From positions 253,977 to 317,976 of the forward strand of contig CACJPG010000001.1 in NCBI GenBank assembly GCA_902595225.1: 64,000 nt of DNA, written 5' to 3'. The stretch is from an uncultured Thiothrix sp. (lineage in GTDB: Bacteria > Pseudomonadota > Gammaproteobacteria > Poriferisulfidales > GCA-002705445). A program made the translations under genes and the position numbers. Under the pieces are notes generated by a model, which worked only from the letters and a program-made list of their open reading frames with translations, did not search any database and was not told the origin of the DNA. Shown here piece by piece: positions 1-64,000 of the stretch (position 1 is its first letter; each line of letters begins with the position of its first letter).

Positions 1-984
1 TACCCTATCGTATGCCATTCTTTTTGGGCCAATAACACCAAGAACACCTATTACGTCGTCATCAAATTTATAAGGCGCACTAACTATACTACAGTCATCT
101 AAAACATTATAGCCAGATTCTGCCCCAATAAAAATTTTCACGCCTTTTGATGAAATACTTTTATCTAATAAATGCAGAATATTATTTTTTTCATTAAATG
201 CTTCAAAAAGAGTCTTTAATTTTTCAATATCAGAAAGCTCCTCACAATTCATAAGTTTTGTTTCACCACTTACGATCAGGTCATCATTTTTTTTTAAATC
301 CTCTGATTCTAAAAAAACCTGCTTCCCAAACTTAATTGCTGAAGTCATAATACTATTCATATCTTTCCTCATTTCATCGAGATCGTTCAGTAAAATTTTA
401 CGAATATGATGTATAGACTGTCCTGAGAGAATTGAGTTTAAATAATTTGCCGCCTCTTGTAATTCAGAAGAAGAGTATTTTTTATCTAAGTTTATAATTT
501 TATTTTCAACATCGTTATTTTTATTTATTAATATGGCCAATATTTTATTATCACTTAGCTTTAAAAAATCAATCTGCTTTAATTCAGTTTTATTACGGGT
601 TGGCAAGGAAATAATTCCAGTAAGCTCTGTCATATTTGATAAAATTTCATTTGTCTTTTTTACGATATTTTTTCTCTCTACTCCTTCGGTAAGACTAATT
701 TTAAGTTTATCTATTAACTTATTGTTTACAGGTTGAACTTTAATCATTTTATCGACGAACATTCTATATGCTAGCTCGGTAGGAACTCTGCCAGCTGATT
801 TGTGAGGTGAATATATATAGCCGAGATCCTCAAGATCAACAAAAACGTTTCTTATTGTTGCAGAACTTATTCCAATATCAGATGCTTTAGATAGCTTCGT
901 AGAACCTACGGGCTGTCCATCAGATATAAAGCTTTCTACTAAAGCTTTTAACAATAATTCTTGTCTAGAATTTAAATTTTCCAT
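1..984 (-). CDS. hrcA: Heat-inducible transcription repressor HrcA (partial, 3' end runs off the window)
   Basis: Open minus-strand frame from ATG at 984 to window edge; translation begins MENLNSRQELLLKALVESFISDGQPVGSTKLSKASDIGISSATIRNVFVDLEDLGYIYSPHKSAGRVPTELAYRMFVD, typical HrcA N-terminal winged helix; divergent from nadK. Not in ORF track because it has no stop in the window. Confidence 0.93.
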   Translation of the reverse strand, partial: MENLNSRQELLLKALVESFISDGQPVGSTKLSKASDIGISSATIRNVFVDLEDLGYIYSPHKSAGRVPTELAYRMFVDKMIKVQPVNNKLIDKLKISLTEGVERKNIVKKTNEILSNMTELTGIISLPTRNKTELKQIDFLKLSDNKILAILINKNNDVENKIINLDKKYSSSELQEAANYLNSILSGQSIHHIRKILLNDLDEMRKDMNSIMTSAIKFGKQVFLESEDLKKNDDLIVSGETKLMNCEELSDIEKLKTLFEAFNEKNNILHLLDKSISSKGVKIFIGAESGYNVLDDCSIVSAPYKFDDDVIGVLGVIGPKRMAYDRV

Positions 985-1074
985 ATAAAAATTTTCATAT
1001 CTACATTTTAATAATATAATATTATTAATTATATTATAATACTACTTTAGTAATTTTTTAAGGGCATAGGGGGC

Positions 1075-1944
1075 TTGATGTCAGTATTTAAGAACATCGC
1101 AATAATATCAAAAATAAGCGATAGCAGTGTAAAAGATAGTCTTGATGCAGTTGTAAATTTTCTGAACAAGAAAAGTATTAGATACTTTTTAGATCAAAAT
1201 TCTTGTCTTCTCCTGAAAAACAAGAAGGAAACATCTATAGAGGAGATTAAAAAAAAGTGTGATATGGCTTTTATTATTGGAGGTGACGGAACTTTACTTA
1301 GGTCTGCACAAGATTTATCAAAAGCAGATATCCCAATTTGTGGTATCAATAGAGGTAGGCTTGGCTATTTAGTAGATATTTCACCAAACCATATTGAGGA
1401 AAATCTTGAGAGCATTTTTTCAGACGATTTTACAATAGATGAGCGAATATCACTTGAGGGAACAATATTAAGAGAAGGTAAAGAAGTTTCAAGGAACATA
1501 TCATTTAACGATGTTGTAATTAATAGTAAAGATGCAAGAATGATAGAACTTGATGCGTTTGTTAATGACGAAATGCTTTATACAATTAATGCCGATGGCT
1601 TGGTTGTGTCAACTCCGACAGGTTCAACAGCATATTCACTATCAAGCGGCGGACCGATTCTTGAGCCAACAATGGAAGCATTATTAATGGTTCCGATATG
1701 TCCACATTTGTTAAGTAATAGACCAATAGTTATTAACATGGGCAGTGTAATTAAGATAAAGTTATCGGATAATATTAAAACAAATGCCAGTGTAACCTTC
1801 GACGGACAGATAAGTGTTCCAATTCAAGCGAACGATATTATAAAAATATGTAAGAGTGACATTACTCTCAAATTAATTCAGCCACCCGGTATAAATTTCC
1901 TCTCAATTTTGAGAGAAAAGTTAGGCTGGGGTTTTAAACCATAG
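1075..1944 (+). CDS. nadK: NAD kinase (start may be ATG 1078)
   Basis: FIIGGDGTLLRSAQ (GGDG motif), INRGRLGYLVD, NADGLVVSTPTGSTAYSLSSGGPI motifs. Confidence 0.95.
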   Translation: MMSVFKNIAIISKISDSSVKDSLDAVVNFLNKKSIRYFLDQNSCLLLKNKKETSIEEIKKKCDMAFIIGGDGTLLRSAQDLSKADIPICGINRGRLGYLVDISPNHIEENLESIFSDDFTIDERISLEGTILREGKEVSRNISFNDVVINSKDARMIELDAFVNDEMLYTINADGLVVSTPTGSTAYSLSSGGPILEPTMEALLMVPICPHLLSNRPIVINMGSVIKIKLSDNIKTNASVTFDGQISVPIQANDIIKICKSDITLKLIQPPGINFLSILREKLGWGFKP

Positions 1945-1949
1945 ATTGA

Positions 1950-3599
1950 ATGTTATCAAGTATATATATTAAAAACTTTGCAATAATTGATGAAATTGAA
2001 ATTGATTTTTTTGAAAACATGTCAGTGCTCACTGGTGAAACAGGCGCAGGAAAATCAATCTTAATTGATGCTATAAATGTTGTATTTGGCAATAAAAAAA
2101 CAAATAAAATTAATCGTAATGAAAATGAAGATACAGAAATAATATGTAATTTTCAGATAAAAAATGAAAAGATTATTAAAATTCTTCAAGAAAAAGATTT
2201 AATTACAGATAATGAATGTATATTTAGAAGAAAAATTAATAAGAAAAATTTATCAAAGATATATATTAATGACAAGCCAGTAAATTCAAGCACCGCAAAA
2301 GATATTGGAAACATGATAATTGATATTCATGGGCAACATGAAAATCAGTTAATTCTTTCAAGTGAAGAACAACTAAATAGATTAGATAATTTTATTGAGA
2401 TTACTCCTCAAAAAGAAAGTATTCGAAATATTCTATCTGAAATAAATAATGTTGAAAAACTTCTTGCTGACAATATTGTTTCGGAAGAAGATTACGAAGA
2501 TAAAATATCACTTTTAGAGTTTGAAATAAATGAACTTCAAGAATACGTAATAAACGAAGAGGATTATAATAAATTGTCTGAAGAATTCAATAAACTGAAT
2601 AATTCTGAATTTTTAATAAATAAAACAAAAGAATGTATAAATATTTTAACTGGGGATGAAAGTCTTAACATTAGTTCACAACTATCAGTAATTAACAAAA
2701 ATCTTGAAGATTTAGGAAAGATTGATCAAAATTTTAATGATATTTTGAACCAAAATATTCAAATTATAGATGATGTTAAATTGCTTGAAAAATCTCTTGA
2801 AAAATACTCAAATTCAATAGACATAGACCCTGAAAGGCTTCAACTGATAAATGACAAAGTATTATCCCTGAATAAGTTAGCGAGAAAATATAAAGTGAAT
2901 GAAAGGGAATTATTCGACATTATGAATAAGAAAATTTCTCAGATTGACCAATTAAAAAATAATAGAATGAGTTTTAGTGAAAACAAAGAACAAATTAATA
3001 AATTAAAGGTGGAGTACCATACAATTGCATCAAAAATTTCAAAAATTAGAAAAGACAAATCTGAAATCCTTGCAAAAAGGATTACTGCACAACTAAAGGA
3101 TTTGGGAATGAATAATTGCCAATTTGAAATTGAAGTTATATCTAACGATGAACAAATTAATAAAAATGGCTATGATAAAGTCTCTTTTTTAATTAAAACA
3201 AATGCAAAATCAAAAGTACTTCCTTTAAAAGAAATCGCCTCTGGAGGAGAACTATCAAGACTAAGCTTAGTTATTCAACTTGAAACAAGATCAAATGATG
3301 ATTGCGAAACTATGATATTTGACGAAATTGATACTGGTATTGGAGGAGCGACCGCAGAAATTTTAGGTAAACATCTCTCTAATTTAGCAATAAAGACCCA
3401 AGTATTATGTGTGACTCATTTAGCTCAAGTAGCAGCAAAATCGAAACATCACTATCTAGTCTCTAAAGACAAAAAAATATCATCAACTACTTTAGAATAT
3501 TTAGATAATGAAATGAGAGTTAATGAATTGGCTAGAATGATTGGTGGAATTGAACTTACTGATAAAGCATTACAATTCGCAAAAGAATTGATTGATTAA
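1950..3599 (+). CDS. recN: DNA repair protein RecN
   Basis: SMC-like: LTGETGAGKSILIDA Walker A, coiled coil, ASGGELSRLSL signature, MIFDEIDTGIGG Walker B; adjacent to nadK as in many gammaproteobacteria. Confidence 0.95.
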   Translation: MLSSIYIKNFAIIDEIEIDFFENMSVLTGETGAGKSILIDAINVVFGNKKTNKINRNENEDTEIICNFQIKNEKIIKILQEKDLITDNECIFRRKINKKNLSKIYINDKPVNSSTAKDIGNMIIDIHGQHENQLILSSEEQLNRLDNFIEITPQKESIRNILSEINNVEKLLADNIVSEEDYEDKISLLEFEINELQEYVINEEDYNKLSEEFNKLNNSEFLINKTKECINILTGDESLNISSQLSVINKNLEDLGKIDQNFNDILNQNIQIIDDVKLLEKSLEKYSNSIDIDPERLQLINDKVLSLNKLARKYKVNERELFDIMNKKISQIDQLKNNRMSFSENKEQINKLKVEYHTIASKISKIRKDKSEILAKRITAQLKDLGMNNCQFEIEVISNDEQINKNGYDKVSFLIKTNAKSKVLPLKEIASGGELSRLSLVIQLETRSNDDCETMIFDEIDTGIGGATAEILGKHLSNLAIKTQVLCVTHLAQVAAKSKHHYLVSKDKKISSTTLEYLDNEMRVNELARMIGGIELTDKALQFAKELID

Positions 3600-3616
3600 T
3601 TGATACAATAATAAAC

Positions 3617-3733
3617 TTATTTTTCTTTATCTTCTTTTTTTAATTTCTTATATTCTATTCCAGTTAATATTGCACCTGCTATTGCCAAAGCAAAGCAAAA
3701 AAGGCCCGTATAAAATATAAGCGAATCATCCAT
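3617..3733 (-). CDS. Very small hypothetical membrane protein (38 aa)
   Basis: Read by eye: MDDSLIFYTGLFCFALAIAGAILTGIEYKKLKKEDKEK; one hydrophobic helix plus basic tail; 2 bp after the next upstream small ORF. Confidence 0.55.
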   Translation of the reverse strand: MDDSLIFYTGLFCFALAIAGAILTGIEYKKLKKEDKEK

Positions 3734-3735
3734 AG

Positions 3736-3912
3736 TTAATCCTTCCTAGCTATAATCTTAAAATAGATAGCAAAAGCTAGTATTGATGGTATCCAAGTTG
3801 CAGTAAATAGCGCTTCTTGTTTTGTATCAACGCCCTGAAACCAGAGATAAGCAGTTGTAATAAAAGCAACTGCAACTGAAAGTAATATGCATATATCCGA
3901 TGTTTTTATCAT
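3736..3912 (-). CDS. Small hypothetical membrane protein (~58 aa)
   Basis: Read by eye: MIKTSDICILLSVAVAFITTAYLWFQGVDTKQEALFTATWIPSILAFAIYFKIIARKD; two hydrophobic helices; tightly packed with neighbouring small ORFs. Confidence 0.6.
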   Translation of the reverse strand: MIKTSDICILLSVAVAFITTAYLWFQGVDTKQEALFTATWIPSILAFAIYFKIIARKD

Positions 3913-3937
3913 AATTCAATTTCCTATTTAATTAAAA

Positions 3938-4126
3938 TTAATCTTCATTCCAAAAAGCCCAAGAACCTATAAGCAACAATAGCACTGCTAAGGATGCATG
4001 AGCTCTAACTCTTGTTACCTCTGGTAACTCTATAAATAATGGAACAACATTTATCATCCCAAGTATAAGCCAAATTAGTGCTAAAGACCCCAAGAAAAGA
4101 GCAGCTTTTCCAATTTTTTTTTTCAT
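3938..4126 (-). CDS. Small hypothetical membrane protein (62 aa)
   Basis: ORF MKKKIGKAALFLGSLALIWLILGMINVVPLFIELPEVTRVRAHASLAVLLLLIGSWAFWNED; two hydrophobic helices; same strand and 38 bp downstream of fur. Confidence 0.7.
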   Translation of the reverse strand: MKKKIGKAALFLGSLALIWLILGMINVVPLFIELPEVTRVRAHASLAVLLLLIGSWAFWNED

Positions 4127-4164
4127 AAAATTATTTTTTCAACATATAAATTTATATAAGAGTT

Positions 4165-4581
4165 TTATTCCTCGTCGAGAAACTCTCCATAAAGTATCAT
4201 GCTGTGGTCAACGATCTTAAAGTTGTACTCTTTAGCTAATTCCTTTTGGCGATTTTCAATAATTTCATCATAAAACTCAACTACTTTACCAGTTTTAAGT
4301 GAAACCATATGATCATGATGGTCTCCATGATTAAGCTCAAAAACTGCCTGACTATTTCCATCAGATTCAAAATGGTGTCTAATTACAATTTTAGCAGCCT
4401 CAAATTGAGTAAGTACTCTATAAACAGTTGCTAAGCTGATTACTTCACCATCATTAATTAGTTCTTTGTATATATCTTCAGCAGACATATGATGATTCTC
4501 TGAACTTTCTAGCTTGCTAAGTATTTTGACCCTTGGAAGGGTAATTTTAAGACCTGCATTTTTTAATTCTATATTACTCAT
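4165..4581 (-). CDS. fur: Ferric uptake regulator Fur
   Basis: MSNIELKNAGLKITLPRVKILSKLE...HHMSAEDIYKEL...SLATVYRVLTQFEAAKIV...HGDHHDHMVSLKTGKVVEF; start moved to ATG 4579-4581. Confidence 0.95.
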   Translation of the reverse strand: MSNIELKNAGLKITLPRVKILSKLESSENHHMSAEDIYKELINDGEVISLATVYRVLTQFEAAKIVIRHHFESDGNSQAVFELNHGDHHDHMVSLKTGKVVEFYDEIIENRQKELAKEYNFKIVDHSMILYGEFLDEE

Positions 4582-4624
4582 AATTACTATATTATCCTTA
4601 AATGATACAACAATATACAAAAAA

Positions 4625-5659
4625 ATGAGAAATTTGAAATTAATTATTATCCCGATTATTAGCTTATTCTTGACAGCGTGTCAGCTTCTTCCAGAAGATA
4701 CACAACTTAAAAGCTATCGTGTGCTTGTTCAACAGGGAAATGTTATTGAGGAAAGTAAAGTAGAACTTTTAAAAATAAACATGTCTAGAGAGCAAGTAAT
4801 TTTTCTTCTAGGTGAGCCTGTATTAAATAATATTTTCGATAAAGATAGATGGGACTATGTTTTTTTCAGAAAAAGAGATCCTGAAAAAACACAACTTAAT
4901 ATGGTGAGTATCTTTTTTAAAGAAGATAAAATAATTAGCATGAAAAGAATTATAAAAAATGATGACGGACTTTTTGATGTAGCGAGCAAAGGTAGAAAAA
5001 AAGAACCAGAATTTCTCGTAGATAATGAAGTATTAGCTTTACAAAAAAATGTATTCGATGATATAGAGCTTCAGGGCATGCCAGACAAAGAGATTCAAAA
5101 TGAAGAAGCTGCAGATGATATTGAAGATAGCGAAGAAAGTTTAAACACTAATGAAGCAGATAAAAAAATTGAGACAAATCAAAACGAAAATTTATTTAAT
5201 GATAATGATGAAAAGAGTAGAGAGGTAGCTGAAACCACCAAGACTGAAGAAAAAATTTCAAGCTTGAAAGAAAACTATGAAGAGCCAGTAAAAAGAAAAA
5301 CTGACTATGAAATTGTTGAAGAAATAGTTAACAATTGGAAAAATTCCTGGGAAGATAAAGATTTAGAGAAGTATTTTTCATTTTATGTTGACAATTACAC
5401 TTCCCAATATTTTGAAGATCATATCTTATGGAAAGAAGATAGAAAAAAAAGAATAGTTGATAAAAGTGATATAGATATTGAAATTGAAAATCTTTCTATA
5501 ACGTTTCAAATTAATGATGATGAAACTGCAACAGCAACTTTCCAACAGATATATTCCTCAGAACAATACTCTGACTCTGTTAAAAAAGAAATTATTTTTC
5601 AAAAAGACGGTAATAGCTGGAAAATAACAGCAGAAAAACTAATTGATGGAAAGTATTAA
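4625..5659 (+). CDS. bamE: BamE-like outer-membrane assembly lipoprotein with acidic linker and extra C-terminal NTF2/SnoaL-like domain
   Basis: MRNLKLIIIPIISLFLTACQLLPED lipobox; KINMSREQVIFLLGEPVLNNIFDKDRWDYVFFRKR BamE/SmpA motif; long acidic linker; C-terminal DYEIVEEIVNNWKNSWEDKDLEKYFSFYVDNYTSQYF... Divergent from fur, as for bamE in many gammaproteobacteria. Confidence 0.85.
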   Translation: MRNLKLIIIPIISLFLTACQLLPEDTQLKSYRVLVQQGNVIEESKVELLKINMSREQVIFLLGEPVLNNIFDKDRWDYVFFRKRDPEKTQLNMVSIFFKEDKIISMKRIIKNDDGLFDVASKGRKKEPEFLVDNEVLALQKNVFDDIELQGMPDKEIQNEEAADDIEDSEESLNTNEADKKIETNQNENLFNDNDEKSREVAETTKTEEKISSLKENYEEPVKRKTDYEIVEEIVNNWKNSWEDKDLEKYFSFYVDNYTSQYFEDHILWKEDRKKRIVDKSDIDIEIENLSITFQINDDETATATFQQIYSSEQYSDSVKKEIIFQKDGNSWKITAEKLIDGKY

Positions 5660-5940
5660 TTTTTTTTAAAATTATGTTTTCTCTTATCATTGGGACTCAT
5701 TTTTAAATTATCAAAAATTTCAATCCTATCCTGATCTTTTAGAACGTAATCAAGTTCAATTTGCTTTCCGAAACATCCAAAGGATTTATCAGACAAAAAA
5801 TCTGAAGTAAAATATGAATTTTTTATCAGAAAAACAATAAAGGATTTTAGACTCTGATTACTTTCTATTTCTAGATTGTGCTGGATTATATCATTATTTG
5901 ATTTTATATAAATAACCTCAATTATTATATTATTCTCCAT
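5656..5940 (-). CDS. rnfH: RnfH family (UPF0125) ubiquitin-like protein
   Basis: Small beta-grasp-like ORF (IIIEVIYIKSNNDIIQHNLEI...FGCFGKQIELDYVLKDQDRIEIFDNLKMSPNDKRKHNFKKN) in the ratA-rnfH-bamE context. Confidence 0.8.
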   Translation of the reverse strand: MENNIIIEVIYIKSNNDIIQHNLEIESNQSLKSFIVFLIKNSYFTSDFLSDKSFGCFGKQIELDYVLKDQDRIEIFDNLKMSPNDKRKHNFKKN

Positions 5941-6358
5941 TCTGCTTTAATGATTCCTCTGTGAAAGCTTTTACAAGATAATTTGTGATTTTGTCAAGAG
6001 ATTTGCCGATTGTATATTCAATTAATTTATTTTCTGCCTCATAATTAATACTTAGATATATAATTGTTTTGTCATCAACACTTTTAAATTCCCATACTCC
6101 GTCCAAATATTTAAAAGGACCATCAATAAGCTTCATATTTATCGACTTATTTTTATTTACTTCATTTTTTGTTGTGAATGATGTTGTAAAACCTTTAAGA
6201 TTGAACTCAAGTTTTGCTTCCATTATTTTATCGCTTTCTAGAAGAATTTCAGAATTTGTACAGTATGGAACAAAGTTTTTGTATTTTTCTACGTTATTAA
6301 CGATATTAAAAACTGTCTCAATATCTTTAAGTATTATTGCCTCTTTTTTTATAATCAT
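5930..6358 (-). CDS. ratA: RatA / ubiquinone-binding START-domain (COQ10-like) protein
   Basis: VFNIVNNVEKYKNFVPYCTNSEIL...LKGFTTSFTTKNEV...LIDGPFKYLDGVWEF; overlaps rnfH. Confidence 0.85.
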   Translation of the reverse strand: MIIKKEAIILKDIETVFNIVNNVEKYKNFVPYCTNSEILLESDKIMEAKLEFNLKGFTTSFTTKNEVNKNKSINMKLIDGPFKYLDGVWEFKSVDDKTIIYLSINYEAENKLIEYTIGKSLDKITNYLVKAFTEESLKQNGE

Positions 6359-6370
6359 TTTCTATTTTAA

Positions 6371-7744
6371 TTAGAATATATTTATCTTGATTCCAAGAGC
6401 ATTAAGCATAACAAAGATAACTGCAATCGGTGCAATTACTCTTGCCGAAAAGTACCATAACATTCTTAAAATATTTGAATTTATTTTTAGCTCAGAGTTA
6501 ACCTTCTCTTTTGATAAAAACCAACTTACATATATTGTAATTAGAATTCCCCCCATAGGAAGAAGTATGTTAGAAGTAAGATAATCTAAAGATTCAAAAA
6601 TATTAAGGCCAAAAATTTTAATATCAGATCCAATATTGAAAGAAATAATTGTTCCTATGCCTATAAACCATGCTAATGCTGCAGAAAAAATCGCCGCCTG
6701 TATTCTAGAAATATTATATTTTTCTATTAACCAAATAATCATTGGTTCGATTAGTGAAATTGAAGATGTCCATGCTGCTACAATTAATAAAATAAAAAAT
6801 AATGTTCCAAACAATTGACCCCCAGGCATTAAACCAAACGCCACAGTTAAAGTTTGAAAAATGAGACCAGGGCCTTGGGTCATTTCAAGACCGCTTGATA
6901 TCACAATTGGAAATATTGCTAATCCAGCAAGTAAGGCTACCATTGTATCTAAAGAAGCTACAATTACGCATGTTTTTGGGATTGAAATTTCACTTGATAA
7001 GTACGATCCATACACCATTAAAGCGCCCATGCCTAAACTAAGACTAAAGAAAGCTTGGCCCATAGCAATTAAAACAGTCTTCCAAGTTACTTGACTAAAA
7101 TCAGGATAAAGCATGAACTTAACACCGTTTACAAAGTCGCCCTCAACTGCTGAAAAAAATACTAAAGCTAACAATAAAACAAGTAAAGCTGGCATAAGTC
7201 TTATAACTGTATTTTCTAAACCGGACTTTACACCCCTAGAAACAACAACTGCGGTAATTATTGAAAACATGGTGTGCCAAGCTAAAAGTCTTTCGGGATC
7301 TGAAATAAAGTTTTCAAAAACTAAGGCTGCGCCACTTGCATCAATATTATTCAAGACACCAAAAGCTGTTCTTGAGGCATAAGCCATTGTCCATCCAGCA
7401 ATAACACTGTAGTAAGACAAAATTAAAATACCTGCAAGAATTCCGATAAGACCTATAATTTGCCAATTTTTTGACCTGTTTTCTCTTTCTGATATATATC
7501 TAATCGAAGCGATTGGATTCAACCTTCCACGTTTACCTAAGTAGACTTCTGAAAGCATTATTGGAATTCCAATAAATAAAACACACATAATATAAATTAA
7601 AACAAAAGCACCACCACCATTCTCTCCGGCAATATATGGAAATTTCCATATATTTCCAAGACCAACAGCTGATCCCGCAGCAGCTAATATAAATGCTGTT
7701 CTAGAGGACCATTCACCATGAGAGGAGGTTCTATTTATTGCCAT
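6371..7744 (-). CDS. Sodium-dependent transporter, SNF (neurotransmitter:sodium symporter) family
   Basis: WSSRTAFILAAAGSAVGLGNIWKFPYIAGENGGGAFVLIY signature, about 12 TM helices. Confidence 0.92.
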   Translation of the reverse strand: MAINRTSSHGEWSSRTAFILAAAGSAVGLGNIWKFPYIAGENGGGAFVLIYIMCVLFIGIPIMLSEVYLGKRGRLNPIASIRYISERENRSKNWQIIGLIGILAGILILSYYSVIAGWTMAYASRTAFGVLNNIDASGAALVFENFISDPERLLAWHTMFSIITAVVVSRGVKSGLENTVIRLMPALLVLLLALVFFSAVEGDFVNGVKFMLYPDFSQVTWKTVLIAMGQAFFSLSLGMGALMVYGSYLSSEISIPKTCVIVASLDTMVALLAGLAIFPIVISSGLEMTQGPGLIFQTLTVAFGLMPGGQLFGTLFFILLIVAAWTSSISLIEPMIIWLIEKYNISRIQAAIFSAALAWFIGIGTIISFNIGSDIKIFGLNIFESLDYLTSNILLPMGGILITIYVSWFLSKEKVNSELKINSNILRMLWYFSARVIAPIAVIFVMLNALGIKINIF

Positions 7745-7781
7745 TAGTAAATACTATTCTTATGTTAATATTGTAAATGAT

Positions 7782-8264
7782 ATGGGACAAAATGATAAAA
7801 ATACAGAAAATATTATAGCTGTCAACAAAAAAGCTTCGCATGATTATTATATTCTTGAAAAATTAGAAGCTGGGATTGTGCTCGAGGGGTGGGAAGTAAA
7901 AGGAATTAGGTCAATGAAAGTTCAATTAAAAGAAGCTTATGTTAAAGTTTTAAAAGGAAATCTTTTATTAATCGGATCACATATTTCACCACCATCATAT
8001 ATTAATGACATAAGCGAAAAGAATGTAAACAGAACAAGAAAATTATTATTGAATCAAAAAGAGATTTCTATGTTAATTGGAAAAGTTAATAAAGACGGAT
8101 TAACAATAATCCCCTTATCATTATATTGGAAAAATAATAAAGTTAAATTAGGAATTGGCATTGCAAAGGGAAAGAAAAAATATGATAAAAGACAATCTGA
8201 AAAGAAAAAGGACTGGTCGATTCAGAAAAATCGATTAACAAAAAAAATTTTAAAAGATAACTAA
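7782..8264 (+). CDS. smpB: SsrA-binding protein SmpB
   Basis: NKKASHDYYILEKLEAGIVLEGWEVKGIR...GIAKGKKKYDKRQSEKKKDW. Confidence 0.95.
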   Translation: MGQNDKNTENIIAVNKKASHDYYILEKLEAGIVLEGWEVKGIRSMKVQLKEAYVKVLKGNLLLIGSHISPPSYINDISEKNVNRTRKLLLNQKEISMLIGKVNKDGLTIIPLSLYWKNNKVKLGIGIAKGKKKYDKRQSEKKKDWSIQKNRLTKKILKDN

Positions 8265-8265
8265 T

Positions 8266-8466
8266 TTAATCTCTACTACAAGAAAAAACTTCAACACTTA
8301 CATCGATTTGTGCTTTTACATCATCAATACATTCGGTGTAAGAACTGTACTCTCCAATAATACTATCATTATGTAAAGCAACCCAGTTGCCTGAGTCTTC
8401 ACTGTATTTTAAATATCCCCAGAACCCTATAATAAGGAGTATGATAAGCATAAATATTTTATCCAT
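8266..8466 (-). CDS. Small hypothetical protein with N-terminal hydrophobic helix (66 aa)
   Basis: MDKIFMLIILLIIGFWGYLKYSEDSGNWVALHNDSIIGEYSSYTECIDDVKAQIDVSVEVFSCSRD; fills the gap between smpB and dnaQ. Confidence 0.6.
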   Translation of the reverse strand: MDKIFMLIILLIIGFWGYLKYSEDSGNWVALHNDSIIGEYSSYTECIDDVKAQIDVSVEVFSCSRD

Positions 8467-8507
8467 TCTAATTCCGCCTTGTTATAATTTTTAATTTGCT
8501 TATTATA

Positions 8508-9206
8508 TCAAAACTTTGAGATTTTCCAAATACAACTGCCGTCTGATATTTCATCGATTTTGTTGCATAGTTCTTGATGTTGTCTAAGCTCCTCCTCATC
8601 AGCCTCTATAACGGGCAAATCTTCAGTTGAAATATTTTTATTATTTATTTTTTTGTATTCATCATTATCTTGCAAGGCAAAAGAAGTTTGGCCCCCAGTC
8701 ATTGCTAAATACACATCTCCTAAAATTCTTGCATCAAGTAATGCTCCGTGAAAATCTCTTGAAGAATTATCAACATTGTACCTTTTGCATAATGCATCTA
8801 AACTATTTTTTTGGCCAGGATGTAATTTTCTTGCATAAACAAGAGTGTCAAAGATATTACAATTTTCGGCTAGTTTTATAATGTGATTTGCTAACTTGTA
8901 TTCGTGTTCTATAAATCCAACATCAAATGGAGCATTGTGAATTATTAACTCTGAACCATTAATAAATTCAAACAAATCATCTTTAATATCAGCAAACAAT
9001 GGTTTATCCTCAAGAAACTCATTTGTAATACCATGGATATTGATTGCTCCTTGATCAATTTTTCTTTTAGGATTTAAATAAAAATGGAAGTCTTTCCCAG
9101 TATATTTTCTATCTATTATCTCTATACATCCAATTTCAATAATTTTGTGATTTCTAGTGGTGTCTAAACCGGTTGTCTCTGTATCTAATATAATTTGTCT
9201 ATGCAT
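8508..9206 (-). CDS. dnaQ: DNA polymerase III epsilon subunit
   Basis: QIILDTETTGLDTTRNHKIIEIGCIE...HNAPFDVGFIEHE...FHGALLDARILGDVYLAMTGGQ exonuclease motifs; adjacent to rnhA. Confidence 0.95.
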   Translation of the reverse strand: MHRQIILDTETTGLDTTRNHKIIEIGCIEIIDRKYTGKDFHFYLNPKRKIDQGAINIHGITNEFLEDKPLFADIKDDLFEFINGSELIIHNAPFDVGFIEHEYKLANHIIKLAENCNIFDTLVYARKLHPGQKNSLDALCKRYNVDNSSRDFHGALLDARILGDVYLAMTGGQTSFALQDNDEYKKINNKNISTEDLPVIEADEEELRQHQELCNKIDEISDGSCIWKISKF

Positions 9207-9651
9207 TTTTTTTCTCAGCTTTATTAATTATAGCTTTGTTTGCTAATTCATCTGCAGTTTCATTTCCAATATCTCCACTATGACCTTTTACCCATTTCCA
9301 TTCAATGTCATGAAATTGATTGAATTTATCAATATCCTCCCATAAATCTTTATTCTTAACTAACTTTTTATTTGATGTTCTCCAATCATTTTCCTTCCAG
9401 ACTTTTATCCATTCATTTATCCCATCCATTAAGTATTTTGAGTCTGTGTGAAGAATTACCTTTGATTTAAATTTTAAGGTGCCTAATGCTTGTATTGCAG
9501 CGGTTAATTCCATTCTATTATTTGTTGTGTCCTCTTCGTACCCATAAATTTTCTTACTTTCTTCTTTATATGACAAAATTGCGCCCCATCCTCCAACTCC
9601 TGGATTACCCTTGCAGGCACCATCTGTATAAATAATAACTTTATCTTTCAT
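9199..9651 (-). CDS. rnhA: Ribonuclease HI
   Basis: IYTDGACKGNPGVGGWGAIL...NNRMELTAAIQAL...HTDSKYLMDGI...WVKGHSGDIGNETADELAN. Confidence 0.96.
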   Translation of the reverse strand: MKDKVIIYTDGACKGNPGVGGWGAILSYKEESKKIYGYEEDTTNNRMELTAAIQALGTLKFKSKVILHTDSKYLMDGINEWIKVWKENDWRTSNKKLVKNKDLWEDIDKFNQFHDIEWKWVKGHSGDIGNETADELANKAIINKAEKKNA

Positions 9652-10366
9652 AATTATTATGTACTATCGGTTTAGAAAATTTTCCCAGAATTATGTTATC
9701 TTTTTTATGCCAGTTTTTATTTAAGATAAACTTATAGGTATTTTTCTTTGCAAAAAATATGTATGAAATTCCAAAATAATTAATTTTAGAGAAGAAGCTA
9801 TTATTCAAAAATTTAAAATAATTTAAAATTTTTTCACTTTTCATAGGAGGTAATTTATTTATATTTGAAATTTGATTTACTTGATACGAAAATAGAGACA
9901 TCCAATCATGCAGTCTGTTTATTCCTACGTATTTTCTCTTTCTAAAAATGGATTTTATTGGAAGATATGAGTATATAAATAATAAACTTAATTTATTAAA
10001 TCCAGTAATAACTAATTGACCGTCATCTTTAATAATTCTATCGATTTCTCTAAATGCACCATGCGGATTATTATCAATATCTAATGAATGTATTAATATA
10101 ATATTATCAATAGATGAATCTTTAAAAGGTAATTTTTGTAAGTCTGCTGCCAAATCTCCGCTCACAGAAGATGATACGTAGAAACTATTAAAATTATAAT
10201 TATTCTCAATAATTTCTTTTATAATAGCTTCAGGACCAAAATATAAGATATTCTTTTCAGGACTTGTATTAAAAAAAATTTTTATGCTTCTTATTATTAG
10301 CTCTGAATTGATTTTTCCAGAAAGGGTTTGATACCAATTTTCAATCTCATTTAATTTTAAATTCAT
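9641..10366 (-). CDS. SAM-dependent methyltransferase (class I, rnhA-adjacent family)
   Basis: ILYFGPEA...LQKLPFKDSSIDNIILIHSLDI...GAFREIDRIIKDDGQLVITGFN; position next to rnhA-dnaQ. Confidence 0.75.
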   Translation of the reverse strand: MNLKLNEIENWYQTLSGKINSELIIRSIKIFFNTSPEKNILYFGPEAIIKEIIENNYNFNSFYVSSSVSGDLAADLQKLPFKDSSIDNIILIHSLDIDNNPHGAFREIDRIIKDDGQLVITGFNKLSLLFIYSYLPIKSIFRKRKYVGINRLHDWMSLFSYQVNQISNINKLPPMKSEKILNYFKFLNNSFFSKINYFGISYIFFAKKNTYKFILNKNWHKKDNIILGKFSKPIVHNNYER

Positions 10367-10371
10367 AATTT

Positions 10372-11988
10372 TTATATAATTTGAGGAACTGAACTTAATA
10401 ATTTTTTTGTATAATCGTTTGAAGTATTTTCAATTATATCAGAGGTTTTACCACTCTCAACTATTTTACCTTGATACATTACTGATATTTTATCTGCTAT
10501 GCTTGATACAAGGTTTATATCATGGGATATGAATAGATATGAAATATGCCTTCTATTTTGAATATCTATTAACAAATCTAGGACTTGTTTCTGTACCGTA
10601 ACGTCTAGTGAGCTTGTAGGCTCATCACAAATTAATAACTTAGGATCTAAAACGAGAACTCTAGCTATTGCAATCCGTTGACGCTGCCCACCCGAGAATT
10701 GATGAGGATATTTATAAATTGAATTTTCATTTAAACCTACGCTTTTAATAGCATTTATTATAGACGAATTGACTTCATCATTATTCAACTCTGGTTTTAA
10801 AAAGCTCAATCCTTCTTTAATAATTGAACCAACTCGCATTCTTGGATTTAAAGAAGAAAAAGGATCTTGGAAAATCATTTGATAGTTTCTTCTGAAGTTT
10901 GATCTATAATTATTCTTCATTTTAAGAATATCTTGATTAAGTATTTTAATATTACCTTCTGTTATGCTTGTAAGACCCATTATAGATTTTGCTACTGTTG
11001 TTTTACCAGACCCTGACTCGCCTACGATAGCATGAGTTACTCCCGACTCAATTGAAATACTTACATCATCAACAGCTTTTTTATAAGGCTGCTCTTTTGA
11101 TAAAAAAGGTTTTTTTTCTTTAAAGTAAACTTTTAAATTATTTACTTCTAAAACATTTTGGTTTTCTTTATTCTCTCTCGAAGCATTTCTTTTAGTATAT
11201 GATGACGATTCAAGAAGAGTCTTGCTATATGAGCTTTTAGGATTTTTGAAGAAATCCATTGAATAATTGTCTTCAACAATCTCACCACTTTTCATAACAA
11301 CAATTCTGTCGGATATTTGAGAGGCTACAGCAAGATCATGTGTTATAAAAAGTATCGACATATTAAGATCATCTTTGAGTTTTAATAAGAGATCTAAAAC
11401 CTGTTTTTGAATTGTAACATCAAGAGAAGTAGTTGGCTCATCAGCTATTAATAATTTAGGCTTACAGGCAATTGCCATTGCAATCATTATTCGCTGTTTC
11501 ATACCACCTGATAACTGATGGGGGAAAAGACTCATCACTCTTTCTGCATCATTTATGCCAACAGAAATTAGGTTTTCAACAATTTTATTTTTTATATCTT
11601 TTTTATTTTCATTTTTATAAGATTCTTCAAGTTGATCAGCTATGCTCATTACGGGATTAAGAGACCTCATTGGTTCTTGAAATATCATTGAGATATCATT
11701 CCTTCTAATAATGCGCATGCTTCTCTCTTCTAGGGATAGTAAATTTTTTTTGTTAAAAATTATATCTCCAGAGGTTACACGGCAATTATTTTCTAGTAGT
11801 CTTATTATTGAAAGAGCTGTAAGAGATTTTCCGCTTCCAGATTCACCTATTAATGAAAGAATTTCAGATTCTTTTAAAGAAAAATTTATATTTTTCAGAA
11901 TTTCTGATTCATTGTCTGAAGATATAGATAAACAAAGATTATTTATTTTTAATAGCTCAGTCATAATTTTTAGTTGATCTCGGGTCAA
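10372..11988 (-). CDS. yejF: Peptide ABC transporter, double ATP-binding protein (YejF/DppDF-type)
   Basis: Two ABC modules: GESGSGKSLTALSI / LSGGMKQRIMIAMA / LLIADEPTTSLDVTIQ and GESGSGKTTVAKSI / FSGGQRQRIAIARVLVLDPKLLICDEPTSSLDVTVQ. Confidence 0.9.
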   Translation of the reverse strand: MTRDQLKIMTELLKINNLCLSISSDNESEILKNINFSLKESEILSLIGESGSGKSLTALSIIRLLENNCRVTSGDIIFNKKNLLSLEERSMRIIRRNDISMIFQEPMRSLNPVMSIADQLEESYKNENKKDIKNKIVENLISVGINDAERVMSLFPHQLSGGMKQRIMIAMAIACKPKLLIADEPTTSLDVTIQKQVLDLLLKLKDDLNMSILFITHDLAVASQISDRIVVMKSGEIVEDNYSMDFFKNPKSSYSKTLLESSSYTKRNASRENKENQNVLEVNNLKVYFKEKKPFLSKEQPYKKAVDDVSISIESGVTHAIVGESGSGKTTVAKSIMGLTSITEGNIKILNQDILKMKNNYRSNFRRNYQMIFQDPFSSLNPRMRVGSIIKEGLSFLKPELNNDEVNSSIINAIKSVGLNENSIYKYPHQFSGGQRQRIAIARVLVLDPKLLICDEPTSSLDVTVQKQVLDLLIDIQNRRHISYLFISHDINLVSSIADKISVMYQGKIVESGKTSDIIENTSNDYTKKLLSSVPQII

Positions 11989-13333
11989 ATGCTTCTCTTA
12001 CAACATCTGAGAAAAGATTAGCAAAAAGGACAAGTATAAACATAAATGTAAAAGCTGAAAAAAGTGACCACCATACTATTGGCTCTTTTGACATTTCTAA
12101 ACGTGCTGCATTAATCATATTCCCCCAACTATAAGTTGTTGGATCAACACCAATGTTAACATAAGATAATACAGCCTCCGCTAATACTAGAGCACTAAAG
12201 TCTAAAACTATTGTAATAATAACAATATGCATAATATTTGGAATAATATGCCTAATAATAATTGAAATTCTGCTAAGCCCGAATGTCTTAGAGGCCTGAA
12301 CATAATCGACTTCTCTAAGCTTCATTGACTCACCCCTTAAAAGCCTACATAGTCCAGTCCAGCTTGTAAGTCCAAGAATCATACAAAGAAAAAATAATCT
12401 TAAGTCAGCTCTTTCATAAATATTTTCAAAGTTCATAGGATTGTTTGCCATATATACTTGTAACATCAAAATTGCTGATGCAATCAATAAAACACTTGGG
12501 ATTGAATTAAGTGTTGTATAAACATATTGAATTACATCATCAACTAGCCCACCTATGTACCCTGCAAAAATTCCAAGAAATATGGCAAATGGCAGCATAA
12601 CAATCGTTGTTAAAGTCCCAATAAGGATTCCGGTTCTGATACTTTTAATACTTTTATATAAAACATCCACGCCCACCTTATCTGTACCTAATACATAATA
12701 TTGCAAGCTTAAATCATATAAAAAAATTGATATTAGCAATATAACCGATATAGTTATAAAAAAAGTTTTGTTGGAATTTAAATGATGAAAAAGATTTGAA
12801 ATTCCCTTAAAAACCGTTTTATAAAATAGAAAAAAATAAAATATAGAAAAAATTAAAATATATTTTAATAATGAAAATATAAAAGTTAAAAATATGTTAT
12901 AAGAATTTTTCTCAGAATATTTATTATGATTTCCTTTATATAATAATTTTGGATACACCCTTTGTTCAATATTATTTTCTAAAATTCTAGTCTCTTTTGA
13001 ATATAAATTTGAGGAAAATGGGGAAGAGTAACTTTTTTCTGTATTTTGGTAAGTTGGCAAGAGAATTAAATCCAAGACACTTTTTATTTCAGAGCTATAT
13101 GAAATTAAATCATTTTTTTCGTTTTTTATTTTCTCCTTAAAATGAATTGAGTCTAGAATTGCAATCAATAAGAAGAATGCGAGCACGACAATAGAAATAA
13201 TTCCTGTATTACTTTTAAAAACATGCTTCCAAGTCTCTAAAATATCTTTTGTGTTTCTTACGTAATATACGTAATAACCTAATGAGAAAATAATTATATA
13301 AAAAAATATATCTGTTAGAAGAAATGCAAACAT
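11957..13333 (-). CDS. yejE: Peptide ABC transporter permease (YejE-like, with long inserted periplasmic segment)
   Basis: Binding-protein-dependent permease region (LGIFAGYIGGLVDDVIQ...YVQASKTFGLSRISIIIRHIIPN EAA-like loop) in operon with YejF/YejB-type genes. Confidence 0.85.
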   Translation of the reverse strand: MFAFLLTDIFFYIIIFSLGYYVYYVRNTKDILETWKHVFKSNTGIISIVVLAFFLLIAILDSIHFKEKIKNEKNDLISYSSEIKSVLDLILLPTYQNTEKSYSSPFSSNLYSKETRILENNIEQRVYPKLLYKGNHNKYSEKNSYNIFLTFIFSLLKYILIFSIFYFFLFYKTVFKGISNLFHHLNSNKTFFITISVILLISIFLYDLSLQYYVLGTDKVGVDVLYKSIKSIRTGILIGTLTTIVMLPFAIFLGIFAGYIGGLVDDVIQYVYTTLNSIPSVLLIASAILMLQVYMANNPMNFENIYERADLRLFFLCMILGLTSWTGLCRLLRGESMKLREVDYVQASKTFGLSRISIIIRHIIPNIMHIVIITIVLDFSALVLAEAVLSYVNIGVDPTTYSWGNMINAARLEMSKEPIVWWSLFSAFTFMFILVLFANLFSDVVREAFDPRSTKNYD

Positions 13334-14310
13334 TATTTTAACCTAACCCGTGGATCAACTAACGTGTAGGATATATCCGTTAGTATAAGCCCAATTATAT
13401 ATAGTACTGTTCCTAGAAAGACCATTGCTCTAACAATAGCAAAATCTTGACTCTGTATCGCGTCAATTGTATAACTTCCTAGACCTGGAATACCAAAGAA
13501 GGACTCAACTATTAAGCTTCCTAGAAAAAGTAAAGGTAAAATAACTACTACCCCTGTAAGTATTGGAATCAAAGCATTTTTAAAAACATGCTTAAATAGA
13601 ACGGAAGCCTCTGATAATCCTTTCGATTTTGCAGTTTTTACATAATCCTTTTCAATTTCTTCAAGAAATAAAGATCTGTACCATCTTGTTCCCGAGCCAA
13701 TACCGTATATTACACTTATTAAAACAGGCAAAACTAAGAATTTTATTGCCTCATATCCTTGTGAGTAACCAGAGATTGGAACAAGTTGAAGTAACTTACT
13801 TATTAGATATTGTCCCCCAATAATATAAAAAAGACTGGATATTGACATCAGCGCAACACAAATAATCACCCCTATATAATCAACTCGAGTAGACCGAAAA
13901 AAGACAAAAAATAAAGCAAACGTAATATTTAACATTAGCCCAACTAATAATGAGGGTAATGCTATAGCTAAACTTGGCCACATTCTTTGTTTTATATCGT
14001 ACTTGATATCTCTTCCGCTATCAGAAATTCCAAATTCGAAATAGAATAGTTTTAAAGATTTCTCATAAAAAATGGTTTTTTTTATAACGTTTATACCCTG
14101 CTCCGATTGATTTATAAATAACGGGTAGTTGTATCCCCTTTGCTCATTCCACGATATTATTTGTTCTTGTGTTACTCTTTTATTGCCAAGGTGAAGTCTT
14201 GCAACCTCTTCAGGAGAATTAACAACAAAAAATAAGGTGAATGTTAGAAGGTTTACCCCTATTAAAATAGGTATGGCATATAAAAATCTTTTTATAACAT
14301 AATTAATCAT
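13333..14310 (-). CDS. yejB: Peptide ABC transporter permease (YejB/DppB-like)
   Basis: MINYVIKRFLYAIPILIGVNLLTFTLFF...DYVKTAKSKGLSEASVLFKHVFKNALIPILT EAA loop. Confidence 0.9.
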   Translation of the reverse strand: MINYVIKRFLYAIPILIGVNLLTFTLFFVVNSPEEVARLHLGNKRVTQEQIISWNEQRGYNYPLFINQSEQGINVIKKTIFYEKSLKLFYFEFGISDSGRDIKYDIKQRMWPSLAIALPSLLVGLMLNITFALFFVFFRSTRVDYIGVIICVALMSISSLFYIIGGQYLISKLLQLVPISGYSQGYEAIKFLVLPVLISVIYGIGSGTRWYRSLFLEEIEKDYVKTAKSKGLSEASVLFKHVFKNALIPILTGVVVILPLLFLGSLIVESFFGIPGLGSYTIDAIQSQDFAIVRAMVFLGTVLYIIGLILTDISYTLVDPRVRLK

Positions 14311-16447
14311 AAGCTTTTTCTTTATCTTTTTTCTTTATCATAATAAATACAGAGACAATTAAAGAAATAAATAAAAATAATAAAACATATAATAATGTGA
14401 AATTAGCTTTGTTCCATATTTTTATATTCCCCTCCCTTTCTTTTATACTTATTTTTTTATACTTTAAAGTATTATTAGCCATTAGATTTGATTCCACATT
14501 TTGAACCCATCCGTGTGACAAAGAAAAAGATTTCGGATGAAATCCCCAAATCCATGGACAATCTTCTTGAATTATAGACAACATTTTATCAATTATTTTT
14601 TCTCTTCTTGGAGAGTTTTTCATATTTTTCATTTTGATAAATAATTCGTCAAATGCTTCGCTATTATAATTTGCTGCATTTTCCCCGCTATAATTAACTT
14701 TTCCATTTTTACTATATAAAAGAAATAAAAAATTTTCAGGATCTGGGTAGTCTGCATTCCAGCCCCATTGAAATATCTGTCCAGTACCATTAATCATTTT
14801 TTCTTGAAATCTATTATAATCAGTGACCCGAGTAACAAGCTGTATATCAATTTTTTTAAATTGTTTTCTAAGCCAATTTAAAAATGAATAAGTATCAGCA
14901 CCTGCACCTGTTGCTTCGAAATATAAAACTAAAGGTTTACCCGTATTTATATCGATACCATTTTCGTACCCAGCTTTTTTCATCAATAATTTTGCATCTC
15001 TTATGGTTTTTTTTACCAATCTTTGATTATTCATATTAAAAAGTGTCTGGTTATATTTTTTTATACCATCTTGGTATCCAAAAATTCCAGGTGGAATTGG
15101 GCTTTGAGCAACTATTCCTCTTCCATTAGTAAAAATAGAGATATATTCCTCATAGTCAATTGCTAGGGATATAGCTTGCCTTAAGTATTTAGAACGCACA
15201 CTGTTTCCACCAACTGTATTATCAAGCATGTTAAAACCTATGTAATAAGTAGATGCTGCTGTAGCCATTGATAAATGTATTCCTTTGCTTTCAAGCTCCT
15301 CTGTTAAAGATATATCTCCAGAACTATCAAGAGAAACAGCTTGATCATAATTATCTGATGCTATACCTGAATTATCATAATAACCCTGAAGAAATTTATT
15401 CCACCTAGGAATTTGCTCTTTCTCAAGAGAAAAAATAGCTTTATCAATAAAAGGAATAACTTTTTCTTTATTTATTGATATTAACTTTTTATTTTCAATT
15501 TTATCTTTTAATGATGGATAGACTTCGCCCCTGAAATTCTCATTTTTTTTTAAGACCATCCTTAAATTTGGATTATTCTCTGTCAACTTAAAAGGACCAG
15601 TGCCAATAGGATACCAGTTGAGAGTTATATTCTTATTCTTTAAGATTTTTTGATTATAAAATAAATCTGCTTCCCATGGCATTGGGGAAAAAAATGGCAT
15701 TGCAAGCCAATATACAAATTGAGGATATTGTTTTTTTAAAATTATTGAGAATGTATAGTTATCAATTTTTTTTATACCAGAAATTTGATTTACTTTCATG
15801 AAATCTATTTTATCTTTTGAATTTTGATTTTCTAAATTACTAAGTTTTTCCTTATACTCATTGAAACCAAGAATATACTCTTGCATGACTCCGGCGATAG
15901 GAGAATGATTAGAATTATCAGCAAGTCTTTTAATTTGATAAATATAATCATCCGCTATTAATTCTCTTGTGCTTTCTTTTTTAAAATCTTTTAATGTATT
16001 AATATTAGCTAAATCTTTATTGCTTAGTGCATGATAATAATAATTACCATTTTCCTTATAAAATGCTGGGTGATTTTGGTATAAAATTCCTTTTTTAATA
16101 TTTAAAATATACTTTGTATATTGAACTTCATTATAATTTTTTGTAATTTTTAGTTCGTTATTTAAATATTTAATATCTGGCAACTTACTAGCGGTAAGTG
16201 GTATTAATTCATATGGTTTTTTTAAATAATGATATTGAAATAAAGGCTCATATATTTGCGCTAAAAAGGCATACTCATTTGAGCTATAAGATCTTACAGG
16301 GTCTAGATGTTTTGGTCTTTCTTGAAATGAAGAATAAAGTATATTCTCTCCTGTTGTATTTTCACTATATGGACTATTTAATGGGTTGTCAGAGCAGCCT
16401 ATTAAAAAAATAGACAAAAAGAAAATATTTTTAAAATTTATGGACAT
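14303..16447 (-). CDS. Extracellular solute-binding lipoprotein, family 5 (peptide ABC transporter), with C-terminal TM helix
   Basis: MSINFKNIFFLSIFLIGCSDNP lipobox; SBP_bac_5-like body (LRQAISLAIDYEEYI, GWNADYPDPENFLFLLYS); C-terminal LYVLLFLFISLIVSVFIMIKKK; start moved to 16447. Confidence 0.88.
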   Translation of the reverse strand: MSINFKNIFFLSIFLIGCSDNPLNSPYSENTTGENILYSSFQERPKHLDPVRSYSSNEYAFLAQIYEPLFQYHYLKKPYELIPLTASKLPDIKYLNNELKITKNYNEVQYTKYILNIKKGILYQNHPAFYKENGNYYYHALSNKDLANINTLKDFKKESTRELIADDYIYQIKRLADNSNHSPIAGVMQEYILGFNEYKEKLSNLENQNSKDKIDFMKVNQISGIKKIDNYTFSIILKKQYPQFVYWLAMPFFSPMPWEADLFYNQKILKNKNITLNWYPIGTGPFKLTENNPNLRMVLKKNENFRGEVYPSLKDKIENKKLISINKEKVIPFIDKAIFSLEKEQIPRWNKFLQGYYDNSGIASDNYDQAVSLDSSGDISLTEELESKGIHLSMATAASTYYIGFNMLDNTVGGNSVRSKYLRQAISLAIDYEEYISIFTNGRGIVAQSPIPPGIFGYQDGIKKYNQTLFNMNNQRLVKKTIRDAKLLMKKAGYENGIDINTGKPLVLYFEATGAGADTYSFLNWLRKQFKKIDIQLVTRVTDYNRFQEKMINGTGQIFQWGWNADYPDPENFLFLLYSKNGKVNYSGENAANYNSEAFDELFIKMKNMKNSPRREKIIDKMLSIIQEDCPWIWGFHPKSFSLSHGWVQNVESNLMANNTLKYKKISIKEREGNIKIWNKANFTLLYVLLFLFISLIVSVFIMIKKKDKEKAYD

Positions 16448-16521
16448 CTGAATAAGCTCAAATTTTCTGATTATTATATATTTTACTCCATAATAAATAA
16501 AATATGATATACAATACCTAT

Positions 16522-17307
16522 ATGAAAAATCTTGAGGGGAAAAAAGCACTTATACTCGGAATTGCAAGTAATAGATCTATTGCTTGGGGTATTTCTGAAT
16601 CTTTAAAAAATAATGGTGCTGAATTAGCATTCACATACCAAAATGATAAGTTAAAAGAAAGAGTTGAAAAATTAGCTAACGAATGTGGGTCAAATATTGT
16701 TTTACCTTGCGATGTGTCCATTGATGGCTCGATTAGTAAGATGCTCGAAGAACTATCAAATCATTGGAAAGAGTTTGATATATTAATCCACTCGCTTGCA
16801 TTTGCCCCAAAAGAGGAACTAGAGGGAAATTATGTTGAAAAAACAACTAAAGATGGATTTGTTCAAGCACACAGTATTAGCAGTTATAGCTTATTGGAGC
16901 TTTGTAAAGAAGCGAAACCAATGTTAAAAGGATCAAACCCTTCCGTAATATCTCTTTCTTATCTTGGCGCGGTAAGAGGTATGCCAAATTACAATGTTAT
17001 GGGAGTTGCAAAAGCAAGTCTTGAGGCGAATGTGAGATATCTTGCATATTCCTTAGGTGAAAATAATATTAGAGTAAATTGCATCTCGGCAGGGCCAATC
17101 AAAACTCTAGCTGCTGCTGGAATATCTGACTTTAGAAAAATGCTCGATCATGTTGAAAAAAATTCTCCATTAAAAAGAAATGTAACTATCCAGCAAGTAG
17201 GTGATACTGCATCCTTCCTGGCATCTGACGGCGCCAGTGGCATAACCGGTCAAACTATATATGTTGACTCAGGTTTTAATATTATTGGAATGCCATCAAT
17301 TGAATAA
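16522..17307 (+). CDS. fabI: Enoyl-[acyl-carrier-protein] reductase (NADH) FabI
   Basis: LEGKKALILGIASNRSIAWGISESL...LIHSLAFAPKEELEG...SYLGAVRGMPNYNVMGVAKASLEANVRYLA...AGPIKTLAAAGI. Confidence 0.95.
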   Translation: MKNLEGKKALILGIASNRSIAWGISESLKNNGAELAFTYQNDKLKERVEKLANECGSNIVLPCDVSIDGSISKMLEELSNHWKEFDILIHSLAFAPKEELEGNYVEKTTKDGFVQAHSISSYSLLELCKEAKPMLKGSNPSVISLSYLGAVRGMPNYNVMGVAKASLEANVRYLAYSLGENNIRVNCISAGPIKTLAAAGISDFRKMLDHVEKNSPLKRNVTIQQVGDTASFLASDGASGITGQTIYVDSGFNIIGMPSIE

Positions 17308-17310
17308 AAA

Positions 17311-18543
17311 TTATTTTGCAACAATACTAACACAACATGTATCTCCATAGACATTTACACTTGTTCTTAACATGTCTAGTAATCTATCAATACCAATAAT
17401 TATACCTACTGCCTCAAATGGAAGACCAACGGCCCCTAAAATTACTATAATAGCAACGAAGCTTGCTGATGGAATTCCTGCAACTCCAATAGAAGTAATT
17501 AATGCTAATAATAAAATTAAAAGTTGTTCAATAAAACTTAGATCTATTCCGTATAACTGAGCAATAAAAATAACAACTACACACTCAAACAAGGCTGTAC
17601 CATCCATATTGATTGTTGCTCCAATAGGTATAATAAAATTAACTTTATCCTCTTTGTAACTTAATTTTTCAATTAAACATCTTGAGGTAACTGGGATCGT
17701 TGCAACAGAAGAACTTGTTGAGAAAGCCACAAGTAATGCCTGACTAACACCCTTAAAATGCTTAATAACATTAACTTTAAAAATCATCAAAATTAATGAA
17801 TAGAAGACGAACATATGTATCATAAGAGATGAAATGACAGTTAAGAAAAACTTGGAAAGAATAACATAACTTTCTGGCTCAAAACTCATGCTAGCCTTTG
17901 TAACTAAAAAAAATATTCCAAATGGAGTAAAGAATAAAATTAAATACATTATTTTAATAAAGATTAAATATGTTCCCTCCCAAAAGTCTTTTATTACATC
18001 CATACTTTTTGATTTTATAGATCTAATAGATATTCCAATCAAAATACTAAATAAAATTATGAACAACATATTTCCGGAAGCAATTGAAGTAAATATATTG
18101 CCCGAAAATATTTTTAAAAAAAATGAACTTAAGGTATATTCGTTTTGGGAGTTTATTATTAAATCTATTTCAGATTTATTATTAAGTCCAAGCAGAGATC
18201 CAGCTCCAATTCCTTCAGATAACCCAGGGGAAACTAAATTTACAATTGTTATTCCGATAAGAATAGCTGCAAAACTTGATAAAATATAAAATAAAACTGT
18301 TTTAATACTTATTAAAGATAATCCCTCAACATTTTCAAACTTTGCGATATTATAAATTAATGAAGACATTATTAATGGTATAACTATCATCTTTAAAGCA
18401 TTTAAAAAAACCTGCCCAAAGACATCAACTATTTCATAGACATTAAAGCCAAATACTGTACTTGATTTTGTTAAAATAGAGCCCGTGATTAATCCCAAAA
18501 ATAAAGATAATATTATTATTTTTGTTGAAGGTAGTTTTTTCAT
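17311..18543 (-). CDS. Dicarboxylate/amino acid:cation symporter (DAACS family)
   Basis: LKMIVIPLIMSSLIYNIA; AFSTSSSVATIPVT; IPIGATINMDGTALFECVVVIFIAQLYG; VAGIPSASFVAI motifs. Confidence 0.92.
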   Translation of the reverse strand: MKKLPSTKIIILSLFLGLITGSILTKSSTVFGFNVYEIVDVFGQVFLNALKMIVIPLIMSSLIYNIAKFENVEGLSLISIKTVLFYILSSFAAILIGITIVNLVSPGLSEGIGAGSLLGLNNKSEIDLIINSQNEYTLSSFFLKIFSGNIFTSIASGNMLFIILFSILIGISIRSIKSKSMDVIKDFWEGTYLIFIKIMYLILFFTPFGIFFLVTKASMSFEPESYVILSKFFLTVISSLMIHMFVFYSLILMIFKVNVIKHFKGVSQALLVAFSTSSSVATIPVTSRCLIEKLSYKEDKVNFIIPIGATINMDGTALFECVVVIFIAQLYGIDLSFIEQLLILLLALITSIGVAGIPSASFVAIIVILGAVGLPFEAVGIIIGIDRLLDMLRTSVNVYGDTCCVSIVAK

Positions 18544-18546
18544 TTA

Positions 18547-20430
18547 TTAAAGATTTTCAGAATATATTTTTATATTTGATTTATCTCGCATACTTTGAAT
18601 AACAGCATACAATAATGAATTTACTTGATCATTATTAAACATTGTATTAATTGATTTCTGACTCAAATCTGTTTCCCCAGAACCTATAGAATCTAAAAAT
18701 ATAAGCTCATAATTACCAGTCCCCGATTCAATGCTTGTTACATTGTTCTTTAAATTTAAAGAAAAGACTTTATCTAATATAGATGGAGGAATACTATCGT
18801 CATCTCTTTCTATTGAATTATAAGATGTAAACTTCTTATTAACCATCTTTTCAATTTCTGAGAGCGGTTTACCTTTTCTAACTTTTTCCTCAATATCTTT
18901 AATAGAATTTTTCATATTTTCTATTGATTTTTCAGTTTTCAGTAAGGATAAAATTTCGTTTTCAACTTCTTTATATTTTTTATATTCTTTTTTAGATTTT
19001 TCACTAACCCTAAACATTATAAGTTTATCCATAATCTCAATTGGCTCGCTGTTTAGATTATCATTTGATACAGAGGGTGAGCTTAAAACAGCCAAAACTT
19101 TTGGATCACTAAAAATCTTATGCTGACTCTTAATTTGGGGCAATGTTAGTAAACCTGTAGAGATTTTCTTGACAGATAAATATTGCTCAACTTTATCTAA
19201 AGAATTAGGATTTTCGAAAAGAATATTTGCCAAGTCTTCGTATAATACCTCATATTTCCTAGAAATCTGGATGTTTTTATAATCTTTCCTAAGATTATTT
19301 TTTATATCATCAAATTTTTTTATTTTTGAGTCTTTTATATCAATTAGTTTAAATATATAAAAACCTTGTTCAGTCTCTAAAATTTTACTAACATCACCAA
19401 TATTTGCGATACTAAAAATTGAATTTGATAATTCGCCACTAAGGTCTTTGCTCGTAATCCACCCAATATTTCCACCCTTATCTTTTGAAAGTTCATCATT
19501 TGAATATTCTTCTGCAAGATCAGAAAAATTTAAATTTGAAGTAAGTTTTTCACTTATTTCAACAATTTTGGCTTTATTTTCATCCTTAGAACTTTTTTTA
19601 TTAGATAAAAATATTTGACTTACATTTCTTTTCTCGGGAACAACATACTTATATTTATTTTCATTATAAAAATTTAATAAATCTTTATCTCCAATTTTTA
19701 TTGAATCTTTTAATTTATCTTTTTCAAAAATGATATAATTAATATTTATTTTTTCTGGCATTGCAAATATATTTTTGTACTTCACAAAAAAATCTTTTTT
19801 TTGGTCTTCAGAAAATACTTCTTTATCATTAATAAAATCGTTATAGCTTAAAGATAAGATTTTAAAATTTCTTGTTTGATATTTTAGTTGCTTTAATAAT
19901 TTAATATTTTGCGAAGGTATAAAAGATGATTGAACAATATTATTGTAAAACTGAAGTGTTTTAAGCTCAGATTTTCTTATTCTTTCATAGTCTGTTGTCT
20001 TTATGCCTTGTCTATCAAGTAATGCCTTATATATTTTCGAACTAAATTTGTTATTTGAGTGAAATATTTTATTATTTCTAATATCTTTTATTAAAGATTG
20101 TTCTGAGATCTGAAATTTGTTCTCGTTAACAAATTCTCTAACGATTACACTGTCAATTAATTCATCAAGAACAGTTCTTTTTATAATTTTTTTTTGAAGT
20201 TCTGCTTCGTCTTGATCTTTGGAGATGATGCTTTGCATCTCTCTTAGCCTATCTTGATATTCGCCATTTAACCTTTCAGCAGAGATTTTTGTATCATTAA
20301 CTTCTGCAACAATGATATTTCCACCTGTAAAATATTGGTCTATACCCCATAATGCGAATGGTATGCTTATTCCAATAACTATTACATAAGCTATCCATCC
20401 TGTTGCTCGATCTCTAATATTTTGTAACAA
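18547..20430 (-). CDS. ppiD: Periplasmic folding chaperone / peptidyl-prolyl isomerase PpiD
   Basis: N-terminal TM anchor MLQNIRDRATGWIAYVIVIGISIPFALWGIDQYF, SurA_N-like region, one parvulin domain (SDLAEEYSNDELSKDKGGNIGWI); next to hupB-lon. Confidence 0.92.
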   Translation of the reverse strand: MLQNIRDRATGWIAYVIVIGISIPFALWGIDQYFTGGNIIVAEVNDTKISAERLNGEYQDRLREMQSIISKDQDEAELQKKIIKRTVLDELIDSVIVREFVNENKFQISEQSLIKDIRNNKIFHSNNKFSSKIYKALLDRQGIKTTDYERIRKSELKTLQFYNNIVQSSFIPSQNIKLLKQLKYQTRNFKILSLSYNDFINDKEVFSEDQKKDFFVKYKNIFAMPEKININYIIFEKDKLKDSIKIGDKDLLNFYNENKYKYVVPEKRNVSQIFLSNKKSSKDENKAKIVEISEKLTSNLNFSDLAEEYSNDELSKDKGGNIGWITSKDLSGELSNSIFSIANIGDVSKILETEQGFYIFKLIDIKDSKIKKFDDIKNNLRKDYKNIQISRKYEVLYEDLANILFENPNSLDKVEQYLSVKKISTGLLTLPQIKSQHKIFSDPKVLAVLSSPSVSNDNLNSEPIEIMDKLIMFRVSEKSKKEYKKYKEVENEILSLLKTEKSIENMKNSIKDIEEKVRKGKPLSEIEKMVNKKFTSYNSIERDDDSIPPSILDKVFSLNLKNNVTSIESGTGNYELIFLDSIGSGETDLSQKSINTMFNNDQVNSLLYAVIQSMRDKSNIKIYSENL

Positions 20431-20453
20431 TTTTTTTTCCTTTCAAATTTACA

Positions 20454-20531
20454 TGGCGGAGTGGACGGGACTCGAACCCGCGACCCCCTGCGTGACAGGC
20501 AGGTATTCTAACCAAACTGAACTACCACTCC
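20454..20531 (-). tRNA. tRNA-Asp(GTC)
   Basis: Cloverleaf read by eye on minus strand: ggagtggtagttcagtttggtt...cctgcctGTCacgcagg...gcgggttcgagtcccgtccactccgCCA. Confidence 0.95.
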
Positions 20532-20544
20532 TTAACACTTTACT

Positions 20545-20620
20545 TGGTGGGTGCTGAGGGATTCGAACCCCCGACATCCGCCTTGTAAGGGCGACGCTCT
20601 ACCAACTGAGCTAAGCACCC
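20545..20620 (-). tRNA. tRNA-Val(TAC)
   Basis: gggtgcttagctcagttggtagagcgtcgcccttTACaaggcggatgtcgggggttcgaatccctcagcacccaCCA on minus strand. Confidence 0.95.
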
Positions 20621-20638
20621 TGAAAGTCAAGGGCGGAC

Positions 20639-20911
20639 TTAGTTTAGAGCATCCTTTAAAGCTTTACCAGCTTTGAATCCAGGTGTATTTGAAGCTTTGA
20701 TTTGAATTGATTCCCCTGTCTGAGGATTTCTACCCATTCTAGCGTTTCTATGTCTTACTTCAAATGTTCCGAAACCAGGAATTGTAACTTTTTCACCTGA
20801 TTTTAATGCTGATGTAATTGCATCTAACACAGCTTCAAGAGCTCTTCCAGCTTCTGCTTTTTTTACATCTGTAGAACTTGCAATTGCGTCTATTAAGTCT
20901 GATTTATTCAT
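20639..20911 (-). CDS. hupB: DNA-binding protein HU
   Basis: MNKSDLIDAIASSTDVKKAEAGRALEAVLDAITSALKSGEKVTIPGFGTFEVRHRNARMGRNPQTGESIQIKASNTPGFKAGKALKDALN. Confidence 0.97.
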   Translation of the reverse strand: MNKSDLIDAIASSTDVKKAEAGRALEAVLDAITSALKSGEKVTIPGFGTFEVRHRNARMGRNPQTGESIQIKASNTPGFKAGKALKDALN

Positions 20912-20983
20912 TATTATTATCCTCTAAATTTAAGTGAATTGTGAAATTGTTTATCCGTAATTATTTGCTTGCTAACCCTGTCA

Positions 20984-21013
20984 TTTATACATTAAGGGGA
21001 ATTTCTCTGTCAA
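20984..21013 (-). promoter_or_regulatory. Putative sigma70 promoter for hupB
   Basis: Minus strand TTGACA (21008-21013) - 18 bp - TATAAA (20984-20989), upstream of the hupB start codon. Confidence 0.5.
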
Positions 21014-21106
21014 CAAAGAAATAATATTAAATATTTAGCGATAAAGATTATAATATAATGTTTAACTAATTTACAAAATAAACTATTGTTTTTATTGTAT
21101 TATTTA

Positions 21107-23500
21107 TTAATGTGTTAAAACATCTTTGCTTTCAGTTTTTCCACTAATTTTATTTTGAGGTAATTGAAGGCCTGGAACTGGGTTTTCAAGAGCTAATGAA
21201 AGAACCTCCTCGACCCACTCAACTTTTTTTATCTCTAAATTATTTTTAATATTGTCTGGTATCTCTGAAAGGTCTTTTTCATTTTCCACAGGAATGATAA
21301 CGGTTTTAATACCACCCCTTAATGCCGCAAGCATCTTTTCCTTCAATCCACCTATTGGTAAAACTTGGCCATGAAGATTTATTTCACCTGTCATAGCAAC
21401 AGATGATTTAACCGGGTTATCTGTCAATGCTGAAACCAATGAAGTTACAATTCCAACGCCAGCACTTGGTCCATCTTTAGGTGTAGCTCCCTCTGGAAAG
21501 TGAACGTGAATATCCTTTGTTTCATGAAAATCTTTTTCAATATTCATATTTAATGCTCTTTTTCTAACAATTGTCATAGCTGCACGAATTGATTCTTGCA
21601 TGACATCGCCTAATGATCCAGTTAATATATATTTTCCTTTACCTGGTATTACAGCAGTTTCAACGCTAAGCAATTCACCACCAACTTCTGTCCATGCTAA
21701 GCCATTAACCAAACCAACTACATTCTCTTTTTCAGCCTCGCCGTGTTTGAATCTCTTAACTCCTAAAAATTCTGTTAAACTTTTAGCGTCAATCTTGATA
21801 TTCTTTAACTTTTTATTAAGTAAAAGTTTTTTCACTACTTTTCTACAAATTTTAGAAAGCTCTCTCTCTAAATTTCTTACACCTGCTTCTCTTGTGTAGG
21901 ATCTAATTATTTCAAGAAAAATGTTTTTGTTAAATTTAATATCTTTATCGGTTAATCCATTGTTTTTTAGTTGCTTTGGCATAAGATATCGATCTGCAAT
22001 GCTTTCTTTTTCGTTTTCGGTATAACCAGGAATCCTTATTACCTCCATCCTATCTAAGAGTGGACCAGGGATATTCATTGAATTTGAAGTTGCTACAAAC
22101 ATTACGTCTGACAAATCAAAATCAACCTCTAAGTAATGATCAGAAAATGTATCATTCTGTTCTGAGTCAAGTACTTCCAATAAAGCAGATGATGGGTCGC
22201 CCCTAAAATCCATAGCCATCTTGTCGATCTCATCTAATAAAAATAAAGGATTTTTAACTCCAACTTTTGAAAGATTCTGCATAATTTTGCCAGGCAACGA
22301 ACCGATGTAAGTTCTTCTGTGACCTCTTATTTCGGCTTCGTCTCTAACTCCGCCGAGTGACATTCTTGTAAATTTTCGGCCTGTTGCTTTAGCAATAGAT
22401 TTACCTAAACTTGTTTTACCTACGCCGGGAGGCCCTACTAGACATAATATAGGCCCTTTAAGCTTACTAACCCGCTGTTGAACTGCAAGGTATTCTAAAA
22501 TTCTTTCTTTAACTTTTTCTAGACCATGGTGGTCGTCTTCTAAAACTTTCTCAGCAGCAACCAAGTCTTTTGTTACCTTGGTCTTCTTTTTCCAAGGCAC
22601 ATTAACTAGAACATCAATATAGTTTCTCAAAACTGATGCTTCAGCTGACATTGGAGACATCATTTTTAATTTATTGACATCACTTTTAACTTTCTGCATT
22701 ACTTCTTTTGGCATGCCAGATTTTTTTATTTTTTGCTCAACTTCTTCTATTTCATTTGGAACATCATCCATGTCACCGAGTTCTTTTTGAATTGCTTTCA
22801 TCTGTTCATTCAAATAGTATTCTCGCTGACTTTTTTCCATCTGATTTTTAACTCTTCCTCTAATCTTTTTCTCAACTTGAAGAATATCTAACTCATTTTC
22901 AATTATGCTAATAATGTGTTCTATACGATCTTTCACATCGTGTATTTCAAGAATTGCCTGCTTTTCTTCCATTTTTAAGACCATGTGGGCAGCAATTGTG
23001 TCAGCTAGCCTTGCAGGATCATCAATTCCAGAAATTGAAGTCATAACTTCAGGTGCAATTTTTTTATTAAGCTTTACATACTGATCAAAAGAATCTATTA
23101 CAGATCGGCTTAAGATTTCGACTTCTCTATCGTCAACCACAGGTTCCTCAATGATATTTACCTGCGCTTCAAAATATGTGTCACCATATATTTCTCCTTG
23201 AATTTCAGCCCTATCTGAACCTTCAACAAGTACTTTTATAGTTCCATCAGGTAATTTTAATAGCTGAAGCACCGTAGCAAGTGTTCCATACCTATAAATA
23301 TCTTTATCTTGAGGATCATCTAGATCAGCAGTTTTCTGAGCAACCAACATTATTTGCTTATTGTCATCCATGGCTACTTCAAGAGATTTTATAGATTTAT
23401 CTCGCCCAACAAAAAGCGGTATAACCATATTTGGAAATACTATAACATCTCTTAGGGGTAAAACTGGGAAAACCAAATTTTCTGAGCTTTCTTTTTGCAT
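21107..23500 (-). CDS. lon: ATP-dependent protease Lon
   Basis: FPVLPLRDVIVFPNMVIPLFVGR; LVGPPGVGKTSLGKSIA; HVHFPEGATPKDGPSAGVGI catalytic Ser region; likely start MQKESSENL at 23500. Confidence 0.97.
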   Translation of the reverse strand: MQKESSENLVFPVLPLRDVIVFPNMVIPLFVGRDKSIKSLEVAMDDNKQIMLVAQKTADLDDPQDKDIYRYGTLATVLQLLKLPDGTIKVLVEGSDRAEIQGEIYGDTYFEAQVNIIEEPVVDDREVEILSRSVIDSFDQYVKLNKKIAPEVMTSISGIDDPARLADTIAAHMVLKMEEKQAILEIHDVKDRIEHIISIIENELDILQVEKKIRGRVKNQMEKSQREYYLNEQMKAIQKELGDMDDVPNEIEEVEQKIKKSGMPKEVMQKVKSDVNKLKMMSPMSAEASVLRNYIDVLVNVPWKKKTKVTKDLVAAEKVLEDDHHGLEKVKERILEYLAVQQRVSKLKGPILCLVGPPGVGKTSLGKSIAKATGRKFTRMSLGGVRDEAEIRGHRRTYIGSLPGKIMQNLSKVGVKNPLFLLDEIDKMAMDFRGDPSSALLEVLDSEQNDTFSDHYLEVDFDLSDVMFVATSNSMNIPGPLLDRMEVIRIPGYTENEKESIADRYLMPKQLKNNGLTDKDIKFNKNIFLEIIRSYTREAGVRNLERELSKICRKVVKKLLLNKKLKNIKIDAKSLTEFLGVKRFKHGEAEKENVVGLVNGLAWTEVGGELLSVETAVIPGKGKYILTGSLGDVMQESIRAAMTIVRKRALNMNIEKDFHETKDIHVHFPEGATPKDGPSAGVGIVTSLVSALTDNPVKSSVAMTGEINLHGQVLPIGGLKEKMLAALRGGIKTVIIPVENEKDLSEIPDNIKNNLEIKKVEWVEEVLSLALENPVPGLQLPQNKISGKTESKDVLTH

Positions 23501-23586
23501 AAATACACCAATAATCTTCAATATTAAAAATTTCTAATATTTATATTATGTGGGTATATTTCAATATTTCAAGGTACTTTTAATCT

Positions 23587-24849
23587 TTAACCGCTTTTTT
23601 CAGCAGAATTTTGGTCATAAATCAAAATAGGCTGTGTTTCACCTTCAATTACTGCCTCGTCTACTACTACTTTTGAGACTTCTGGGGTAGAAGGAAGATT
23701 ATACATAGTATCTAAAAGAACATTTTCAAGAATTGTTCTTAACCCTCTAGCACCAGTTTTTCTTTCTTTTGCTTTTTTGGCTATAGCCATTAAAGCATTG
23801 TCACGAAACTCTATTTCAGTATTTTCCATTTTAAATAGTTTACTATATTGCTTTGTAATGGCGTTTTTTGGCTCAAGAAGAATTTTTATCAATGCATTCT
23901 CATCGAGTTCGTCTAAAGTTGCAATCATTGGAAGTCTTCCTACAAATTCTGGAATTAGACCATAAGATATTAGGTCTTCAGGCTCAACATCGTGTAAAAC
24001 TTTTAAAGACTCTTTGTCATTTTTTTCGTGAACCTCAGCAGAAAATCCTATACCACTTTTCTCAGTTCTATCTTTGATAACTTTATCAAGACCAGCAAAT
24101 GCTCCACCTACGATAAATAAAATATTTTTCGTATCAACTTGAACAAATTCCTGTTGAGGATGCTTCCTACCACCTTGCGGAGGGACAGATGCAGTTGTTC
24201 CCTCAATAAGTTTTAATAAGGCTTGCTGAACCCCTTCACCAGATACATCTCTAGTTATAGATGGGTTATCCGCTTTTCTTGAAATTTTATCAATTTCATC
24301 AATATAAACTATTCCATTTTGAGCTTTTTCAACATCGTAGTCACACTTTTGAAGAAGTTTTTGAATTATGTTTTCAACATCTTCACCTACATAACCAGCT
24401 TCTGTTAGTGTTGTAGCATCAGCTATTGTAAAAGGAACATTTAAAAGTTTTGCTAAGGTTTCTGCTAGTAATGTTTTGCCGCATCCTGTTGGACCAATTA
24501 ACAAGATGTTACTTTTAGAAAGTTCAACCCCATCATCTCTTGAAAACTGTGATTCAAGCCTTTTGTAATGATTATAAACTGCTACTGATAAAACTTTCTT
24601 AGCTCTTGACTGATCAATAACGTATTCATCTAGTGAAGCATTAATTTCATGAGGGTTTGGTAATTTTTTATTATCGCCAGACTCTTGATCCAGAAGTTCT
24701 TCTCTTATAATGTCGTTGCAAAGTTCGACGCACTCGTCACAGACAAATACAGATGGACCTGCAATTAATTTCTTTACGTCTTGTTGGCTTTTTCCACAGA
24801 ATGAACAATATAATAATTTGTTATCAACTGTCTTATCATCGTCACTCAT
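23587..24849 (-). CDS. clpX: ATP-dependent Clp protease ATP-binding subunit ClpX
   Basis: [30 protein letters not shown] zinc finger; [36 protein letters not shown]. Confidence 0.97.
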
Positions 24850-24878
24850 TAATTTTATCCTTAATCAACTTTTGTGGT

Positions 24879-25502
24879 TTATTTAATATCTTTTCTAGAT
24901 TCAAGAACACCGTCAACTATACCATAATCTTGTGCTTCTTTTGCATTCATAAAATTATCCCTATCAGTGTCCTTTGATATTTTATTAATATCATTTCCTG
25001 TGTGTTTAGACAAGATAGAATTTAAGTTTTCCCTAACTTTTTGAATTTCTTTAGCGTGGATTTGAATATCTGTAGATTGCCCCTGAAATCCACCAAGAGG
25101 TTGATGTATCATTACTCTTGAGTTCGCTAAAGCAAATCTTTTCTTGTTTGCCCCACCAGCTAATAGTACAGCACCCATACTGGCAGCCTGACCTATACAT
25201 AATGTGCTCACGTCAGGTTTGCAAAATTGCATAGTGTCGTATATAGCCATCCCTGATGTTACTGACCCACCTGGAGAATTAATATATATAGATATGTCTT
25301 TTTTAGGATCTTCTGATTCTAAAAAAAGTAATTGTGCGATAATAACATTTGCCATGTAGTCCTCAATTGGGCCCACGACAAAAATAATTCTTTCTTTAAG
25401 GAGTCTTGAATATATATCATAGGCTCTTTCGCCCCTTGAAGTTTGCTCAACGACCATTGGAACGAGATTAAGATTATCAATTTGGTTTTTAAAATTTTTC
25501 AT
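24879..25502 (-). CDS. clpP: ATP-dependent Clp protease proteolytic subunit ClpP
   Basis: [54 protein letters not shown]. Confidence 0.97.
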
Positions 25503-25537
25503 TATGAGCTATATACTAACAAATATTTTGATTTAGT

Positions 25538-26827
25538 CTATCGAAGTTCCATTAATTTATCGAATGAATAGTTTTTTTCTGATACTTCTGCTTTTTCGAT
25601 AACCCATTTTACTGCAAAATTTTCAAGTATTACAGATTCCATATTTTTCTTAGCATCTTCATTATTCATATAATAATTTTCAATTTCTGATCTATTATTG
25701 TTCCCTCTTGAAACAGTATCAATCCAATCACTAATATTTTTCTGAGTGATTTCAAACTTTTCATTATTTATAATTTCCCTCAGAAGTAAGCCTGCCTTCA
25801 CCCTTTCTGTAGCTTCTTTCATATATAATTTTTCCATATCTTTTTCGCTAATCTTAATATCACCATTTGGATTATTTTCTTTATCAATTCTAGAAATTTC
25901 TTCGCTTACAAGAGTTTTTGGCACCTCAAGTTTCTGAGACTTACTTAACTCTTTAATAACGTTTTTTTTCATATAAGAATCAATAAGTGTAATTGCGTCC
26001 TTCTCCATTCCCTCTTTTATTTTAGAATGCAAGGTTTCAATCTTTCCATCTTCTATTCCAAGTTTTTTTACAAACTCTTCATTTATTTCAGAAACCTTTG
26101 GCTCTAATACTTCTTTAACAACAATATCAAAGTTTACTGGTTTTGAGGCAAGCTTACTGTCTTGATAGTCTTTAGGAAAAGTTATATCAAGTTTTTTTTC
26201 TTCGCCAGCTTTCAAACCAATAAGGCCCTCTTCGAAACCAGGAATAAGCTGTTTGCTTCCAATCTCTATTAAAAAATCTTCTGCTTTATTATTATCAAAT
26301 TCTTCACCATTTATTGTTCCTGAAAAATCTGCCTTAACTCGATCTCCGTTCTTTGATTTTCTTTCTACTAAGTTCCATTCTTTATACTGATCTGCAATCT
26401 TTTCTACAGCTTTTTCTAAATCGATATTTTTCACTTTTAATTTTGGTTTTTCTAATTTAATTTTTTCTATATTTACAATTTTTACTTCTGGCATAACCTC
26501 AATAAGTGCTTTAAAAAAAAGTTTCTCTTTATTTTTATTTTCGTCAATTGATATTTTAGGCGGAGCAACTGGATTTAGTTTTTCATCTATAATTACTTGA
26601 ATATAATTTTGTTCTATATGTTCGCTTAATGATTCGTTATAACATTGTTGATAATATTTACTTTTAACAACATTCATTGGCACCTTTCCTTTCCGAAAAC
26701 CTTTTAAATCAAGGTTTTTAGACAGCTCTTTAAGCTTTGACTCAATCGTTGGCTCCATGTCCTTTAAGCTAAAACTTATTGAGAGCTCTTTCTCAAGCCC
26801 CTTTAAATTTTTAACTTTTGATGTCAT
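25538..26827 (-). CDS. tig: Trigger factor
   Basis: LKGFRKGKVPMNVVKSKY signature, central PPIase domain (GDRVKADFSGTINGEEFDNNKAEDFLIEIGSKQLIPGFEEGLIG), upstream of clpP. Confidence 0.95.
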   Translation of the reverse strand: MTSKVKNLKGLEKELSISFSLKDMEPTIESKLKELSKNLDLKGFRKGKVPMNVVKSKYYQQCYNESLSEHIEQNYIQVIIDEKLNPVAPPKISIDENKNKEKLFFKALIEVMPEVKIVNIEKIKLEKPKLKVKNIDLEKAVEKIADQYKEWNLVERKSKNGDRVKADFSGTINGEEFDNNKAEDFLIEIGSKQLIPGFEEGLIGLKAGEEKKLDITFPKDYQDSKLASKPVNFDIVVKEVLEPKVSEINEEFVKKLGIEDGKIETLHSKIKEGMEKDAITLIDSYMKKNVIKELSKSQKLEVPKTLVSEEISRIDKENNPNGDIKISEKDMEKLYMKEATERVKAGLLLREIINNEKFEITQKNISDWIDTVSRGNNNRSEIENYYMNNEDAKKNMESVILENFAVKWVIEKAEVSEKNYSFDKLMELR

Positions 26828-26852
26828 ATTTTCTCCTATTAATAATAAAAAT

Positions 26853-26937
26853 TGGTGGGCTAGGAGAGACTCGAACTCTCACGGGTTACCCCACTGGTAC
26901 CTAAAACCAGCGCGTATACCAATTCCGCCACTAGCCC
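26853..26937 (-). tRNA. tRNA-Leu(TAG)
   Basis: Class II tRNA on minus strand: gggctagtggcggaattggtatacgcgctggttTAGgtaccagtggggtaacccgtgagagttcgagtctctcctagcccaCCA. Confidence 0.95.
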
Positions 26938-27001
26938 TGAAAATTTATTGCAAATGCATTAAAGTACAATTATAACAGCTCCTGTTGTATTATAATAAAT
27001 C

Positions 27002-27877
27002 ATGAAAAATGTATTCTTCTTTACGATATATATTGTATTTCTTGCAGTATTATCATCATTAATTTTTTCCATATTGTACATGCAATTTGAAGAACAACCA
27101 ATGCTTGCTTTAAATAAAGCAATAAAATATGGAACAATTTTACTTGCAATACTTTTTATAATTCCCGCAATGAAATATAAAAAAATTTACGCAAAAGAAA
27201 AACTAGGATTTTTATGCCCCAAGAAAGTTTTTTTAAAAAATGTTTTTAAAGGTTTTTTAGTGAGTATAGTGCTTTCTTTACCACTCTTATTTTTTATGAA
27301 TTTCCTTGAAATCAGAAATTTTAATTTTATTCAAATAACTATAGACTCATATTTTTTTATATCTTTACTTATTATAATTTTTTTAAGCTTTCTTATTTCT
27401 TTTATTGAAGAATCATTCTTCAGAGGTATTCTGATACAAAAAAATAGATTTTTAATGAATAATATTTTTATTTTATTTTCTAGCTCTATTGTTTATTCAA
27501 TTTTTCATTTTTTAAAATTACCTTTAATTTTAGATGAAAATATATATTGGTATACGGGAATCTTAGAAGTACTAAATTTATTCAGTAATTTATTTACTTC
27601 GATATCATACGATGCTGCATTAACATTATTCGTTTTTGGTATACTTCTTGGTATCATAAGGCAATGTTTTAATACAGTTTCTTATGGGATAGGAATACAT
27701 GCAGGTTTTGTTTTTGTAATAAAAAATATAAGACAAAATACTTCTGTAAATTTTGATTCAAATTATAATTATCTATTAAGTCCTTATGATCACTTCACTG
27801 GTCATTTATCAACTATTTGGATTTGTATCTTAATTCTAATTTATCTATTTTTACTGTACAAAAAAAATTATAATTAA
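27002..27877 (+). CDS. CPBP/CAAX-family intramembrane glutamic endopeptidase
   Basis: Multi-TM; FIEESFFRGIL (EExxxR), SIVYSIFHFLK and IGIHAGFVF motifs of the ABI/CPBP family. Confidence 0.85.
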   Translation: MKNVFFFTIYIVFLAVLSSLIFSILYMQFEEQPMLALNKAIKYGTILLAILFIIPAMKYKKIYAKEKLGFLCPKKVFLKNVFKGFLVSIVLSLPLLFFMNFLEIRNFNFIQITIDSYFFISLLIIIFLSFLISFIEESFFRGILIQKNRFLMNNIFILFSSSIVYSIFHFLKLPLILDENIYWYTGILEVLNLFSNLFTSISYDAALTLFVFGILLGIIRQCFNTVSYGIGIHAGFVFVIKNIRQNTSVNFDSNYNYLLSPYDHFTGHLSTIWICILILIYLFLLYKKNYN

Positions 27878-27888
27878 AGCTGTTCTGG

Positions 27889-29319
27889 TTACATCATTGA
27901 TGAAAATCCAACATTGCATTTAAAATCTGGCTCCATTTGCGGGCCATCTACATCTTGGTAAATTGGTGTTCCGCATTGTATTCCGATTCGGGACATAGAT
28001 TTTGGCATTTTATAATTTAAACCAATGTTAGAGGATACTCTAAGATGCGAATGAAAAAATTCATTCCATGTTGGAGTCATAGTATTTCTATTCGCTGATC
28101 TGCCCTTAACGTTATCTTGATGCTCAATATCCATACCAATTGATAGGCTTAAATTACTTGATAGAGGTTTTGACATCCACCCCGATATCTCTCTTCTATC
28201 TCCGTATTTCCAGCCTTCACTATTATAATCGAATCTCTTAACAGCGTTGATTTGAAATCCGTATGACCATTCTTCTAAAATTTTTTGATAGTTATATCCA
28301 AGTATTAAGTCATACGTTCCAGAACCAATTTGCATCGGATATGGTAATGTTTTCAAAACACCGCTCATATTGTGATCTTTTTCGTTGAACTCCCCAGTAG
28401 GAATAGATATACCAACTTTTAAATTTTCTCTTGCAGAAAGCTTATACAATCCAGATATTGATAAATCACCAAATCCCCTACTAGCCGTGGTATGTAACTT
28501 TCCAGCCATCATGCCAGTTAACTTTTTCATTTCCATTTCTTTCTCAACATATGGAAGCATTGCCATTAAAGTAAATTTATTATCTATCGCGTACATAGCA
28601 CTAAACATATGCATATCCATGGTCATATCGATTGGGGTCATTGAAAAACCAAGGCCTTGAATGAAACTTTCTGATACTGAGCTTGTACTATCTCTGCAAC
28701 AATCCATATCCATAGTTCCAAACTTATAGGTTAGCATTAGTTTTTTTGACATCATGCTTTTTCCACCTTTGACGCCAACTGGAAAAACAAAATCTGGGCG
28801 CTTCATATTCTTCATCATGCTACCCATTTTCATATCACCCATATCCATGTCACTACATTGACTATCATTACCCATGTCCATCTTTGACATTTTCATTTGA
28901 TCCATTTTTTTTACGACAAATTGCGCATCCATGCTTTCTCCATTTGCAAATGACAGTGTTATTTCTATACTTTGATTTTCTGAAATTTTGTCAATAGGCT
29001 GCATTAACATTAAGTGATATCCCATTGGTTTAAATTCTAATTTGCTATTTGGGGGAATTGAAACTGAGTTCATTTTTATCATTTTCATCACATCTCCATC
29101 TTTCAAAGATTGATGAATTTCAATATGTTTAAAAAAATTACTTTTTGCTCCAACTAAAACTATCTCTTTATTATCTTTGTTAGCGAAAATGAAATATCCT
29201 GCTGTCATTTTTGCGCTAGCAGGCATTAATCTAATTGTTGCATTATCAATATCTATGCTTGATGCAAGTAAATTTGTTGACAAAAAAAACAATGTCACAA
29301 ATTTTATGAAAAATCTCAT
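27889..29319 (-). CDS. PCu(A)C copper chaperone domain fused via Met-rich linker to predicted outer-membrane beta-barrel (transporter / Phenol_MetA_deg-like)
   Basis: Signal peptide; EIHQSLKDGDVMKMIKMNSVSIPPNSKLEFKPMGYHLMLM (PCuAC motif); MDQMKMSKMDMGNDSQCSDMDMGDMKMGSMMKNM; then SRGFGDLSISGLYKLSARENLKVGISIPTGEF barrel-like repeats. Confidence 0.75.
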   Translation of the reverse strand: MRFFIKFVTLFFLSTNLLASSIDIDNATIRLMPASAKMTAGYFIFANKDNKEIVLVGAKSNFFKHIEIHQSLKDGDVMKMIKMNSVSIPPNSKLEFKPMGYHLMLMQPIDKISENQSIEITLSFANGESMDAQFVVKKMDQMKMSKMDMGNDSQCSDMDMGDMKMGSMMKNMKRPDFVFPVGVKGGKSMMSKKLMLTYKFGTMDMDCCRDSTSSVSESFIQGLGFSMTPIDMTMDMHMFSAMYAIDNKFTLMAMLPYVEKEMEMKKLTGMMAGKLHTTASRGFGDLSISGLYKLSARENLKVGISIPTGEFNEKDHNMSGVLKTLPYPMQIGSGTYDLILGYNYQKILEEWSYGFQINAVKRFDYNSEGWKYGDRREISGWMSKPLSSNLSLSIGMDIEHQDNVKGRSANRNTMTPTWNEFFHSHLRVSSNIGLNYKMPKSMSRIGIQCGTPIYQDVDGPQMEPDFKCNVGFSSMM

Positions 29320-29562
29320 TTTTAATCCCCTTGTTTTTAGTTTTTTAAAATTCTATGGAAAGTAACACAGTCCACACATATATACTATACGAAAAACTGT
29401 AATATAATGGTTATCACGTAAATAATATACCCATTTCCCAAGATAAAAAATTGAATTTATTATCAAATTTTGAGTGTATTATTGCTTAATAACAATATTT
29501 TAATTGATCTTTGTGTATAATACCTAAATTAAGAGATATCAGCTAAAAATATGGAGTGATAT

Positions 29563-29955
29563 TTGGTCACAAAAACTGAGTCAATTTTAGATTTATATAA
29601 AGAAAAGCCAAAAGGGCTTTTTGACTTTTTGTCTGAGGTATTTTCATCTTCAGGTGCAACTTCATTTATTTATAACTCAAAAGCACATTTTATTATTTCC
29701 TTGTATATAAAGGAACAATCTGGGTATGCCCACTTTGAATTAATTTGTAGTGATATTCCAAAAAATGTTGCAAGTCGTGGGACAATTCAATCTATCCTAG
29801 ATATGGGCGTTAAATTGGGTATTTATAATAAACTTGCATACCCAAATGATAAGAGAGTGAAATTATATAACTTATCTAAAACCGCATCTTCTGAAATAGA
29901 TAGATTTTTTAAAATTTTCTTAGACTTATCAAAAACTTCCAATAAAAAAATATAA
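29563..29955 (+). CDS. Hypothetical protein, possible winged-helix (MarR-like) regulator; TTG start
   Basis: 130-aa ORF with alternating helix/turn pattern (VASRGTIQSILDMGVKLGIYNKLAYPNDKRVKLYNLSKTASSEIDRFFKIF resembles recognition helix + wing); GGAG upstream of TTG. Confidence 0.55.
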   Translation: MVTKTESILDLYKEKPKGLFDFLSEVFSSSGATSFIYNSKAHFIISLYIKEQSGYAHFELICSDIPKNVASRGTIQSILDMGVKLGIYNKLAYPNDKRVKLYNLSKTASSEIDRFFKIFLDLSKTSNKKI

Positions 29956-29959
29956 ATTA

Positions 29960-30355
29960 TCAATTCAAAATAAGTATCAAAATAATTGACGATATAATTA
30001 TCACAAAGTTAAAAACTACAGATAATAAATGCAAAAATTTAAATCTTCTTTGATTATTTATATCTCTTGATTTATTTATTTGGGGCATTAGTACATAATT
30101 GCTTAATATGAATAATAATAAAATTAAAACTGATAAATATAGAACGTTGCCCGTTTTCCCCAAATAAATCATTAAGATTGTTAAAATTAAATACTGAATA
30201 CCATTGTACATATAGTAAGTAGGGAATACTGAGCGAACAAATTTTCCCGCTTCTTCATTTGGTAAAACTGTAAATATTTTTGGGGCAATTGCTATTGAAA
30301 AAAATAACATTGATCCTAAAACAAGTGGTGGTATTACTTTTATAATTAATTCCAT
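29960..30355 (-). CDS. DUF4149-like membrane protein
   Basis: Four hydrophobic helices; LVLGSMLFFSIAIAPKIFTVLPNEEAGKFVRSVFPTYY pattern. Confidence 0.65.
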   Translation of the reverse strand: MELIIKVIPPLVLGSMLFFSIAIAPKIFTVLPNEEAGKFVRSVFPTYYMYNGIQYLILTILMIYLGKTGNVLYLSVLILLLFILSNYVLMPQINKSRDINNQRRFKFLHLLSVVFNFVIIISSIILILILN

Positions 30356-30413
30356 TTTTTACTCCAATAAATTTTTTAAAACATGGCTAAAATTAACAAA
30401 ATTTGACCAAAAC

Positions 30414-30490
30414 TGGGGCGAGAGACGGGGATCGAACCCGCGACAACCGGTACCACAAACCAGTGCTCTACCAACTGAGCTACTCTCGCC
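30414..30490 (-). tRNA. tRNA-His(GTG)
   Basis: Minus strand: G-1 + gcgagagtagctcagttggtagagcactggttGTGgtaccggttgtcgcgggttcgatccccgtctctcgc + C73 CCA. Confidence 0.95.
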
Positions 30491-30500
30491 ATAAAAAGTA

Positions 30501-30577
30501 TGGCACGCCTGGTAGGACTCGAACCTACTACCCTCGGATTAGAAATCCGATGCTCTATCCAAATGAGCTACAGGCGC
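30501..30577 (-). tRNA. tRNA-Arg(TCT)
   Basis: Minus strand: gcgcctgtagctcatttggatagagcatcggatTTCTaatccgagggtagtaggttcgagtcctaccaggcgtgCCA; anticodon loop ttTCTaa. Confidence 0.95.
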
Positions 30578-30584
30578 ATCAACG

Positions 30585-30661
30585 TGGTCGGGGTAGAGGG
30601 ATTTGAACCCCCGACATCCTGCTCCCAAAGCAGGCGCGCTACCAGACTGCGCTATACCCCG
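30585..30661 (-). tRNA. tRNA-Pro(TGG)
   Basis: Minus strand: cggggtatagcgcagtctggtagcgcgcctgctTTGGgagcaggatgtcgggggttcaaatccctctaccccgaCCA; loop ttTGGga. Confidence 0.95.
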
Positions 30662-30794
30662 AAATATGTTTTAATTATACGAAAAAAAAGGATAACATTG
30701 TTAAATATATCGATTAATTAATATGATATTTCAATTAATGAGTGGTATTCTAATCAAAAAATATGTACTTACAACACTATTTAGCTATTAAAAC

Positions 30795-31379
30795 ATGAAA
30801 AATTTTATAAATTCATTGGTACTAGTCTGTACTTTTATATTTAATTATGGAGCAAGCGCTGAAATGACAAATAATACGAGTATTAAAATGATAACAAATG
30901 TTGGCGATATTCAAATTGAGTTATTTAACGATAAATCACCTATCACGGCAGGGAATTTTATCAAATATATTGAAGCTGGTTATTTTTCTGGGACTATTTT
31001 TCATCGTGTAATAAAAGACTTCATGATACAAGGCGGAGGTTTTGATGAAAGCATGAATCAAAAGAATACCCTTGAACCTATTCAAAATGAAGCAAATAAC
31101 GGATTAAGTAACAAAAGAGGTACTATTGCTATGGCGAGGACAAATGACCCACATTCTGCCAGTGCGCAATTTTTTATAAATTTGAAAGATAATACTTTTT
31201 TAGATTTCTCAAGCGAAACAGTTCAAGGATGGGGCTATTGCGTTTTTGGTCAAGTGATTGAAGGTATGAATGTTGTTGATAAAATAGCTGAATCAAAAAC
31301 CTCGAGCTATGGGCCACACCAAGATGTCCCTACTGAGCAAATAATTATTGACCAAATAGTTATTGAAAAAGATGAGTAA
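30795..31379 (+). CDS. Peptidyl-prolyl cis-trans isomerase, cyclophilin type, with N-terminal signal peptide
   Basis: [70 protein letters not shown]-terminal [23 protein letters not shown]. Confidence 0.93.
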
Positions 31380-32091
31380 TATTTATTTTATTTCAGATAT
31401 ACATTTAGACATAAACAATTCTGAAGTTACCAAGAGATTTCTTGATTTTATAGATAAAAAAAAATCTGATATGAAAGAACTTTATATTCTTGGAGATCTT
31501 TTTGAATTTTGGATTGATGATAAATACGACATTGAGCAAAATAATATAATAATAGATACATTACATGATATTACAAAAAAAGGTACAAAAGTTTTTTTAA
31601 TACATGGAAATAGAGACTTTTTAATCGGTAAAAAATTTACAAAGACTACTAATATAGAAATACTCCCTGAAAACTATATTTTATATTTAGATGATAAAAA
31701 GGTTCTAGTTACACACGGTGACTTATTATGTACTGATGATATTGATTATCAAAAATTTAGAAAATTTATAAGAAACAAAATTACATTAAAAATTTTTAAT
31801 TTATTAAATAATAAAATTAAAACTAAAATAGCATCATTTCTTAGAGGTAAGAGCAAAAAGCTTACTTCCCAGAAGCCTGATGACATTATGGATGTCAATA
31901 ACAATACCGTTAATGAGTTTTTTGACAAATTTGATACAAATATCATAATTCATGGACATACTCATAGAAAAAACATTCATAACACAAAATACATGGGGAA
32001 AAACTTTTTTAGATATGTTTTAGGCGACTGGCATAACTCCCCAAGTTATATTGTTTATAAAAATAATAAAATTGAGCTTCTAGACATATAA
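31372..32091 (+). CDS. lpxH: UDP-2,3-diacylglucosamine diphosphatase LpxH
   Basis: [58 protein letters not shown] metallophosphatase motifs; start overlaps the ppi stop. Confidence 0.92.
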
Positions 32092-32095
32092 AATA

Positions 32096-33316
32096 CTAAC
32101 TTTTTAATGCCAATATTATATCCATGACATTTGTTCCTGTTGGCCCAGTTGTAAGGAGTGAATCTGTTTTCTCTAGATAATTTCCTGCATCAGCATTATT
32201 TAAAAAATCGCGAGACTCTAGATTGCTTTTTTTACCAACACCTACTGTTTTTCCATCAACAATTCCTCCAGCGTCGTTTGTTGGCCCATCAGTACCATCT
32301 GTCCCAGCCGAAAGAAACATTATATTATTCTGATTATTAATTTTTTCTGCCATGAAGAGAGCTAATTGTTGATTTCTTCCTCCTCTACCAGGGGATTTTG
32401 GAAGTTGCACAGAGCTCTCGCCCCCCCAGATATGAAGGCCGGCTGGACAGTCTTTCAAATATTCAGAAAAATAATTTGCTAATTTTTTTACGTCGCCTTC
32501 TATAAATTTTTCGTTTAGAAAAGCTCTATAACCAAGTTTTTCTCCGTATGATTTACATGCAAGCTTAGCGTCATCAAGTTTCGCGATAATATTAGTTTGG
32601 ATGTTTAAAAAGTTATCTTTATCAGGACATTGAATAGGTTTTACTTTATTCAATTTTTCAATAATATCTTTTTCATATTTATCATAATTTATTTTAGAGT
32701 CATCATATGATAATGGTCCAGATGCAATGACTTTTGGGTCATCATAAGGTACGTCAGAAATCGTTAAAACCGTTGTCTTTCTACCATTAATATAATTTGC
32801 TAACTTTCCACCTTTAATTTTTGAAAAGTATTTTCTAACCGAATTAATATCATTAATATTATAACCTCTTGATAACAAGGCACTTGTAAGCTCGATTAGC
32901 TCGATAATACTAAAATTATCTACTAAATTTTCTACTAAACTTGAACCACCTCCAGATAAAAGAAATAAAAACTCTGCATTATTATCTTTTTTTTCTATGT
33001 ATTTAATTAACTCATTTCCACAGTCAATACTTTTTTGTGATGGACTTGGATGATCAGACTCAAAGCATTGTATATTTTTGTAGTTTTTAATTTCTTGATC
33101 GAGATGGTCTATTTTTGTAATTATAATACCAGAGCTAATATGTATATTTTTATTTTCTAAAGCAGCTTTTGCCATAGAGCTGCCAGCTTTGCCAATTGAT
33201 ATTAAATTAAGATCGCCTGGTATTGGGTTTTTATTTAAGTAGTCATTTACAGCATTATATCCAAGAACTCGATCTACTCCAGCCATAAAAATATCTTTTA
33301 AATCTTTTTTTTTCAT
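32096..33316 (-). CDS. Glycerate 2-kinase (MOFRL family)
   Basis: SIGKAGSSMAKAAL, LFLLSGGGSSLVENL, SDVPYDDPKVIASGPLSYD, GRGGRNQQLALFMA, LSAGTDGTDGPTNDAGGIVDG, TGPTGTNVMDIILAL. Confidence 0.93.
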   Translation of the reverse strand: MKKKDLKDIFMAGVDRVLGYNAVNDYLNKNPIPGDLNLISIGKAGSSMAKAALENKNIHISSGIIITKIDHLDQEIKNYKNIQCFESDHPSPSQKSIDCGNELIKYIEKKDNNAEFLFLLSGGGSSLVENLVDNFSIIELIELTSALLSRGYNINDINSVRKYFSKIKGGKLANYINGRKTTVLTISDVPYDDPKVIASGPLSYDDSKINYDKYEKDIIEKLNKVKPIQCPDKDNFLNIQTNIIAKLDDAKLACKSYGEKLGYRAFLNEKFIEGDVKKLANYFSEYLKDCPAGLHIWGGESSVQLPKSPGRGGRNQQLALFMAEKINNQNNIMFLSAGTDGTDGPTNDAGGIVDGKTVGVGKKSNLESRDFLNNADAGNYLEKTDSLLTTGPTGTNVMDIILALKS

Positions 33317-33328
33317 TTATTCTTTTTT

Positions 33329-33862
33329 TTAGTTAAATATATATACAAATGTATTTAATAAATCTTTTTTACATAAATTTACAATATCATTATTGCTCAT
33401 ACGTATACATCCATGAGATGCTTTTTCTCCTATTAATCCTTCTTCATTTGTACCGTGTATATAAATATACCTAGTATAACTATCTACGTTTCCACCTTTA
33501 TTCTTACCTTTGTCTAGACCATCTAACCAAAGTATCCTTGAAGAAATTATATCCTCATTTGAGTTTTCCTGGCTAGACACTATCTCAACTTTTTGGCTTG
33601 TAGGAACCCTATTTTTAAAAATAGTATTGACTGGAACATCACTACCAATAAATTCTTTTATATAATGTGCTCCCAATGGTGTTTTATTACTGCCTTCTTC
33701 ACACCCCTCCCCAAATTTTGACGAGGATATTTTATATTTTTCAATTAGTTCGTAGTTTTTATACAAACGCAGAGTTTGCGATTTTAACTCAATTTCAATA
33801 ATGTATTTTTTACTTAAAAAATCATTGGGATATTTTAAAAATATAGATTTGATGTCTCTCAT
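33329..33862 (-). CDS. L,D-transpeptidase/carboxypeptidase catalytic-domain (YkuD) protein without visible signal peptide
   Basis: YIYIHGTNEEGLIGEKASHGCIRMSNNDIVNL active-site motif. Confidence 0.88.
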   Translation of the reverse strand: MRDIKSIFLKYPNDFLSKKYIIEIELKSQTLRLYKNYELIEKYKISSSKFGEGCEEGSNKTPLGAHYIKEFIGSDVPVNTIFKNRVPTSQKVEIVSSQENSNEDIISSRILWLDGLDKGKNKGGNVDSYTRYIYIHGTNEEGLIGEKASHGCIRMSNNDIVNLCKKDLLNTFVYIFN

Positions 33863-33891
33863 TACGATATTTCAAGATTCTTAAGATTTAC

Positions 33892-35343
33892 CTAAGTAGA
33901 CTGTCTTCTTTTTTCAAGATCTTGGAAGTACTTATCATTAACATTTGTCAAATACTTTCCAGTAAAGACAGAAGTTTCAAATTTCTTAATTTTTTGATTA
34001 CCTGCTTGTACTGCATAAACTAAATCTTCTAAATCTTGGTAAATTAGCTTATCTGCTCCAATTTCATTGCAAACTTCATCAACATTTTTATCATGAGCGA
34101 TGAGATCACCTTTACTTGGCATATCAATACCGTATATATTTTGAAATCTTATTGGTGGTGAAGCTGATGCAAAATATACTTTTTTCGCTCCTGAATCTCG
34201 AGCCATTTGTACAATTTCTTTGGAAGTTGTTCCCCTTACAATTGAGTCATCCACGAGTAATATATTTTTATTTTTAAATTCTGATGTTAACGGATTAAGC
34301 TTATATCTTACAGATTTTTTTCTAACAGCTTGTCCTTGCATTATAAAAGTTCTTCCAATATATCTATTTTTAATTAAACCTTCTCTATAATTTTTATTTA
34401 ACCTAATTGCCATTTCTAAAGCCGCGGTTCTGCTTGTATCTGGAATTGGAATAATTACATCGATGTCGTTGTCTGCCCACTCTCTTAATATTTTATTAGC
34501 TAACTGTTTTCCCATTCTCATCCTAGCTTCCTGAACATTAATGCCATCTATTATTGAATCGGGTCTTGAAAAATAAACATACTCAAAAATACATGGGGAA
34601 AGCTCAAGTTCTTTTGAATAAATTGATTTATGAATTTTACCCTTCATGTCTATAAATATTGACTCACCAGGAGCAAGATCCCTTAAAGTTTCATATCCTA
34701 GAAGATCTAGGGCAACACTTTCTGAAGAAACAATATAACTATAGCCAGATGAATTCTTTTTTCTTCCTAAAATTAGTGGTCGTATTCCATGAATATCACG
34801 AAATGCAACTAATCCATATCCAGCGATAATCGCAACAACTGCATATGCGCCAGAACATCTATCATGCACACCATTAATAGCATTAAATAAATCACTAACC
34901 TTAAATGTTGGTGATTCAGCGCCTAATAACTCATGAGCAAAAATGTTTAACAAAACTTCTGTATCAGACTGTGTATGAATGTGTCTTTTATCATTTATTA
35001 GAAGCTCATCTCTCAAAATTTCAGAATTATCTAGATTTCCATTGTGAGCAAGAGCTATCCCATAAGGTGAATTTACATAAAATGGTTGTGCTTCGTCAGT
35101 GCCATTACTACCAGCTGTTGGATACCTAACATGACCAATACCCATATTTCCCTGTAATTCCATCATGTCATCTACATTGAATATATCGTTAACTAATCCT
35201 TTTGCTTTTTTTTGATGGAGATTATTATCAAGACATGTAGCTATACCAGCAGAATCCTGCCCTCTATGTTGAAGGACTGTTAATCCATCGAATAAACTCT
35301 GGTTAACAGAGTTATCATCAAATATACCAATGATTCCACACAT
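33892..35343 (-). CDS. purF: Amidophosphoribosyltransferase PurF
   Basis: MCGIIGIFDD N-terminal Cys nucleophile (start set to 35343), VLQHRGQDSAGIAT, VIPIPDTSRTAALEMA, ILLVDDSIVRGTTSKEIV PRPP motif. Confidence 0.96.
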   Translation of the reverse strand: MCGIIGIFDDNSVNQSLFDGLTVLQHRGQDSAGIATCLDNNLHQKKAKGLVNDIFNVDDMMELQGNMGIGHVRYPTAGSNGTDEAQPFYVNSPYGIALAHNGNLDNSEILRDELLINDKRHIHTQSDTEVLLNIFAHELLGAESPTFKVSDLFNAINGVHDRCSGAYAVVAIIAGYGLVAFRDIHGIRPLILGRKKNSSGYSYIVSSESVALDLLGYETLRDLAPGESIFIDMKGKIHKSIYSKELELSPCIFEYVYFSRPDSIIDGINVQEARMRMGKQLANKILREWADNDIDVIIPIPDTSRTAALEMAIRLNKNYREGLIKNRYIGRTFIMQGQAVRKKSVRYKLNPLTSEFKNKNILLVDDSIVRGTTSKEIVQMARDSGAKKVYFASASPPIRFQNIYGIDMPSKGDLIAHDKNVDEVCNEIGADKLIYQDLEDLVYAVQAGNQKIKKFETSVFTGKYLTNVNDKYFQDLEKRRQST

Positions 35344-35809
35344 TCTGCAATTGTACACTAAATTTTAAAAAATAATCCAAAAACGATGAACTTTTATCAA
35401 AATTTTCTAAGACATATAATATTTCATAGTAATCAAGAAAAGATATCAAAGCTGAAATTAAAATAAAACCTTTGAAAAAAGAAAAAATAATACCCAAAAA
35501 TTTATCAAAAAATTTATTTTCAAAATTCAAGAATGGGTAAAGAAGAATTTTTCCCAAAAAGTAAAAGAAAATTGAAGAAATAATAAATATTGAAATAGAA
35601 CCCACAATAGTGAAGACAAATACTGGTATATCCAGATCGAAAAATTTAAGTTTTTTTGTTATATATAATCCAAAATCATTTGCATATAAGAAACTTAAAA
35701 AAAGAATCGATATTGTATTAAGGGTAGAGATTATCTCTTTTTTTAAGCCTCTCAAGAAACCAGATATAATAAAAATAAATAATACAATTAGTATAAAGAT
35801 ATCTAACAA
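35318..35809 (-). CDS. cvpA: CvpA family membrane protein
   Basis: ILIVLFIFIISGFLRGLKKEIISTL...; multi-TM; immediately upstream of purF as in other gammaproteobacteria. Confidence 0.85.
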   Translation of the reverse strand: MLDIFILIVLFIFIISGFLRGLKKEIISTLNTISILFLSFLYANDFGLYITKKLKFFDLDIPVFVFTIVGSISIFIISSIFFYFLGKILLYPFLNFENKFFDKFLGIIFSFFKGFILISALISFLDYYEILYVLENFDKSSSFLDYFLKFSVQLQNVWNHWYI

Positions 35810-35822
35810 AATAATTCCTAAA

Positions 35823-36344
35823 TCAGTTAGTTATTAATTTTTTTTGGATAATATACGATTCTGAATATTTTTTATTTTTTATTATATCAAGGAAATTTTC
35901 TTTTGCTTCTTTAGCTGTAAAGAACGGGCCAACATTTACCGCATACATATGCTTCTCTGCTTTTTTTATTTTTAAAATAAAAGATTTGTGCTTGATATCT
36001 TTTAAATCGGATAGTTGCTTTAAGGCGTTTTCTTCCCTCTCAAAAGTTCCAATTCTTATCACCCAATTTACTTTACCATCATTATCTACATTTTCAATTT
36101 CATTTGCATCCTTAATAAAAGCTTGTTCCTCTTTTATTTCAAGCTTATTGATAGAATTTGTTACCTCTTCTTTAATATTTTTTGTTTTATCTATGAACTT
36201 AAATTTAATATTATCTTGGCTATCAATTTTAGAAAACTTAAGCTCTTTCTGGCCTTCGCCTGTAAATATCATAGGACCAATAACCAAGGCTATTAGCAAG
36301 AAAACTAATAAGCCAACAATTCTTTTTTTTAGATTCTCATTCAT
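35823..36344 (-). CDS. SPOR domain protein (DedD-like)
   Basis: N-terminal TM, linker, SPOR-like WVIRIGTFEREENALKQLSDLKD...YAVNVGPFFTAKEAKENFLDI; between folC and cvpA. Confidence 0.85.
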   Translation of the reverse strand: MNENLKKRIVGLLVFLLIALVIGPMIFTGEGQKELKFSKIDSQDNIKFKFIDKTKNIKEEVTNSINKLEIKEEQAFIKDANEIENVDNDGKVNWVIRIGTFEREENALKQLSDLKDIKHKSFILKIKKAEKHMYAVNVGPFFTAKEAKENFLDIIKNKKYSESYIIQKKLITN

Positions 36345-37602
36345 TTATTAATTTACTTAATATTGGTGCAACTGTGTAACTAGATCCAAATACAACTATA
36401 ATCTCGTCTTCTTTTTTTATATTTTCTATTGCACCATCAAATGCTTTGTTAATATTACCATAGATAGATGGTTTTTCTAAAGTGAAAAACTTTTTATCCT
36501 TTAATTCAGTTATTCTTAAAGCTCTTTCATTCGTACTTTCTGAAATATGCCAAGAATCAAAAACTCCTTTTAATTTTATTAAAATTTCATCGACATCCTT
36601 ATCTTTTAAGACGCCAAATACAGCATGAAATTTTTTATTAGGAAAATATTTATTTAAATTATCTTTCAAGATATCAATACTTTGAGGATTATGCGCGACA
36701 TCTAAAATTACTGTTGGTTTAGTTTCAAAAATCTGGAATCTTCCAATAATTTTTGCATTTTTTAATCCTATTAACACTTTTTTTTCATTTAATTCTAGAC
36801 CATCACATAAATGAATAGCTTGAATAGCTGCCGCTGCATTTTTAATTTGAATATCACCCTTAATACCCGGATGCTCGCAATTAATTTTAATACCATCAGA
36901 ATTTTCGAATACCCAGCTATCATCATCTCTAGCTTCTGCATGATAATGCTCTTCTATTTTACTGATTTTTGAATTTATATTTTCTCCCTCAGCCAATATT
37001 GAATTATGAACATTTTTATAACCAATCACTGTTGATTTATTTTTTCTCATTACTCCTGCTTTTTCATAAGCAATTTGTTCTATGTCATCCCCTAAGATAT
37101 CAGTATGGTCTAGCCCTATGTTAGTTATAATTGAAATATCAGGATTAATTATATTAACCGCATCAAGTCTTCCTCCAAGTCCAACTTCTAATATAATTAC
37201 ATCTAAATTTGATTTGCTAAAGATAATTAAAGCAGCCAAGGTGCTAAATTCAAAATATGTAAGCGTTATATTGCCTCTTGTTTCTTCAATAGATTCAAAG
37301 GCATCACATATAGAATTCGTTTTCACAGGAACTTTATCAATCTTGATTCGCTCATTAAAGTTCAATAGGTGCGGAGATGTATATGAGCCAACTTTATAAT
37401 CTGATTCATATAATATTGACTCTAAAATCGAAACAGTTGAGCCTTTACCGTTTGTACCAGCTACAGTTATTACTTTTGGGACTGGTTGGTCTATTTTAAG
37501 CTTTTTTGCAACTTCTATCACTCTACTGAGATTAAAATCCATATTTGTAGGATGTAATTTACATTGCCAATCAATCCACTCTTCTAAAGTAAAATTTTTC
37601 AA
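36337..37602 (-). CDS. folC: Folylpolyglutamate synthase / dihydrofolate synthase
   Basis: KVITVAGTNGKGSTVSILESIL; SYTSPHLLNFNERI; LEVGLGGRLDAVNI; LDVAHNPQSI. Confidence 0.95.
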   Translation of the reverse strand: MKNFTLEEWIDWQCKLHPTNMDFNLSRVIEVAKKLKIDQPVPKVITVAGTNGKGSTVSILESILYESDYKVGSYTSPHLLNFNERIKIDKVPVKTNSICDAFESIEETRGNITLTYFEFSTLAALIIFSKSNLDVIILEVGLGGRLDAVNIINPDISIITNIGLDHTDILGDDIEQIAYEKAGVMRKNKSTVIGYKNVHNSILAEGENINSKISKIEEHYHAEARDDDSWVFENSDGIKINCEHPGIKGDIQIKNAAAAIQAIHLCDGLELNEKKVLIGLKNAKIIGRFQIFETKPTVILDVAHNPQSIDILKDNLNKYFPNKKFHAVFGVLKDKDVDEILIKLKGVFDSWHISESTNERALRITELKDKKFFTLEKPSIYGNINKAFDGAIENIKKEDEIIVVFGSSYTVAPILSKLINE

Positions 37603-37620
37603 GTTTTTTTCTTTCGTTAT

Positions 37621-38499
37621 TTATGAAGAAACTCTTTTTTTTGCACAATTATTGACTAGAGTTTTTATAATGTTCGTAATTTCTAGTTTTAAATTACGTC
37701 TATCGATTATCATATCGATAGCACCGTGTTCCAACAAAAATTCACTTCTCTGAAAACCTTCTGGCAAAGTTTCTCGAACAGTTTGCTCTATAACGCGTGG
37801 GCCAGCGAAACCAACTAATGCTTTTGGTTCTGCAATATTAATATCGCCAAGCATAGCAAGACTAGCTGAAACACCGCCCATGCATGGATCTGTTAAGACA
37901 GAAATAAATGGTACTGAGTTTTTTCTCATATCGGCAATTGCGCTTGAAGTTTTAGACATTTGGAACAATGATACCAAAGACTCTTGCATACGTGCTCCCC
38001 CACTAGCAGAGAAACAGACTAACGGAACATTCTTTTCAATACATTCTTTTGCAGCTCGCGAAAATTTTTCTCCAACAACAGAACCCATTGATCCACCCAT
38101 AAAAGAGAATTCAAAAGCTGCAACTATTACTCTTATTCCATTAATTTTCCCTTCTGATACAACTAAAGCATCTTTTTCATTTGTTGTTTTTTGAGCAGAT
38201 GATATTCTGTCTTTATATTTTTTACTATCCTTGAATTTTAAAAAATCTTTTGATGCAAGTTTTTCGAATAACTCGTTCCTTTCATCAGAGTCTAAAAAGA
38301 AATCTAATCTATCTCTAGCAGATATTCTCATATGATAGCCACAATTCGTACAAACAAATTGATTTTGAACAATATCCTCTCTGTATAGAACTGTATTACA
38401 ACTTGAGCACTTCTCCCAAACTCCTTCAGGAATAACTTTTTTATTCTTAGCTGCGTCAACCCTGATTCTTTTTGGCATTAATTTTTCAAACCAACTCAT
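37621..38499 (-). CDS. accD: Acetyl-CoA carboxylase carboxyltransferase beta subunit
   Basis: [40 protein letters not shown] zinc finger; [58 protein letters not shown]. Confidence 0.97.
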
Positions 38500-38501
38500 A
38501 A

Positions 38502-39323
38502 CTATGTCTCCGTAGAAATATTGCTATCAAGTTTAAGCCTTATGGGCTTCATAAGATCAATTATACCATTATTTATATTAGTTTTACTTTCTTGATCATT
38601 TTCAATTATCTTAACTATTGCGCTACCGATAACGATTGCATCTGCGCTCTTTGATAAAGTTTTAGCTGTATCAGCATCTTTTATGCCGAAGCCAACAGCT
38701 AAAGGAAGATTGACATTATCTTTAATTTTTTTCAATTGCGCTTCTGTTTCTTGAATATTCAATGTTGAAGCTCCGGTCACACCTTTTAATGAAATATAAT
38801 ATAAGAAGCCTGATGCAAATTTTGAAATTTTATTAATTCTTTCTACTTGGGTATTAGGAGCAATTAGAAAAATACTTTCTAAATTATCTTTTTTAAAAAT
38901 GTTAACTATGTCCTCAGCTTCCTCATGAGGAAGATCAACAACTAAAACTGCGTCAACACCAGAATCGCTAGCTAACTTTGAAAATTTTTCGTAACCAATT
39001 CTCTCAATTGGGTTTAAGTAACCCATCAATACAACTGGTGTTGTTTTATTTTTTTTTCTAAAGGTTTTTACAAGTTCAAATATATCAAAGCATGATACTT
39101 TTTGTTTTAAAGCCCTTTCGCAAGCTCTTTGAATTGTTGGGCCATCTGCCATTGGGTCTGAAAAAGGTACCCCAAGTTCAATTATATCTGTACCTGATTC
39201 TACCAATGCATGCATTATATCAAGACTTAAAGATATTGATGGGTCTCCTGCTGTAACATAGGATATCAAGCATGTTTTATTGCATTGTTTAAGATCAAGA
39301 AATTTTTCTGAAATCCTACTCAA
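38502..39323 (-). CDS. trpA: Tryptophan synthase alpha chain
   Basis: [71 protein letters not shown]. Confidence 0.96.
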
Positions 39324-40552
39324 ATCTTTATCCCTTCAAGTTTTGCAACAGTGTTTAGATCTTTATCTCCCCTGCCAGATAAATTGATAACAATATTTTG
39401 ATTTTTTTTCATTTTTTTAGCCAGCTTCATAGTATAAGCAATAGCATGACTTGTTTCTAATGCAGGTATAATTCCCTCAACTTTTGACATTTCATGGAAT
39501 GCATCAATAGCCTCTTTATCAGTAGCAGACTTATATTCAACAAGACCTAAATCTTTTAGTAAGGCATGTTCAGGACCCACTCCTGGATAGTCTAATCCTG
39601 CAGATATACTATGTGTTTCTATTATTTGACCGTTTTCATCTTCAAGCAAATAAGTTCTATTTCCATGAAGTACTCCAATCTTTCCTTTATTAAGTGGAGC
39701 AGAGTGTTTCCCTGTTTCAAGTCCATTGCCAGCTGCCTCAATACCATACATCTTCGAGTCTGAATTTATGAACGGATAGAATAATCCAATTGCATTCGAA
39801 CCCCCTCCGACACATGCTACTAAAGCATCAACTTTTTTATCAAGATCTTGCATCTGCGCAATAACCTCTCGGCCTATAATTGCTTGAAAATCTCTAACAA
39901 GTTCAGGATAAGGAGATGGCCCAGCTACAGTTCCAATAATATAAAAAGTGTTATCAACATTTGTAACCCAATCTCTCAATGCTTCATTTAGAGCGTCCTT
40001 TAAAGTTCTTGACCCTGAAGTAACTGGAACAACTTCTGCTCCAAGGAGTTTCATTCTATAAACATTTTGTGATTGACGGTAAATATCTTGTTCACCCATA
40101 TAAACAACACATTGCATTCCAAGTCTCGCGGCAACTGTTGCAGAAGCAACACCATGCTGACCCGCTCCAGTTTCTGCAATGATTCTTGTCTTACCCATTT
40201 TTTTTGCGAGGATAGCTTGGCCAATTGTATTATTAATTTTATGCGCCCCTGTATGACATAAATCCTCTCTTTTTAAAAAGATGTTTGCTCCATTTAATTT
40301 ATCGGTTAGTCTCTTGGCAAAATATAATGGTGTCGGCCTTCCCACATAATTTTCAAATTCAGAATAAAGCTCACCTAAAAAATCCGAGTCATTTTTTAAA
40401 TTATAATATGTATTTTTTAGATCAGTTAATGGTTGTATCAATGTTTCAGCTACGAATGTACCTCCAAATACACCGTAATGCCCATTTTCGTCAGGGTATC
40501 CATAACGAAGTTGATTAAAGTCATTTAAATTTTGTTTTGAGGTCGTTTTCAT
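39320..40552 (-). CDS. trpB: Tryptophan synthase beta chain
   Basis: [47 protein letters not shown]-lysine motif; [17 protein letters not shown]. Confidence 0.97.
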
Positions 40553-41163
40553 TTCTTCACTTTCTTTAAAAATTCTTTTATTAATGATATATCTTTTTTT
40601 CCTATTGAAGATTCTACACCGCTACTAACATCAACACCATAGGGTAAAAATGTGCTAATTGCATCCTCTACATTATCACAATTTAGACCGCCAGCTATAA
40701 TAATGGGTTTTTCTGTATCTATAATTGCAGATTTCCAATCAAATGTTTTGCCAGTTCCGCCCAATCCATCCTCACCATGGCTATCAATAATAAATGCTGA
40801 CGCGTTTGGAAATTTTTTATCTAAATTATTGAATCCATTATTTGTATAAGAAATACCTTTTATATATGGCAAATTATACTTCATGCAGTCTTCATCAATT
40901 TCATTACCATGAAACTGGATATGAGTAAAATTAGTTTTATTAAGAACTTTTGCAATATAATCTGCATCATCATTTGCAAATAATGCTACTTTGTTCGTTG
41001 ATGCTTTCAGCACGTTAAGAATTTTTAAAGAATCTTCAATACTTACACATCTTTTACTTTTTTTACAAAAAACAATTCCGATATAATCAGCACCATTTTT
41101 TTCTGCCTCAAGTGCAACTTCAGGCTCCATTAATCCACAAATTTTAACTTTTACATCATTCAT
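40549..41163 (-). CDS. trpF: Phosphoribosylanthranilate isomerase
   Basis: [68 protein letters not shown]. Confidence 0.95.
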
Positions 41164-41164
41164 T

Positions 41165-41950
41165 TTATTCTATTACTAATGGAAAACACGGTTCGTAATT
41201 TAAATTATATTTTGAATCATATTCAATATTTAATAGAAATAAACCGTCTGGAGGAAATTGCTTACCAGCAATTTTTCTATCTTTAGAATTTAAAACAGTT
41301 TCTATCCAAGAAATTTCTTTTTCTCCTGATCCGACTAACACTAGTGAACCGACAATATTTCTTACCATATTATAAAGAAATGAGTTAGCATTAATATCAA
41401 TTAATATAAAATTTTTTTTTCTAATAACCATTATATCATTTATCTTCTTAATTGGTGATTTTGATTGGCAGTGTGCCGACCGAAAACATGAAAAATCTTT
41501 TTCGCCGACTAGTTTATTTGCGGCATTTTGCATTTTATTTTCGTCAAGATGGTGAAGATAATACCATCCAACTTTATTTCTGTTTAAGCATGGTTTTATT
41601 TTATTATTATATATTATGTATCTATAAGTTCTGCTAAGTGCAGAAAATCTAGCATGAAACTCATCGCTAATAAATTTTACAAAGTTAATTCTTATATCAT
41701 CTGGTAAGTGAGAATTTAGACCAAGGAGCCATGTGCTTTCTTCTCGTTTAGTATTTGTTTCAAAATGCGCATACTGTGAAAGTGCATGAACACCAGAGTC
41801 AGTTCTACCAGCGACATATATTTTCACTTTCTCCTGACAAAATTTATATATGGCTTCCTGTAATTTGCCTTGCACTGTATCTGGAGTCTTCTGTTCTTGC
41901 CAACCGTAGTAATTTTTTCCATCATATTGAATGGATAATAAAACTTTCAT
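41165..41950 (-). CDS. truA: tRNA pseudouridine(38-40) synthase TruA
   Basis: IQYDGKNYYGWQEQKTPDTVQGKLQEAI; AGRTDSGVHALSQYAHFET catalytic Asp motif; FLYNMVRNIVGSLVLVG. Confidence 0.96.
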   Translation of the reverse strand: MKVLLSIQYDGKNYYGWQEQKTPDTVQGKLQEAIYKFCQEKVKIYVAGRTDSGVHALSQYAHFETNTKREESTWLLGLNSHLPDDIRINFVKFISDEFHARFSALSRTYRYIIYNNKIKPCLNRNKVGWYYLHHLDENKMQNAANKLVGEKDFSCFRSAHCQSKSPIKKINDIMVIRKKNFILIDINANSFLYNMVRNIVGSLVLVGSGEKEISWIETVLNSKDRKIAGKQFPPDGLFLLNIEYDSKYNLNYEPCFPLVIE

Positions 41951-41959
41951 TGATATTTC

Positions 41960-42997
41960 TTAAATATAATCTTTAATTAAATGTTCTGCTATTTGGACAC
42001 TATTAAATGCAGCACCCTTTCTAATATTATTACTTACCACCCACATATTAAGTCCATTTTTACACGAAATATCTTCCCTAACTCTTCCCACGTAAACATC
42101 ATTGCTATTTTCACATTCGTTAGCAGCGCATGGATAACCACCATCTATATGCTCATCAATTAGTATTACCCCGCTATCTTTTGCCGATAATATATTTTTT
42201 GCTTCATTGGAGGTGATATTTTTTTCTAACTCCAAATGGATAGCCTCAGAATGACCATAAAAAACTGGAACTCTTACAGTTGTAGGATTAACCTCAATTT
42301 TTTCATCAAGTATTTTTTTTGTTTCCCAAACCATTTTCATCTCTTCTTTTGTATATCCATTTTCCATAAAGTTATCTATTTGTGGAATTACATTGAATGC
42401 AATTTGTTTTGGATAAACATCCCAGAGAATTTCATTATTATTAACATAAGCATTTACTTGATCATTTAATTCTTTAATAGCATTATTTCCTGTGCCAGAA
42501 ACTGCTTGGTACGTACAAACATTTATTCTTATAACTTTACATAAATCATGAATAGGCTTTATTGCCACAAGCATTTGAATAGTTGAGCAATTAGGATTGG
42601 CTATAATTCCTGTTTTTTTATAATGAGTAATTTGGCTAGCATTAATCTCAGGAACTATTAACGGAATATCTTCCTCATATCTAAAGAATGAAGTGTTATC
42701 TATTACTATAGAGTTTTTATTAGTTGCTTCTTTTGCATATTTTTCTGAAATATTACTCCCGGCCGAGAATAAAGCTATGTCAATTCCAGAAAAATCAAAG
42801 CCATCAAGTGCTTTTACTGTGAATTCTTTATTTAAAATATTAATTTTTTTTCCGTCTGACTTTTTACTTGCTAACAAATATAATTCATTTATTGGAAATT
42901 TTCTTTCCAAAAGAACTTGAATCATCATTTGACCAACTGCTCCAGTTGCTCCGACAATCGCAATATTATATTTTTTAGTCATTATATAATTCCTCAA
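41960..42997 (-). CDS. asd: Aspartate-semialdehyde dehydrogenase
   Basis: IAIVGATGAVGQMMIQVLLERKFP; SAGSNISEKYAKEA; ANPNCSTIQMLVAIKPIHD active-site Cys; VPVFYGHSEAIHLE. Confidence 0.95.
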   Translation of the reverse strand: MRNYIMTKKYNIAIVGATGAVGQMMIQVLLERKFPINELYLLASKKSDGKKINILNKEFTVKALDGFDFSGIDIALFSAGSNISEKYAKEATNKNSIVIDNTSFFRYEEDIPLIVPEINASQITHYKKTGIIANPNCSTIQMLVAIKPIHDLCKVIRINVCTYQAVSGTGNNAIKELNDQVNAYVNNNEILWDVYPKQIAFNVIPQIDNFMENGYTKEEMKMVWETKKILDEKIEVNPTTVRVPVFYGHSEAIHLELEKNITSNEAKNILSAKDSGVILIDEHIDGGYPCAANECENSNDVYVGRVREDISCKNGLNMWVVSNNIRKGAAFNSVQIAEHLIKDYI

Positions 42998-44045
42998 TTT
43001 TTTGAATTATACAGTCACCCATTTCACTTGTAGAGATAAATTCATTTTCAGACAAATCTTTTGTGTATTTACCATCGTTTAATGCCATCTTTACTGATTC
43101 AAGGATGTGGTTATATATGTCTACCCTTTTAAAGGAGTGCTGAAATAACATAGCGACCGATAATATTGTAGCAATTGGGTTTACAACATTTTTATTAGCA
43201 ATATCAGGAGCAGAGCCATGAATAGGCTCATAAACTCCAAAACCATTTTCATTCAAAGAAGCTGAAGGCAATAGCCCAATTGAGCCGGTTAAAACTGAGG
43301 CTAAATCAGATAAAATATCACCAAAAAGGTTTTCGGTTACGATGACATCAAATTGTTTTGGATTTTGTACCAATTGCATTGCTGCATTATCTACATACAT
43401 ATGTGAGAGCTCAATATCTTTGTAGTTAATAGCAGATTCTTCAATTGTGGTTCTCCACAATTGTGATACTTCTAAAACATTTGCTTTATCAACAGAACAC
43501 AGTTTGTTTGATCGGTCTTTAGATAAATTCAAAGCGTATTCAGCAATACGCTTTATTTCAGTCTGGTTGTAACGCATGGTGTTGTGTGCTTCAGTAAAAT
43601 TAGAGTTGAATCCTCTTGGTTCGCCAAAATAAATTCCACTAATAAGCTCACGAATTATAACGATATCTAAATCTTCTATAAATTCTTTCTTAATGCTTGA
43701 GTAATTAATTGATTCTTTAAATGTAATTATTGGCCTAATGTTTACAAAAAGATTTAAACTTTTTCTTAAATCTAAAAGTCCAGTTTCAGGTTTTTTTTCT
43801 TTTTCTACATTGTCGTACTGAGGGCCTCCAACAGCGCCTAGTAACACTGCGTCTGATTTTTTTATTTTTTCTCTTGTTTCATCTGGGAAAGGAGAGTTAA
43901 ACTTATCAACCGCAACACCTCCAAAATAACCAAAATCAATATCAATATTTAAACTATATAATTTAGATATTAAATTTATTACTTTTAGAGCTTCAGAAGT
44001 TATCTCTTTTCCTACTCCATCACCAGGTAATATTAATATTTTCAT
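42975..44045 (-). CDS. leuB: 3-isopropylmalate dehydrogenase
   Basis: ILPGDGVGKEITSEALKV; LGAVGGPQYDN; IVIIRELISGIYFGEPRG; VTENLFGDILSDLASVLTGSIGLLPSAS; EPIHGSAPDIANKNVVNPIATI. Confidence 0.96.
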   Translation of the reverse strand: MKILILPGDGVGKEITSEALKVINLISKLYSLNIDIDFGYFGGVAVDKFNSPFPDETREKIKKSDAVLLGAVGGPQYDNVEKEKKPETGLLDLRKSLNLFVNIRPIITFKESINYSSIKKEFIEDLDIVIIRELISGIYFGEPRGFNSNFTEAHNTMRYNQTEIKRIAEYALNLSKDRSNKLCSVDKANVLEVSQLWRTTIEESAINYKDIELSHMYVDNAAMQLVQNPKQFDVIVTENLFGDILSDLASVLTGSIGLLPSASLNENGFGVYEPIHGSAPDIANKNVVNPIATILSVAMLFQHSFKRVDIYNHILESVKMALNDGKYTKDLSENEFISTSEMGDCIIQKIEELYND

Positions 44046-44049
44046 ATTT

Positions 44050-44685
44050 TTAACTATTAAACATCCAAGGTGTCTTTAAAGCTTTCTTGTTTTCATAATC
44101 TTTTATTTTATCACTAAGTTTTAATGTCTCAGATATATCATCAATACCCTCAATTAAAACCTCTTTTCTTCTCGCATCAATGTTAAACTTAATTTCGAAA
44201 TTTTTCGTTTGTATAATCTGATTACTTAAATCTATTGTAATTAAATTCTCATTGCTACCAGTTACTTTAATTAATTTGTTAATTTGTTGCTGATGTAAAG
44301 CTATAGGCAATAAGCCGTTCTTAAAACAGTTATTATAAAATATATCGGCAAAGCTAGTCGAAATAACTACATCAAAACCATAATCCATTAATGCCCATAC
44401 CGCATGCTCTCTTGATGAGCCGCAACCAAAATTATCACCAGCTATTAGGATTTTAGCCCCGCGGTACTTAGGATTATATAAAAAAAACTCTGGATTTTTT
44501 TTTCTTAAAGAGTGATCATCACCAAGATTTCCAGGCTCTAAATATCTCCAATCATCAAATAAATTTTCACCAAAACCTTCTCTTGTTACAGCTTTTAAAT
44601 ATTGTTTTGGTATTATCGCATCAGTATCAATATTTTTTCTATCAATATAAGCAGCGATAGATTCAAAAGTTTTAAATTTTCTCAT
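44050..44685 (-). CDS. leuD: 3-isopropylmalate dehydratase small subunit
   Basis: IDRKNIDTDAIIPKQYLKAVTREGFGENLFDDWRY; LIAGDNFGCGSSREHAVWALMDYGFDVVIS. Confidence 0.96.
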   Translation of the reverse strand: MRKFKTFESIAAYIDRKNIDTDAIIPKQYLKAVTREGFGENLFDDWRYLEPGNLGDDHSLRKKNPEFFLYNPKYRGAKILIAGDNFGCGSSREHAVWALMDYGFDVVISTSFADIFYNNCFKNGLLPIALHQQQINKLIKVTGSNENLITIDLSNQIIQTKNFEIKFNIDARRKEVLIEGIDDISETLKLSDKIKDYENKKALKTPWMFNS

Positions 44686-44687
44686 AA

Positions 44688-46088
44688 TTAAATAATTTCT
44701 CTGACATCAACAAAATGGCCATGAATTGCAGCAGCAGCAGCCGTTGCAGGGCTTACTAAGTGAGTTCTACTAAGTCTACCTTGGCGCCCTTCAAAATTTC
44801 TGTTAGATGTTGAAGCGCATCTTTCATATTCGCTTAACTTGTCATCGTTCATACCTAAGCACATTGAACAACCGGGGCTTCTCCATTCAAAGCCAGATTT
44901 TTTAAATATTTTATCCAAACCTTCTTTTTCAGCCTTCTCTTTAACTAAGCCAGAACCTGGAACAATGATTGCGCTTTTTATATTTTTCGCTACTTTTTTA
45001 TTTTTCACAATATCTGCAACAACTCTTAGATCCTCAATCCTTGAATTTGTGCACGAACCGATAAAAATTTTATCTAGCTCGATTGAATTAACATTTTGCT
45101 TTTCTTTTAAACCCATATAGGAAAATGCATTCACTAGATCATCTCGTTTAGATATAAATCTTTCGTCATCAAGATCAGGTAACTTATCATCTACTGCAAC
45201 TGCCATCTCGGGAGAGGTTCCCCAAGTAATCATTGGGCTCGATTTTGAAACATCAATCTCAATAGTTTTATCGAAATGAGCACCTTCATCAGATTTTAAA
45301 TCTCTCCAATACTCTGAAGCTTTTTTAAATTCCTCTTCTTTTGGTGCATATGGTTTACCATTTACATATGAGATAGTTTTCTCGTCTACAGCAATCAAAC
45401 CTGTAGTAGCGCCTGCTTCAATTGTCATATTACAAAGAGTCATTCTTGCTTCCATTGATAAATTTCTAATTGCGTTTCCAGTATATTCTATTGCGAAGCC
45501 TGTACCGCCAGCAGTACCAATTTTACTTATGATTAGTAAAGCTAAATCTTTAGAGTAAAAATAATTAGGCATTTCACCAACCACATTTATATTCATATTT
45601 TGAGATTTTTTTTGAAGCAAACATTGCGTTGCAAGAACATGTTCAACTTCAGATGTTCCAATACCAAATGCTAAAGCAGCAAGTGCTCCATGAGTTGACG
45701 TATGAGAGTCGCCACATACAACTGTCATCCCTGGTAAAAGTATCCCTTGCTCTGGACCTACAACATGAACAATCCCTTGTCTAATATCTTCAAGATCAAA
45801 TTTTAAAAGATTATTGTTTTTACAATTTTTATCAAGAGCATCTACTTGTATTTTAGAAATAGGATCTTTTATACCATTTTCCCTCATCTTGGTTGGCACA
45901 TTATGGTCTGGAACAGCCATAATGCTTTTTTTACTCCAAATATTTCTACCTGCTTGTTTTAAACCTTCAAACGCCTGAGGAGATGTTACCTCATGAATTA
46001 AATGTCTATCTATATATATAAGACTATATCCATTATCAAAAGAATGGATATGATGTTCGTCCCACAATTTATCGTATAAAGTCTTCAT
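44688..46088 (-). CDS. leuC: 3-isopropylmalate dehydratase large subunit
   Basis: [74 protein letters not shown] 4Fe-4S ligands. Confidence 0.97.
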
Positions 46089-47297
46089 TTAGCTTTTAAT
46101 ATATGATTTATTACGTGATTTTACTAATATAAACGACACAATAAAACCTAAAAAAGCAAATAATCCCGCATATAAGAATACCGTACTACCGCCTACTTGC
46201 TCCCATAAGTATCCACTGTAAAAACTCCCTAATGAACCACCCAATCCAAAACTAACGCTCGAATACAATGCTTGACCCCTTCCTTGTAAAATACCGGTGA
46301 AATATTCATGAATTAGTGATATTGAAACGGCATGATACATTCCATACGTGATTGCATGAAATAAAGTTGCAAGAATTACAATAGCCAAATTCTGAGGGAA
46401 AAGTGATATTAATAACCATCTAAATACAGCAAATAAAAAACTTATTACAAATAGATTTTTTAAGCCGTACTTAGGTATCCACGATGATATTTTCATAAAT
46501 ATTAAAATCTCTGCTATTACACCTAATGACCAAATAATTCCTATTGCATTTGTGCTATAAGAATTCTCGGTCAAGTAAATTGCAAAAAAAGCATAAAAAG
46601 GTCCATGGCTTAATTGCATCAGAAAACATGATAGTAAAATTCCTAAAACAGCTGGCTTTAAAACTGTAGATAAAAGTGATGTTGCATCTTTTTTTAAGAT
46701 ATCTTTTGTTTTTTTTACGAAAATAGTAGAAATCCAGGTTAAAAATAAAAATAATAAAATACAATACGGAATAATTTTTATACCCAAATTACTTGTTAAA
46801 ACTGATAGGGTAAGCACAGATAATATAAAACCCAAAGATCCCCATAGTCTAATTTGGCTATATTTATTATAAGATGAGCCAAGTGTATTCATTGTGACTG
46901 CTTCAAACTGTGGCAGAGATGCATTCCAAAAAAAACTAAAGAAAAAAATTAGGGTAACCATTGCATAAAAGTTCTCAACATACGGTGAAAACATAAATAT
47001 AAAGAAGCAACTAAGTGCTCCAAATTGAATAACTCTATGTCTCAATCCGGTTTTATCTGCAATCCATCCCCATAGGTTAGGTGCAATTATCTTTGTACCA
47101 ATCATTGTGCCGGTGATTATACCTATTTCATATGCAGAGAAATCTTTATAAGCTAAATATAGCGGCCAATATGGTAAGAAGGCTCCAAGACTTGCAAAAT
47201 AAAAAAAATAAAATGAAGATAAATGAAAATAAGCCCTATCAAACATAATAGGAGAATCAAGAATATTTCCTTTGTATATAGATTTATCTTTTTTCAA
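46089..47297 (-). CDS. MFS transporter (HcaT / MFS_1-like family)
   Basis: About 12 TM; FFYFASLGAFLPYWPLYLAYKDFSAYEIGII, NLWGWIADKTGLRHRVIQFGALS, GRGQALYSSVSFGLGGSLGSFYSGYLWEQVG. Confidence 0.88.
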   Translation of the reverse strand: MKKDKSIYKGNILDSPIMFDRAYFHLSSFYFFYFASLGAFLPYWPLYLAYKDFSAYEIGIITGTMIGTKIIAPNLWGWIADKTGLRHRVIQFGALSCFFIFMFSPYVENFYAMVTLIFFFSFFWNASLPQFEAVTMNTLGSSYNKYSQIRLWGSLGFILSVLTLSVLTSNLGIKIIPYCILLFLFLTWISTIFVKKTKDILKKDATSLLSTVLKPAVLGILLSCFLMQLSHGPFYAFFAIYLTENSYSTNAIGIIWSLGVIAEILIFMKISSWIPKYGLKNLFVISFLFAVFRWLLISLFPQNLAIVILATLFHAITYGMYHAVSISLIHEYFTGILQGRGQALYSSVSFGLGGSLGSFYSGYLWEQVGGSTVFLYAGLFAFLGFIVSFILVKSRNKSYIKS

Positions 47298-47384
47298 ATT
47301 ACAGTACCTGAATAATAATTTTTCAATTCTACTAAAACTAATTTTCTTAAATGATAACTAAGAGACTTTATGTTTACGAAACGA

Positions 47385-48446
47385 TTATAAATTTTGAGCT
47401 TTATGCCTTAGTGCGTGATCCATTAAAACAATTGCAAGCATAGCTTCGGCTATTGGCACGGCCCTAATTCCAACGCAAGGGTCATGTCTTCCTTTGGTAA
47501 TAATAGTTGAATCGTTTCCTTTATTATCTATGGTTTTCCCAGGTATTCGAATACTTGATGTTGGCTTTATAGCAATGCTTGTTTGAATATCTTGACCAGA
47601 TGTGATTCCGCCAAGAGTTCCTCCTGAATTATTACTTAAAAAACCTTTTTTTGAGTCAATTTCGTCACGATGTTCTGTTCCTTTTTGAGTTACACTCTCA
47701 AAGCCTGCACCTATTTCTACTCCCTTAACTGCATTAATGCTCATCATAGCTTTTGCTATATCTGCATCAATACGATCAAATACTGGCTCGCCTAATCCTA
47801 CGGGAACATTTTTTGCCACTATATTAATTCTTGCACCAATTGAATTACCCTCTTTTCTTAAAGCATCCATATAATCTTCAAGCTCAGAAACTTTCTTCTT
47901 GTCAGGAAAAAAGAAGGGATTTTTTTCGATATCATCATAAATAATTTTATCAGCAATAATTGGCCCCAATTGTGCTAGATAACCTTGAATCTCTAGATTA
48001 AATTTCTCTTTTAAATATTGTTTAGCAATTGCCCCTGCTGCAACCCTTGTTGCAGTTTCTCTTGCTGAAGAACGACCTCCACCTTTGTAATCTCTAACCC
48101 CATATTTTTTATCATAAGTAATATCAGCATGTCCGGGTCTATATAAATCTTTTATTTCAGAATAATCTTTGCTCCTAGCGTCATCATTATAAATTATTAA
48201 ACTTATTGGAGTTCCAGTTGTTTTACCATCAAAAACTCCAGACAAAATCTTTACAGTATCAGATTCTCTTCGTTGAGAAGTATGTCTAGTTTTCCCAGGC
48301 TTTCTTCGATCTAAATCTTTTTGAATACCTTCTAAATCAATCTTGAGATTTGGGGGACAACCATCTATCATACAGCCAATAGCTTCCCCATGACTTTCGC
48401 CATATGTGCTTACTTTGAATAATTGTCCGTAGCTATTTCCTGACAT
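47385..48446 (-). CDS. aroC: Chorismate synthase (probable start [10 protein letters not shown])
   Basis: [36 protein letters not shown]-like [64 protein letters not shown]. Confidence 0.97.
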
Positions 48447-48487
48447 AGTTATTATTATATCAAAAAACAAGGTTAGAATAAAAAAAA

Positions 48488-49357
48488 ATGAAAAAAAATA
48501 TAAAATTAATACTAAATGAATTTAAAATTACATTATTTTGTTTGATGCCACTTCATCTAATATCTAAAATAACCTTTTCCTTATCAAGATTAGAAAATTC
48601 ATTTATTAAAAATTTGCTCATAAAATCATACATGGCTTTTTTTAAAATTGATTTAAGACAATATAAAAAAAAATCAATAAGTGATTATGATAATTTAAAT
48701 GATTTCTTTATCAGAGAATTAGATTTAAATTTTAGAAAAAATATAAGCGATGAAAAAAATATAATTTCACCGTGTGACGGAACAATCTCTGGCTTTGGTG
48801 AAATAAATGATAATACATTTATTCATGCGAAAAGACATAAGTATAATATAGACGAATTACTCGATGAAAAAAATGATAGTTTTTCAAATGGGAAATTTAT
48901 TAATATTTATTTAGAGCCAGCTGATTGTCATAGGATTTATATTCCATATGACAGTAATCTATTAAATATGAAGCACATATCTGGTTCTTTATACAGCGTA
49001 GCCCCATATGCGTCATTCGGTATAAAACAGCTTTATTCAAAAAATGAAAGAGTTGTTTTAAATTTTAAATGCGAATCTTTTTTGATGACAATTATAATGA
49101 TTGGGGCAGTTAATGTCGGATGTATATCACTTACTAGACATGGAATTGTCATGCCAGCAAAATATAAAACAAGCTCAAAAAATATTTCTGGAATAGAAAA
49201 TTATAATAATTATAAAAAAGGGGAAGAAGTAGCTATGTTTAATCTAGGTTCAACAGTAATAGTTTTAATAGGTGAAATTAAAAAATCTCAATGGTGCGAT
49301 AACATTAATGTTGGGCAGAAAATACTTATAAGGGACGATATATTAAAAATTAATTAG
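48488..49357 (+). CDS. psd: Phosphatidylserine decarboxylase proenzyme
   Basis: [44 protein letters not shown]-terminal [12 protein letters not shown] pyruvoyl (LGST) cleavage site. Confidence 0.94.
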
Positions 49358-49929
49358 GATTTAACCCTTGAAACATATTCTTTTTTTCTAGTATCAATTT
49401 TAACAATATCATTTTCATTAATAAACAAAGGTACCTGAACTTCGGCACCCGTTTCTAACTTTGCGGGTTTTGTTGCTTTAGATGTTGTATCTCCTTTAAG
49501 ACCTGGCTCAGTATGATCAACAATAAGTTCTACAAAAAATGGTAATTCTATACTTATTGGCTCATTATTAAAAAAAGTAATTGAGCAGATTTCCTCTCCC
49601 TTGAGCCAAATAAAATTATCATCTAAAACTTTTATGTCTAATGTTATTTGATCGAAACTCTCAAGATCCATAAAAAAATAGTCTTGGGCATCACTATATA
49701 AAAACTGCATCTCTTTGATTAAAATATCTGCCGACTCTAGGCTTTCGCCAATCTTAAGTGTTTTTTCGTTTACCCTACCATTAAATAAATTTTTTAGTTT
49801 TATCTTGCTAAAAGCTTGCCCTTTACCTGGTTTATGGAAAGAGTTTTCAATTATTTCATAAGGTTCATTGTTTATTAAAATTTTTAAACCATTTTTTATA
49901 TTACTTGTATTATAGCTTGCCATAATCAC
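49354..49929 (-). CDS. efp: Elongation factor P
   Basis: YNTSNIKNGLKILINNEPYEIIENSFHKPGKGQAFSKIKLKNL; VDHTEPGLKGDTTSKATKPAKLETGAEVQVPLFI. Confidence 0.95.
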   Translation of the reverse strand: MIMASYNTSNIKNGLKILINNEPYEIIENSFHKPGKGQAFSKIKLKNLFNGRVNEKTLKIGESLESADILIKEMQFLYSDAQDYFFMDLESFDQITLDIKVLDDNFIWLKGEEICSITFFNNEPISIELPFFVELIVDHTEPGLKGDTTSKATKPAKLETGAEVQVPLFINENDIVKIDTRKKEYVSRVKS

Positions 49930-49940
49930 ACCTTATTGAA

Positions 49941-50822
49941 TTAGCTATTTTTTAGCAATGAATCAATTCTGGATTCAATTGAAGGGTGACTACTAAAAAG
50001 ACTTCTAAAACTTCTTTCTTCTTTTCCAGATATTCCAAAAGCTGCCATTTGGTCTGGTAAATCTACTCTAGATTTTAAAGATAATGTTTTTAGTGCAGAA
50101 ATCATCTTTGACGACCCAACTAACTCAGCAGCTGAAGAGTCTGCTGCATACTCTCTTTTTCTTGAAAACCACATTACAATAATATTTGCCAAAATTGACA
50201 GTAAAATTTGAGCAATAATACTTGTTATATAATAAGCAGGACCATGTCCCCTTTGAACTTTAAAAATTACTCTGTCAACAACATGTCCTATTATTCTTGA
50301 AAAAAATATTACAAATGTATTTACAATTCCTTGTATCAAGGACATAGTTACCATATCTCCATTACTAATATGAGATACCTCATGTGCAATTACTGCCTCA
50401 ATTTCATCTTTTCCCATGTGATTCACAAGACCTGAGCTTAGAGCAACCAGAGAGTTATTTTTTGAAGCGCCTGTCGCGAAGGCATTTAATTGTTTATCAT
50501 TAAAAATTCCAAATTCTGGTACTTTTATTCCAGCTTTTTCTGAAATTCCTTCCAAAGTTATTAAAAGCCATTCCTCAGTAGCATTCTTGGGCTGCTCAAT
50601 CAAAACTACACCCATAGTTTTTTTTGCTACCCATTTAGATATCATCAACGAAATAATAGAGCCAGTAAAGCCTATAATAGATGATATAAAAAGTAGAGAA
50701 TACAAGTCTAAATTAACTCCTTGCTCGTCTAATATTCCTTCAACACCAAAAATTGACATTGTTATTCCTAATACAAGAAGAATTGCGAAATTTGTCCCTA
50801 AAAAAAGTGCTATCCTGATCAT
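49941..50822 (-). CDS. htpX: Membrane zinc metalloprotease HtpX
   Basis: NAFATGASKNNSLVALSSGLV; IEAVIAHEVSHISNGDMVTMSLIQG (HExxH); SRKREYAADSSAAELVG. Confidence 0.96.
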   Translation of the reverse strand: MIRIALFLGTNFAILLVLGITMSIFGVEGILDEQGVNLDLYSLLFISSIIGFTGSIISLMISKWVAKKTMGVVLIEQPKNATEEWLLITLEGISEKAGIKVPEFGIFNDKQLNAFATGASKNNSLVALSSGLVNHMGKDEIEAVIAHEVSHISNGDMVTMSLIQGIVNTFVIFFSRIIGHVVDRVIFKVQRGHGPAYYITSIIAQILLSILANIIVMWFSRKREYAADSSAAELVGSSKMISALKTLSLKSRVDLPDQMAAFGISGKEERSFRSLFSSHPSIESRIDSLLKNS

Positions 50823-50870
50823 ATGTTTCCACTCAAAAAATTATATAAAAATATATTATTATAATAACGT

Positions 50871-53309
50871 ATGAATATAAATAATTATTTATCACCATAT
50901 CAAAGTATAAATATCACTGCCTCAGCTGGTACTGGTAAGACATGGGTAATAATATCTAAAATCTTAAGACTCCTGCTAGAGGGCGAAGATCCAAACAAAA
51001 TTACTGCAATAACATTTACAAAAAAAGCTTCTACTGAAATGAAAGACAGGCTTAACGATAAAATAGAAGGTTGGGCCAATATGAGTAAGCCAGAAATTAG
51101 AAAAGAACTTGAGGAAATAGGAATTAGTAAAAATTTTGAGATGTACGAAAAAAAGGCAAAAGACTTATTTTATGATATCAATTTAAAAAACAAAGATATA
51201 AGAATTTCAACATTTGACTCCTTCTTCATAGAATTACTTTCTCTTTTTCATTTAGACAAAGATATCGAAAAAAAATTTGAAATGATTACCGAACTTGAGA
51301 CTCAAAAAATAATAGAAAATGTAGAAAAGAAAATTTTTAGTAAAAGATTCCTAAACAAAAATAAGAATTTAGAGCAAGATATAAGTTTTTTAATCAAGCA
51401 TATTAAAAGCTACTTCTCTTTGAAAGAATCCTTGCGTGAAGTTATTTATAAAAAATCTTATTATCTTGAAATATCTCATAGATTAAATGTTGAAAATTGC
51501 AAATTTAATGATAAACGAATAAAAGTGGATGAGATAAAAAAAGAATTTTTACGTAATATTTCAATAATTCTTGGAAAAACAAATCTTCATAATCACTTTC
51601 AAGATATTGAAACTCTTATTAATTCCGATCATTCGAATTATGACGATAAAATAATGTACGTAGAGAAATATTTCTTTACTAAAGAAAAAAAAATAAGAAA
51701 AAACGTAATAAAAAAATTTGAAAAAATTAATCTAGATTGTGATAAATTTCTAAAAATTTTTTTAACGTATGAATTAAAATTATTTGAGGAATTACAGCTC
51801 TCTTGGAAAAATATTTTAGTGTACTTTATAACAGAGTATCAAGATCACTTAAGTAAATTAAATTTTTATGATTTTTCTGATAAAACTTGGCTTTGCTATA
51901 AAAAGCTCTCTTTATTAGATGATGATGACTGGATTTTCTATAAGATATCAAATTCTATTAATCATATGCTAATTGATGAATTTCAAGATACAAATTTTAT
52001 ACAGTGGAAAATTATTGAAATGATTCTCAGATCAATAAAAAACAGCGGATATAAATCTAGCATTACTGTTGTTGGGGATAAGAAACAGTCAATTTACGGA
52101 TTTCGGGGTTCAGAGTCAAAATTATTTGATATCTGTAAAAATTATACTTCTACTAATTTCCATGCAAAAAATATTAATTTAAATAAATCATACCGCTCAT
52201 CTAAGTCAGTAATTAAATTTTTGAATGAAAAATTTTCAGAAGATAACAGGTTCACAACTGTAATTAAAAAAAATGGGAGTATTATAATTGAAGATTTAAG
52301 TGAGAAAATTAAAGACAATATTGAAGAAAAATTATTAACTAATGATATGTTATTATTAGAATCTGAAAATATATCTGAACAAATTCACATATTAAATAAA
52401 GAAAAGAATATTAATTTTAATGATATTCTGGTTCTCGTAAGAAATAGAACACACATCAATCATATAAAAGATTCTCTAACAAGAAATAATATACCTGTAG
52501 TTCTTGATAATAGAATATGCCTCATGCAAACTTCAGAAATAAAAGATATTTGTAATCTTCTTAAACTAATTATTTTAGATGAGGAAGACTTTAATTTATT
52601 ATATTCTGTTTTAATTTCTCCTATATTTGAGATAAAGATGAATGATTTGACAAACATTGAGTCTAATGATTTTGATGCCCTTAAGAAATTTATATATAAA
52701 TCTAAAATTGGAAAAAAATATGATGAATGGCAAAAACTTATAGGTAAAATACCTATTCATGATTTGTTAGATAAAATCTATAGTGATATTAATATATTTG
52801 AAAAGTATAACACTGAGAATGAACTGAAAAATATTGAAATAAAAAATAATTTTCTTAATTTTTTAAATCTTAGTTTAAAAATTAATAATGGAAGATTTAT
52901 ATCTCCATTTTTCTTCTTAAATCAAATTGAAGCTATGGAGAATCATGAAGAATCATATGAATTTGACTCTCTTGACTCTGTAAAAGTTTTAACAATTCAT
53001 GCAGCTAAAGGCTTAGAATCAAAAATTGTTATATTTGCTCAGTCTTATTTAAAAAATAATCTTATGAAAGATAAAGTTTATCCAATTTTTAACACTGACT
53101 TGTCTTGTAAAGATTTATTTTATAAGCCCGAGATTTTTAAGAATAATTGTTTAATTGATAGATTATTTAAAGATTCAAAAAACAAGCAATTAAACGAGGA
53201 AGAGAATCTTGCATATGTTGCATGCACAAGAGCAAAGGATATACTAATAATTAACGGTTTTGCTTCAAAGAAAGCAACTTGGTTTTCTAATTTTTCATCT
53301 TCCCAATAA
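50871..53309 (+). CDS. UvrD/Rep superfamily helicase, AddA/RecB-like, lacking a C-terminal nuclease domain
   Basis: ITASAGTGKTWVI, AITFTKKASTEMKDRL, LIDEFQDTNFIQWKII, VVGDKKQSIYGFRGSE, VKVLTIHAAKGLESKIVIFAQ, NLAYVACTRAKDILII helicase motifs; terminates right after motif VI. Confidence 0.85.
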   Translation: MNINNYLSPYQSINITASAGTGKTWVIISKILRLLLEGEDPNKITAITFTKKASTEMKDRLNDKIEGWANMSKPEIRKELEEIGISKNFEMYEKKAKDLFYDINLKNKDIRISTFDSFFIELLSLFHLDKDIEKKFEMITELETQKIIENVEKKIFSKRFLNKNKNLEQDISFLIKHIKSYFSLKESLREVIYKKSYYLEISHRLNVENCKFNDKRIKVDEIKKEFLRNISIILGKTNLHNHFQDIETLINSDHSNYDDKIMYVEKYFFTKEKKIRKNVIKKFEKINLDCDKFLKIFLTYELKLFEELQLSWKNILVYFITEYQDHLSKLNFYDFSDKTWLCYKKLSLLDDDDWIFYKISNSINHMLIDEFQDTNFIQWKIIEMILRSIKNSGYKSSITVVGDKKQSIYGFRGSESKLFDICKNYTSTNFHAKNINLNKSYRSSKSVIKFLNEKFSEDNRFTTVIKKNGSIIIEDLSEKIKDNIEEKLLTNDMLLLESENISEQIHILNKEKNINFNDILVLVRNRTHINHIKDSLTRNNIPVVLDNRICLMQTSEIKDICNLLKLIILDEEDFNLLYSVLISPIFEIKMNDLTNIESNDFDALKKFIYKSKIGKKYDEWQKLIGKIPIHDLLDKIYSDINIFEKYNTENELKNIEIKNNFLNFLNLSLKINNGRFISPFFFLNQIEAMENHEESYEFDSLDSVKVLTIHAAKGLESKIVIFAQSYLKNNLMKDKVYPIFNTDLSCKDLFYKPEIFKNNCLIDRLFKDSKNKQLNEEENLAYVACTRAKDILIINGFASKKATWFSNFSSSQ

Positions 53310-54033
53310 CATTTTCTGGAGTTTCGTAACCCAAAATTAGTGTTCCATCACTTAAAAAAATTGATGGTGTAGAATTGACACCCAAGCTATTTACATAAAT
53401 TTGATGCTGCTCAATAGGGTTATCACAATCTTTTTTGGGTATTTTTTTCCCTTTTTTCAATAAAGAGAAGGATTTATTTCTGTCAGCAGAACACCAGGCT
53501 GATACAAGTCTATTTTTTGAGTCATCCTTATTTGCTATAACTATATAACGGACCTTTATATTAAAATTTTTATAAACTGATATATCATTATGGAACTTTT
53601 GGCAATATGGGCAATCAATGTCGGTTATGACATTTATGTACTTGTTACCCTTTCCGTAAATAAATAATTCGGAGTCTGATATTTTATCTAAAATATTTTT
53701 TCTACCAAGTAATGATAATTTTTTTGTTAGATTCTCAAATACGTAGCTATCATTTTCTTTAATAACTTTTTGTAGGTTACCTCCTTCAAAAATAAACTTT
53801 GCGTCAGCAGTAATATAAATAATTTCACTTCCAAAGATAATCTCGTATATATTATCTATTGGAGATTTTTGAATTCTATCGAATCTGTATGCAGGGATAA
53901 TTTCACGAACTTTTTTTTCTAAGAATACAATATTTTCATCTCTACTATCATTTCCAAAACCTACGGTACTTTGATAAAAGGCAATAAAAATAAGAAAAAT
54001 AAAACGATTTAGGCTCTTGGGTGATTTTTGCAA
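53287..54033 (-). CDS. dsbC: Thiol:disulfide interchange protein DsbC/DsbG-type
   Basis: Signal peptide; VITDIDCPYCQKFHNDI (CPYC); NSLGVNSTPSIFLSDGTLILGYE; beside xerD. Confidence 0.9.
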   Translation of the reverse strand: MQKSPKSLNRFIFLIFIAFYQSTVGFGNDSRDENIVFLEKKVREIIPAYRFDRIQKSPIDNIYEIIFGSEIIYITADAKFIFEGGNLQKVIKENDSYVFENLTKKLSLLGRKNILDKISDSELFIYGKGNKYINVITDIDCPYCQKFHNDISVYKNFNIKVRYIVIANKDDSKNRLVSAWCSADRNKSFSLLKKGKKIPKKDCDNPIEQHQIYVNSLGVNSTPSIFLSDGTLILGYETPENVIGKMKN

Positions 54034-54908
54034 TGTAATTCCTTTAATTCATTTTTTGCGATATGAGTGTAAAGCTGTGTTGTTGAAAGATCACTGTGTC
54101 CTAATAATAATTGTACAACTCTAAGATCTGCTCCGTTATTTATCATATGCGTAGCAAATGCATGTCTTAATGTATGTGGCGACAAGTGTTCATTTATTCC
54201 TACTTGCACTGCATACTTTTTCAAGATATGCCAAAATGAATGTCTAGTCATTTCAGTGCCACGATTACTCAAAAATAAAGCATCGGTTTTTCTGGATTTA
54301 ATAAATTCCTTTCGAAATTGATCAATATATTCTTTCAGAAATGACAATGCATAATCATTAATTGGAATTATTCTTTCTTTATTGCCCTTTCCAAGAACTC
54401 TCAAAAAATTACTTTCAATGTTTACTTGTGAGAATTTTAAAGATACTAATTCCGATACTCTCAATCCGCAGGCATATAGTATCTCAAGCATTGCTTTATC
54501 TCTTGAGCCGAAACGTGTTTTTGTATCAGGGGCATTTAATAATTTATCAACTTGATCAATATTAATTGTATGAGGCAAGGATCTAATTTTTCTCGGTGTT
54601 TCGATATTTTCTGTTGGATTATCTTTTAAAATGTTATGTGATGACAAATATTGAAAGAATTTTTTTAATGACGATATTAGCCTCATATTACTTCTTGAAG
54701 AAATACCACTTGAGAATCTATGGGCGATAAATGAATTTAAATCTGATTGCTTTGTATTTAATAAACTTATCTTTTTTTTATCAATAAATGTTAGGAAACT
54801 ATTTATATCATGCTCATATGACAATAAAGTATTTTTAGCAAGCCCTTGTTCAGCCCAAATATTATCTAAAAAGCTGTCTAAATATTCATTGTTTAATTTC
54901 TTTTTCAT
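54009..54908 (-). CDS. xerD: Site-specific tyrosine recombinase XerD
   Basis: DSFLDNIWAEQGLAKNTLLSYEHDINSFL; YACGLRVSELVSLKFSQVN; HTLRHAFATHMINNGADLRVVQLLLGHSDLSTTQLYTHIA catalytic R-HxxR-H-Y. Confidence 0.95.
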   Translation of the reverse strand: MKKKLNNEYLDSFLDNIWAEQGLAKNTLLSYEHDINSFLTFIDKKKISLLNTKQSDLNSFIAHRFSSGISSRSNMRLISSLKKFFQYLSSHNILKDNPTENIETPRKIRSLPHTINIDQVDKLLNAPDTKTRFGSRDKAMLEILYACGLRVSELVSLKFSQVNIESNFLRVLGKGNKERIIPINDYALSFLKEYIDQFRKEFIKSRKTDALFLSNRGTEMTRHSFWHILKKYAVQVGINEHLSPHTLRHAFATHMINNGADLRVVQLLLGHSDLSTTQLYTHIAKNELKELHCKNHPRA

Positions 54909-54964
54909 ATCTTAAATATTATAATAAAGTAATTAAATATTTATTACAATGCAGCTATCAATTT

Positions 54965-55366
54965 ATGCAAAATATAAACCTATTTAGAAGACTTGCTTCA
55001 ATTTTTTATGATGGCGTACTCGTTGTTGCTATTGTTATTATAACTTCTTTACCCTTTTATAGCTTTAATGTAGAGGAAAGTTTTTTACTAAAACTAACTA
55101 TGCAACTATATTTCTATTTAATAATCCAATATTTTTTTGTGTGGTTTTGGGTGAATAGCACTGCGACCCTTGGAATGAAATCATGGAAAATAAAAATTGT
55201 TGATATCAATGGCAATAATATTTCATATAAGAAAGCAATAGTTAGATTTAATGCATCAATTTTATCTTTATCAATTTTCGGGTTAGGTTTTTTAATATCA
55301 TTATTTAGAAAAGACAAAAAGTGTTTACATGATATCATTTCCAGAACTCAGCTGATAAAAATTTAG
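54965..55366 (+). CDS. RDD family membrane protein
   Basis: LFRRLASIFYDGVLVVAIVIITSLPFYSF; TLGMKSWKIKIVDINGNNISYKKAIVRF; KKCLHDIISRTQLI. Confidence 0.9.
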   Translation: MQNINLFRRLASIFYDGVLVVAIVIITSLPFYSFNVEESFLLKLTMQLYFYLIIQYFFVWFWVNSTATLGMKSWKIKIVDINGNNISYKKAIVRFNASILSLSIFGLGFLISLFRKDKKCLHDIISRTQLIKI

Positions 55367-56429
55367 TACCGTAGAATTTTCTAAATATAAAAATACTTAA
55401 AGTAAGCAAAATTATTAGTGGTAAAAAAGATCCAACTACAGGTGGAATGTTTATAATAATTGATAAATTATTTAGTGTTTGATTAAATAAGAAAAGCCCA
55501 ACACCAAGTAATATGCCTATAAATATTCTTTGGCCATAACTTGCAGATCTAATACTAGAATGTACAAAAGGAGTTGTTAGCAAAAACATAATTAAACATG
55601 ATAATGGAATTGAAAATTTTGACCAAAAAGCTAACTCGTAAATTTTTGTTTCCATTGAATTACTTTCAAGATATTTTATATACTGTTTGATTTGTAATAG
55701 CGACATTTGATTTGGCTTTGCAATCATAATATCAAATAATTCTAAATCAAAAAATTCCTTAAATGTGGTCGTGTCTATCGATGTAACAGTAACTTCTTTA
55801 TTTTCAAAATTCGTTGAAGTTATATTTTTCATTACCCACTCTCCTCCTTGATAAGATCCCTCTTCTGCGAATATAGATTCCATTAACTGTTGTTTCTCGT
55901 TGAATCTATACAAAGATACCTCTTCAATAATTTTGTCAGGAAAAACTCTAGCAATATGTATGAAACTGTCTTGGCTCTTAATCCAGATGCCATCTGTATT
56001 TTTCATACTAAGCCTTGTTGACTGGCTAAGATTCTTAACATTGTTTGCAAGTTGTTGGCCTTTTGGCGCGATAAATTCACCTATTAGAAATGTCATGATA
56101 ACAATTAGTAATCCTGTTTTTAGGCAAACAAAAATTATTTTTGTAAAAGATACCCCTCCTGTTTTAATTGCATTAAGTTCGCTTGTGCTTGAAAGTTTAC
56201 TAAGCCCTATTAAGCTTCCCATTAAAGTAGCGATAGGTAAGACTTCATATATATTCTGAGGTGTATTTAATAATACGTATAAAAAAGCAAGCGATATTGT
56301 ATATTCTCCTTCTATTTTTTTTATCTCATCAACTAAGTCTAATAAACCAACAACAACAACCAAAATTCCTAAAATCGCTAAGATTGAAAGAAGTATCTGT
56401 TTTGCAATATATTTATCAAGTATCTTCAT
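55335..56429 (-). CDS. lptG: LPS export ABC transporter permease LptG
   Basis: LDKYIAKQILLSILAILGILVVVVGLLDLVDEI; YEVLPIATLMGSLIGLSKLSSTSELNAIKTGGVS; paired with lptF. Confidence 0.93.
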   Translation of the reverse strand: MKILDKYIAKQILLSILAILGILVVVVGLLDLVDEIKKIEGEYTISLAFLYVLLNTPQNIYEVLPIATLMGSLIGLSKLSSTSELNAIKTGGVSFTKIIFVCLKTGLLIVIMTFLIGEFIAPKGQQLANNVKNLSQSTRLSMKNTDGIWIKSQDSFIHIARVFPDKIIEEVSLYRFNEKQQLMESIFAEEGSYQGGEWVMKNITSTNFENKEVTVTSIDTTTFKEFFDLELFDIMIAKPNQMSLLQIKQYIKYLESNSMETKIYELAFWSKFSIPLSCLIMFLLTTPFVHSSIRSASYGQRIFIGILLGVGLFLFNQTLNNLSIIINIPPVVGSFLPLIILLTLSIFIFRKFYGTKFLSAEFWK

Positions 56430-57763
56430 AATTTATGTTTTAAGTTTTCAATTCGATTTTTAATATAGTTAAAATTTAGAATTTGATTTTTGTTATTCTT
56501 AAAAAGTATAAGGCATATTAAGATTGCAAAAGCATGTACCCACCAAGTTCCAAATATCGAGAAAAATAAGGTATTTTTCTGAATACCATTTATAGAAACG
56601 ATAATTAGATTTGAATAGATAAAGTAAATAATTATGGCATATAAAATATTTGAGTATTTATTTTGTCTTGGCGCAACATCTCCAAGCACAAAAGCAAATA
56701 GAACAAGAATTATTACTGATATGGGTGCAAAAAGACGCCATTGAATTTCAGCGCTTGCCAGCGCCGCATTTTTATCACTAATAAGATCGTACAAACCTTT
56801 CATTCTATAATTAACTGAAAAGTCTGGAGTTGTGTTTAGAAGCTTTACTTCATGGATATCATATTTCATTACCTGAAAGTTTCCTGTCCCAGGAGTACCA
56901 GTATATCTTTGCCCGTTTTTTAAAACTAACCTCCTTATGCCATCCTCTAAAAACTCATCTCCTTCTTCAGCAGTTTCAATTGAGATCTTATTATTTTCAG
57001 AACTTTTTATAAATATTCTCTTTGAAATATCATCTTCAATATCCTCAACAAATATAATCCAATTCTTATCTTTCATTTGTATAAATTTTCCAGGAGAAGT
57101 TAAGCCAATTTCAGATGTAGCTGCTGCTTCGATTTTTGTTTTTTGAATATTAGTAATTACGTGTGGAGATATAAACATGCTTAAAATAAATATTATAAAA
57201 AAAGACGGTATAGATATTGTATAAAAAAGTTTTGTAAATACTTCTTTAAACTTTCCTGATGCTTTTAATGCACTTATTTCACTATCTCTATACAATTTTG
57301 ACAATGAAATTACCAAACCAATCATTATTGCAAAGGGCAAAAGTAAAATTATTGATTTTGATGTGCTAAGAAATAACAACTCAAATATCATATTTACATC
57401 AAATCTCCCATCAACGACATATTGCAGTAGTCTCACAAATAGTCTACCAACAATAACAAGAACTAAAACCACAAAAACTGATAAAAATATTTTAAAAAAA
57501 CTTTTTAAAAGATATCTATCAATTATTAAAAATAGAAAAGATTTTCTAAGGATATTTTTTTGGAAAATTACCCACTCAAAAAAATTTACTTTTTGTCTTT
57601 GTGCGAACTCTCCTAAGAAATTTATGTTATTTCTACTTTTTTTTTGCCTAATACGAGATATAATCCTAGTACTGAGTTGGTGTAATTTTGATTTACATAA
57701 TCTGTAAAAATCCAACCATTTTTTTAAATTTTTGGTATATTTAGAAATATCTTTCATAATCAA
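56426..57763 (-). CDS. lptF: LPS export ABC transporter permease LptF with basic N-terminal extension
   Basis: IIDRYLLKSFFKIFLSVFVVLVLVIVGRLFVRLLQYVVDGRFDVNMIFELLFLSTSKSIILLLPFAIMIGLVISLSKLYRDSEISALKASG; about 78 residues precede the usual LptF start. Confidence 0.9.
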   Translation of the reverse strand: MIMKDISKYTKNLKKWLDFYRLCKSKLHQLSTRIISRIRQKKSRNNINFLGEFAQRQKVNFFEWVIFQKNILRKSFLFLIIDRYLLKSFFKIFLSVFVVLVLVIVGRLFVRLLQYVVDGRFDVNMIFELLFLSTSKSIILLLPFAIMIGLVISLSKLYRDSEISALKASGKFKEVFTKLFYTISIPSFFIIFILSMFISPHVITNIQKTKIEAAATSEIGLTSPGKFIQMKDKNWIIFVEDIEDDISKRIFIKSSENNKISIETAEEGDEFLEDGIRRLVLKNGQRYTGTPGTGNFQVMKYDIHEVKLLNTTPDFSVNYRMKGLYDLISDKNAALASAEIQWRLFAPISVIILVLFAFVLGDVAPRQNKYSNILYAIIIYFIYSNLIIVSINGIQKNTLFFSIFGTWWVHAFAILICLILFKNNKNQILNFNYIKNRIENLKHKL

Positions 57764-57786
57764 TACATACGAGGCTTTAAATAATT

Positions 57787-59286
57787 ATGCAATACAATTT
57801 TATTAATAATATAACATCAAATGGAGTTAAAGGGTCAGCTATATTAGGAATATTTTCTGATCTAAGTGTAAATTCCTTAAGCAAATCTATTAATGCAACA
57901 AATCTAAAAAAAATTAAAGCTGCAATTAAAAAATCAGGTTTTGGGGGCAAGATTAATGAGAAATTATGTATTTATGAAAGTGTTGGTTCAAAATTTGAAA
58001 AAGTTTATTTAATTGGTCTAGGGGATAAAAAAGAGTATAACGAAAAAAAGTTTATTCAAGCAGTAAAAATGTTTTCAAAAATTTGCAAAAGTGAGTTACT
58101 GGAAAATATTTATTTTGATGTTAACTCTTTTCTCTCTATAAATATTGATAAAAATTGGGCAATTAGAAATATTTCCATTCAAGTTAATGGAGTTGATTAC
58201 TTATATAATGAAACAAAATACAAAACCAAAAATAAAAGTAACTATCAAATTAAAAAAATAAATTTTTTATCATTTAATGCAAATGATTCAAAAAAACTTA
58301 AGAAATATTTTTTACAAGGTAAAGCTATAGCCAATGGTATAAAACACGCAAAAAAACTTGGAGATTTACCAAGTAATATATGTACACCAACATATCTATC
58401 AAAATATGCAACCACGCTTTCAAAGAAGAGTAAAAAGATAAGTGTTAAGGTTCATAGCGAAAAAGAAATGAAGGCTATGGGTATGAATTGTTTGTTATCA
58501 GTGGGAAATGGAAGCAAAGAACCTTCTAAGCTAATAACGATTAAATACAATGGTTCTAACAAAAATGACAAACCAATAGTGCTTGTTGGGAAAGGGATAA
58601 CTTTTGATACCGGAGGTATTTCTATCAAGCCAAGCAATGCAATGGACGAAATGAAATATGATATGTGTGGTGCTGCGAGTGTAATCGGCACGTTGAGTGC
58701 AGTTAGTGAGCTTAATCTTAATATGAATGTTGTCGGTGTAATTGCCGCCGCAGAAAATATGCCAAGTGGGAGTGCAACAAACCCTGGGGATGTCGTTACA
58801 ACAATGTCAAAACAAACTGTTGAAATTTTAAATACCGATGCCGAAGGTAGGTTAGTACTTTGTGATGCACTTACTTATATAGCAAGATTTAAGCCTAAAC
58901 ACGTTATAGATATTGCTACACTCACTGGAGCTGTCCTTGTAGCTCTTGGAAAAGTTGCAAGTGGAGTGCTCTCAAATGATGATAAACTAACACAAAAACT
59001 TATTGCGTCATCTAAGATTAGTCACGATTATATATGGGAGCTTCCGCTTTGGGATGAGTTTCAATCAGAGTTAGATAGTAATTTTGCTGATATTGCAAAT
59101 ATCGGAAAAAGATATGCAGGCACTATAACAGCAGCATGTTTTTTATCAAGATTTACTGAAGACTATAGCTGGGCTCACCTTGATATTGCGGGCACAGCAT
59201 GGAATGAGGGTTCAGATAAAGGGGCAACTGGTAGGCCTGTTTCGCTTCTCACACATTTTATTCTAGAAAATGCAAAATCATTGTAA
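57787..59286 (+). CDS. pepA: Leucyl aminopeptidase PepA
   Basis: VGKGITFDTGGISIKPSNAMDEMKYDMCGAASVIGT; NTDAEGRLVLCDALTY signature; divergent from lptF. Confidence 0.96.
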   Translation: MQYNFINNITSNGVKGSAILGIFSDLSVNSLSKSINATNLKKIKAAIKKSGFGGKINEKLCIYESVGSKFEKVYLIGLGDKKEYNEKKFIQAVKMFSKICKSELLENIYFDVNSFLSINIDKNWAIRNISIQVNGVDYLYNETKYKTKNKSNYQIKKINFLSFNANDSKKLKKYFLQGKAIANGIKHAKKLGDLPSNICTPTYLSKYATTLSKKSKKISVKVHSEKEMKAMGMNCLLSVGNGSKEPSKLITIKYNGSNKNDKPIVLVGKGITFDTGGISIKPSNAMDEMKYDMCGAASVIGTLSAVSELNLNMNVVGVIAAAENMPSGSATNPGDVVTTMSKQTVEILNTDAEGRLVLCDALTYIARFKPKHVIDIATLTGAVLVALGKVASGVLSNDDKLTQKLIASSKISHDYIWELPLWDEFQSELDSNFADIANIGKRYAGTITAACFLSRFTEDYSWAHLDIAGTAWNEGSDKGATGRPVSLLTHFILENAKSL

Positions 59287-59315
59287 GATGTTACAACTAA
59301 ATTTTATGTAATTTA

Positions 59316-62054
59316 ATGTCGAATAATAAATATAATCCCTTAGAAATAGAGCAAAAATGGTACGACCGATGGGAAAATGAAAAAATTTTTTCACCATCCG
59401 GTGACGGAGATCCATATTGTATCATGATACCGCCCCCAAACGTGACAGGTACATTGCATATGGGGCACGCTTTTCAAGTAACTTTGATGGATATTCTTTG
59501 TAGATACCATAGAATGCTTGGCTTCAAAACTTTGTGGCAAGCAGGGACTGACCATGCTGGAATAGCAACACAGATGGTTGTAGAGAGAAAATTGACGGCG
59601 CAGGGAATTTCAAGAACTGATCTTGGTAGAGAGAAATTTATTGATCAAGTTTGGGACTGGAAAAGTCAGTCTGGCGACATTATTACAAAACAATTAAGAA
59701 GGATGGGGGCCTCCTTAGATTGGGAAAGCGAACGTTTTACATTAGACGAAGGTTTGTCTCAAGCTGTAAATAAGGTTTTTATAGATCTCTATGAAGATGG
59801 TTTAATATATAAAGGTAAAAGATTAGTAAATTGGGATCCAATATTACAAACCGCGTTGTCAGATCTAGAAGTAGTTTCGAAAGAGGAAAATGGAAAACTG
59901 TGGTATTTAAAGTATTTCTTTCATGAAGATAATGAGAAGTTTTTAGAAATAGCAACAACACGACCAGAAACAATTTTAGGAGATAGCGCAGTTGCGGTTA
60001 ATCCAAACGATAAAAGATATAAAAATTTTATTGGTAAAGAAATAATTGTGCCAGTTGTTGGAAGAAAAATACCAATTATTGCAGACGAATACGTAGATAT
60101 GGAATTTGGTACTGGATGCCTTAAAATAACTCCTGCCCATGATTTTAATGATTATGAATTAGGAAAAAAACATAATCTCGAAGAAATAAATATTCTAGAT
60201 TTATCCGCAAGGATTAAATGTGAAATGAAGGAATTTAATAATCTAGATAGATTTGCAGCCAGAAAAAAGATTCTTGAAGAACTGAGTGAAACAGGTCATT
60301 TATCAAAAGAAGAAAATCATAAGTTACTAATTCCAAGGGGTGATAGAAGTCATGCAATCATTGAACCTATGATGACAGATCAATGGTATGTAAAAATTAA
60401 GCCATTAGCTGATGAAGCTATAAACTGTGTTAAGGATGAAAAGATAAAATTTGTTCCAAAAAATTGGGAAAAAACTTATTTTGAATGGATGAATAATATT
60501 CAAGACTGGTGTATTAGCAGACAACTCTGGTGGGGCCATAGGATTCCAGCTTGGTATGACGACCAGAAAAATATATATGTTGGTAAAAATGAAAATGATA
60601 TAAGAGAAAAGTACGATTTAAATGAAGATATAGTTCTTACTCAAGACGAAGACGTTCTTGATACATGGTTTTCATCTTCACTTTGGCCTTTTTCAACACT
60701 AGGTTGGCCAAGTGAAACAGAGAGAGTAAAAACATTTTATCCTACAAGTGTTTTAATAACTGGTTTTGACATAATATTTTTCTGGGTAGCAAGAATGATA
60801 ATGATGGGGAAAAAATTTGTTGGAGAAGTTCCATTTAAAGAAATATATGTTCATGGACTTGTTAGGGATTCATCTGGAAATAAAATGTCTAAATCAAAAG
60901 GAAACATAATTGATCCAATTGACCTGATTGATGGAATTAATCTTGAAGATCTAATTGAGAAAAGAGCCACTGATCTTATGCAACCAGATATGGCAAAAAA
61001 AATTGAGAGTAATACAAAGAAGGATTATCCAAATGGTATAAATTCGTATGGAACAGATGCTTTACGTTTTACTTTTGCTGCCCTGGCAAGTAACGGAAGA
61101 GATATTAATTTTGATTTAAAGCGCGTTGAGGGTTATAAGAATTTTTGTAATAAAATTTGGAATGCCGCAAGATTTGTTAAGATTCAAAATTTTAATATGT
61201 CCTCAAAACTTGATTTAGATAAATTAAATGATGAAGATTTATGGATCAGAAATAAAATTGGTCATCTAATTGAAAATATTAGGTCAAGTTATAAAAATTA
61301 TCGCTTTGACTATGCTGCTAAGGATATATATTCATTCGTTTGGCAAGACTATTGCAGTTGGTATATAGAAATATCAAAAGCTAATATTAATAATAAAAAA
61401 ATATCAAGTGAGCAAAAAGAATTAATAGTTTTAAATCTCAGAGATATATTAAAGAATATATTGTTATGTCTCCATCCAATAATGCCGTTTATTACTGAAG
61501 AAATTTATTCTGATGTTTTTAATGAAAATAAATTTCTACAAGATAATAGCTTTCCAGACTCATCGCAATTTACAAACTCTAAAGATATAAATAATATAAA
61601 TTGGATGATACAAGTTGTTTCAGACATTAGAAAAACTAGATCAGAGATTGGTGTTCAGCCAAATAAAACTATTGAAATTTACGTGACTGGCGCGACTAAT
61701 AAAGATAAAGATTATTTTGAAAAAATGTCAAATTTAATTATGAATTTAGGAAAAATTAAAGAAATTAATTTAGATAAAGAAATTGAAACAGATAATTTTT
61801 ATGCTTGCGTTTCAAATAATTTAAAACTTCTTATTCCATCGTCAGGTATTATTGATGCTGAATTAGAAATTGAGCGGTTATCAAAAGACGAGTCGAAATA
61901 TTTAAAGCAACTCGAGTCTATTGAAACAAGGTTATCAAATAAAGATTTTATTAGTAATGCACCGGGGCATATTGTAGTTGCCGATGAACAAAAATTAAGA
62001 GAATTAAAAATTAAGCTGGATAAAATTCAAGAACAATTAAAGAGTTTCTCTTAA
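59316..62054 (+). CDS. valS: Valyl-tRNA synthetase
   Basis: PPPNVTGTLHMGHAFQ (HIGH-type), GTDHAGIATQMVVE, GNKMSKSKGNIIDPIDLI (KMSKS), C-terminal coiled coil. Confidence 0.97.
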   Translation: MSNNKYNPLEIEQKWYDRWENEKIFSPSGDGDPYCIMIPPPNVTGTLHMGHAFQVTLMDILCRYHRMLGFKTLWQAGTDHAGIATQMVVERKLTAQGISRTDLGREKFIDQVWDWKSQSGDIITKQLRRMGASLDWESERFTLDEGLSQAVNKVFIDLYEDGLIYKGKRLVNWDPILQTALSDLEVVSKEENGKLWYLKYFFHEDNEKFLEIATTRPETILGDSAVAVNPNDKRYKNFIGKEIIVPVVGRKIPIIADEYVDMEFGTGCLKITPAHDFNDYELGKKHNLEEINILDLSARIKCEMKEFNNLDRFAARKKILEELSETGHLSKEENHKLLIPRGDRSHAIIEPMMTDQWYVKIKPLADEAINCVKDEKIKFVPKNWEKTYFEWMNNIQDWCISRQLWWGHRIPAWYDDQKNIYVGKNENDIREKYDLNEDIVLTQDEDVLDTWFSSSLWPFSTLGWPSETERVKTFYPTSVLITGFDIIFFWVARMIMMGKKFVGEVPFKEIYVHGLVRDSSGNKMSKSKGNIIDPIDLIDGINLEDLIEKRATDLMQPDMAKKIESNTKKDYPNGINSYGTDALRFTFAALASNGRDINFDLKRVEGYKNFCNKIWNAARFVKIQNFNMSSKLDLDKLNDEDLWIRNKIGHLIENIRSSYKNYRFDYAAKDIYSFVWQDYCSWYIEISKANINNKKISSEQKELIVLNLRDILKNILLCLHPIMPFITEEIYSDVFNENKFLQDNSFPDSSQFTNSKDINNINWMIQVVSDIRKTRSEIGVQPNKTIEIYVTGATNKDKDYFEKMSNLIMNLGKIKEINLDKEIETDNFYACVSNNLKLLIPSSGIIDAELEIERLSKDESKYLKQLESIETRLSNKDFISNAPGHIVVADEQKLRELKIKLDKIQEQLKSFS

Positions 62055-62061
62055 AAATATT

Positions 62062-63966
62062 CTAAGCTATATTCATGTTTAAAATTCCTTCCATTTTTTC
62101 AGAAGTTTCTGATTTTCCTGTTCTACTATCTCCAATTATTGCTACGGTAACATCTACTTCATAAGGGTTATTACCTAATCTTTTTCTCTTTTTCACAGCA
62201 AATTCTTTTATAGAAACTATCAATGACTCTGCTAGTCTTGTTGGGCCTTCTTGTTCGATCTCCTCTCTATTTTTATACTTACAGGCTACTACATCGTCAT
62301 CAGAGTTACCTTCATATACTCCTGCCATTAGCATGCTGTATGCAACCCCAATTTCCATTTCGCCTTTACTTACTAGTTTTTCTATAACCGATACTAACTC
62401 TTCCTCGGTATTTGTATATTTTTCATATAATTCTTTATGAAGAATTTTTCCATCATTATCTTTTAAAAGTGGAAAAGGATTTGCCCAATAACTTATTTCA
62501 GTTCCGCCCCTTCCAGTTTGAGTACTTCCCGCGGCGCATCTTCTACCATCATGAAAATGTTTCATTGCAACATCAACTGACATGCTTGTATCAACCATGG
62601 TTTCACCTGGTTTTTTTAAGTCATAATTATTTATATATAACAATAAATCTAAATCACTCCCTGTAGAAACTTCGTTTTCCTCTGCTACTGGGACGATCTG
62701 TCTTGCATTTGTTCCAGCTGAGGCATTATATCCAATTTCCCTTCCAATCAATTGCATTTTGGCTTGTTCACTAAATCCGTCCAAACATGCAAAAGCGCCT
62801 ATTTCAGTTCCAAAAAATTTTAATCTGACGACATTGTCTTCCCCCTTATGAAACTCGGCTTTACCCATATCATCTGCTTTGATAAATATTTCGGAAATAA
62901 ATGGTTCGTCTGTTTCTTTGTCAAATCCAACAACATATCTATTGCAACCACAATGTAATGGGAAATCACCTTTAACAATTGCAAGAACATTATGAAGAGT
63001 TAAAATTGGTTTTTTACAATAACCAAAATAACCGTACTCAGGGAATTGAGGAACCATTCCTATCAGTAAATCATTTTTTTTGTCATGATAAAATCCTAAA
63101 TCCTCTTTAGGTGCTCCTGGAAATCCAAAAAAGAAAATTCCGTCTGGTTTTTTACCAACAAATGATTTATCAATTTTATAAAATGGAAAAAGATTTAGAA
63201 GCCCTGGCTCCATTTCAATACATCCGCGAGACTTGTGTATATATGCAATTATTAACCACTTACCAACACTTAATGGAACTGCAACCCAGTCTTCAGGATT
63301 AAAAATATCTAAATTTAAAGGGTTATGATCTAGCTCATAAAAAGGAAACGCTCTTTTATTAACCGAAGTATCATAATGTACACCAGTCTTTATATCTGCT
63401 GTAACAGTTAAATTTGTGTGAGCAAGCTTTGCATATGATGATGGTATATTCCCATAATGACCTGATATTTCAGCAGCCGTTACATTTGGAGAAGCATCGT
63501 GTGATCTTGAAACACCGTGCCCTAAACCAACTTTGTCTAGGAGCTTCCTTCTAGTTTGAACAATTAAGGCTGATAAATTTTCAGCTTTTTGAGAAATTTT
63601 AGTTTTAATAGTTTTTTGTGACTCTGCAGATGTTGTTACTACCTCATTATGCATTCTAACTAGTCTAGAGAAGCTTTTCTTTCTGTAGTGATGATAACAT
63701 CCATCTAAAAATCGTACTATTGCCCTATCTCTCTCTAAATCAGGGCCTTTTGAATCTCTCTCAAGAATTTGAAGAATATCTTTTAAAGAAAGATTGGTGA
63801 TTAAATCCATTTTCTGTTTTGCTTCTTGTGAGTGCTTTTCACCCTTCTTTTCTAAATCCTCAAGAAACTCTTTCTTATAAATTTTTAAATATCTTGCAAA
63901 TGCATAGCTTTTAAGAAGCTGCTCGGATGTGAGACATCCGTCTTTAATTTCCAGTATTGATTCCAC
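62062..63966 (-). CDS. Uncharacterised 634-aa protein with C-terminal HPr-kinase/PEPCK-like P-loop (GDSRTGKSET); GTG start
   Basis: Long minus ORF ending VDVTVAIIGDSRTGKSETSEKMEGILNMNIA*; P-loop resembles HprK GDSGIGKSET; rest of protein not recognised. Confidence 0.6.
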   Translation of the reverse strand: MESILEIKDGCLTSEQLLKSYAFARYLKIYKKEFLEDLEKKGEKHSQEAKQKMDLITNLSLKDILQILERDSKGPDLERDRAIVRFLDGCYHHYRKKSFSRLVRMHNEVVTTSAESQKTIKTKISQKAENLSALIVQTRRKLLDKVGLGHGVSRSHDASPNVTAAEISGHYGNIPSSYAKLAHTNLTVTADIKTGVHYDTSVNKRAFPFYELDHNPLNLDIFNPEDWVAVPLSVGKWLIIAYIHKSRGCIEMEPGLLNLFPFYKIDKSFVGKKPDGIFFFGFPGAPKEDLGFYHDKKNDLLIGMVPQFPEYGYFGYCKKPILTLHNVLAIVKGDFPLHCGCNRYVVGFDKETDEPFISEIFIKADDMGKAEFHKGEDNVVRLKFFGTEIGAFACLDGFSEQAKMQLIGREIGYNASAGTNARQIVPVAEENEVSTGSDLDLLLYINNYDLKKPGETMVDTSMSVDVAMKHFHDGRRCAAGSTQTGRGGTEISYWANPFPLLKDNDGKILHKELYEKYTNTEEELVSVIEKLVSKGEMEIGVAYSMLMAGVYEGNSDDDVVACKYKNREEIEQEGPTRLAESLIVSIKEFAVKKRKRLGNNPYEVDVTVAIIGDSRTGKSETSEKMEGILNMNIA

Positions 63967-64000
63967 TCTAAACCCCTCTATTTATAATTCTTATATTCAT

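Follow-up and report, generated by a model that had tools for sequence, protein, structure and literature searches.

An undescribed relative of PEP carboxykinase with its P-loop probably moved to the C-terminal end

The window, a 64,000-nucleotide stretch of DNA from an uncultured Thiothrix sp., ends where its contig ends in the source genome. Close to this end, it carries an ORF of 634 aa in convergent orientation to valS (Table 1). The ORF has the start codon GTG, and its C-terminal end reads VDVTVAIIGDSRTGKSETSEKMEGILNMNIA followed by the stop codon (alternatively cited as VTVAIIGDSRTGKSETSEKMEGILNMNIA), which lies 7 bp from the stop of valS. A preliminary description of this DNA had noticed both the Walker A motif at the extreme C-terminus and the short distance to a full-length valS. 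The ORF calls confirmed these points, with the motif extending from G612 to S619.

Table 1. Features of the locus and motifs of the 634-aa protein, in coordinates of the window.
Feature	Position	Strand	Basis
Gene of the predicted PEPCK-superfamily protein with relocated P-loop, 634 aa	62062..63966	(-)	ORF; full-length homologs; AlphaFold and Foldseek
Relocated strand-P-loop-helix unit, residues 603-631	62074..62160	(-)	Predicted strand/helix; in-place block of Limosilactobacillus; relocation tests
Walker A GDSRTGKS, residues 612-619	62110..62133	(-)	Near-invariant in 62 homologs; fixed tail
NAR, residues 420-422, counterpart of PEPCK NTR	62701..62709	(-)	hhalign; invariant
Acidic kinase-2 motif KADDMG, residues 363-368	62863..62880	(-)	K363, D365, D366, M367 and G368 invariant; pairs with FDDMG of Limosilactobacillus
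Metal-binding His motif HCGC, residues 338-341	62944..62955	(-)	hhalign pairing with PEPCK MHCSAN; P-loop absent directly after
PEPCK-specific YFGYCKK, residues 313-319	63010..63030	(-)	hhalign, gap-free up to the His motif
NKR, residues 203-205	63352..63360	(-)	N203 and R205 invariant in the family; NKR also in the Limosilactobacillus homolog
valS, convergent neighbour, 912 aa, full length, outside the system	59316..62054	(+)	ORF call

Full-length homologs with 53-94% identity were detected in 18 of 55 relatives, a figure that includes the genome of the window itself, and the collected homologs came to 67 genome loci, nearly all in MAGs of Gamma- and Betaproteobacteria. Many of the carriers bear titles of sulfur-oxidiser lineages, e.g. 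Thiotrichales, Thiomargarita, Porisulfidus and Thiohalomonas, and the sole carrier in a phylum sample of 398 genomes was the window's own genome. Full-length homologs at this level of identity in more than 60 genomes exclude a chance ORF. The preliminary description had asked whether homologs end just past the P-loop. They do: the tail after the Walker A lysine measures exactly 16 residues in 62 of the 63 homologous ORFs read through to a stop codon, and 15 in the remaining one. The C-terminal position of the P-loop is a fixed trait of the family, and these C-termini exclude a truncation of the 634-aa protein, which had been considered as well. Invariant columns among 62 homologs include Y313, K318, K319, H338, K363, D365, D366, R422, K618 and S619.

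The family gene was intact in all examined carriers other than genome G101, where it is split on a single contig (L114:4556-6531) into two ORFs covering query residues 2-394 and 392-633. One locus with the same neighbours occurs twice, in a Porisulfidus-like MAG (L037) and in one whose title reads Nitrospira sp. bin75 (L038); in the latter, which is without aprA, the contig has probably been misbinned.

Sequence searches with the query alone against Pfam, NCBIfam and the PDB sequences gave nothing significant, and the family profile had no match among the PDB sequences. Predicted structures were also used, as the preliminary description had proposed. An AlphaFold model of the full protein, built on the 62 homologs (pLDDT 84.6, pTM 0.84), and a core model of residues 221-634 (pTM 0.85) were compared with the PDB using Foldseek. 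For the full model, 48 matches were obtained at E <= 1e-3, every one of them a PEPCK (best 8.4e-9), and for the core model E. coli PEPCK ranked first (1.6e-8), with PEPCKs making up all 50 matches listed. This check thus led to PEPCK with both models (8e-9 and 2e-8 in round figures), and an unrelated new NTPase fold, in the sense of the new family suggested before, is ruled out by strong Foldseek matches to PEPCK only. The TM-scores were modest (<=0.49) in these order-dependent alignments, which is what a model with one out-of-order central element would be expected to give. By sequence, the query had no match to the ATP-PEPCK family PF01293; 18 of the 62 family members matched it weakly, the best with an E-value of 0.05, far under the Pfam cut-off.

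Profile-profile alignment with hhalign showed that the PEPCK motifs are colinear with the query over residues 315-520. The stretch YFGYCKKPILTLHNVL...LHCGCN was paired with YAGEMKK...MHCSAN of PEPCK without a gap, and NAR with NTR. We take Y313, K318/K319, H338 and R422 to be the equivalents of Y207, K212/K213, H232 and R333 in E. coli PEPCK, and the acidic pair D365/D366 of KADDMG presumably corresponds to D268/D269. The protein accordingly contains the Y-x5-K(K) motif and the metal-binding histidine (Y313, K318/K319, H338), the kinase-2 Asp-Asp (D365/D366, invariant and paired via the Limosilactobacillus homolog described below), the second substrate arginine in N-x-R (R422) and the lysine and Ser/Thr of Walker A (K618/S619), the last two though at the C-terminus. 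H338 and D365 are 27 residues apart with no P-loop between them, so that instead of the canonical order of ATP-PEPCK, His, P-loop, DD, the family has the order His, DD, ..., P-loop. Neither the adenine-binding motif of PEPCK (KR..TR) nor a clear equivalent of R65 was recognisable by eye or by hhalign; judged by its sequence, NKR with R205 is a possible stand-in for R65.

A tblastn search of plasmids resulted in one distant homolog, AYP99509.1 of Limosilactobacillus fermentum (569 aa, L167:5809-7518), which is a PEPCK by annotation only. This record was the sole match among the plasmids searched and the only homolog found with the loop in place. Viral contigs had no match for the query family or for the Limosilactobacillus protein, and phages had none for the latter. 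AYP99509.1 aligns with query residues 56-516 (E 4e-32) and carries its P-loop between PIHGS and FDDMG. Query residues 605-634 match this P-loop block as a separate, out-of-order segment with 43% identity. The protein matches PF01293 with an E-value of 2e-5, slightly under the curated cut-off. In the preliminary description, homologs running more than 100 residues past the P-loop had been named as a sign of truncation in the window. This one protein does run on, by about 190 residues, but this reflects the usual PEPCK position of its loop, and not a truncation of the window copy. A weak match of AYP99509.1 to DUF4914 (PF16260) was seen around the P-loop (E 0.016); this uncharacterised domain may define a further family of the PEPCK/HprK type.

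The relocation was tested from both sides. When blocks of 24-40 residues of the Limosilactobacillus protein were moved to its end, the score against the family profile rose from 159.1 bits for the native protein to a maximum of 184.5 for the shifted P-loop block, compared with <=171.7 for blocks from elsewhere. In the opposite experiment, the C-terminal block of the family was reinserted after LHCGCNRYV, and the match to the ATP-PEPCK profile increased from 37.0 to 62.2 (probability 92%, E 5.8e-7). This was the best of the insertion points tried; far positions gave about 33, and a point some 31 columns downstream still yielded 55.1, as the block order is unchanged there. We relied on this test over an earlier scan of permutations made from the PEPCK side, which had scored highest (44) once the loop block was taken out, but had mispaired the DD region. 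DD was not paired with DD in the reinsertion test either, so that the DD-DD pairing is taken from the Limosilactobacillus homolog.

Since the remaining chain (residues 56-516) has kept its order, we describe the change as a segment relocation and not as a circular permutation; new termini together with joined old termini were not found. The in-place order is present in both PEPCK and HprK, from which we infer that it is ancestral. Taken together, the protein is an undescribed relative of PEP carboxykinase, and we have little doubt about its place in the PEPCK superfamily with a relocated loop. The earlier proposal that the fold is a permuted form of PEPCK or HprK, with IFIKADDMG supplying the acidic pair, was thus essentially right, and it needs correction in two respects: the kinship is with PEPCK and not with HprK, as the Y/KK/H/NxR motifs are present and Hpr_kinase_C (PF07475) gave no match to the query at E <= 5, and one strand-P-loop-helix block was moved where a circular permutation had been proposed.

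The best explanation of these data, which we consider probable, is a phosphotransferase of the PEPCK superfamily in which one strand-P-loop-helix unit was relocated to the C-terminus. A unit of about 26-30 aa would have moved there from between the metal-binding histidine and the acidic kinase-2 motif, leaving the other active-site motifs in their original order. The AlphaFold full model has a strand at 603-611, the P-loop and a helix at 618-629; the C-terminal helix 567-596 would lead to the relocated strand, which would slot back into the same sheet. With the loop placed in the active site in this way, we infer activity, substrate and phosphate donor as follows. The donor phosphates would be gripped by K618/S619 and the catalytic metal by K319, H338 and D366, whereas a small oxyacid would be held by Y313 and R422, perhaps with R205 in place of R65. 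Judged by the conserved motifs for metal, phosphate and carboxylate binding, the most likely reaction is a reversible, PEPCK-type phosphoryl transfer on oxaloacetate/PEP or a closely similar compound, which would take place in sulfur-oxidising proteobacteria mostly without an ordinary PEPCK. A phosphotransfer activity as such is likely from the sequence; oxaloacetate/PEP as the actual substrate is a tentative assignment, to which we give slightly less than an even chance. Which donor is used is uncertain, since no adenine-binding motif could be recognised.

To learn about the metabolic context, we used an even class sample of 276 genomes, in which 13 carriers from 10 taxonomic families were found. 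All 13 carriers have aprA, compared with 70 of the 263 non-carriers (Fisher p = 8e-8). Among 40 carriers from the genome collection, which partially overlap with the class sample, a full aprA was found in 31 and fragments of it in a further 4; none was detected in 5, some of which are incomplete or misbinned MAGs. The family gene adjoins apr genes at seven loci. At six it stands in divergent orientation to sat, after which come an aprM-like gene, aprB and aprA; at the seventh it is located upstream of apr (identities of the sat/apr neighbours were checked for L073 and for the apr locus of the window genome). Most gene copies, by contrast, stand alone and adjoin neither apr nor sat. These data bear on a second reading, in which the PEPCK architecture serves another substrate or donor in the APS reductase/ATP sulfurylase pathway (e.g. 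PPi- or APS-linked). The aprA association, the seven loci and the unrecognisable adenine motif are in favour of it, but the solitary copies, the 70 apr-positive sample genomes without the family gene and the five carriers without aprA speak against it, and we regard it as possible but rather unlikely. As most apr-positive genomes do without the gene, the link may reflect lifestyle and not a pathway. The stronger version, a relocated P-loop enzyme with a new phosphotransfer role in that pathway and not an ordinary PEPCK, would be a little less likely still.

Two substitution scenarios were also examined. Canonical PEPCK was present in 1 of 13 carriers and in 108 of 263 other genomes of the class sample (p = 0.012), which is suggestive of a substitute for it, but the effect was lost within the apr-positive genomes (1/13 versus 14/70, p = 0.27). 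PEP carboxylase was found in 25 of 28 carriers; a substitute for this enzyme is therefore rejected, and there is neither a metabolic gap demanding PEPCK nor a missing anaplerotic enzyme.

In the apr loci themselves, aprA is followed by a small uncharacterised ORF of about 116 aa in the window genome and other carriers (L116:10214-10564; L073:3004-3357; L068:5919-6269), and an AprM-like membrane protein is encoded upstream of aprB (L116:7010-7810; L073:5715-6506; L068:2534-3373). For the latter, Pfam gave no match (L073), and NCBIfam gave a weak one to QmoC or TcuB at best. Contig 3 of the window genome also carries an ORF (L116:19350-20003) that resembles a PPi-dependent phosphofructokinase by sequence and may hint at a PPi-based metabolism in the window's lineage.

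The loop could also have arrived by loss and replacement, with the internal P-loop lost from the protein and its role passed to another P-loop, e.g. an HprK-like one, that had become attached to the C-terminus. P-loops are generic, GDSxxGKSE is found in HprK too, and in hhalign of the family against HprK a strong pairing was confined to the P-loop region. Outside the Walker core, however, the block is nearer to the in-place loop of Limosilactobacillus (z 2.8) than to those of HprK, with a mean z of 0.8 and at most 1.2, or of ordinary PEPCK, with a mean of 1.2 and at most 2.1, and we consider replacement improbable. An HPr kinase-like protein kinase, which the GDSxxGKSE-type P-loop brings to mind, is highly improbable: the protein has no match to PF07475 and contains PEPCK-specific motifs, HprK was not listed among the best Foldseek matches of the full and core models, and the enzyme is absent from the window's genus and a separate gene in the other carriers G051 and G053. 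That the C-terminal loop is a non-functional remnant or the end of a truncated protein is hardly conceivable, as the missing kinase-2 motif after it is countered by an essentially invariant loop, the constant tail length and the invariant acidic motif upstream.

The relocated P-loop unit at the chain end, with the other catalytic motifs in order, tests the limits of evolutionary re-wiring of a P-loop active site, and the matched Limosilactobacillus homolog with the usual order makes the step between both orders open to study. The relocation is rare and occurs mainly in sulfur-oxidising bacteria, and the family has been overlooked by searches of Pfam, NCBIfam and PDB sequences in spite of its presence in more than 60 genomes. 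Its occurrence in the class sample only alongside APS reductase points to an uncharacterised step of energy or carbon metabolism in sulfur oxidisers. A search of the open-access literature, with subscription papers mostly outside its scope, found no paper on a permuted PEPCK or carboxykinase. A phylogeny of PEPCKs from 2007 includes divergent enzymes of Lactobacillus casei and Streptococcus bovis (YFGELKK, SGSGKST, VLHDD) and does not mention permutation (PMC2684135). PPi-PEPCK was set aside as a relative, as a review describes it as unrelated to ATP/GTP-PEPCK (PMC8100219).

Among known systems, ATP-PEPCK (PF01293; E. coli PckA, PDB 1oen) shares the Foldseek fold class, the order of Y-x5-K, His, DD and NxR and an identical Y-to-His spacing with the family. 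In ATP-PEPCK, however, the P-loop GLSGTGKTT lies between His and DD, whereas the family has GDSRTGKSE at the C-terminus, and the adenine motif GKR..TR has no recognisable counterpart in the family, whose score is far under the Pfam cut-off. AYP99509.1 of L. fermentum is homologous over most of its length and shares YFGYxKK, FDDMG/KADDMG, GTETGAF and GKSE, but it has the P-loop in the usual PEPCK place and its chain stops where the window family extends into the relocated loop. HPr kinase/phosphorylase (PF07475), a structurally related superfamily, has the Walker A GDSxxGKSE in common with the family (GDSRTGKSE); it is without the Y/KK and NxR motifs of PEPCK, carries its P-loop before DD and gave no profile match. 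The circularly permuted GTPases of the RsgA/YjeQ and YlqF type are P-loop proteins with reordered nucleotide-binding motifs as well. They are unrelated and true circular permutations, whereas in the window family a single block has moved.
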